From an uncultured Clostridium sp. (lineage in GTDB: Bacteria; Bacillota_A; Clostridia; TANB77; CAG-508), in NCBI GenBank assembly GCA_948466265.1, contig CAOJZU010000020.1, positions 1 to 27,856 on the forward strand: a DNA stretch of 27,856 nucleotides. Reading direction: 5' to 3'. The notes under the pieces are model-generated. The model worked only from the letters and a program-made list of their open reading frames with translations, had not been told where the DNA came from and did not search any database. The translations under genes were made by a program, and so were the position numbers. Positions 1 through 27,856 of this stretch are shown piece by piece (the first letter of the stretch is position 1; each line of letters opens with the position of its first letter).

Positions 1-38
1 AAATTTTTTTCTTTTACACTTTCTTTTGAAACGTACAT
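1..38 (-). CDS. 5' end of the next head-operon gene (partial)
   Basis: A start codon at 38 opens a frame reading MYVSKESVKEKN and running off the left edge. It is preceded by an ideal ribosome binding site (AGGAGG, eight bases before ATG) and starts 18 bases after the scaffold gene stop. By gene order in SPP1-like phages the next gene would be the major capsid protein or a small head protein. Twelve residues are too few to decide. Confidence 0.6.
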   Translation of the reverse strand, partial: MYVSKESVKEKN

Positions 39-56
39 AATTTTTACCTCCTAAAT

Positions 57-671
57 TTAATTAAAAAATTGGCTTTTTGTTTCTTGGCTTTCACTTTTGT
101 TAGCCTCTTTAGCGAAATTAGCAGCCATACTAATATCGTCTCCTTCATCTCCTTTGTTTCCATCGGGATCAACTGGCTCATAACCAGATGCTTTTTTCTT
201 TTCAAAGAAATGAGGTGCTTCTTTTTTGTAACCTTCAATTAATTCTTTTAATCCTACTAATGACTTTTTATCATCAGATATTTTTGTTTTATCTTTATCT
301 TTATTTATTAATGAAATTACTGCTTCTCTTGTAAATTTGTCTTTTAATACTTTTGCATCATCTAGACCTTTATTTAGTAAATCATTATAAATATAATCTT
401 CATTTTCTTTTTTAGCATTATCCTCTATTTCTTTAATTTTTTTGTCGTATTCATCTTTTGAAATACTATTCTTTTGTAAATCAGCAATTGCTTTTTCTTT
501 GTCCTCTTTTTCTTTTGTAATAACTTTTTTGTCATTCTCTAATTGTGATTTTTCAGATTGTAAGGTTGTAATCTGAGTATTTAATGCAGCAACCTCTGCA
601 CCATTTTTGGCCATAACAGATTCTACTTGTTCATCTGTTAATCCCATTGCCTTTAATTCTTCTCTTTTCAT
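57..671 (-). CDS. Phage scaffold protein (GP20-like)
   Basis: A 204-residue, highly charged protein. It starts MKREELKAMGLTDEQVESVMAKNG, a short helical segment typical of phage minor structural GP20/scaffold proteins. A long coiled coil follows (about residues 30-95, rich in E, K and Q), then a Lys/Asp-rich part and an acidic, Gly/Asp-rich C-terminal tail. Scaffolds of this family line the procapsid and leave or are cleaved before DNA fills the head. The start at 671 is chosen over an upstream in-frame ATG at 746 because AAAGGAG lies seven bases before it, whereas the upstream extension has no ribosome binding site and falls in structured non-coding DNA. Position after portal and MuF, and before the probable capsid gene, supports the role. 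Family-level call; sequence conservation in scaffolds is weak. Confidence 0.8.
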   Translation of the reverse strand: MKREELKAMGLTDEQVESVMAKNGAEVAALNTQITTLQSEKSQLENDKKVITKEKEDKEKAIADLQKNSISKDEYDKKIKEIEDNAKKENEDYIYNDLLNKGLDDAKVLKDKFTREAVISLINKDKDKTKISDDKKSLVGLKELIEGYKKEAPHFFEKKKASGYEPVDPDGNKGDEGDDISMAANFAKEANKSESQETKSQFFN

Positions 672-764
672 GAGTTCTCCTTTCAATTCAGGCATTCGTG
701 TTTTTATACGGAGCAACGCCTCCGACCTGGTGTTGTTATCGAACAACTTACAAAATCGTAATAT

Positions 765-796
765 ATAAAAAATAGGTATGTTAAGTTACATACCTA
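765..796 (-). terminator. Second terminator-like hairpin before the scaffold gene
   Basis: On the minus strand a perfect nine-base-pair stem TAGGTATGT/ACATACCTA with a six-base loop is followed by TTTTTTATAT. It is the second terminator-like structure within 120 bases in the same direction. It may instead be a processing or regulatory hairpin, since capsid genes lie downstream. Confidence 0.55.
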
Positions 797-860
797 CCTT
801 TATAACTTTGTTATGGTTGTTTAAGAATCCATTTAATCTGCCACTATATCTACAGACACC

Positions 861-887
861 AAAAAAAGACATATAAAACTATATGCC
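861..887 (-). terminator. Rho-independent terminator after the candidate immunity gene
   Basis: On the minus strand an eight-base-pair stem GGCATATA/TATATGTC (one G-T pair) with a GTTT loop is followed by seven T residues. It lies about 50 bases after the stop of the 71-residue gene and would lower transcription of the scaffold and later head genes. Confidence 0.6.
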
Positions 888-935
888 TTTTAAATAAAAT
901 CGCCTTAAATTGTATTTTAGCGGTTCGTTTTTTCG

Positions 936-1151
936 CTATTTCTCGCTATTTTCTAGTATTTCAATCTTTAATATTTCGTTTTCAAAAAGTGAGTAATTTT
1001 TATTGTCTTGTTCGTTTAATATATCGATTTCTTCTACTTCTGGTTCATTATCTTCAGCTGGTACATATCCAACAACTTTTCCTATAAATTCTTTACTATT
1101 ATCTACTTTTATTTTTACTCTTTTACTTAAATATTCTTCTAAATTTTTCAT
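936..1151 (-). CDS. Small acidic Lsm/SH3-like protein; candidate immunity protein
   Basis: A 71-residue acidic protein. It has a short helix (MKNLEEYLSKR) and then beta-strand-like segments, KVKIKVDNS, FIGKVVGYVPA, EEIDILN, YSLFENEILKIEIL. The pattern resembles small Sm-like or SH3-like barrels that recur in Firmicute phages with a DNEPE motif; that family memory is tentative. It starts four bases after the MuF-toxin gene stop with AAAGGATAAT before the ATG, and a terminator follows it. In MuF polymorphic-toxin loci the gene right after the toxin often encodes its immunity protein, and small size and acidity fit that role. No direct evidence of toxin binding is visible. An alternative is a conserved head-module accessory protein unrelated to immunity. 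Confidence 0.7.
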   Translation of the reverse strand: MKNLEEYLSKRVKIKVDNSKEFIGKVVGYVPAEDNEPEVEEIDILNEQDNKNYSLFENEILKIEILENSEK

Positions 1152-1155
1152 AACA

Positions 1156-2721
1156 TTATCCTTTCTTATATGGAACTATATGAACTCCCGTTTTACTATA
1201 ATGAATTTTAAAACTGCTTGTTTCTGTTTCTCCTTTTTTAGTTTTTACCACACCTATTTTTTTATTTATTTCTATGATTTCTTTCTTGTCCCATTTTCCA
1301 TTTTTATCAAAGTTTATTGTACCTTTTCCTGCATATTTATTAACTAAATCTTGTGCTTCTTTGTTAGATATAGTTAGATAACTTTTACTATCAATATAAT
1401 TGTTGCTACCTCTAATGTGTTTGTCTTGCTTACCAACATCAATAATTTTATTTGTATTACTGATATATTGTTTAACCGCTTCATTGCTAGTTATTCCTTT
1501 TGCATCTGCATATTGTGCTTTTAAATTCTTCCATTTGTCTATATTATTATACTTCATTTCTTGAAAATCTGCAAATGTTCTAGGTATATCATCTCCAAGA
1601 ATATTTTTATATCTTTTGTATTGTTCATAGTCTGATGATTTATTTTTATTCATTTTTACATCAGTTTCAAATGCCTTCTTAGTTGCTGGATCAGAATATA
1701 CATATTTTTCTAACCATTCATTATATGTAATATTGTTTGGTATATAATATGTTTTTCCTCCAGTATTTCTTGCTGCTCTTTCTCCAAACTCAAATTCATC
1801 CTTAAAGTATGGTGCTGTTGTCGTTCTACATCTAATATGATATGGTGGTGCAGTTATTCCTATTTTATAATCTTTCATATCAAATATCTTTCCATCTATT
1901 TCTCTACATTCTTCTGATGTTTTAGAGTCTAATGTTGCTATATTTATATATTGTTGTACCCATAATTCATTAAAACATTGTTTTCTTGATGCACTTGCAA
2001 AAAATGCTGATTCAGTCATTACTAATCTGCCAGCTTTGTATTGACTTGTATTAAAATCTTTAGCAATTTTTTCTATAAGTTGATCTGCATCTCCTCTTAA
2101 AGATTTCTCTAAGTCTTTTTGCAGTGTATCTAACAAAGCTTTTTTATTTTTCCAAATTCTATTTGAGAATGTTTGCTCATCACTTGTCCATGGTCTAGAT
2201 ATAATTTTTTGAATAGTACCTATATCTAAAGTTGCAAATTTAAAGGCCACGTTTGAACCTTTTTGTAATTCATATGCCGTTTTATAATAATTGTCCTTAT
2301 ATGATTCAATAATAAATTCAGTTGTGGTTTCTTGTTCATTATAGTATAATTTTTCAATTTGTTGCTGTATTTGTATTTCTAATGCTTCTAATCTAGAAAT
2401 ATGAACTTTTGCACTTGCATTTTCTAATTCTTTTTTCCAAATTAGATCTATTCCATTTTCTTGACCATATTTTATATATTCATCAATATCCCATTTTAAT
2501 TCTTTTAGTTCTTGATTATTTAACCACTTTTTAGCTTCTTTCATACTGATTTGATTATTTACTGCAAATCTTACTAACCAGTTATTTATCTCTTTTTTTA
2601 CTGAACTTAATGTTCTTTCATATGCTTCTTGCAATTCTGTAATATATTTTGCATCATTTAGTAATTGTGCTTTTTCAAGTTCTTCAAATCTTTTAATCCA
2701 ATATTCTGCATCTCTTCCCAT
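1156..2721 (-). CDS. MuF-type minor head protein with C-terminal Ntox50-like toxin domain
   Basis: A 521-residue protein of the SPP1 gp7/Mu gpF minor head family. Residues 1-150 are helical and charged. The MuF core is about residues 215-306, with ATLDSKTSEECREIDGKIF and then APPYHIRCRTTTAPYF, the conserved block of the family. After a linker, residues about 427-518 read KQDKHIRGSNNY, YLTISNKEAQDLVNKYAGKG, KEIIEINKKIG and a final HYSKTGVHIVPYKKG. This matches my recollection of the bacterial toxin 50 (Ntox50) domain, a predicted RNase of polymorphic toxins, with candidate catalytic His435, His507 and His514. MuF proteins sit at the portal and some are injected with DNA, so the toxin could act in the infected cell. 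The start overlaps the portal stop (TAATG), with GGTGA as ribosome binding site. Confidence 0.88.
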   Translation of the reverse strand: MGRDAEYWIKRFEELEKAQLLNDAKYITELQEAYERTLSSVKKEINNWLVRFAVNNQISMKEAKKWLNNQELKELKWDIDEYIKYGQENGIDLIWKKELENASAKVHISRLEALEIQIQQQIEKLYYNEQETTTEFIIESYKDNYYKTAYELQKGSNVAFKFATLDIGTIQKIISRPWTSDEQTFSNRIWKNKKALLDTLQKDLEKSLRGDADQLIEKIAKDFNTSQYKAGRLVMTESAFFASASRKQCFNELWVQQYINIATLDSKTSEECREIDGKIFDMKDYKIGITAPPYHIRCRTTTAPYFKDEFEFGERAARNTGGKTYYIPNNITYNEWLEKYVYSDPATKKAFETDVKMNKNKSSDYEQYKRYKNILGDDIPRTFADFQEMKYNNIDKWKNLKAQYADAKGITSNEAVKQYISNTNKIIDVGKQDKHIRGSNNYIDSKSYLTISNKEAQDLVNKYAGKGTINFDKNGKWDKKEIIEINKKIGVVKTKKGETETSSFKIHYSKTGVHIVPYKKG

Positions 2722-4268
2722 TACTTATCACCAACTTTTGCACCATCTTTATTGCTAGTTGATTTATTGTTATTTAGTTCTTTTATCATCTTATCGTATT
2801 CGGATTCTTGTTTTTTCGCCTCTTCTTTTTCTTCAGTTTCAATTTTTTCTTCTTCATCTTCTACATCGCTAACATATGGATGTCTTGATCTAATTGTATA
2901 TTTACTTATTATTCCCATACTATTTACACAATTCTCAATTAGTTCTTTTTCGTTTACAGTCATAGTTTTATTAAATACAAATTCTATTTCTTTATCAGTA
3001 TAATCTCTTCCTGTTGTCATCTCTACCCAGTTATTATAGAAGAACATAAAGTATTCTAAACTACTCTTGAATTCTGTTTCTATATTGCTACAATCCAAAT
3101 CTAAATCCGCATATAATTGTTTTAGTGCAACTCCTGACTCTTGTGTTCCAAATTTTTCACTTTGTGTATCAACTCCAGAACCACCTTCATAAATATCTTT
3201 TCTTAATTGCTCTATAAAACTTTTAAATGCTTCTATATTTAATTCTATATTCTTCCTATCATATTCTCCATCATCATCAAGAAATACAGTATTATATGTT
3301 GCAAGATTTTTTTGGAAAGTTCCTGCTTCTGATTGATAGTTTTTAACAACATTAACTCCATCTGGTGCTTCATAAATGGAATCTCCTGTTCTAGAACATA
3401 ATTCATCATAACAATCAATAAGAGACTTCAGTAAATGAATTAATGGCATTTCATCCCCATTATATTTAAAATAAATAAAAGGTATTTTGGTCCATTTATG
3501 AAGTGTATCTCCAATTTTAAAGTGTGCTAAAACACTAATTCCATGTGAATCTTTTCCTATTACTAAATCTTGTCTTTTTTCTACTTCTTCCACATCTTCT
3601 ATTAATGTTGCACCATCATAAATAAGATATCTAACTCCATCTAAATCCCAATATTCTACTTTTGTTTTCTTTTCTCTTTCTGTTTCACTTGTATATACCT
3701 CAACATCATAAGTCATTATTACCGCATCTAATATTTCATGTTCTTCATCTTGCCATAATGGGATTATTCTTGTTGCATACCTTAATCTTGCTTTTAAATC
3801 TCCATTGTTATCAATATATATTTGCCACCAACTTATACCTCTTTTTACTGCTTCTATCAATGTATATTTAAGTCTTTTATGCATTTTATTATTAAATAAT
3901 GTTTTTAAAATTTCTTTGTATTCTTCATCTTCTTTTTCATCTTTTGCTATTACTTGTTTTATTGTTGGTTTTTTTCTTAATAAATATCCAGCTTTTTGAT
4001 TTATCATTTTATATAGTATTGGATGTTTTAATATATAATTCTTAGAATGAGGTGCAATTTCTTCAATTCCATCTTTATTTATATATGTTCTTTGCTTTTT
4101 CTCAATATCGCCTTCATTTTTAAAATATTTGCTGCCTTCTATCATTTCCTTATATGTATTTGATTGTTTAAAATCATTTATTTGTAAATCAATAAATTTA
4201 GATAATTCCATGCCTTTTTTTGCTCCTTCAGCAATTATCATCTTTATTTTATCCATTTCTGTTATCAT
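2721..4268 (-). CDS. Portal protein (SPP1 gp6-like)
   Basis: A 515-residue portal protein of the SPP1 gp6 family, which forms the dodecameric ring at one capsid vertex through which DNA is packaged. Family features include an N-terminal helical region with YFKNEGDI and ILKHPILYKMINQKAGYLLRKKPTIK, a central part with KIPFIYFKYNGDEMPLIHLLKSLIDCYDELCSRTGD, and SGVDTQSEKFGTQESGVALKQLYADLDLDC near residue 370. The C-terminus is very acidic and then Lys-rich (EEEKIETEEKEEAKKQE), common in these proteins. Length is close to SPP1 gp6 (about 500). Position between TerL and MuF is canonical. The start has AAGGAGAG nine bases upstream. Its stop overlaps the start of the MuF gene, suggesting translational coupling. 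Confidence 0.93.
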   Translation of the reverse strand: MITEMDKIKMIIAEGAKKGMELSKFIDLQINDFKQSNTYKEMIEGSKYFKNEGDIEKKQRTYINKDGIEEIAPHSKNYILKHPILYKMINQKAGYLLRKKPTIKQVIAKDEKEDEEYKEILKTLFNNKMHKRLKYTLIEAVKRGISWWQIYIDNNGDLKARLRYATRIIPLWQDEEHEILDAVIMTYDVEVYTSETEREKKTKVEYWDLDGVRYLIYDGATLIEDVEEVEKRQDLVIGKDSHGISVLAHFKIGDTLHKWTKIPFIYFKYNGDEMPLIHLLKSLIDCYDELCSRTGDSIYEAPDGVNVVKNYQSEAGTFQKNLATYNTVFLDDDGEYDRKNIELNIEAFKSFIEQLRKDIYEGGSGVDTQSEKFGTQESGVALKQLYADLDLDCSNIETEFKSSLEYFMFFYNNWVEMTTGRDYTDKEIEFVFNKTMTVNEKELIENCVNSMGIISKYTIRSRHPYVSDVEDEEEKIETEEKEEAKKQESEYDKMIKELNNNKSTSNKDGAKVGDK

Positions 4269-4284
4269 TTTAACTCTCTCCTTA

Positions 4285-5709
4285 TTATACGAAATATGCT
4301 CCCCTCTTCTTGTTAGGGAATAGTGTTTGTAATAAGTATCTTAGTGCATCAAGTGCGTGGTCATTTTGTTTTATAGGTTTGTCCTCTCCTTTTTCTTGTG
4401 CTTTTTCGTCCCATATATATGAATTAAATTCTCTAATTATATTTTTACATCTTTCTTCTACAATATGGATTCTTTCTTCGTCTAGCCAATTTAGGACTAA
4501 GTTAATTCCATCTATTACTGCATTATCTGCTTCTTTTACTGCTATTTTATTTTGTTTAAACAAATTAATTAAAGATGTTGCACTTGGATCTATAATAACC
4601 TTTCTGATATCTATATCTTTAATTAGATTCTTATAATCTTTAAGAAACATATTATCAGTTTTTGTGATTTTTTCTTCTTGACCATTTTTATTCTTTTTTA
4701 CTCCTTTGTTGTAATATTCATCTAATATCCACACATGAGGTTTTCCATCTATGTATTTTATTCCACATAATAAAAACACCTGTGGATTTACGATTCCATA
4801 ATCAGATGTTACATAAAAATAATCAAATTTGTTTGGAATATCTTTTACTTTAACACAATGTTTTGATCTATCAAAATTAGGATATATAATTCCTTCTGCT
4901 AATACCCATAATCCTAAGATAAATCTTTGATAGAACACCCCTATGAACATTTTTTTATATCTATCTTTTACCTCTTCAGATAAACTTAAATTATCATCCA
5001 TTGTAAAATGTAAATATATTATTCCTTTTTCTTTTGCTTTATCAATCCAGTTTACTTTAAACCAGTGATTTGGTCCTTCTGGGTTGCAGTTAAACCAGTA
5101 TTTCGAACCCTTTACAGAACATCTTGCTAATGCTTGGTTTACAAATGACTCTGGCATCAATGCAACTTCATCCAAAAATACTCCTGCTGCTGTAATACCT
5201 TGTACCAGGTCTTGACTTCTTTCATCTTTACCACCAAAGATATAGAAATAATTAATTATTTCTCCTTTTGATATTTCAACTAAATTATCTGACCTTCTAT
5301 CTTTTATATGGTATCCTTGTACTCTTAACATTAACTTTAACCAGAATAAAACATTTCTTCTAAATGCTCCTACTGTTTTACCTGCCATAATAAAATTCTG
5401 TCCATTAAATTTTGTCATTGCCCATAATACAAATGATAATGACATAGACAATGTTTTACCTGCTCTAATACTACCATCAGCAATTATTCCGTTTTTATCT
5501 TTAGTTGGACTTTTGTCATTCCACCATGTTAATACTTTCTTTTGCTTTTTACTAAATTTTTTAAACTTGAATACAGTACCATTTTTTATTTTTTTTCTTA
5601 GCATTATTGCATTTTGCATTACTTGTTTTTTTAGATTAGAAATTCTTTCATCCAGAGTTAACTCACTCTTGTTTTGATTCTTGTTCTTCATCATAATCAT
5701 CCCATGCAC
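4285..5709 (-). CDS. terL: Terminase large subunit
   Basis: The ATP-driven DNA packaging motor and nuclease. The ATPase half shows a Walker A-type loop GSIRAGKT (about residues 79-86) and Walker B GVFLDEVAL (about 176-184), with an aromatic-rich segment TWWNDKSP just before, as in PBSX/SPP1-type terminases. The nuclease half has Asp residues in YVTSDYG, VIIDPSAT and NDHALDALRYLL, the RNase H-like acidic triad. Length (474) is normal. The start is uncertain: ATG at 5709 overlaps the TerS gene by 47 bases and lacks a good ribosome binding site, while the ATGs at 5694 and 5691 have GGGATGA nearby. The gene lies directly between TerS and portal. Confidence 0.95.
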   Translation of the reverse strand: MHGMIMMKNKNQNKSELTLDERISNLKKQVMQNAIMLRKKIKNGTVFKFKKFSKKQKKVLTWWNDKSPTKDKNGIIADGSIRAGKTLSMSLSFVLWAMTKFNGQNFIMAGKTVGAFRRNVLFWLKLMLRVQGYHIKDRRSDNLVEISKGEIINYFYIFGGKDERSQDLVQGITAAGVFLDEVALMPESFVNQALARCSVKGSKYWFNCNPEGPNHWFKVNWIDKAKEKGIIYLHFTMDDNLSLSEEVKDRYKKMFIGVFYQRFILGLWVLAEGIIYPNFDRSKHCVKVKDIPNKFDYFYVTSDYGIVNPQVFLLCGIKYIDGKPHVWILDEYYNKGVKKNKNGQEEKITKTDNMFLKDYKNLIKDIDIRKVIIDPSATSLINLFKQNKIAVKEADNAVIDGINLVLNWLDEERIHIVEERCKNIIREFNSYIWDEKAQEKGEDKPIKQNDHALDALRYLLQTLFPNKKRGAYFV

Positions 5710-6421
5710 TTTCTACACTATCATCAAGTGCTTTTATAAAACTATCGTCCTTCATATTTTCTGGATCATTAGTTCCTTCTTTTGCAATTTCTCTTTCTAA
5801 TCTAATCAATTCTAATTCAAGTTTTCTATCATCATTTTCTATTTTATGATAACTATCTAAATATCTTCTTTTTGCCTCTTGTACTCTAGTCAGCGCCTCT
5901 TCTAGTCGCTGTATTATATTTATGGTACTTTCTGCTTCAGTAGTTGTTAATGTTCCGTTGTCTCTATAAGTGACATTATTAGATGAACTTTTTGACATCC
6001 TTACAATGCTCATTTCTTTTCCATCTTGCATTTTTTTTATTTTTTCTAGTATTCTTCTTTCTCTAATTGATAATATTTTTATTTCAGACATTATTTGATA
6101 TTTTTTGTCATATAGTTCCTGTTGTTTCATAATTGCTTTTTCTTCGTCTGTCAGTAAATCATCATATATTGTTTCATATTCTCCAGTTTTTAGTGCTCTT
6201 GTATTTCCTTTCTCTGCTCCAGGACCACCTTTATTTCCCTTTGCATTTTGATTTCCTTTTTTTACTTTACTTAGATTACTATCTCTTTTCCATTGCTTCT
6301 TTTTTGCAAGATAAAGAACTTCATTATAAGTGACACCATGTTTTTCAGCAATTTGTTTGTAGGTTTTTCCAGACATATAGTCTCTTTTTATTTTAGAAAT
6401 TTTGTTACTATCTTCTATCAC
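5663..6421 (-). CDS. terS: Terminase small subunit
   Basis: A 252-residue small terminase that recognises phage DNA and recruits the large subunit. The N-terminus has a helix-turn-helix (YKQIAEKHGVTYNEVLYLAKKKQW, about residues 21-44). A Gly/Asn/Lys-rich loop follows (GNQNAKGNKGGPGAEKGN), which is a signature of PBSX/YqaS-like small terminases. The middle is helical with coiled-coil character (about 90-205), as in the oligomerisation domain, and the C-terminus is acidic. The start appears to be GTG at 6421, preceded at some distance by AGGTGG. No ATG with a better ribosome binding site exists before the helix-turn-helix. The stop lies inside the terL start region. Confidence 0.9.
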   Translation of the reverse strand: MIEDSNKISKIKRDYMSGKTYKQIAEKHGVTYNEVLYLAKKKQWKRDSNLSKVKKGNQNAKGNKGGPGAEKGNTRALKTGEYETIYDDLLTDEEKAIMKQQELYDKKYQIMSEIKILSIRERRILEKIKKMQDGKEMSIVRMSKSSSNNVTYRDNGTLTTTEAESTINIIQRLEEALTRVQEAKRRYLDSYHKIENDDRKLELELIRLEREIAKEGTNDPENMKDDSFIKALDDSVESAWDDYDEEQESKQE

Positions 6422-6435
6422 CTCATATCACCCAC

Positions 6436-7629
6436 CTACCTTTTATCTAAAATTGCCTCTTTATTAGTTAGAGTTTCCCATCGCTTTACTATAACATCAC
6501 AATATTTTGGATCTAATTCCATAGAATAACAGCTTCTATTTAATTGTTCTGCTGTAATAATAGTGCTACCACTTCCTCCAAATAAATCCAATATTATGTC
6601 ATTTTCTTTACTAGAATTTTTTACTAATCTAGCAATTAGATCTATTGGTTTCATTGTTGGATGTAATGCACTTTGTTTTGGCCTGTCACATTCTAATATT
6701 GTACTTTGTGTTCTATCATTAATGAAATAATGTGCTGCACCTTCCTTCCATCCATATAATATCGGTTCATGTTGCCACTGATAGTCTTGCCTACCCATTA
6801 CAAAACAATCTTTTTTCCAAATCAAACATTCTGCTAACTTAAAACCTGCATCTTTAAATGCTTTTCTAAAATTAAGTCCTTCAGTATCTGCATGAAACAC
6901 ATATATAGATGCTCCTTCTCTTGTAACATCAAACATATTCATAAATGCTTGTTTTAAAAATTCATAGAATTGACTATCATTCATATTATCATTCGCTATT
7001 TTTAATGCATCTACTGTTTTTCCAACATAATCTACATTATATGGTGGATCTGTAAGAAGCATATCTGCCTTTTGTTTATCCATAAGGCGCATAACATCTT
7101 CTTTTTGCGTACTATTTCCACACATTAATCTATGTTTACCAAGTATCCAAATATCTCCTGGTTTTGTAATAGGTTCTTCTATTTCTTCATAAGCTGAATC
7201 TATATCGAAATCATCTTCTTTACTTCCATTCATATCCTTTAACATTTCATCTACTTCATCGAAATCAAAACCCGTTAAGTTTGTATCAAAATTTTGTAAT
7301 TTTAATTCTTGTAATAATTCCTCTAATTTTTCTTCATCCCAGTCACCCTGTATTTTATTTAGCGCAATATTTAGTGCTTTTTCATTCGTTTTATCTAAAT
7401 CTACTACAATACATTCTAATTCTATAAATCCTAATTCTTTTAAAACTTTTAATCTTTGATGTCCTCCAATAACTGTCATATCCTTATTTATTATTAAAGG
7501 ATTTACAAATCCAAAGTTTTCTATACTATTTTTAATCTTTATATATTCTGGATCATTTGGCTTTAAATCCTTTCTTGGATTATAAGTAGCAGGTATTAAT
7601 TTATCAATTCTAATTGTTTGTATATTCAT
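6436..7629 (-). CDS. ParB-like domain fused to DNA adenine/cytosine-N4 methyltransferase
   Basis: A 397-residue fusion. Residues 1-130 form a ParB/sulfiredoxin-like domain (YNPRKDL at 16-22, VIGGHQRLKVLKELG at 53-67). From about residue 155 a DNA amino-methyltransferase follows: WILGKHRLMCGNST, catalytic TDPPY (193-197), HPTMKPIDLI (323-332) and SAM-binding DLFGGSGST (348-356). The catalytic motif before the SAM motif gives the beta-type order, typical of phage and plasmid N6-adenine or N4-cytosine methylases. It probably modifies phage DNA against host restriction, or marks packaging sites, being right next to terminase. The start has AAGAAGGTGATTAA upstream. A second ParB-like protein lies two genes upstream and looks paralogous. 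The target base and site cannot be read from sequence. Confidence 0.92.
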   Translation of the reverse strand: MNIQTIRIDKLIPATYNPRKDLKPNDPEYIKIKNSIENFGFVNPLIINKDMTVIGGHQRLKVLKELGFIELECIVVDLDKTNEKALNIALNKIQGDWDEEKLEELLQELKLQNFDTNLTGFDFDEVDEMLKDMNGSKEDDFDIDSAYEEIEEPITKPGDIWILGKHRLMCGNSTQKEDVMRLMDKQKADMLLTDPPYNVDYVGKTVDALKIANDNMNDSQFYEFLKQAFMNMFDVTREGASIYVFHADTEGLNFRKAFKDAGFKLAECLIWKKDCFVMGRQDYQWQHEPILYGWKEGAAHYFINDRTQSTILECDRPKQSALHPTMKPIDLIARLVKNSSKENDIILDLFGGSGSTIITAEQLNRSCYSMELDPKYCDVIVKRWETLTNKEAILDKR

Positions 7630-7643
7630 TTAATCACCTTCTT

Positions 7644-8675
7644 TTATATTTTATCTAGCAATTGCTGCTTTATTTGTTCAGCAATTTTCTTCATCATAAT
7701 TGGTGGTACACTCATGCCACATACATATTGCACATTCATTCCCATAAAATCATAGTCTTGTGGAAATGTTTGTATTGTAATAATATCTTTATCACTTGCA
7801 TATCCTGGTACATCATATCTTAATGGAGGACTTCCACCTGCTGCTATTGTTGCTGGTGTTCTATCATCTTTTAAATATTGAGTATTAAAACAACTTATTT
7901 TTCCTTTTTCTGTTCTTTTTATTGTGTCACTCAATTTAACATCTCTTGCTATTCGTTTTTTCCATCTTTCATATGTTAGTGTATCCTGGTTTAATTCTTT
8001 ATAGTTGCTATCTTTTATTTCTGCATATTTTATTGGTTTTTCATTAAATTCTAATTTTATTTTTGGAAAATTTATATTTTTGTTAACTGCAATAAAGAAT
8101 AATCTTTCTCTTCTTTGAGGTACTCCCATCTTTGCAGCATTTAGCAAAAACAATTGTGTATTATATCCAATTTCATTTAGTCTTTTAATTATTAAATTTA
8201 CATATCCTCTTGCATTGCCCTGCATTAATCCTTTTACATTTTCAGCAACTATTATTTTAGGTTTCAATATATTGGCCAGATCTATAAATTCAAAAAACAA
8301 GTCATCTAATACTTGACTTGTTTGACCTTCTCTAAATTTTTTGTTCTTTCCCCAGTTTTTTTCTCTTTCTCCACATAGTGAAAATGTACTACATGGAGGA
8401 CTACCATCTAATATATCTAAATCATATAATTCTGCAGGTAATTCTTTTAATTTATTCATTTCTTGAATACCCATACAATAATTATATTTAGGATGATGGT
8501 TTCTTACATAGATATCATTTATTTTTTTATCGATCTCACAATTTCCAATAACATCATATCCTGCTAGTTTATATCCCATAGTAGAACCACCACCACAAGC
8601 AAAACATGAAAAAACTTTATAATTATTCTTTGGTATATTTTTTATATCTTTTAAATACCATTCATATTCTTTCAT
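7644..8675 (-). CDS. dcm: DNA (cytosine-5) methyltransferase
   Basis: A 343-residue C5-cytosine methyltransferase using SAM. Motif I is FACGGGSTMGYKLAG (about residue 25). Motif IV is GSPPCSTFS with catalytic Cys95. Motif VI is ENVKGL (about 145) and motif VIII is QRRERLFF (about 187). Late in the protein, RTPATIAAGGSPPLRYDVPGYA and QTFPQDYDFMG fit the target-recognition and closing motifs. The start at 8675 is preferred to an ATG at 8699 because AAGGAG lies nine bases before it and it begins one base after the upstream ParB-like gene stop. No restriction endonuclease gene is adjacent, so this is probably a solitary protective methylase. Confidence 0.93.
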   Translation of the reverse strand: MKEYEWYLKDIKNIPKNNYKVFSCFACGGGSTMGYKLAGYDVIGNCEIDKKINDIYVRNHHPKYNYCMGIQEMNKLKELPAELYDLDILDGSPPCSTFSLCGEREKNWGKNKKFREGQTSQVLDDLFFEFIDLANILKPKIIVAENVKGLMQGNARGYVNLIIKRLNEIGYNTQLFLLNAAKMGVPQRRERLFFIAVNKNINFPKIKLEFNEKPIKYAEIKDSNYKELNQDTLTYERWKKRIARDVKLSDTIKRTEKGKISCFNTQYLKDDRTPATIAAGGSPPLRYDVPGYASDKDIITIQTFPQDYDFMGMNVQYVCGMSVPPIMMKKIAEQIKQQLLDKI

Positions 8676-8676
8676 C

Positions 8677-9198
8677 TTATTCCACTCCTTGCTGTCCATC
8701 TACATCAAATACAAAACCACATTTTGGACACTTGCATTGGAATTTATCGTCATTGAAATCGTTTAAATCTATTTCTGCATTATCATTCATAGTTTCTTCT
8801 GTTTCTTTAATAAGTTTGTTTATTTCTTTTTCTTCAAAACCTGTGATTGATAAATCAATATTGTTATTTTCTAATTCATTAAATATGCTTTCTAACTTTT
8901 GATAATCCCATTCTCCAGATATCTTATTAAGTGCTATGTTTAATAATTTTTCTTTATTCTTGTCAAAATCAACTATTATACAATCTATATCTTCATATTT
9001 TAGATCTTTTAAGACTTTAAGTCTCTGATGTCCACTTATTACTGTCATATCTGAATTAACTATAATTGGTGTAACATATCCAAATTCAATAATACTATTT
9101 TTTATCTTTTGGTATTCTTTGTCTTTTTCTGTTAGTTCTTTTCTGGGATTGTATGCTGCCATTTTTAAATCCCCTATTTTTAATTTTTTTAGATTCAT
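8677..9198 (-). CDS. ParB-like nuclease-domain protein with C-terminal zinc ribbon
   Basis: A 173-residue protein whose first 120 residues form a ParB/Srx-like domain (YNPRKELTEKDKEYQKIKNSIIEFG, then VISGHQRLKVLKDLKYE). They match the N-terminus of the ParB-methyltransferase two genes downstream almost motif for motif, including LNIALNKISGEWD and TGFEEKEINKL. The end carries CKCPKCGFVFD, half of a zinc ribbon or a knuckle. It may be the remnant of a second ParB-methylase fusion, or a specificity or adaptor partner of the C5 methylase encoded immediately after. ATG at 9198 has AGAAGGAAAAC upstream; the longer frame from 9228 has no ribosome binding site. Confidence 0.85.
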   Translation of the reverse strand: MNLKKLKIGDLKMAAYNPRKELTEKDKEYQKIKNSIIEFGYVTPIIVNSDMTVISGHQRLKVLKDLKYEDIDCIIVDFDKNKEKLLNIALNKISGEWDYQKLESIFNELENNNIDLSITGFEEKEINKLIKETEETMNDNAEIDLNDFNDDKFQCKCPKCGFVFDVDGQQGVE

Positions 9199-9280
9199 TT
9201 TGTTTTCCTTCTTTCTTAAAACATTCAACTTGCTTATAGCAATTTTTACATTCTCTTCTCATACACATATCATATTTCAT
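9095..9280 (-). CDS. Small Cys-rich protein (first gene after the late terminator)
   Basis: A possible 61-residue protein starting MKYDMCMRRECKNCYKQVECFKK. The spacing C-x4-C-x2-C-x5-C suggests a small zinc-binding knuckle, as in other microproteins of this phage. ATG at 9280 has AGAAGG eight bases upstream and lies just after the poly-T tract of the late terminator, so it would be the first gene of the late operon. The C-terminal half is only Lys/Arg-rich and overlaps the ParB-like gene by about 100 bases in another frame, which is unusual and lowers confidence; only the N-terminal third looks selected. Confidence 0.5.
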   Translation of the reverse strand: MKYDMCMRRECKNCYKQVECFKKEGKQNESKKIKNRGFKNGSIQSQKRTNRKRQRIPKDKK

Positions 9281-9301
9281 ATCAAATACCTTCTTTTGCA
9301 T

Positions 9302-9336
9302 AAAAAAAGAACCTGTAAAAACCGATTTACAAGTTC
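9302..9336 (-). terminator. Strong rho-independent terminator in front of the late operon
   Basis: On the minus strand an 11-base-pair stem GAACTTGTAAA/TTTACAGGTTC (one G-T pair) with a six-base loop is followed by seven T residues. It is the strongest terminator in the window. It sits between the late regulator gene and the late operon, only about 60 bases downstream of a perfect promoter. Confidence 0.85.
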
Positions 9337-9404
9337 GTTTTATCTATATTATTTCAAAAAATAAAAGGGGATTTATTCTTTTAAACATATTTTTTGATGT
9401 TATT

Positions 9405-9433
9405 ATTATAAATTATTGACAATGACATGTCAA
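9405..9433 (-). promoter_or_regulatory. Consensus sigma-A promoter for the late operon
   Basis: On the minus strand TTGACA (9433-9428) and TATAAT (9410-9405) are separated by exactly 17 bases, a perfect match to the vegetative consensus. Transcription would begin near 9398 and meet the terminator at 9336-9302 after about 60 nt. This suggests that the gate for late genes is terminator readthrough, or repression, rather than promoter strength. Confidence 0.85.
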
Positions 9434-9450
9434 GGACAAGTTTTGGACAA
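9415..9450 (-). promoter_or_regulatory. Operator-like repeats around the late promoter
   Basis: Two direct copies of TTGTCC lie 11 bases apart immediately upstream of the -35 box (plus-strand GGACAA at 9434-9439 and 9445-9450). The -35 box itself is half of a dyad TTGACA/TGTCAA with a six-base centre, running into the spacer, and TGACATGTCA is a perfect ten-base palindrome. These could bind the regulator encoded just upstream. No footprint data are available; this is inferred from symmetry and placement. Confidence 0.5.
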
Positions 9451-9467
9451 ATTTTGTTATTCAAAAA

Positions 9468-10058
9468 TTACATTTTTCTTATCCCATCAATACCAAACAT
9501 AAGCACTGCAATTTCTTCGATTGCTGAATTTGCATCTCTTCTAATTTGTCTCTCACTTATATGGTATTTTTCGGACATCATATTTATTTTTGGTTTATAT
9601 TCTCCAACAACATACAAGTCGTTTAGAATGTGGGCTTTTCTCTTTTTTTCTTCATTTTTACTTTGGTCCGCTTCGTATAAATAAAATTTTATAATTCTTT
9701 TTATATGCGTTAATATAATCTCTGTTCTTTTTTTCGATGCCAATATAGATTGAACTACGGTTACCTCATCATAAGATTGACAGAATAGTTTATCTAATAC
9801 CTCTTCTACCGTTGCAGTTTCTAAATCCTTTTCAGTAAAAGTTGCTTGTTTACAAGCCTTTACAAAATTTCTATAATTTTTAAATAATAATCTTGTATTT
9901 TTTATCTTAATATCATATGTTATTTTTTCTTTCAATCTTTCTTCATTTTTTGCTTGTTCAATCCCCTTTTTTATTCCTTTTGCTACTCCTTCAGTAACAA
10001 GTTGTTCTATTAATTCTAATAATTTACTTTCTCTCTCAGAAATTTCTATTTTATCCAT
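9468..10058 (-). CDS. Late-gene transcription regulator (ArpU/RinA-like)
   Basis: A 196-residue protein with no enzymatic motif. It has a Lys/Glu-rich helical N-terminus and middle, and a sigma-region-4-like helix-turn-helix at the C-terminus (INMMSEKYHISERQIRRDANSAIEEIAVLMFGIDG, about residues 158-192). This layout fits the ArpU/RinA/Xpf group that switches on late genes in Firmicute phages. Its place as last gene of the early region, directly before the late promoter and terminator, matches the position of lambda Q or RinA. It may activate the promoter through the TTGTCC repeats, or help RNA polymerase pass the terminator. ATG at 10058 has AGAAGG upstream. The family call is from architecture and context. 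Confidence 0.7.
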   Translation of the reverse strand: MDKIEISERESKLLELIEQLVTEGVAKGIKKGIEQAKNEERLKEKITYDIKIKNTRLLFKNYRNFVKACKQATFTEKDLETATVEEVLDKLFCQSYDEVTVVQSILASKKRTEIILTHIKRIIKFYLYEADQSKNEEKKRKAHILNDLYVVGEYKPKINMMSEKYHISERQIRRDANSAIEEIAVLMFGIDGIRKM

Positions 10059-10154
10059 ACAAAAACCTTCTTTCTTCTTAGGTAGATTGTATGCTATGAA
10101 CCTTAATAAATTATAATTCTATGACCTTTGATATGTATTACAATATTTCCTATT
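10059..10154 (-). promoter_or_regulatory. Gap before the late regulator with direct repeats
   Basis: On the minus strand AAGGTCATAG and AAGGTTCATAG lie about 25 bases apart on either side of a TATAAT. No good -35 box stands at the right distance, so if this is a promoter it would need an activator. It may only be the leader of the regulator gene. Confidence 0.3.
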
Positions 10155-10310
10155 TTATTTTTGATACATTTTCAATTCTCTTACTAATGTATCTATTGCT
10201 TCGATATATCCATAACTATCTGTATTATCTTTTCTTACCTGGATATACTGCTTATTTTTCATCTTCTGTTTTAGTTCGTTTGCCTTTTTTATTGCTTCCT
10301 TTGTTTCCAT
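10155..10310 (-). CDS. Small phage protein of unknown function
   Basis: A 51-residue, Lys-rich protein, METKEAIKKANELKQKMKN followed by KQYIQVRKDNTDSYGYIEAIDTLVRELKMYQK, probably two helices around a short strand. The ATG at 10310 has AGGAGG twelve bases upstream; a longer frame from 10406 lies inside the neighbouring gene and lacks a ribosome binding site. The start overlaps the end of the 121-residue gene upstream. No family is recognised. Confidence 0.65.
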   Translation of the reverse strand: METKEAIKKANELKQKMKNKQYIQVRKDNTDSYGYIEAIDTLVRELKMYQK

Positions 10311-10617
10311 CTTCTGTACTTGCCTCCTGTTCTTTTGGAATGTCCATATATAATTGTTTTTCAATAAAATTCTCCCAATATGGACTATCTGTAAATGTAA
10401 CCTCAAAGAACATTTGATTATTTTGATTTCCTAATACAGATTGATAACCATTTAATACTCTCCATTTTTTCTTTTGTGCATCCCATAAAGGTTTGCCTAT
10501 TAATAATAATATTTGGACCCATCCTAATTTTTGATTAGTTACTATTTGATTTTCTTCATTGTCAATTTTTTTAGGAATTCCACTTGTTTCTGTCACATTA
10601 TCTTTTTTCTTTGGCAT
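10252..10617 (-). CDS. Hypothetical phage protein (121 aa)
   Basis: It has a polar N-terminus (MPKKKDNVTETSGIPKK), a central folded-looking part (LGWVQILLLIGKPLWDAQKKKWRVLNGYQ, then MFFEVTFTDSPYWENFIEKQLYMDIP) and a Lys/Glu-rich disordered tail. GGAGGTAAAGAAA before the ATG at 10617 supports the start. It follows the MetK-like gene fragment by 27 bases and could be co-expressed with it. I do not recognise the family. Confidence 0.75.
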   Translation of the reverse strand: MPKKKDNVTETSGIPKKIDNEENQIVTNQKLGWVQILLLIGKPLWDAQKKKWRVLNGYQSVLGNQNNQMFFEVTFTDSPYWENFIEKQLYMDIPKEQEASTEDGNKGSNKKGKRTKTEDEK

Positions 10618-10644
10618 TTTCTTTACCTCCGTTCATATTATTCT

Positions 10645-10890
10645 TTAAAATAAGCCCCATTCTGCAAATTTCTCAAATCCACCTTTTGTTTGGATGTATT
10701 TTCTTGCTTGTTCTACTATTTCTTCATATGGTTTTCCATCTACAAATTCATCTCCAATAGCACAACTTAATTCTACTGGTTTTCCTATTTTCTGTGCTTT
10801 CATAAACACATATATATTTATGCTTACATCAGCTTTTGACAAATCTTTTCCGTGTAGTCCGTCCTCCTGTAATGCTATCTCCCATATCAC
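10645..10890 (-). pseudogene. metK: C-terminal part of MetK-like protein in a shifted frame
   Basis: This frame continues the SAM synthetase homology after the first frame leaves it. The homologous part begins about GLHGKDLSKADVS, equivalent to GGGAFSGKDPTKVDRS of MetK. It then reads SINIYVFMKAQKIGKPVELSCAIGDEFVDGKPY, equivalent to the conserved ARYVAKNIVAAGLA...AIG segment, and a last helix, IVEQARKYIQTKGGFEKFAEWGLF. The first ten codons from the nominal ATG at 10890 are only the shifted reading of the upstream sequence. There is no good start of its own, so it is either dead or made by +1 frameshifting from the upstream frame. Even joined, the protein would be about 264 residues against roughly 390 in cellular enzymes. 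Confidence 0.7.
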
Positions 10891-11440
10891 TTCCTAATTT
10901 TCTATTTGTAGCTCCAGTATCAACATTTGTTCCACCTATCCAATCTCCTAATGGATTTATTATTGCAGTTGGATAAATACTTTTTAATTCTTCTGTTTTT
11001 GCATTACTCTGACATATAATTACTTTATTTTTTGGCATATCTAATATATATTTACCATCACTATTATACTTATTATAAATTTGATGTGCTAAATAACTTA
11101 TTTGCTGTTGTTCTTCTGTTAATGGCATTCCTTTGAATATTCCATTATCCCCACATCTTACTTTTCCTTTTTGATTATTTGCTAAATATTCATCTTGTTT
11201 TGCTGCTATTATTTCTATTGCAATATTATTTGTTCTAGTAATTCTATATACAATCTCAAATATATCTGTTTCATTATACTTAACAGAACTTTCTATTATT
11301 ATTTTGCAATGTCCATGTCCTATTAATACTTCAACTGCTATTTTAGGATTTTCTTGTAGTTTATATCCTAAATCTACTATTGCACCTGCTATTCTATCTG
11401 CTATTTTATCTGGATGATCCGGATTTACTTTTTCTATCAT
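10829..11440 (-). CDS. metK: SAM synthetase (MetK) homologue, N-terminal part, frameshifted
   Basis: Methionine adenosyltransferase makes SAM from methionine and ATP. This frame has HPDKIADRIAGAIVD (residues 9-23, the conserved GHPDK block), IAVEVLIGHGHCKIIIE, RCGDNGIFKG (96-104, equivalent to GAGDQG), MPKNKVIICQSN and INPLGDWIGGTNVDTGATNRKLGSD (161-185, equivalent to the INPTG and GLTGRK blocks). It leaves homology after DSITGG (about 193) and runs ten more codons to a stop. Removing one base at plus-strand 10861 would restore GGGLHGKD and join the downstream frame. An AGGAGG precedes the shift point, as in programmed +1 sites. The N-terminus also lacks the usual SESVTEG lead. Two SAM-using methylases are encoded nearby. 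Start ATG 11440 has GGAGGAAAG upstream. Confidence 0.8.
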   Translation of the reverse strand: MIEKVNPDHPDKIADRIAGAIVDLGYKLQENPKIAVEVLIGHGHCKIIIESSVKYNETDIFEIVYRITRTNNIAIEIIAAKQDEYLANNQKGKVRCGDNGIFKGMPLTEEQQQISYLAHQIYNKYNSDGKYILDMPKNKVIICQSNAKTEELKSIYPTAIINPLGDWIGGTNVDTGATNRKLGSDMGDSITGGRTTRKRFVKS

Positions 11441-11441
11441 T

Positions 11442-11954
11442 TTACTTTCCTCCTAATATTAAATTTAATTTGTTATCAATATTTTTGAATACTACCATAA
11501 AACTATCTTGACTTGAAAAGAAATTTACACTCATTTGCACTATTGTGTTTTTTAGTCCTTCTATTTGTTCTGTATGTTGTTTTTGTAATGTTTTTATAGC
11601 AAATTCGTGTTGTTGTTTTAGTTCCTTATTTTCTCTTCTTAATTTGCAGAATTCATCAAATCTTACTTCTTCTAGCTTAGAAATGTTTACTTCTTCAAGT
11701 AAACCTACTGCATCTAAATCATAAATGAACCTGCCTTTTTTCTCTATATATCCTACCCATTCCTGATCTGCTGCATCTTGATACAATCTTGTTTTTATAA
11801 GTCTATCATCTTTGTTAATTTCAATAGTTTCAAAATATGTCCATCCTTTATTTGTATCTTTCATCACTCTCTTTGAGTAATTTCCTTGTTTGTCTTTTTC
11901 ATATCCAAATTGTTCTAACTCCTTTAAATCTCTTTCAAATTTAATTCTATACAT
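11442..11954 (-). CDS. Hypothetical phage protein with coiled coil
   Basis: A 170-residue protein. The N-terminal half looks like a small beta-rich domain (MYRIKFERDLKELEQFGYEK, GWTYFETIEINKDDRLIKTRLYQDAADQEW, GYIEKKGRFIYDLDAVGLL). The second half is a coiled coil (about residues 100-145, KLRRENKELKQQHEFAIKTLQKQHTEQIEGLKN) with a hydrophobic end. ATG at 11954 is preferred to 11960 because GGAGG is nine rather than three bases away. Its start overlaps the previous gene by eight bases. Function unknown. Confidence 0.75.
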   Translation of the reverse strand: MYRIKFERDLKELEQFGYEKDKQGNYSKRVMKDTNKGWTYFETIEINKDDRLIKTRLYQDAADQEWVGYIEKKGRFIYDLDAVGLLEEVNISKLEEVRFDEFCKLRRENKELKQQHEFAIKTLQKQHTEQIEGLKNTIVQMSVNFFSSQDSFMVVFKNIDNKLNLILGGK

Positions 11955-12210
11955 TTTCATTTACCTCCATTTTTAATATTTTTAATAACTGCATCCAACA
12001 TTCTTTATCACACTCATCACCATAACTAATTGGATGTTCTATATCTCTAATTATTACTTGCTTGTCCTTATTAGTTATGAGATGTAAGTTATTTTTTATG
12101 AACTCACAGGTCCATTGAACCATGTATGTTCTTCTTCCTAGTGCATATCTTTCTGCTCCTACTATCATTGCACTTATATCTTCTATTTTCCCATTTAAAT
12201 TCACTTGCAT
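11947..12210 (-). CDS. Conserved phage protein of unknown function
   Basis: An 87-residue protein, MQVNLNGKIEDISAMIVGAERYALGRRTYMVQWTCEF, then NLHLITNKDKQVIIRDIEHP and CDKECWMQLLKILK. The block GAERYALGRRTY is, from memory, common in Firmicute phage proteins of unknown function, so this is probably a conserved family. ATG at 12210 has AAAGGAAAAG upstream; the frame could extend to an ATG at 12234 overlapping the previous stop, but that one lacks a ribosome binding site. Confidence 0.8.
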   Translation of the reverse strand: MQVNLNGKIEDISAMIVGAERYALGRRTYMVQWTCEFIKNNLHLITNKDKQVIIRDIEHPISYGDECDKECWMQLLKILKMEVNENV

Positions 12211-12233
12211 ATTCTTTTCCTTTCTACTGTTCA

Positions 12234-12821
12234 TTACTGTTCAAAGCTGTTCAATTTTCTAATTGCCTCTTCCAATTTTTCATTATCAAATCCAGTATTA
12301 AAGTTAGTATGTATAATGTGTTTTTCTTCAAATTGTTCTACAATATCTTTTATTTCATCATCTAAAATTAAATAATTATCTGCTTTCCCATATTGTTCAT
12401 CTTCAAGAAAATCCTTTATTTCTAGTCCTCTTTTTCCACTACTTAAACTTATCGTAGTTGCAAATATTCGCATTCCATATTCTGCAAGTCTTGAATTTAC
12501 TATTCCAATATCCACTTGGTTTAATCGCCATGTCGAACTTAATACTATTTTTACATTATAATTTTGTTTTTGTAATTCCTGGTTCAATTTCATCAAATTA
12601 CTTAAACATTTTGGATCAAAAGGAAAACAGTTCATACTCATAATTCCTTTTACTTTATGTCTTTCAAAGCACTCATTCCAGTATTTCATATTGTTTAGTA
12701 CACCATCTATATCTAAAAATATATAAAATAATTTTTCTTTTTTCGTTTCATCATAATAGCATCCAGGGCATCCCATTTTTTCTACTTGGCAATGTTGCCA
12801 CTCTTTATCAGTACATTTCAT
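12234..12821 (-). CDS. HAD-superfamily phosphatase (SAK-type HAD domain)
   Basis: A 195-residue HAD hydrolase. Motif I is FLDIDGVLNN (nucleophile and acid/base Asp pair). Motif II is KIVLSSTWRLN, and motif IV is LILDDEIKD. The SSTWR form with a short cap is the pattern of the HAD domain seen in Swiss-army-knife RNA-repair proteins and many phage genes, suggesting an end-healing polynucleotide or small-molecule phosphatase. The N-terminus adds a Cys/His cluster (C3, H10, C11, C18, C21 in MKCTDKEWQHCQVEKMGCPGC), probably a zinc knuckle, unusual for a plain HAD enzyme. GGAGGTACGAAAG precedes the ATG. The substrate is not known; no RNA ligase was found nearby. Confidence 0.85.
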   Translation of the reverse strand: MKCTDKEWQHCQVEKMGCPGCYYDETKKEKLFYIFLDIDGVLNNMKYWNECFERHKVKGIMSMNCFPFDPKCLSNLMKLNQELQKQNYNVKIVLSSTWRLNQVDIGIVNSRLAEYGMRIFATTISLSSGKRGLEIKDFLEDEQYGKADNYLILDDEIKDIVEQFEEKHIIHTNFNTGFDNEKLEEAIRKLNSFEQ

Positions 12822-12871
12822 TCTTTCGTACCTCCTTCACATCTAAATTTATAATCACTACACTCATAATT

Positions 12872-13006
12872 TTAATATGTATATGTACTATGTTTATCAC
12901 ACCATACAATGCTAGGATTTTTTTCTTTATATCCACAATTATACTTGCAATTATTACAAGTGCCATCATCTATTATTTCTTTTCCTGTTGGGAATTCAAT
13001 TATCAT
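12872..13006 (-). CDS. Cys-rich microprotein (44 aa)
   Basis: A short gene, MIIEFPTGKEIIDDGTC NNCKYNCGYKEKNPSIVWCDKHSTYTY (read without the space). CNNCKYNC followed by WCDKH gives four Cys and a His, a plausible single zinc site. GGAGG stands eleven bases before the ATG at 13006, inside the stop region of the upstream gene, so translation is coupled. About 50 bases without features separate it from the HAD gene. Conserved Cys spacing and the ribosome binding site argue that it is real. Confidence 0.75.
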   Translation of the reverse strand: MIIEFPTGKEIIDDGTCNNCKYNCGYKEKNPSIVWCDKHSTYTY

Positions 13007-13009
13007 TTA

Positions 13010-13312
13010 TTACCATTCCTCCACATCAAGATTATATCTTTCACATATTTCTTTAGATACTTCTGCTGTTTTTGCTAATGTCCTTAAAATCTCTATTTGT
13101 GCTTCTATAGGAAGTTTCATCATATTTTTTGTAACACAATTTGAATATTTTACATTGTCTTGTATAGTAAGCTGTAAATTAAAGTATTCGTTTTCTCGTG
13201 CTTGATATGCATCTCTTATACTATTGGCCATATTCACTAAGAATTTTTGAACTTCTTGCTTTTTTGTTTTTTGTTTTTTAGATTCTTCTTTTTGTTTCTC
13301 CTCACTTAACAT
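13010..13312 (-). CDS. Hypothetical helical phage protein (100 aa)
   Basis: Mostly helical: a Lys/Glu/Gln-rich N-terminal stretch (about 25 residues), then VQKFLVNMANSIRDAYQARENEYFNLQLTIQDNVKYSNCVTKNMMKLPIEAQIEILRTLAKTAEVSKEICERYNLDVEEW. GGAGGTACAG precedes the ATG at 13312, and the start overlaps the end of the ASCH gene. No family is recognised. Confidence 0.75.
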   Translation of the reverse strand: MLSEEKQKEESKKQKTKKQEVQKFLVNMANSIRDAYQARENEYFNLQLTIQDNVKYSNCVTKNMMKLPIEAQIEILRTLAKTAEVSKEICERYNLDVEEW

Positions 13313-13638
13313 TCTGTACCTCCAATATTTTTAAAATCTCTAGTATGTAGTATTCTTTTCCGCTTCTCTGCTCCCCATTCTTCTTTGCCTTGTCCTCTAT
13401 AAACATGACAATAGCATATAATACTTGGACTGTCTTTTTTGTAGCCATTTCTTAATTTTACATGTCCGTATTGCTCTACATTTTTATTGTTAAGCAAATA
13501 TTCTAAACCTACACCCCATGATATTTGACTTCTAAAAAGCCTACTTGCCCAATATGGTTTTATTTCTCTGTATTCTTCTTTCTTTTTTCCTGATTTAATC
13601 ATATCAAACCATTGCTTTTTTATTGGTAATACTAACAT
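13306..13638 (-). CDS. ASCH-domain protein
   Basis: A 110-residue protein with the ASCH signature LPIKKQWFDMIKSGKKKEEYREIKPYW near the N-terminus, then KNVEQYGHVKLRNGYKKDSPSIICYCHVYRGQGKEEWG. ASCH domains have a PUA-like fold and bind RNA or nucleobases; some phage members are small nucleases or hydrolases. The KxGxKxxExR pattern (SGKKKEEYRE) is the putative active or binding groove. AGGAGG precedes the ATG at 13638. It is embedded in overlapping small genes of the accessory operon. The exact activity cannot be told. Confidence 0.85.
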   Translation of the reverse strand: MLVLPIKKQWFDMIKSGKKKEEYREIKPYWASRLFRSQISWGVGLEYLLNNKNVEQYGHVKLRNGYKKDSPSIICYCHVYRGQGKEEWGAEKRKRILHTRDFKNIGGTEC

Positions 13639-13868
13639 TTATCATTCCTCCTTGTGAATGAATATTCTCTTAATTTATCATCACTAAATTTAATATTATT
13701 TGGTGTTACTTCCTCTATTTGACCATTTTCATATTCTACTATTCCTACTTCAAATTCCTGTCCTAGTAAATTTTTTGTATGTACCCATCTATGAAATAAT
13801 GCTTTTTTACGATTTATATAACATGGCCTTAATTCTTGTTTTATTACTATATCATTAAAACTTGCCAT
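13632..13868 (-). CDS. Conserved small phage protein
   Basis: A 78-residue protein, ELRPCYINRKKALFHRWVHTKN then GIVEYENGQIEEVTPNNIKFSD. This resembles a recurrent Firmicute phage family with the block LRPCxVNGKKALFHRWV and GLVEYEDGTV (from memory), of unknown function. GGAGGAAGAATAA precedes the ATG. It overlaps the ASCH gene start by seven bases. Confidence 0.8.
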   Translation of the reverse strand: MASFNDIVIKQELRPCYINRKKALFHRWVHTKNLLGQEFEVGIVEYENGQIEEVTPNNIKFSDDKLREYSFTRRNDKC

Positions 13869-14273
13869 TTATTCTTCCTCCTTTTCCGCTTCAATGTTAA
13901 TTGTTTCAATAACTTTTTGTACTGCTAATGGTGTGTATTGTATTTCACTTTCTCTAAATGCATTAGTAACTATTTCAGCATCATTTCTTTGCATTCCACA
14001 GCCCATTAGTAACTTTTTAAATCTTTTTCTTGTAATTTTATTTAATCCATGCATTTTAAGAATTTGTTTTACTTTTTCTTCTGGGATTTCAATGGTCATT
14101 GATATTTCTCCACTTGTCATACCTTCTACTCCATATTTCATAGCATCTATCGCATCATCTTCGTTGCTTTCTGCAACACTTATATCAATTGCTTTAAGTC
14201 CTTTTGGTTCTTCATTTTCATTTGTTTGCACAAAGACCTTTTCTGGTACTAATTCACTATTTTCTGTTGGCAT
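13869..14273 (-). CDS. Hypothetical phage protein (134 aa)
   Basis: The N-terminal third is acidic and probably disordered. The middle reads EGMTSGEISMTIEIPEEKVKQILKMHGLNKITRKRFKKLLMGCGMQRNDAEIVTNAFRE, which looks like two helical, possibly helix-turn-helix, units. The acidic tail (EAEKEEE) ends at 13869. AGAGGAGAAATAAT precedes the ATG at 14273. A DNA-binding role is possible but unproven. Confidence 0.7.
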   Translation of the reverse strand: MPTENSELVPEKVFVQTNENEEPKGLKAIDISVAESNEDDAIDAMKYGVEGMTSGEISMTIEIPEEKVKQILKMHGLNKITRKRFKKLLMGCGMQRNDAEIVTNAFRESEIQYTPLAVQKVIETINIEAEKEEE

Positions 14274-14274
14274 A

Positions 14275-14472
14275 TTATTTCTCCTCTCCTAAAATTTCTT
14301 TGTATGCTTTCTTGCATTTTCTTCCTTCTATTTCAAACAACACTTTTGCAAAATCGACTTCACCATTTTCATCAAAATACTCTTTTATTATCATAAATAG
14401 TGGAAGCTGTCCTTTACCCCTAAAACTAAATATAATTCCGGTCTTTTCTCCTTTTATTTCTAATGATGGCAT
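14275..14472 (-). CDS. Hypothetical small phage protein (65 aa)
   Basis: MPSLEIKGEKTGIIFSFRGKGQLPLFMIIKEYFDENGEVDFAKVLFEIEGRKCKKAYKEILGEEK-type sequence: two or three strands followed by two helices. GAAAGGAGAAACAAT precedes the ATG at 14472, and the next gene starts one base after its stop. No family is recognised. Confidence 0.7.
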   Translation of the reverse strand: MPSLEIKGEKTGIIFSFRGKGQLPLFMIIKEYFDENGEVDFAKVLFEIEGRKCKKAYKEILGEEK

Positions 14473-14486
14473 ATTGTTTCTCCTTT

Positions 14487-15185
14487 CTATTTAATAGATT
14501 CTATATTTCTATACACATCGTTTAAAACATCGAGTTCAATTTCTAAATTGTTCGTTAATTCTTCTTGAATAGGTCCATCATGTCTTATTTTCCATAACTT
14601 ATTACTTTTTTCTCTTATATCATTATGTAGTTTTATTTTATAGTCTTGTAATTGGTTATAAAAAAAGTATTTAATCTTATCTCTTTGCTTTTCTCTTTCC
14701 CTATTTAAGCCTCTTACCATTCCATAATACAATTGCTGATCTATTCCATCTATTAACTTTTGCTTTCTTGCTTTTTTCTTCAGATAAAGATATTTACCAT
14801 TGTAACTATAGACACCTATTTCTTTTGGTATCTCATTTCTAATCTGTTCATATAATTCATCTGGCATAAGATAATAATTATAATTTCCTACAAAACTTTT
14901 AATTGCTTTACTATGGAAATCTGATTTCGTAATCTTTATTTCATAGCAAACCCATCCTTTTTGAGAATTCAACTCTAATATATCTACTATTTCTGTTCTT
15001 ATATGTTTTCCCTCAACTTGCATATATCTAGGATTTGTATGAAATTCTTTAAGAGAAACATTTGCAGGCATGTCTTTAATCCATGCTCTTTCAAAACTAC
15101 ATTCTGGACACATAAACACTCCCATTTTAGAAAATTGCTTTAATGCTTGATTTTCTATTTCCAATGTTAATTCACTTTTACTCAT
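14487..15185 (-). CDS. MmcB-like PD-(D/E)XK nuclease-fold protein
   Basis: A 232-residue protein with a restriction-endonuclease-like core: TEIVDILELN (Asp68), then WVCYEIKITKSDFHSK (Glu82, Lys84), then YNYYLMPDELYEQIRNEIPKEIGVYSY. This is the arrangement of MmcB-type DNA-repair nucleases, in which D...ExK binds the metal. Near the N-terminus CPEC (residues 26-29) could be part of a zinc site. The C-terminal third is helical and Lys-rich (REREKQRDKIKYFFYNQLQDYKIKLHNDIREKSNK). Its start overlaps the DUF3789 gene stop (ATGA). It may process recombination or replication intermediates. The family call is from the core motif. Confidence 0.75.
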   Translation of the reverse strand: MSKSELTLEIENQALKQFSKMGVFMCPECSFERAWIKDMPANVSLKEFHTNPRYMQVEGKHIRTEIVDILELNSQKGWVCYEIKITKSDFHSKAIKSFVGNYNYYLMPDELYEQIRNEIPKEIGVYSYNGKYLYLKKKARKQKLIDGIDQQLYYGMVRGLNREREKQRDKIKYFFYNQLQDYKIKLHNDIREKSNKLWKIRHDGPIQEELTNNLEIELDVLNDVYRNIESIK

Positions 15186-15277
15186 TCTTCATCATCCCTT
15201 GCTACTTGTAAAATACACATGATTCCAATACCTATTAGAACTCCTATAAATAGTCCACCTATAAAACAACTAATCAT
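15182..15277 (-). CDS. DUF3789-like single-pass membrane microprotein
   Basis: A 31-residue gene: MISCFIGGLFIGVLIGIGIM then CILQVARDDEE. One Gly/Ile/Phe-rich transmembrane helix is followed by a short charged end with ARDxEE, the pattern of phage DUF3789 proteins. AGGTGTGACAA precedes the ATG at 15277, and the TGA stop overlaps the ATG of the next gene. The role of the family is unknown. Confidence 0.8.
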   Translation of the reverse strand: MISCFIGGLFIGVLIGIGIMCILQVARDDEE

Positions 15278-15286
15278 TTGTCACAC

Positions 15287-15556
15287 CTACTTTCCATATA
15301 TGTTATATATATATACTGTTTCTCTTAATGAATCCAATTCTATATACTGGTCTCTTATCGTTACTTGTTGTTCTTCTATTTGCTGTTCTAGAGTATCAAT
15401 ATAATCTTGTTTTTCGTTGTTTTGTTTTGCTAATTCTTTATTTATTGCCATACATCCACTTGCAAATCCTAGTATAAAAGATAACAATACCACTAATGCA
15501 CCCTTTATGCTTTCATTCCTAGCATACATTTCCTTATCATAATATTTTGTTTTCAT
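15287..15556 (-). CDS. Membrane-anchored coiled-coil protein
   Basis: An 89-residue protein: a charged start (MKTKYYDKEMYARNESIKG), a transmembrane helix ALVVLLSFILGFASGCMAI, then a coiled coil (INKELAKQNNEKQDYIDTLEQQIEEQQVTIRDQYIELDSLRE). ATG at 15556 has AAAGGTAGGG upstream; the longer frame from 15619 overlaps the previous gene with no ribosome binding site. The layout (one membrane helix and an extended coil) resembles i-spanins, but the early-operon position does not suit lysis, so function is open. Confidence 0.7.
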   Translation of the reverse strand: MKTKYYDKEMYARNESIKGALVVLLSFILGFASGCMAINKELAKQNNEKQDYIDTLEQQIEEQQVTIRDQYIELDSLRETVYIYNIYGK

Positions 15557-15564
15557 TTGTTTCC

Positions 15565-15759
15565 CTACCTTTCTATAAATTTTTTTCCATTGCACCACAT
15601 ATAATTTTCTGTTGGACAAAATTCATCATAAACATCTGCAAAATCTTCATGTTCTTCACAATACATATCTCCATGTTCCACATACATACAATGTTCGCAT
15701 AATTCACAAGTTATATTTTGTTTATTTTTATATCTTTTTCTTTGTACTGGTTTTGCCAC
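15565..15759 (-). CDS. Cys/His-rich microprotein, GTG start
   Basis: A 64-residue protein with TCELCEHCMYVEHGDMYCEEHEDFADVYDEFCPTENYMWCNGKKF: seven Cys and several His, enough for one or two zinc sites. The best start is GTG at 15759, ten bases after AAAGGAG, giving MAKPVQRKRYKNKQ at the front. An ATG at 15828 lies inside the upstream gene without a ribosome binding site. The start overlaps the end of the 52-residue gene. Confidence 0.7.
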   Translation of the reverse strand: MAKPVQRKRYKNKQNITCELCEHCMYVEHGDMYCEEHEDFADVYDEFCPTENYMWCNGKKFIER

Positions 15760-15886
15760 TTTTTCTTTTTCTCCTTTCCTGTGCTCTCCTTTCAGATCTA
15801 TTTCTTGGTTTTGGATTTTCTGCTTCATACAATGCTTGTAATTTCAATCTTTGTTCTTCCGTTGGCTTTATTTCAGTATATTCCAT
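15728..15886 (-). CDS. Small basic phage protein
   Basis: A 52-residue protein, MEYTEIKPTEEQRLKLQALYEAENPKPRNRSERRAQERRKRKSGK..., with an acidic helix and then a strongly basic tail. The PRNRSERRAQERR block recurs in small phage proteins. AAAGGAGTAATT precedes the ATG at 15886. It may bind nucleic acid through the tail. Function unknown. Confidence 0.7.
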   Translation of the reverse strand: MEYTEIKPTEEQRLKLQALYEAENPKPRNRSERRAQERRKRKSGKTSTKKKI

Positions 15887-15888
15887 AA

Positions 15889-16413
15889 TTACTCCTTTTC
15901 TATTAGATTTTTCGCCCAATATAATTGATACATTGGTTTCTTTACTTTGTTGTTACAGTAATCGCTTACCGTTTGTCTGCTAATAAATAATCTATCTGCT
16001 GCTTCTCTTGTTCCTTTATATATTTCTTTTATCGCACCTTCTTCATCCAACATAACAATTGCTTGTCTATGTGATTGCCAGCCTGTCCTTTTCCCTGCTT
16101 CTGATCTTGTAGTAATTTCTAAATTTGACAATCTGTTGTCTGATATAATTCCATTTTTATGGTATACTACTTCATCTTGTACTAACTTTCTATTAAAAGA
16201 TTCCATAACTAATTTTGCCACATTATAGTCTTTTCCTTTTCCCTCAATAGTTAATTTAATTATCTGTAAGGCGCCTTTTCTAAATGTTTTTAAATATCTA
16301 TAATTATATTTATAAAATTTTCTAACTCTACCATAGTTACTTACTTCATATTTTGAATTTAATATACTTTTCCAAGTTTCATTTTGATATACTAAATCTT
16401 TATCTTTAATCAT
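15889..16413 (-). CDS. HNH homing endonuclease (NUMOD4-HNH-NUMOD1)
   Basis: A 174-residue free-standing homing endonuclease. NUMOD4 covers about residues 10-35 (ETWKSILNSKYEVSNYGRVRKF). The HNH core is about 80-105 (VVYHKNGIISDNRLSNLEITT). NUMOD1, a DNA-binding helix-turn-helix, covers about 118-168 (IVMLDEEGAIKEIYKGTREAADRLFISRQTVSDYCNNKVKKPMYQLYWA). The family cuts at specific sites and spreads by copying into intronless or gene-free alleles. ATG at 16413 has AAAGGTAAG upstream; a GTG two codons earlier is possible. No intron boundary is seen around it, so it sits as a free gene between two small genes. Confidence 0.92.
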   Translation of the reverse strand: MIKDKDLVYQNETWKSILNSKYEVSNYGRVRKFYKYNYRYLKTFRKGALQIIKLTIEGKGKDYNVAKLVMESFNRKLVQDEVVYHKNGIISDNRLSNLEITTRSEAGKRTGWQSHRQAIVMLDEEGAIKEIYKGTREAADRLFISRQTVSDYCNNKVKKPMYQLYWAKNLIEKE

Positions 16414-16425
16414 TTTCACTTACCT

Positions 16426-16659
16426 TTAATATTTTTCTGTATCATTACCATAATTATTTTCTGTTTTTTCTATCCATTCTTTCATTGCTTGCACTATATC
16501 TTCTCTATTTGCATTTGACACATACATCATTTGTCCTGGATTATTAAATGCAAAACTCAAAACAACAAATCCAAAACCTTTTGGCAATTCATTATTTACT
16601 TTTTTTGCAATACTCTGTAATCTCCCTTTTACTATTTCTTCAATTTCTTTTTGCTCCAT
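16426..16659 (-). CDS. Conserved small phage protein
   Basis: A 77-residue protein: MEQKEIEEIVKGRLQSIAKKVNNELPKGFGFVVLSFAFNN then PGQMMYVSNANREDIVQAMKEWIEKTE. The blocks LPxGxGFxxxxF and MxYVSNANREDVxxAMxEFI are, from memory, widespread in phage and prophage proteins of unknown function. AAGGAGGTG precedes the ATG at 16659. Confidence 0.8.
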   Translation of the reverse strand: MEQKEIEEIVKGRLQSIAKKVNNELPKGFGFVVLSFAFNNPGQMMYVSNANREDIVQAMKEWIEKTENNYGNDTEKY

Positions 16660-16664
16660 AATTC

Positions 16665-17024
16665 TTACACCTCCTTAATTTTCAGATTATATTTGTCTTC
16701 AAATACTTTCTTTTTAGTGATATATTCTTTCGTTTTAAATCCTTTTACATCAATAACTTCTGATGAACCATCGTTATTGAATATTATAAAATCTGCTTTA
16801 TATTTTAATCCTGGTGCTAGTATAAATATAGGCTGCAAACAAAAACCTTTGATGTCTCCGCCCTGCAGCCTTAATTTTAAATTGCAATAGTAATCCGCTT
16901 CTTTTTTGCTATCGAATGTATGCCCATCTACAGATGTTTTTACTGCACCATATTTACTTTTTTTATTTCCTTTTTGCTGATATTCTCTATATTGATCTAT
17001 TGTCCAATGTTCTTGATTACTCAT
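16665..17024 (-). CDS. DUF1064 endonuclease (phage resolvase-like)
   Basis: A 119-residue PD-(D/E)XK protein of the DUF1064 family, often described as phage Holliday-junction-type endonuclease. Motifs are KYGAVKTSVDGHTFDSKKEADYYCNLKL (Glu42), LQPIFILAPGLKYKADFI (Asp78) and EVIDVKGFKTKEYITKKKVFE (Asp92, Lys94), which together form the metal site. Length fits the family. It may resolve branched intermediates made with RecT. The start overlaps the previous gene stop (ATGAGTAA). Confidence 0.88.
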   Translation of the reverse strand: MSNQEHWTIDQYREYQQKGNKKSKYGAVKTSVDGHTFDSKKEADYYCNLKLRLQGGDIKGFCLQPIFILAPGLKYKADFIIFNNDGSSEVIDVKGFKTKEYITKKKVFEDKYNLKIKEV

Positions 17025-17205
17025 TTATAACACCGTCTTCTTTTTCAAAACAATATGGTTTTATTTCTGCATGATAACAGCAATCTCCTAAATATTTACT
17101 ACTATCATTACAACACATTCCGTTTATTCTCCACTTACATTCTTCCATACTCTCTATTTCTTCTAAATATGTACCATCACTATTTCTACTTAAAAATCTA
17201 CTCAT
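17017..17205 (-). CDS. Cys-rich small protein
   Basis: A 62-residue protein: MSRFLSRNSDGTYLEEIESMEECKWRINGMCCNDSSKYLGDCCYHAEIKPYCFEKEDGVINE. Cys residues pair as C, CC, CC, C with one His, a likely zinc-stabilised fold. Start ATG 17205 has GAGGGAAAAG upstream and overlaps the end of the previous Cys-rich gene. Function unknown. Confidence 0.7.
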   Translation of the reverse strand: MSRFLSRNSDGTYLEEIESMEECKWRINGMCCNDSSKYLGDCCYHAEIKPYCFEKEDGVINE

Positions 17206-17335
17206 CTTTTCCCTCACAAAATACACAATCTTGGCATTCTCTTATTTCTTCGTCTATATAACTACTACTTGTTGGAACATCACAATTTAAATATAATGCT
17301 TCTTCACATTCTTTTTTATATCGACTACAGTACAT
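17198..17335 (-). CDS. Cys-rich microprotein (45 aa)
   Basis: A gene read as MYCSRYKKECEEALYLNCDVPTSSSYIDEEIRECQDCVFCEGKDE, with six Cys, the last four as C-x2-C-x2-C preceded by C. The ATG at 17335 follows the upstream stop directly (TAAATG), with GGGGGCG upstream as a possible ribosome binding site. It ends overlapping the next Cys-rich gene, so the two look like a coupled pair. Confidence 0.7.
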   Translation of the reverse strand: MYCSRYKKECEEALYLNCDVPTSSSYIDEEIRECQDCVFCEGKDE

Positions 17336-17629
17336 TTAAAATCGCCCCCACGTTTCAACTTGTTTATATGCTGTTCTCATTCCACTATTTTTATTTAACA
17401 TTGGTATGATTTCATTTATTTCTGGAAATTCCTTTTTTAATGATTCCGCAACATCTATTAGAGTTTTTACCATTTGTGCCATTTCAATTGGTCCACCATG
17501 TCCCTGTACAATAGATATTGGTGCTTCTTTGAATTCTTTTGTTATTACAACTTCACAAGTCAAACAGTCATTACTTGCTTTAATTCTATTTATCCTTTGT
17601 GTTTCTTGTATTTTTCTAAAATCATCCAT
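17336..17629 (-). CDS. Hypothetical phage protein (97 aa)
   Basis: Starts MDDFRKIQETQRINRIKASNDCLTCEVVITKEFKEAPISIVQGHGGPIEMAQMVKTLIDVAESLKKEFPEI. It looks like an alpha/beta fold with the conserved-looking loop QGHGGP. ATG at 17629 has GGAGGAATAATAATT upstream; the longer frame lacks a ribosome binding site and overlaps the previous gene. No family is recognised. Confidence 0.75.
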   Translation of the reverse strand: MDDFRKIQETQRINRIKASNDCLTCEVVITKEFKEAPISIVQGHGGPIEMAQMVKTLIDVAESLKKEFPEINEIIPMLNKNSGMRTAYKQVETWGRF

Positions 17630-17634
17630 AATTA

Positions 17635-18048
17635 TTATTCCTCCTTCTTGACCTTTGCACATTTTAGGTCCTTTAATATTCTAGGTGTATATTTTCTATT
17701 TTCTTGATTGCTTTTCAATGTTTCTATATTTTTTATAGTTGCATCAGTTTCTGCACAAATACCTTTTGTTATAAACTTACTGGTGTATGGTTTTATGGTA
17801 TTTATTAAATCAATTTTATCTTTTATTATTCTTCTTTCTTGTAATACTTTTTCTAACTTTGCATATATTTGCATTCTTTCAATAGCATTCAATTTACTTA
17901 ATTCTATCTCGTGTAGAAGGTCATCTCTTTCTCCTTCTTTGTTATACAATTCTGCACTTAATTTCTTTTCTGTTTCTTCCATGTCATAAAAGAAATATTT
18001 TATATTTTCTAGCAGTTCTAATGACTGCTGCATATCTTCAATTATCAT
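17635..18048 (-). CDS. Hypothetical coiled-coil phage protein (137 aa)
   Basis: An almost fully helical, charged protein: MIIEDMQQSLELLENIKYFFYDMEETEKKLSAELYNKEGERDDLLHEIELSKLNAIERMQIYAKLEKVLQERRIIKDKID, then a C-terminal basic part. GGCGGAATAATT precedes the ATG at 18048. The pattern of two long helices and a short linker suggests a small structural or nucleic-acid-associated protein. Function unknown. Confidence 0.75.
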   Translation of the reverse strand: MIIEDMQQSLELLENIKYFFYDMEETEKKLSAELYNKEGERDDLLHEIELSKLNAIERMQIYAKLEKVLQERRIIKDKIDLINTIKPYTSKFITKGICAETDATIKNIETLKSNQENRKYTPRILKDLKCAKVKKEE

Positions 18049-18123
18049 AATTATTCCGCCTTTCCTTTGTATATTTTTTTCTAGGTTGTGTTTGTTTCTA
18101 AAAATCGTTAATATAAGTATAAT

Positions 18124-18285
18124 TTATTGTTTTGTATTATGTTTACCATTCAATAATTTTAGTTTTACAAGCATATCTACAAGTTCTTGTATTGTCTTAC
18201 ATTTTCTTAATTCAATAAATATTGCATCTGAATATGCTTTGCAACCTATTACAAATCCTATTATAAAAACTAATATATAAATCAT
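18124..18285 (-). CDS. Small membrane-anchored protein (53 aa)
   Basis: A short gene: MIYILVFIIGFVIGCKAY, a single transmembrane helix, then SDAIFIELRKCKTIQELVDMLVKLKLLNGKHNTKQ. AGGAGGAATT directly precedes the ATG at 18285. After its stop about 75 bases hold no gene and no clear hairpin. Function unknown. Confidence 0.7.
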   Translation of the reverse strand: MIYILVFIIGFVIGCKAYSDAIFIELRKCKTIQELVDMLVKLKLLNGKHNTKQ

Positions 18286-18293
18286 AATTCCTC

Positions 18294-18473
18294 CTACATA
18301 CTTATGTGCATTCCTGTTCTTTCTTTATAGTGGTTACAAGTTTCAAATAAACCTCTAGGTTGTCCGTTTAATAGACAATGTGGAAAATCACTATTCAATG
18401 TAGGAACACACCATTCACAATTTTCACAAATTTTTAATAGCCTTGAAACTAATTCATTTTCTTTTACAGCCAT
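18294..18473 (-). CDS. Cys-rich zinc-binding-like protein (59 aa)
   Basis: MAVKENELVSRLLKICENCEWCVPTLNSDFPHCLLNGQPRGLFETCNHYKERTGMHISM-type sequence: C-x2-C-x2-C, a later HC, and CNHY give a compact Cys/His set. GGAGGATAAT precedes the ATG at 18473, within the stop region of the replication gene. Function unknown; it belongs to the group of Cys-rich microproteins of this operon. Confidence 0.75.
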   Translation of the reverse strand: MAVKENELVSRLLKICENCEWCVPTLNSDFPHCLLNGQPRGLFETCNHYKERTGMHISM

Positions 18474-18474
18474 A

Positions 18475-19449
18475 TTATCCTCCTTCATAGTTAGACATTT
18501 CATCTATTATTGTATCTACATCGTATTGTGTACTTAATTCTGTTTGATCTAATGCTGATAATATACATTTTTTAAAATATGCTTTTGGTATTTGTATTCG
18601 TGATTTTGTATTTGCAATAGCAAAATTCTTTAATCCATATAATAATTTTTTTGAATTGATTTCTTTTATCTTTTCTCTAGTATCTGGATGCATATACATT
18701 TCTTTTAATATTTCTGTTATTTCAATAGAAAGTTCTGGAGAAAGAATATGCATTTCACAATTAGATATCAGCATATCAAATTCCATCTTTTCCATCTCAT
18801 CCATCATATTATCCAAATTTTTATTTTCTTGTGGTTTGTGATTAGATGGATAAATAGATTTCATTTCCTTTAATTTAATTTTATTTAATTTAATTTGATT
18901 TGATTTTATTTGATTTAATTTGCATAATTTTGCATATACATTTTTCAATTTTGCATTGCTTTTGTATCGTTTTTTATATGCACTTGCATTGCATTTGCAT
19001 ATTTTTTTTATGCTTTTGCATTGTTTTGCATTATTTTTCGTTTCTTTTTCCTTTTGCTTTTCTTTATTCCATCTTGCATTTGCTGCTTGACTTCTTTTTT
19101 CTTTTAAAGTCTCATATTTTTCCATTCTTCTTAGTAGACTAGCAGACCAAAAAGATTTATTATCAGCATTAAAGAGTCCGTTGCCACTTTCGTTATCTGT
19201 ATATTCATTTATACAATCTTGCAAATAACTTTCTACATCAATAGTTGTGCCTGTTTGCATTTTAATTGCCCTATATGTATTTTTATTAAGAGGTAGTTTA
19301 TATGTTGCTTCATTTCGTAGCAATTCAAGTATGGCCCAAAATAATCCATAACCTTCTAATCCATAATCACATCGCATTGCTAATATTTTTGGATCTGATA
19401 ATGCATTTGCATCGTGACTAAAATAATAAACATCTTTCTTTGTGACCAT
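18475..19449 (-). CDS. Replication initiator-like protein (DUF4373, Lin1244/Lin1753 type)
   Basis: A 324-residue protein. Residues 1-115 form the DUF4373 domain: DVYYFSHDANALSDPKILAMRCDYGLEGYGLFWAILELLRNEATYKLPLN, then SASLLRRMEKYETLKEKRSQAANARW. This is found at the N-terminus of phage replication initiators in Firmicutes. The middle (about 125-195) is low-complexity, Lys/Asn/Cys-rich, because its codons carry iterons and an AT-rich repeat tract. The C-terminus is helical, DnaD-like in general style. By analogy with lambda O it probably binds the origin in its own gene. No helicase or loader gene was recognised, so host DnaB/DnaI-type proteins may be recruited. AGAGGTAGGAGT precedes the ATG at 19449. 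Confidence 0.85.
   Translation of the reverse strand: MVTKKDVYYFSHDANALSDPKILAMRCDYGLEGYGLFWAILELLRNEATYKLPLNKNTYRAIKMQTGTTIDVESYLQDCINEYTDNESGNGLFNADNKSFWSASLLRRMEKYETLKEKRSQAANARWNKEKQKEKETKNNAKQCKSIKKICKCNASAYKKRYKSNAKLKNVYAKLCKLNQIKSNQIKLNKIKLKEMKSIYPSNHKPQENKNLDNMMDEMEKMEFDMLISNCEMHILSPELSIEITEILKEMYMHPDTREKIKEINSKKLLYGLKNFAIANTKSRIQIPKAYFKKCILSALDQTELSTQYDVDTIIDEMSNYEGG
18869..18922. repeat. AT-rich tandem tract, candidate DNA unwinding element
   Basis: Inside the initiator gene the plus strand runs TTTAATTTAATTTTATTTAATTT-like and then TTTGATT-like repeats of five to seven bases for about 50 bases, with almost no G or C. It directly borders the TTGCAT iterons. Such tracts melt easily and fit the unwinding element of an origin. 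Confidence 0.6.
18921..19080. other. Candidate phage replication origin: TTGCAT iterons
   Basis: Nine copies of TTGCAT start at 18921, 18931, 18952, 18985, 18990, 18996, 19017, 19027 and 19075. Leaving out the overlapping copy at 18990, the spacings are 10, 21, 33, 11, 21, 10 and 48, mostly near multiples of one DNA turn. They lie inside the initiator gene beside the AT tract, the arrangement of the lambda origin in gene O. Confidence 0.7.
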
Positions 19450-19453
19450 ACTC

Positions 19454-19771
19454 CTACCTCTCCTTTCCTTTACTATTCATAATTGTATCCATAGAAATTT
19501 GCTGATTCTTATATACATCTTCTAAATATTTCTTTTCACATATTGGTCCAAATCCTCTTTGAATACTTTTCCATGTTTTTAATTCTTTATTGCACATTCT
19601 ACAATTAAATGATGTATCTTTTACATCTGGACATTTATTTAATGCTTTTATTGCTAAGTTAATGGCTTTTATATCATTTAAATAAATTTCATCTAAATCA
19701 TTATTATGTATGAAACTTAGCCTGTCCCTTTTTAATGATTCCAGTTGCATTGTTGCTTTTACACTATTCAT
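19454..19771 (-). CDS. DUF6011-type zinc protein
   Basis: A 105-residue protein with a helical N-terminus (MNSVKATMQLESLKRDRLSFIHNNDLDEIYLNDIKAINLAIKALNKCP) and a C-terminal zinc element, CRMCNKELKTWKSIQRGFGPICEKKYLE. The pattern CxxC...S...GxGPxC is typical of DUF6011. GGAGGGATATT precedes the ATG at 19771. It lies between MBL hydrolase and replication initiator, suggesting a nucleic-acid role; the family function is not known. Confidence 0.75.
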   Translation of the reverse strand: MNSVKATMQLESLKRDRLSFIHNNDLDEIYLNDIKAINLAIKALNKCPDVKDTSFNCRMCNKELKTWKSIQRGFGPICEKKYLEDVYKNQQISMDTIMNSKGKER

Positions 19772-19783
19772 AATATCCCTCCA

Positions 19784-20527
19784 TCAAAATGGATATAACT
19801 TTAGTTCAATATCTAGTCCTGGTTGTGCAATAATAGTTTGTATTCCTGTCTGTTCATATATCTTGCTTTGCATAATTCCTTGATTTGAATTGTCATTTGA
19901 AAGGTGGCAAAGTACGATATTTTTGGTGTACTTTAGATCGTTAGCTTGTAAAAACTTCAGTACATTTTCCAAACTAAAATGGCTTTCTAATAACCTGCTA
20001 TATCTAGTTTTATTTATTACTCCATTTCCCACATTTTCTTTTGCAATTTCTGTATTATAGTTGCACTCTAAAAGTAAATAATTTAATTTACTAAACTTGT
20101 ATTTTATATAATATGTATCTGTAGCATACAGCAATTTTTCGCCAGTTGGCTTATATTGTATTAGAAATCCTAATGGCTCTGCTGCATCGTGTTGTGTGTC
20201 AAATGGTAATATTATAAAATTACCTATTTCAAATTGCTTTAATGCTTCTATTATCTTAAACCTATGACCTGTTAACTTTAGCTTTTGAAAAGTCCCTGTT
20301 GATGCATATATATTTATTCCATTTCTAGCAAAGTCAGGAGCATATTTTAAGTGGTCCATATGTTCATGTGTAACCAACACACCTTTTATCCCTCTAAAGT
20401 TATATTCAAGTTGCTTCTGTACCTCCTTAAAATTGATACCTGCATCTAATATCAATTTATCTGCTTGTGAGGCTTCTATCAGGTAGCAGTTACCTGATGA
20501 ACTGCTACCTAATACTTTTAGTTTCAT
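19784..20527 (-). CDS. Metallo-beta-lactamase-fold hydrolase
   Basis: A 247-residue MBL-fold protein: MKLKVLGSSSSGNCYLIEA at the start, metal motif THEHMDHLKYAPDF (HxHxDH form), later DTQHDAAEPLGFLI, YATDTYYIKYKF and LCHLSND, giving the remaining metal ligands. It is of the YycJ/WalJ-like type, whose members include DNA exonucleases, so it may work with RecT in recombination as the nuclease partner. Its ATG overlaps the RecT stop (TAATG) with no strong ribosome binding site, pointing to translational coupling. Confidence 0.88.
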   Translation of the reverse strand: MKLKVLGSSSSGNCYLIEASQADKLILDAGINFKEVQKQLEYNFRGIKGVLVTHEHMDHLKYAPDFARNGINIYASTGTFQKLKLTGHRFKIIEALKQFEIGNFIILPFDTQHDAAEPLGFLIQYKPTGEKLLYATDTYYIKYKFSKLNYLLLECNYNTEIAKENVGNGVINKTRYSRLLESHFSLENVLKFLQANDLKYTKNIVLCHLSNDNSNQGIMQSKIYEQTGIQTIIAQPGLDIELKLYPF

Positions 20528-21291
20528 TAAAACGCTGGTTTTTCTTCCTTTGGATCTTTTTCATTTACTGATGCAGCATCATCTTTTTCATTTTCTTTTT
20601 CAACTATTTCTTCGTTTTCTTCTGCTGGTGATTCTTCTATATCAATTTCTTCTTTATTTGCATTTTCCTCAATTTCTTTACTAACCGCCTCTTCCTGGCT
20701 CACGATTATATAATCTTCTGGATTTAATTCTATTGCCTCTTCTGCAGTATAAAATCCCATTGTTAAATCACTACAATGTAGTCTTGCAAAGAAACTTACA
20801 GCTCTATATCTAATCATTACTTCAGGCATTGTTTTCCACTTACTTCCTGCCTTATTTATCCAGCCTTCCTTTTCAGCCATTTCCATTGTGATCCATGGTC
20901 CATCTAGTCTATTTCCATCATTATCTAAAACATATGCCCTGCATTTCATATCAGGTTTTCCTTCGTTTATCATTTCATATTGTATATTTGTTTTGAATTT
21001 TTTACTTGCATTTATTGTTGCACTTAAAAACTGACTACTCCAAGCTGGCCTGCCATTTACTATGTATAAGTTTTGCATAACCATTAAAGGGTTAGCATTT
21101 AGTCTATTTGCCACATCTATTGCTATAACAATATTGGCTGGGTTATTATAATAATCTTTTGGAATAATTGTACTTTTTGCTAGTGCCTCTGACATCCTAT
21201 ATACTTGTGCAAAGTCCCCAACACTTTTGAAAGCGTCAAACTTTCTTAATTCATTATTTTCTGTTTTTACTAATTCTTTTTCTTTACTCAT
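20527..21291 (-). CDS. recT: RecT-family single-strand annealing recombinase
   Basis: A 254-residue RecT-type protein: VGDFAQVYRMSEALAKSTIIPKDYYNNPANIVIAIDVANRLNANPLMVMQNLYIVNGRPAWSSQFLSATINAS, then ITMEMAEKEGWINKAGSKWKTMPEVMIRYRAVSFFARLHCSDLTMGFYTAEEAIE. These blocks are characteristic of the phage RecT/lambda-Bet-like annealing group. It coats single strands and pairs homologous DNA during phage replication and repair. The C-terminal tail is very acidic. AAGGGGGAC lies about eleven bases before the ATG. Partners are the MBL protein immediately downstream and the SbcC-like ATPase upstream. Confidence 0.92.
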   Translation of the reverse strand: MSKEKELVKTENNELRKFDAFKSVGDFAQVYRMSEALAKSTIIPKDYYNNPANIVIAIDVANRLNANPLMVMQNLYIVNGRPAWSSQFLSATINASKKFKTNIQYEMINEGKPDMKCRAYVLDNDGNRLDGPWITMEMAEKEGWINKAGSKWKTMPEVMIRYRAVSFFARLHCSDLTMGFYTAEEAIELNPEDYIIVSQEEAVSKEIEENANKEEIDIEESPAEENEEIVEKENEKDDAASVNEKDPKEEKPAF

Positions 21292-21293
21292 AA

Positions 21294-21563
21294 TTAATTT
21301 GTCCCCCTTACAATAAATTTCATTCCAGTTCTATCTTCGTTTTCTACTTTTACTGTACAAAAAGCGGGTATACATACTAAATCAATACCACCTGCTGCTA
21401 CATACGATCTAGTAATAGCGATGGCCTTTATTGCTTGATTTATTGCACCCGCTCCTATTGCTTGCATTTCTACTCTTCCTTTTTCAGTTAATATTCCTGC
21501 TATTGCTCCAGCAACAGCATTTGGATTTGATTTACTTGATATTTTTAATGTTTCATTATTCAT
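21294..21563 (-). CDS. SpoVS-family protein
   Basis: An 89-residue protein matching stage V sporulation protein S nearly throughout: LKISSKSNPNAVAGAIAGILTEKGRVEMQAIGAGAINQAIKAIAITRSYVAAGGIDLVCIPAF. SpoVS (about 86 residues, Alba-like fold) affects sporulation and cell division in Bacillus and probably binds nucleic acid. Here it lies in a phage recombination block between RecT and a 71-residue gene, with AGAGGAGGAAAAATAA before the ATG. It is probably a captured copy used for DNA or RNA binding, or to influence host development. Confidence 0.92.
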   Translation of the reverse strand: MNNETLKISSKSNPNAVAGAIAGILTEKGRVEMQAIGAGAINQAIKAIAITRSYVAAGGIDLVCIPAFCTVKVENEDRTGMKFIVRGTN

Positions 21564-21779
21564 TTATTTTTCCTCCTCTTTCTTTTCTTGTTCTTCTAAT
21601 ATATCTAAAATCTTATTTATGTCTGACATAACACTTTCTCTATCCTCTTTTGCGTGTTTGGTTATCATTTGTATTGTTTCTGCGATTCCTATTAATACAC
21701 TAACTGTTTCAGATGGATATATATTAACTTCTACTCCTTCATCTTTTTGTATAAATTCCACTATGGTCTTAGATTTCAT
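21564..21779 (-). CDS. Hypothetical small phage protein (71 aa)
   Basis: MKSKTIVEFIQKDEGVEVNIYPSETVSVLIGIAETIQMITKHAKEDRESVMSDINKILDILEEQEKKEEEK-type sequence: an N-terminal beta pair and two helices, with an acidic tail. GAGGTAATATAA precedes the ATG at 21779. It is adjacent to and probably coupled with SpoVS. No family is recognised. Confidence 0.75.
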   Translation of the reverse strand: MKSKTIVEFIQKDEGVEVNIYPSETVSVLIGIAETIQMITKHAKEDRESVMSDINKILDILEEQEKKEEEK

Positions 21780-22124
21780 TTATATTACCTCAATTTCTTT
21801 CCACATTTTCATTAAATGTTTTTTTGCTTTTTTTAAGTGTTCTTCTATTTCTACCATATCATCTTCTCTTATATTGTGAATTACTGCATGCCATTGTTCA
21901 TAACCATGTCTTTGTAGTGCATGATGTAATTTTAATGTATATGTTCCAACACGTTCATCATCTGGATCATCATGAAAATCTATATCAAATCTAAATAGTA
22001 AATTATAATCAAAATCATAATCTAGTCCTTCTTTCTTAAATGCTTCCCAATTTTCATATTCAGATGTTCTTTGTGATTCCCAACATTCACAATAATAACT
22101 ATGTTGTGTTTGTTCTAATTTCAT
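21780..22124 (-). CDS. Hypothetical acidic phage protein (114 aa)
   Basis: Acidic and aromatic-rich: QHSYYCECWESQRTSEYENWEAFKKEGLDYDFDYNLLFRFDIDFHDDPDDERVGTYTLKLHHALQRHGYEQWHAVIHNIREDDMVEIEEHLKKAKKHLMKMW. GAGGTGTTATAG precedes the ATG at 22124. The run of acidic residues at about 40-58 is reminiscent of DNA-mimic surfaces, but that is only a guess. No family is recognised. Confidence 0.7.
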   Translation of the reverse strand: MKLEQTQHSYYCECWESQRTSEYENWEAFKKEGLDYDFDYNLLFRFDIDFHDDPDDERVGTYTLKLHHALQRHGYEQWHAVIHNIREDDMVEIEEHLKKAKKHLMKMWKEIEVI

Positions 22125-24062
22125 CTATAACACCTCGATTCTTAATTTAGGATCTGTAGTTACTACTAAACTAATTATTTGTGTATCCATATAATCAATT
22201 TCATTTATTGATTCTCTATTGTCTATAAATATTGGTGCTGAAGTATTATAAAATTTAATTAATGTATTTATAATATCTAACCCTGCAAGAATTTTATGTG
22301 CATTATTTACATCTGCATACGGAACTCCATTTACTAATGTATCGCAACATTCTATAAGTCCGCCATTTATTTGCGTGTCAAATAATCTGAATTTTACTAA
22401 TTCAAATTTACTATTAATAGCATTTTCTAATAATTCAACTTTTGTCTTTGTAAATTCTTCTAATGCATATTGTTGACCTTCGAGTTCCTGTATTTTGTTT
22501 GCAATATCTTCTTCTGATGCTTGTAATTCTGCTATACGTTGTTTTGTTTTTTCTTGTGTTTCTCTTTCATTTAAAGTTTTATTTAACTTGTTAATTTCTT
22601 CTGTTATTTCTGCCTTTTTATTTTGTAAGCATGATATATCTCCATTTGTTAAGTTCTTTACTTTTTCTTCTAGTTCTTCTATTTCTTTGATTTTATTACT
22701 ATACTCTGGTAATGAAGTTACATCAAATGAATTATCCGTTTCTTTTGCTTTTTCAATTTCTGCTATTTTATTATTTATTTCTTCTAACTTGTTATTTAAT
22801 CTTGGAAGTTCTTGTTGTATTTTTTCTCTAGCCTTTGTATTCTCATCTAATCTTATATTTATAGCCTGGCCTTCTCTATTTATTGCCTCCTGTTCGCTTT
22901 TTTTATGTATATTTAAATTATCTTCAAATTGCTTTTTTATTTCTTCCTTTTTATCTGTTTCATACTCCCTTTTACAAGTTGGGCATATAAATGAATTTGG
23001 ATCAAATTCTAATATAGTTTTACTAACTTCATCCCATTTTTTATATAATTCTTCTTTTCTCTTTTGGTCAGATTGTATTTTTAATAACCTGTCACTATCT
23101 TCTTCTTGCTTTAATCTAATTTTATTTTCAATTATCTTTTTTTCATTTTGTAAATTTATTAAGTCTGTAGAATATTTTTGAGAATATTCAGTTTCTTTTT
23201 TTAGTTTAAAATCTGCTAATTCCTTTTTTGCAATTGCTAATTGATCTGCTTTTTTCATATTTTCTTTTGCTTTTGTTTGTATATCTGTCATTTCTAATTC
23301 AATGTTATTTAGTTGTTTATTGTAATTTTCTTTTTCTTCTTCTATTTTCTTATAATCAATATCATGTTCAGTTATTAAAGTATTTGTAAGTTCATCAATC
23401 CTTACAGGTATTGTTTCCTTTTCTTTATTTAGATCTTTTATTTTTGCTTGTACTACTTTTTTATAATCATCAATAGATCTACCTTCTAAATTGTCTTTTA
23501 ATGTTTTAAATTCTTCTTTTGAATCTAATATTTCATCATCAGAAATATTAGTACCAGAAATATTTATTAATACTTCTCTTCTTTCTTCCTTTTTTAATTG
23601 AGTATTGAAGTATAATGGGTCTGTAATTAATTTAAATAAACTTTCTGGTATTAAACTATTAATTTTTTCCTCATAATCTTTCTTTTTTACTGGTACTTCA
23701 TCAATCCAATAATTAGTTTCATGACCAGAGAATTCTTGTTCACTTTGACCTCTCTTCTTAACCCATTTTTCTTGAAATACTTTTTTAAATGTCATATCTA
23801 TACCATCAATTACTAATATTGCTTCAACTTCATGTTCTAAAAAATGTATTGGTTTATTATTACTATCTAATGTTTTTATATTAAAGTCTTTTCTATCATT
23901 ACTATCCTTATCAAAAAATAGCCATTTAAACGCATCAAATATTGTTGTTTTTCCTGTTGCATTTGCTCCATAAATATTTGTATTTTGACAATTAAAGTCT
24001 ATTATTAAATCTTTTATTCCTTTAAAATTCTTCAGTTTTAAACTAAATATTTTTATTTCCAT
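22125..24062 (-). CDS. SbcC/Rad50-like AAA ATPase
   Basis: A 645-residue SMC-like ATPase. The N-terminus has FKGIKDLIIDF and Walker A YGANATGKTT (31-40). Two coiled-coil arms (about 180-350 and 370-560) flank a zinc hook, CPTC (360-363). The C-terminus has LAGLDIINTLIKFYNTSAPIFIDNRESINE, where FIDNRES (about 612-618) is the Walker B form of the small phage members of this group. These proteins act with nucleases on DNA ends; no SbcD-like nuclease is adjacent, though the MBL protein lies four genes downstream. It is shorter than cellular SbcC (about 1000). AGAAGGGAGAAAG precedes the ATG at 24062. Confidence 0.9.
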   Translation of the reverse strand: MEIKIFSLKLKNFKGIKDLIIDFNCQNTNIYGANATGKTTIFDAFKWLFFDKDSNDRKDFNIKTLDSNNKPIHFLEHEVEAILVIDGIDMTFKKVFQEKWVKKRGQSEQEFSGHETNYWIDEVPVKKKDYEEKINSLIPESLFKLITDPLYFNTQLKKEERREVLINISGTNISDDEILDSKEEFKTLKDNLEGRSIDDYKKVVQAKIKDLNKEKETIPVRIDELTNTLITEHDIDYKKIEEEKENYNKQLNNIELEMTDIQTKAKENMKKADQLAIAKKELADFKLKKETEYSQKYSTDLINLQNEKKIIENKIRLKQEEDSDRLLKIQSDQKRKEELYKKWDEVSKTILEFDPNSFICPTCKREYETDKKEEIKKQFEDNLNIHKKSEQEAINREGQAINIRLDENTKAREKIQQELPRLNNKLEEINNKIAEIEKAKETDNSFDVTSLPEYSNKIKEIEELEEKVKNLTNGDISCLQNKKAEITEEINKLNKTLNERETQEKTKQRIAELQASEEDIANKIQELEGQQYALEEFTKTKVELLENAINSKFELVKFRLFDTQINGGLIECCDTLVNGVPYADVNNAHKILAGLDIINTLIKFYNTSAPIFIDNRESINEIDYMDTQIISLVVTTDPKLRIEVL

Positions 24063-24220
24063 TTAATTCTTTCTCCCTTCTATTTGCTGCATCTTGGAAT
24101 CTTCTTGGAACTACAATTGTTCCATTACATTCATTGCAACATCTTCCATCATTTACTTACTGGTTGTGCATTGTTTCCATAGCCTTCATAATGTTTTCCA
24201 CAAATACTACATATAGGCAT
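24043..24220 (-). pseudogene. Small zinc-ribbon gene broken by a 4-bp duplication
   Basis: From ATG 24220 (AAAGGAGAAAAAC upstream) the frame reads MPICSICGKHYEGYGNNAQPVSK and stops. In another frame the sequence continues NDGRCCNECNGTIVVPRRFQDAANRREKEL. Known small phage proteins have NNAQPVNDGRCC, so the two halves belong together. The join CCAGTAAGTAAATGAT would read through as PVND if one tandem copy of AGTA (near 24155) were removed. The restored protein would be 57 residues with CxxC and CCxxC zinc ligands. The lesion leaves only the first CxxC pair. Confidence 0.75.
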
Positions 24221-24307
24221 GTTTTTCTCCTTTCTGCTCTTGATTTCCAAATTTTTATATGTTAGAATGGAAATAGAGCATTTATATAAGTGTTTTTATA
24301 GAACTAT

Positions 24308-24640
24308 TTATTTACTTTGATCGGTAGTAGTAGTTCTATTTTTTATGTATGATGAATTAAGTTCTAATTGTGCATAATAGTTTTTTTGAGTTTCTGCATA
24401 TTCATTAATTTGTCTGATTTTTTGTTCTGGTTGTCCATAATCATTTCTTGTTGCTATTTCTGTAATTTTTCTAAATCCTAGAAATACATCTGCTATTAAA
24501 TCTGATAACTCATTATTTTTGTGTTCAAATTGTTTTTGTAGTTGTTCTAATTCAAATGTTTTAAGTTGTAACTGACTTTTTAGTGATTCATTGTTTGCTT
24601 TTTCAATTTCTAGTTCCTTTTTTAGATCTTCATTAAACAT
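24308..24640 (-). CDS. Hypothetical coiled-coil phage protein (110 aa)
   Basis: Residues 1-50 form a coiled coil (MFNEDLKKELEIEKANNESLKSQLQLKTFELEQLQKQFEHKNNEL). A helical segment follows, LIADVFLGFRKITEIATRNDYGQPEQKIRQINEYAETQKNYYAQLELN. AAAGGAGGAAAAAATA precedes the ATG at 24640. About 90 bases with no clear feature lie between it and the broken zinc-ribbon gene. Function unknown. Confidence 0.75.
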   Translation of the reverse strand: MFNEDLKKELEIEKANNESLKSQLQLKTFELEQLQKQFEHKNNELSDLIADVFLGFRKITEIATRNDYGQPEQKIRQINEYAETQKNYYAQLELNSSYIKNRTTTTDQSK

Positions 24641-24737
24641 TATTTTTTCCTCCTTTCAATTTTCTTAATTTATACTTCATTTTGGCCAATGTTATAATGT
24701 GCCAAATGTAGCAATCGTGTAATCTATCTTTTTCCAT
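24633..24737 (-). CDS. Possible basic microprotein (34 aa)
   Basis: A short frame, MEKDRLHDCYIWHIITLAKMKYKLRKLKGGKNNV, with AAAGGAG eight bases before the ATG at 24737. It overlaps the end of the two-helix membrane gene and the start of the coiled-coil gene, so it fills the gap between them. A well-placed ribosome binding site is the main support; no homologue is recalled. Confidence 0.5.
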   Translation of the reverse strand: MEKDRLHDCYIWHIITLAKMKYKLRKLKGGKNNV

Positions 24738-24960
24738 GTTTTTTACTCCTTTTCTTATTTTCACTTTCTTCATAAATTGTTTCTATAATAAGTATTGCTA
24801 TTAAACCTAAAACTGGTACTAGATATTCTCCTCCAAATGCTTGATGACCTCTAAGTTTATTAGCATAATTTATTGATAATATTGTTAATATAATCGTTCC
24901 TATAATTACTAGTAATTCTAATATTCTTACTAAAAATTTCTTCTTATTAGTTATTTTCAT
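24724..24960 (-). CDS. Two-helix membrane protein (78 aa)
   Basis: A basic N-terminus (MKITNKKKF) is followed by transmembrane helix 1 (LVRILELLVIIGTIILTILSI), a short loop (NYANKLRGHQAFGGEY) and helix 2 (LVPVLGLIAILIIETIY), then a basic tail ENKKRSKKHGKR. GGAGGTAGTAG precedes the ATG at 24960. It is expressed early from the leftward promoter; a superinfection or membrane-protection role is possible but not shown. Confidence 0.75.
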   Translation of the reverse strand: MKITNKKKFLVRILELLVIIGTIILTILSINYANKLRGHQAFGGEYLVPVLGLIAILIIETIYEESENKKRSKKHGKR

Positions 24961-25102
24961 TTTCTACTACCTCCAATTTGTTAACAAATCCTCCAATATT
25001 AAGCAATTTCATATTTTTTATTGCTTCATCTAATTCTTTTTCATTATGTATTCCATCTTTCGCTAATTCTTTCCATATGTTTTTTTCTCTTTCGGTTTGC
25101 AT
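24947..25102 (-). CDS. Small early protein (51 aa)
   Basis: A gene read as MQTEREKNIWKELAKDGIHNEKELDEAIKNMKLLNIGGFVNKLEVVENENN, mostly helical with an acidic end. AAAGGAGG lies ten bases before the ATG at 25102, right after one of the 19-base repeats. It overlaps the next gene start by 14 bases. Function unknown. Confidence 0.7.
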   Translation of the reverse strand: MQTEREKNIWKELAKDGIHNEKELDEAIKNMKLLNIGGFVNKLEVVENENN

Positions 25103-25116
25103 TTAATTTTCCTCCT

Positions 25117-25152
25117 TTAATGTGTGGTGTTCCGCATTTTTTTATTTTCCAT
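25117..25152 (-). CDS. Possible tiny ORF (11 aa) after cro
   Basis: ATG at 25152 has AAAGGAG six bases upstream and reads MENKKMRNTTH before a stop. Its last codons lie in the 19-base repeat that recurs upstream of the integrase in another frame, so the DNA or RNA element rather than the peptide may be what is conserved. It could be a leader peptide for the next gene. Confidence 0.3.
   Translation of the reverse strand: MENKKMRNTTH
25118..25136 (-). repeat. 19-bp inverted repeat, copy A
   Basis: Minus-strand TGCGGAACACCACACATTA, identical to plus-strand 26665-26683. The two copies flank cro, the operators, the repressor and the membrane protein. Each is read in the same sense by the transcript leaving its side of the immunity region. 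Confidence 0.85.
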
Positions 25153-25165
25153 TTCTTACTCCTTT

Positions 25166-25387
25166 CTATTCTACTTTTTGTAGAGTGCTAGGCAAAATAA
25201 TATAGTCCTTTGAAATTTTATATAAATTGCAAAGTTCATCAAAATCAGATATTTTCATTGGAGTTCTTCCTTTCTCCCAATTGATTATTGTTCCTTTTGT
25301 TTTCTGCATTTTTTTTGCCACCTCATCTAGTGAAAAACCTGCATTAACTCTTGCAGCAGTTAGTGTTATTTGTAACTTTTCTTCCAT
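25166..25387 (-). CDS. Cro-like XRE repressor
   Basis: A 73-residue helix-turn-helix protein: ITLTAARVNAGFSLDEVAKKMQKTKGTIINWEKGRTPMKISDFDELCNLYKI, a standard XRE fold filling almost the whole protein. As first gene of the leftward early operon it is expected to shut down the repressor promoter. ATG at 25387 has GAGGAG eleven bases upstream; a GTG at 25399 lies inside that ribosome binding site and is less likely. Its last codons carry a copy of the phage operator. Confidence 0.85.
   Translation of the reverse strand: MEEKLQITLTAARVNAGFSLDEVAKKMQKTKGTIINWEKGRTPMKISDFDELCNLYKISKDYIILPSTLQKVE
25168..25184. promoter_or_regulatory. Operator-like site at the 3' end of cro
   Basis: Plus-strand TTCTACTTTTTGTAGAG nearly repeats the perfect palindrome of the main operator (TTCTAC, five T, GTAGAA), about 250 bases away. 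It overlaps the last cro codons. A DNA loop between the sites is a possible role. Confidence 0.55.
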
Positions 25388-25419
25388 TTTTTTATTCACT
25401 CCTCTCTTGATTTGTTCAA

Positions 25420-25448
25420 ATTATATTCTACTTTTTGTAGAATGTCAA
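25420..25448 (-). promoter_or_regulatory. Leftward early promoter (PR-like), perfect consensus
   Basis: On the minus strand TTGACA (25448-25443) and TATAAT (25425-25420) stand 17 bases apart. The spacer is almost exactly the operator palindrome, so repressor binding would block it directly. It drives cro and the early operon. Confidence 0.88.
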
Positions 25449-25503
25449 TACTAAAAGTAGAATTTTTTAAACTTTTTTATTGCTTTTTTCTACTTTTAGT
25501 ATT
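25425..25503. promoter_or_regulatory. CI/Cro operator cluster (three sites)
   Basis: O1 at 25425-25443 is ATTCTAC, five T, GTAGAAT, a perfect palindrome with seven-base arms. O2 at 25448-25463 is ATACTAAAAGTAGAAT. O3 at 25488-25503 is TTCTACTTTTAGTATT, an inverted copy of O2. O1 fills the early promoter spacer, O2 touches its -35 box, and O3 lies in the spacer of the repressor promoter, so graded occupancy can set the lysis-lysogeny choice. Confidence 0.8.
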
Positions 25504-25508
25504 ATAAT
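25480..25508 (+). promoter_or_regulatory. Repressor promoter (PRM-like)
   Basis: Plus-strand TTGCTT (25480-25485), 17 bases, then TATAAT (25503-25508). It is weaker than the early promoter at -35 and contains operator O3, which suggests autoregulation of the repressor. Confidence 0.75.
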
Positions 25509-25541
25509 ATAGGCAAATAAAAGGAAAGCGAGGTTTTTATT

Positions 25542-26063
25542 TTGTTAGATGATAAATATAAAAAGATTTTTTCTAAAAATTTGAACTACTATATGAATCT
25601 AAAGGGAAAGACTCAAACAGATATTATAAACGATTTAGATATTAATAAATCTGCTATCTCTAGTTGGTGCAATGGAACTAGATTACCAAGAATGAATAAA
25701 GTGGAATTACTAGCAGATTATTTAAATATAACTGTATCTGATTTAATCGGAAACAATGATGAAAATAATAATTACTTTGAATTTATAGCTGAAGATGATG
25801 CTATGTTTCCATTATTAGATGTCGGTGATATAGCATTAGTATATAAACAATCCCATATTGAAGATGAAGCAACTTTATTAATTATTATGGATAATAAAAA
25901 AACCATTAGAAAATTCGTATTAAATGAAAATAAAACTTACTATTCATTAATTGCTATGAATGCTTGTTATAAAAATATAGATATAAATATTAATGATATT
26001 AATACTAAAATCAAAGTACTTGGAAAAGTTGTAAAGACTGAAAATAGAAGTGCTTTTAAATAA
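25542..26063 (+). CDS. CI-like repressor with degenerate S24 domain
   Basis: A 173-residue repressor. Residues 8-70 form an XRE helix-turn-helix (NLNYYMNLKGKTQTDIINDLDINKSAISSWCNGTRLPRMNKVELLADYLNI). The rest is a LexA/CI-type S24 domain: FEFIAEDDAMFPLLDVGDIALV, then LLIIMDNKKTIRKFVLNENK and YSLIAMNA. In self-cleaving relatives the first block is GDSM or DDSM; here the nucleophile position is Ala87, and no Ala-Gly cleavage pair is visible in the linker. So RecA-driven self-cleavage is unlikely, although dimerisation may remain. Start is TTG at 25542 with GCGAGG eight bases upstream. It is transcribed away from cro. Confidence 0.9.
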   Translation: MLDDKYKKIFSKNLNYYMNLKGKTQTDIINDLDINKSAISSWCNGTRLPRMNKVELLADYLNITVSDLIGNNDENNNYFEFIAEDDAMFPLLDVGDIALVYKQSHIEDEATLLIIMDNKKTIRKFVLNENKTYYSLIAMNACYKNIDININDINTKIKVLGKVVKTENRSAFK

Positions 26064-26090
26064 TATTAAGAAAGAAAGGAGATTTTACTT

Positions 26091-26639
26091 ATGGATCCAG
26101 TAGTTATATTTTTACTAATTTTTATATGTTTTTGTTTATTTATGATATATTATACATCCCATAATAAATCAAAATATAAAAAAGAAATTTCAACATTAAA
26201 AAAAGAAAAAGAAGCAACATTATTTATTACTCTCTCTCATTTTTATGGATTACCAATTGCTGAAAATGTATTAATTCAACTTTTTTCTTGTCCAAACGAA
26301 TATGAATTTTTAGCAAATGGAAATACTTTTAAATTAAATAAAAATAAAGTTACAGATATTACTATAACTAACGATGTAGAAATACAAAAAAATAATGTTT
26401 CTAGCATAGGTGGCGCTGTAGGTGGTGCAATATTATTTGGACCCATCGGTGCTATGATAGGTGGAAGAACAAAAGAAAAAACTTCTAGAATAATAAATTC
26501 TTATCTAATATTTACTTTTTTAGATAATAATGAAATAAAATATATTGCTTTTAATTGTACAGGCAACTCTAATGCATCTAAATTTGTTAAAGAGTTCAAA
26601 CAGTATAATCAAAGAGCATCAACAACAATAAATTTATAA
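26091..26639 (+). CDS. Membrane-anchored glycine-zipper protein of the lysogeny module
   Basis: A 182-residue protein: N-terminal transmembrane helix (VVIFLLIFICFCLFMIYYT), a charged linker, a small folded part (EYEFLANGNTFKLNKNKVTDITITND), a glycine-zipper SSIGGAVGGAILFGPIGAMIGGRTKEK (about 105-130), and a last beta-rich part with FTFLDNNEIKYIAFN. Similar proteins are seen next to phage repressors and integrases. It is probably expressed in the lysogen with the repressor (27-base gap, AAAGGAG before the ATG). Superinfection exclusion or another host-benefit function is likely but unproven. Confidence 0.75.
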   Translation: MDPVVIFLLIFICFCLFMIYYTSHNKSKYKKEISTLKKEKEATLFITLSHFYGLPIAENVLIQLFSCPNEYEFLANGNTFKLNKNKVTDITITNDVEIQKNNVSSIGGAVGGAILFGPIGAMIGGRTKEKTSRIINSYLIFTFLDNNEIKYIAFNCTGNSNASKFVKEFKQYNQRASTTINL

Positions 26640-26644
26640 AAAAA

Positions 26645-26686
26645 GGATAATGTGTTTAGTTTTTTGCGGAACACCACACATTATCC
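26645..26686 (+). repeat. Inverted repeat with 11-bp arms containing copy B
   Basis: GGATAATGTGT (26645-26655) and ACACATTATCC (26676-26686) are perfect inverted arms around a 20-base loop. The right arm overlaps copy B of the 19-bp repeat (26665-26683). No T-run follows, so it is not a standard terminator. Confidence 0.7.
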
Positions 26687-26694
26687 AGGAGCAA

Positions 26695-26752
26695 CCACTT
26701 AAAAAGTGATTACATTTGTATTATATACAAAAACTTTCATTTTTTCAAGTGG
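26695..26752 (+). promoter_or_regulatory. 58-bp imperfect dyad and possible promoter before the recombinase
   Basis: TTTGTAT, TAT, ATACAAA (26715-26731) forms the centre. CCACTT (26695-26700) and AAGTGG (26747-26752) are outer arms with nearly the same centre, and A-rich/T-rich stretches between them also partly match. TTAAAA and TATATA stand 17 bases apart (26699-26727) and could be the recombinase promoter. The size and symmetry also resemble serine-recombinase attachment sites. Confidence 0.5.
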
Positions 26753-26782
26753 TATTCAAAGAAAAAATGGAGGTTTTTTATT

Positions 26783-27829
26783 ATGGAAAAAAAGAAAAAA
26801 TCAGCTTTATATGTAAGGGTTTCAACCACTCATCAGATTGACAAAGATTCTTTACCTTTGCAAAGAAGCGATTTAACAAATTATACAAAATATGTATTAG
26901 GAATTGATGATTTTGAAATATTTGAGGATGCAGGTTATTCTGGTGGAACAACCGACAGACCCGCATATCAAGATATGATGAATAGAATTAAAAAAGGAGA
27001 ATTCACACATCTAATTGTATGGAAGATTGACCGTATTAGCAGAAACTTACGAGATTTCTCAGAAATGTATGATGAATTAAAAAAATATAATGTAACTTTT
27101 ATTTCAAGAAACGAACAATTTGATACATCTACAGCTATGGGTGAGGCAATGCTAAAAATCATATTAGTATTTGCAGAACTTGAAAGAAAACTAACAGGAG
27201 AACGTGTTTTTTCTGTTATGATTTCTCGTGCTCAAAAAGGTTTATGGAATGGTGCTACGATTCCACTAGGTTATGAATGGGATCCAGAAATAAAATTTCC
27301 TAGACCATATGACAATGAAGCAAAAGTGGTTCAGTATATTTATGACCAGTATGAAATAATAAAGTCCACTACAAAATTAGCTAAAAAATTAAATATTGAA
27401 AAGATTCCAACAAAAAGAAATGGTACTTGGACCCCTCGTACAGTTGGAAGCATACTTACAAATCCTTTTTATATTGGAACATATCGTTATAACACCAAAA
27501 CTAGAAAAACTCGAAGATGGAAAGACAAAAGCGAATGGGTTGTTGTAGAAGATAATCATCAAGCCATAATTAATAAAGAACAATTTGAAAGGGTGGAAAA
27601 AATTATTCAAGGAAATTATAAGGGTGATAAAAATTACCAAAGAACAAACAATAAAGTTCATATTCTTTCTGGAATAGCAAGTTGTCACAAATGTGGAAAG
27701 AAAATGCATTCTGGTTTGGATCGTGCTCGAAAAGAAGGTTTTACTCCGTCACGATACACATGTTATGCATTTAATGTTAATTACACCTGTGCAAATTATT
27801 CTAGTGATTTGCCTCTCCTATATCAATGA
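26783..27829 (+). CDS. int: Large serine recombinase (phage integrase), C-terminally short
   Basis: Site-specific integrase of the large serine recombinase family. The resolvase-type catalytic domain (1-150) has YVRVSTTHQIDKDSLPLQR with catalytic Ser14, FEDAGYSGGTTDRPAYQDM, VWKIDRISRNLRDF and FAELERKLTGER. The recombinase domain follows (about 165-300; IPLGYEWDP, WTPRTVGSILTNPFYIGTYRYN). The zinc ribbon (about 310-340) has CHKCGKKM and then YTCYAFNVNYTCANYSS. The frame stops at 348 just after the ribbon, so the coiled-coil and tail of normal members (about 450-550 residues) are missing. GGAGGTTTTTTATT precedes the ATG. This may be truncation at a prophage-host junction. Confidence 0.92.
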   Translation: MEKKKKSALYVRVSTTHQIDKDSLPLQRSDLTNYTKYVLGIDDFEIFEDAGYSGGTTDRPAYQDMMNRIKKGEFTHLIVWKIDRISRNLRDFSEMYDELKKYNVTFISRNEQFDTSTAMGEAMLKIILVFAELERKLTGERVFSVMISRAQKGLWNGATIPLGYEWDPEIKFPRPYDNEAKVVQYIYDQYEIIKSTTKLAKKLNIEKIPTKRNGTWTPRTVGSILTNPFYIGTYRYNTKTRKTRRWKDKSEWVVVEDNHQAIINKEQFERVEKIIQGNYKGDKNYQRTNNKVHILSGIASCHKCGKKMHSGLDRARKEGFTPSRYTCYAFNVNYTCANYSSDLPLLYQ

Positions 27830-27856
27830 TTCTCTTTAATGTATCAAGCATATCTT
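27790..27856. other. Possible prophage-host junction
   Basis: After the zinc ribbon codons the recombinase homology ends. On the minus strand a frame from the edge reads MLDTLKRIIDIGEANH and stops within the recombinase end. It could be the disrupted end of a host gene and thus the right attachment region. Only about 60 bases are present, so this is tentative. Confidence 0.3.

What the first reader, a model, noticed from the sequence alone, without database searches (positions are those of the whole stretch)
936..2721. MuF head protein carrying an Ntox50-like toxin, with a candidate immunity gene behind it
The MuF minor head protein continues past its core into about 90 residues that match my recollection of the Ntox50 toxin domain, ending HYSKTGVHIVPYKKG. 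A 71-residue acidic protein starts four bases after it and is followed by a terminator, a toxin-immunity layout. MuF-linked polymorphic toxins of temperate phages are established; this Lsm/SH3-like candidate partner is, as far as I know, uncharacterised. If the toxin rides in the virion, infection or lysogen competition could involve toxin delivery.
Basis: partly seen in the sequence, partly recalled or inferred. Interest (0 to 1): 0.78.

Follow-up and report, generated by a model that had tools for sequence, protein, structure and literature searches.

The report
Phage head toxin with Sm-like antidote
A temperate gut phage carries an RNA-cutting toxin on the end of one of its capsid proteins and, right behind it, a small Sm-fold gene that is very likely the matching antidote; the same small gene turns up without the toxin in decayed prophages and in phage satellites.

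Summary
Both observations hold. The 521-residue MuF head protein (1156-2721, minus) ends in a complete Ntox50 domain (residues 427-517, Pfam E 1.3e-31); the 71-residue gene (936-1151) starts four bases after its stop. Models are confident: the toxin domain matches solved Ntox50 toxins YxiD-CTD and MafB2-CT; the small protein is an Sm barrel with an acidic beta2-beta3 loop, the element by which Sm-fold YxxD plugs YxiD. Linkage is nearly absolute: 176 of 178 Ntox50 ORFs on recognised phage-head carriers are followed by the Sm-like gene, the other two lying 44 nt from a contig end. Of 53 carriers drawn blind to the toxin, 51 have neither and 2 have both. Ntox50 toxins on other carriers mostly have YxxD-like or MafI2-like partners, some the Sm-like gene. 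The gene also survives beside broken toxins, after a toxin swap, as orphans, and in six streptococcal satellite-phage records without a Ntox50 domain. It is most likely a further Ntox50 immunity family, unnamed in PHROGs (1865). Neutralisation and virion delivery are inferred. New variant of a known kind; satellite orphans are the most novel part.

The parts
1156..2721 (-). MuF/SPP1-gp7 minor head protein with C-terminal Ntox50 toxin domain (521 aa)
1816..2094 (-). Phage_Mu_F core (residues 210-302)
   Evidence: PF04233 E 6.5e-11
1171..1443 (-). Ntox50 domain (residues 427-517); conserved H435, S447, H507, K510 and the HxVP motif at 514-517
936..1151 (-). Sm-like 71-aa protein, predicted immunity protein
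   Evidence: adjacency and exclusivity; model pLDDT 93, Sm fold
1032..1061 (-). acidic beta2-beta3 loop of the Sm-like protein (residues 31-40, PAEDNEPEVE), predicted to plug the toxin active site
   Evidence: DSSP of the model; D34 conserved in 90% or more of 60 sequences; analogous loop of YxxD
1156..1167 (-). Shine-Dalgarno-like AAGAAAGGA of the Sm-like gene inside the last toxin codons (K-K-G-stop)
   Evidence: sequence
864..891 (-). U-tailed hairpin about 45 nt after the Sm-like gene
   Evidence: RNA fold
768..801 (-). terminator-like hairpin
   Evidence: fold
2721..4268 (-). SPP1-type portal protein (context)
   Evidence: PF05133 E 5.2e-59
57..746 (-). capsid scaffolding protein (context)
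   Evidence: PF06810 E 2.6e-20

Best explanation
The head gene encodes a MuF polymorphic toxin: an N-terminal MuF/SPP1-gp7 part that places it in the virion, and a C-terminal Ntox50 domain, a BECR-fold ribonuclease most likely cutting tRNA. The 71-aa gene encodes its immunity protein: an Sm-fold barrel whose acidic beta2-beta3 loop (DNEPE) inserts into the basic active site and blocks RNA. Translational coupling (start codon within a few bases of the toxin stop, ribosome site inside the toxin's last codons) supplies antidote as toxin is made in the late lytic cell. Copies of the head protein are then ejected with the DNA and could poison recipients lacking the antidote, while cells carrying the gene are spared. 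Shown here by computation: domain identity, fold, adjacency, exclusivity, co-divergence and cassette behaviour. Inferred: RNase activity of this copy, binding, neutralisation, the coupling, ejection of the toxin domain and its benefit.
Against: No binding or neutralisation was tested and no complex was modelled. Sequence similarity of the Sm-like family to the YxxD family is weak (hhalign probability 27%, P 6.5e-4, 37 columns); YxxD did not appear among the 50 rows listed, and Foldseek gave no match at E <= 0.001 for the Sm-like model. Five of 9 PHROG-1865 places in 299 genomes have no Ntox50 found in the fetched stretch of about 1.5 kb on each side, so the gene is not strictly tied to the toxin. 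In the MuF set the carrier core explains the Sm-like distances about as well as the toxin does (partial r 0.31, p 0.001). No promoter above chance was seen for expression of the antidote in lysogens (11 found, 13.5 expected). A phage that poisons its own new host would seem self-defeating.
Confidence: 0.86

Rival explanations
1. The Sm-like protein is a head-morphogenesis or RNA-binding phage protein that happens to sit between the minor head protein and the scaffold gene.
For: It sits between minor head protein and scaffold in many of the annotated phages fetched (for example); Sm folds commonly bind RNA (general knowledge).
Against: Not found in any of the 51 Ntox50-free carriers drawn by carrier domain; present with Ntox50 on two carrier families and in other gene orders such as AP45 and Javan290; present beside a stand-alone Ntox50 ORF on a Ligilactobacillus plasmid (HMM) and in satellite records in which neither PF04233 nor PF06152 matched.
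Confidence: 0.05
2. Toxin and Sm-like protein form an addiction or abortive-infection module acting inside the lysogen, and the head fusion is only an expression device with no delivery.
For: Tight coupling of the two genes; Ntox50 ORFs separate from their MuF ORF still keep the partner (L067, L141).
Against: 79 of 129 Ntox50 clusters are fused to or directly behind a virion protein, and a toxin-free MuF homologue is reported as an ejection protein.
Confidence: 0.2
3. The Ntox50 tail is inactive or repurposed in this phage and the Sm-like gene is a relic.
For: No assay available; some relatives are plainly decayed (L075, L300).
Against: Conserved columns of the family (H435, H507, K510, H514, P517) are present, the reading frame is intact and so is the partner; intact copies 94% identical or closer occur elsewhere.
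Confidence: 0.06

Closest known systems
YxiD-CTD / YxxD of Bacillus subtilis 6633 (PDB 9v8i; PMC12700104, passages read)
   Same: Ntox50-type BECR RNase with an Sm-fold immunity protein; acidic beta2-beta3 loop in the partner
   Different: Carrier is an LXG type VII protein, not a virion protein; YxxD is about 110 aa with extra elements, while the phage protein here is 71 aa and only weakly similar in sequence
MafB2-CT / MafI2 of Neisseria meningitidis (PDB 8hhj)
   Same: Ntox50-family toxin domain (E 2.3e-12)
   Different: MafI2 belongs to a different partner family (A9) with no detectable relation to the Sm-like family (hhalign probability 0.4%)
MuF polymorphic toxins of temperate phages (Jamet 2017 PMC5576092; Apk2 PMC12226406; Bxa PMC11699363; passages read)
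   Same: MuF head protein with C-terminal toxin and small downstream gene(s); Ntox50 named among MuF toxin domains
   Different: Characterised members named there are alarmone synthetases and an ADP-ribosyltransferase; no Sm-like immunity in the passages read
Clostridioides phage phiC2 Ntox50 head protein (named in PMC3482391, passages read)
   Same: MuF plus Ntox50, followed by a 66-aa gene of the Sm-like family
   Different: Neighbour annotated only as hypothetical; the 2012 table lists no immunity for Ntox50
80alpha gp44 ejection protein (PMC7290940, introduction and passages read)
   Same: MuF core homologue (25% identity over 317 columns; HMM E 1.6e-63)
   Different: No Ntox50 match; next gene does not match the Sm-like model

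Membership tests
Ntox50 (PF15542) | Full-length profile match above the gathering score | tested here: met
   109.6 bits against 22.2, 1-92/92
Ntox50 (PF15542) | Conserved residues, among them two histidines, lysine and HxVP (PMC3482391 table, passage) | tested here: met
   H435, S447, H507, K510, HIVP 514-517; conservation in alignment A6
Ntox50 (PF15542) | BECR-type RNase fold | tested here: met
Ntox50 (PF15542) | RNase/tRNase activity | not testable with these tools
   needs a bench assay
MuF polymorphic toxin | MuF domain N-terminal, toxin C-terminal, in the head gene cluster of a temperate phage | tested here: met
   S24-type repressor and serine recombinase in the window
MuF polymorphic toxin | Small immunity ORF directly downstream | tested here: met
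   4-base gap; family linkage; immunity function itself untested
MuF polymorphic toxin | Toxin carried in and ejected from the virion | not testable with these tools
   only by analogy with gp44
Sm/LSm fold | Short N-terminal helix plus five-strand barrel | tested here: met
YxxD immunity family | Sequence membership | tested here: inconclusive
   0 ORFs hit by both the Sm-like and the YxxD-like model; hhalign probability 27%, P 6.5e-4
YxxD immunity family | Acidic beta2-beta3 loop occupying the toxin active site | tested here: inconclusive
   acidic loop present at the same place; the complex was not modelled
MafI2 immunity family | Sequence membership | tested here: not met
   hhalign probability 0.4%; 0 ORFs hit by both models

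The most novel reading that the evidence does not exclude
Virion-borne Ntox50 toxins have created selection for stand-alone antidotes: phage satellites, which travel in helper capsids, have captured the Sm-like immunity gene from Ntox50 phages, so that a cell receiving a satellite (or a cell already carrying one) survives the toxin ejected from the helper-built particle. Toxin and antidote would then be a currency in helper-satellite and prophage-prophage conflict, not only in bacterial competition.
Probability: 0.45. Interest if true: 0.8.

Novelty: new variant of a known kind. Interest (0 to 1): 0.62.

Why it matters
It gives a likely function and mechanism to a phage protein family without one in PHROGs (1865) and adds an immunity family for Ntox50, listed without one in the 2012 catalogue. 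It makes the open question of whether MuF toxins are delivered by virions directly testable, because the antidote should protect recipients. If satellites carry the antidote because they need it, toxin delivery by capsids matters in nature.

Tried and rejected
Considered and rejected: the Sm-like gene as a general head gene (in none of 51 toxin-free carriers); the Sm-like gene as the universal Ntox50 partner (28 of 50 clusters on other carriers have YxxD-like or MafI2-like partners, 14 the Sm-like gene, 8 none found); membership of the MafI2 family.

Led nowhere: tblastn of the window's 71-aa protein against phage records found nothing, although divergent relatives are there. NCBIfam gave no match above cut-off for the Sm-like, YxxD-like and MafI2-like proteins tried. 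The promoter scan was no better than chance. YxxD was not among the 50 rows shown for the Sm-like model, which excludes nothing. My first MuF classification was wrong because the model had absorbed the toxin domain; it was rebuilt. In-56 genome loci with minus-strand hits were read on the wrong strand; corrected from then on.

Limits of the counts. In one search cluster representatives were chosen preferring loci with a partner and room; the ORF-level recount gives 176 of 178, the other 2 (one contig fetched twice) with 44 nt of sequence left. Many ORFs are near-identical copies, and some contigs were fetched more than once. MuF and PF06152 may be distant relatives: in G098, G142 and G145 the same ORFs match both. 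The control set has 72 loci (one search returned loci for 30 genomes only); duplicates, open ORFs and loci with under 250 nt downstream were dropped, leaving 53; 2 of the 51 negatives are short central ORFs (92 and 122 aa) that are probably not the carrier, and one of the 2 positives is the nearest genome to the window. Of the 50 Ntox50 clusters on other carriers several of the 14 with the Sm-like gene are contig-cut or split pieces.

Full report
What is there. On the minus strand the window reads terminase large subunit, portal (2721-4268), MuF head protein (1156-2721), a 71-aa gene (936-1151), scaffold (57-746). An S24-type repressor (25542-26063) and a serine recombinase (26783-27829) on the plus strand point to a temperate phage. 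The head protein has the Phage_Mu_F core at residues 210-302 and a complete Ntox50 domain at 427-517, E 1.3e-31. The small gene starts four bases after the stop, and its ribosome-site-like AAGAAAGGA is encoded by the last K-K-G of the toxin.

Linkage. Across the loci held, 238 Ntox50 ORFs fell into 129 clusters at 90% identity. Phage-head carriers: 45 MuF clusters (4 of them with the toxin or its remnant in a separate ORF) and 34 of the Phage_min_cap2 type (PF06152); all 79 have the Sm-like gene next. At the level of single ORFs it is 176 of 178, the other 2 being one contig, fetched twice, that ends 44 nt after the toxin. The other 50 clusters: 14 Sm-like, 15 YxxD-like (family A8; it hits YxxD itself, E 2.2e-21), 13 MafI2-like (A9; it hits MafI2, E 1.8e-12), 8 without a recognised partner, 3 of these with no room. 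Taking only clusters represented by the genome-contig scan by Ntox50: 15 MuF and 9 min_cap2, all Sm-like, against 13 YxxD, 12 MafI2, 6 Sm-like and 8 none on other carriers.

Controls. Carriers drawn from phylum genomes by their own domains (TIGR01641, PF06152, PF04233) gave 53 unique usable carriers: 51 without Ntox50 and without the Sm-like gene, 2 with both (Fisher p 7e-4). Two of the 51 are short ORFs that may not be the carrier, and one of the 2 is the nearest genome to the window. An earlier, overlapping set of 36 unique MuF proteins without Ntox50 in their own ORF gave 33 without the Sm-like gene and 3 with it, and exactly those 3 have a separate Ntox50 ORF or remnant behind the MuF gene. 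Reverse: of 21 unique Sm-like proteins retrieved by Sm-like sequence, 20 have a Ntox50 ORF upstream and the last has broken Ntox50 pieces (L300). A search by PHROG 1865, blind to Ntox50, gave 9 places in 7 of 299 genomes: 3 with a Ntox50 ORF, 1 with a broken one, 5 with none in the fetched stretch. Shared ancestry inflates such counts, so I also compared distances: the Sm-like protein follows the toxin domain after removing the carrier core (partial Mantel r 0.32, 31 MuF pairs; 0.58, 29 min_cap2 pairs; p 0.001 each); the core given the toxin adds 0.31 (p 0.001) in the MuF set and 0.06 (p 0.14) in the other.

Cassette behaviour. L049 and L051 are relatives: 89% identical over 1404 bp of portal end and MuF core, and 91% over 1550 bp from the last 28 codons of Ntox50 through the Sm-like gene and beyond; between them L049 has a different C-terminus and a different 66-aa gene, neither with a Pfam match beyond the MuF core. 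The old antidote survived the toxin swap. In L075/L232 (one genome) a broken Ntox50 precedes an intact Sm-like gene. One genome (G123) holds a phage-type Ntox50 plus Sm-like pair and, about 22 kb away on the same contig, two tandem orphan Sm-like genes close to an ORF that by eye looks like an integrase. Such orphans and survivors are typical of immunity genes.

Satellites. Searches with three other Sm-like proteins hit seven streptococcal satellite-phage records, six of which were fetched (Javan475, 462, 529, 482, 632, 354). All six have the Sm-like gene (HMM E 1.9e-11 or better). Over the whole records none has a Ntox50 match above the cut-off; Javan482 has a 14-position tail match, and Javan462, 475 and 529 keep about 14 toxin tail codons too short for that search. 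None matches PF04233 or PF06152, a partial control, since phage Javan150 matches neither either. Javan462 shares 283 bp at 94.7% identity with Javan150, which has Ntox50 (E 7.6e-19) followed by the Sm-like gene; the shared piece begins within the last codons of the toxin, which in the satellite still read YKSRTHIVPKKGDQ. Javan632 shares 177 bp at 91% with phage Javan645, just the Sm-like gene. So at least two captures are visible. Among 9 viral contigs found with two satellite copies, 4 have no Ntox50 within the 3 kb fetched on each side and 5 do. Satellites are described as relying on helper prophages (PMC6813308, abstract and passages). That the gene protects recipients of helper-built particles is my inference.

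Mechanism and delivery. MuF proteins are thought to be in 2-3 copies per head and to bind viral DNA (PMC12226406, passages); 80alpha gp44, a MuF-core homologue by my comparison, is reported as an ejection protein that helps the genome survive after injection, though not needed for SaPI or plasmid transduction (PMC7290940, introduction). The most likely cycle: late co-translation yields a neutralised head protein; ejection brings toxin molecules into the next cell; cells with the Sm-like gene are protected, others may lose tRNA function. Why this pays for a temperate phage is open; Jamet 2017 discusses killing of sensitive competitors (PMC5576092, passages).

Literature. Zhang 2012 names Ntox50 and phage phiC2 and lists no immunity for it (PMC3482391, passages). 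Searches for MuF, Ntox50, polymorphic toxin type 50, satellite with immunity protein, and Sm-like with immunity protein listed no paper that, from titles and abstracts, ties an Sm-like protein to MuF or phage Ntox50; the library holds open-licence papers only. Statements on Sm folds and orphan immunity genes without a call number are general knowledge.

Noticed in passing
L353, L354, L358, L359, L360, L361 around 3001-3200: Streptococcal satellite phages carry the Sm-like gene without a Ntox50 domain; two captures from Ntox50 phages are visible at DNA level, and four of six keep a short toxin-tail scar.
   Followed up: partly
L234 1486-2563 and L240 624-1701 (reverse complement of the loci as fetched): Two tandem orphan Sm-like genes near an integrase-like ORF (by eye), each behind a 79-aa ORF, in a genome that also has a phage-type Ntox50/Sm-like pair.
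   Followed up: partly
L049 3336-3926: MuF protein with an unidentified C-terminal domain and a 66-aa neighbour (no Pfam match), in front of a Ntox50 tail: a candidate new MuF toxin/immunity pair.
   Followed up: no
L355 2702-3192: Phage Javan576 has Ntox50 followed by two Sm-like genes in tandem.
   Followed up: no
L062 2297-2779: Ntox50 fused to a DUF7211-type N-terminus in a faecal phage contig, with the Sm-like gene next.
   Followed up: no
L056 1-5270: Fusobacterium phage phiFN37: Mu-portal/MuF/Ntox50 fusion with an Sm-like partner, and an annotated ToxN/AbiQ toxin shortly downstream.
   Followed up: no
window 6436-8699: Two DNA methylases (ParB-N plus N6/N4 methylase; C5 methylase) near the terminase gene.
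   Followed up: no
L068 2462-2921: Ligilactobacillus plasmid with a short stand-alone Ntox50 ORF and an Sm-like gene, next to a XerS recombinase.
   Followed up: no
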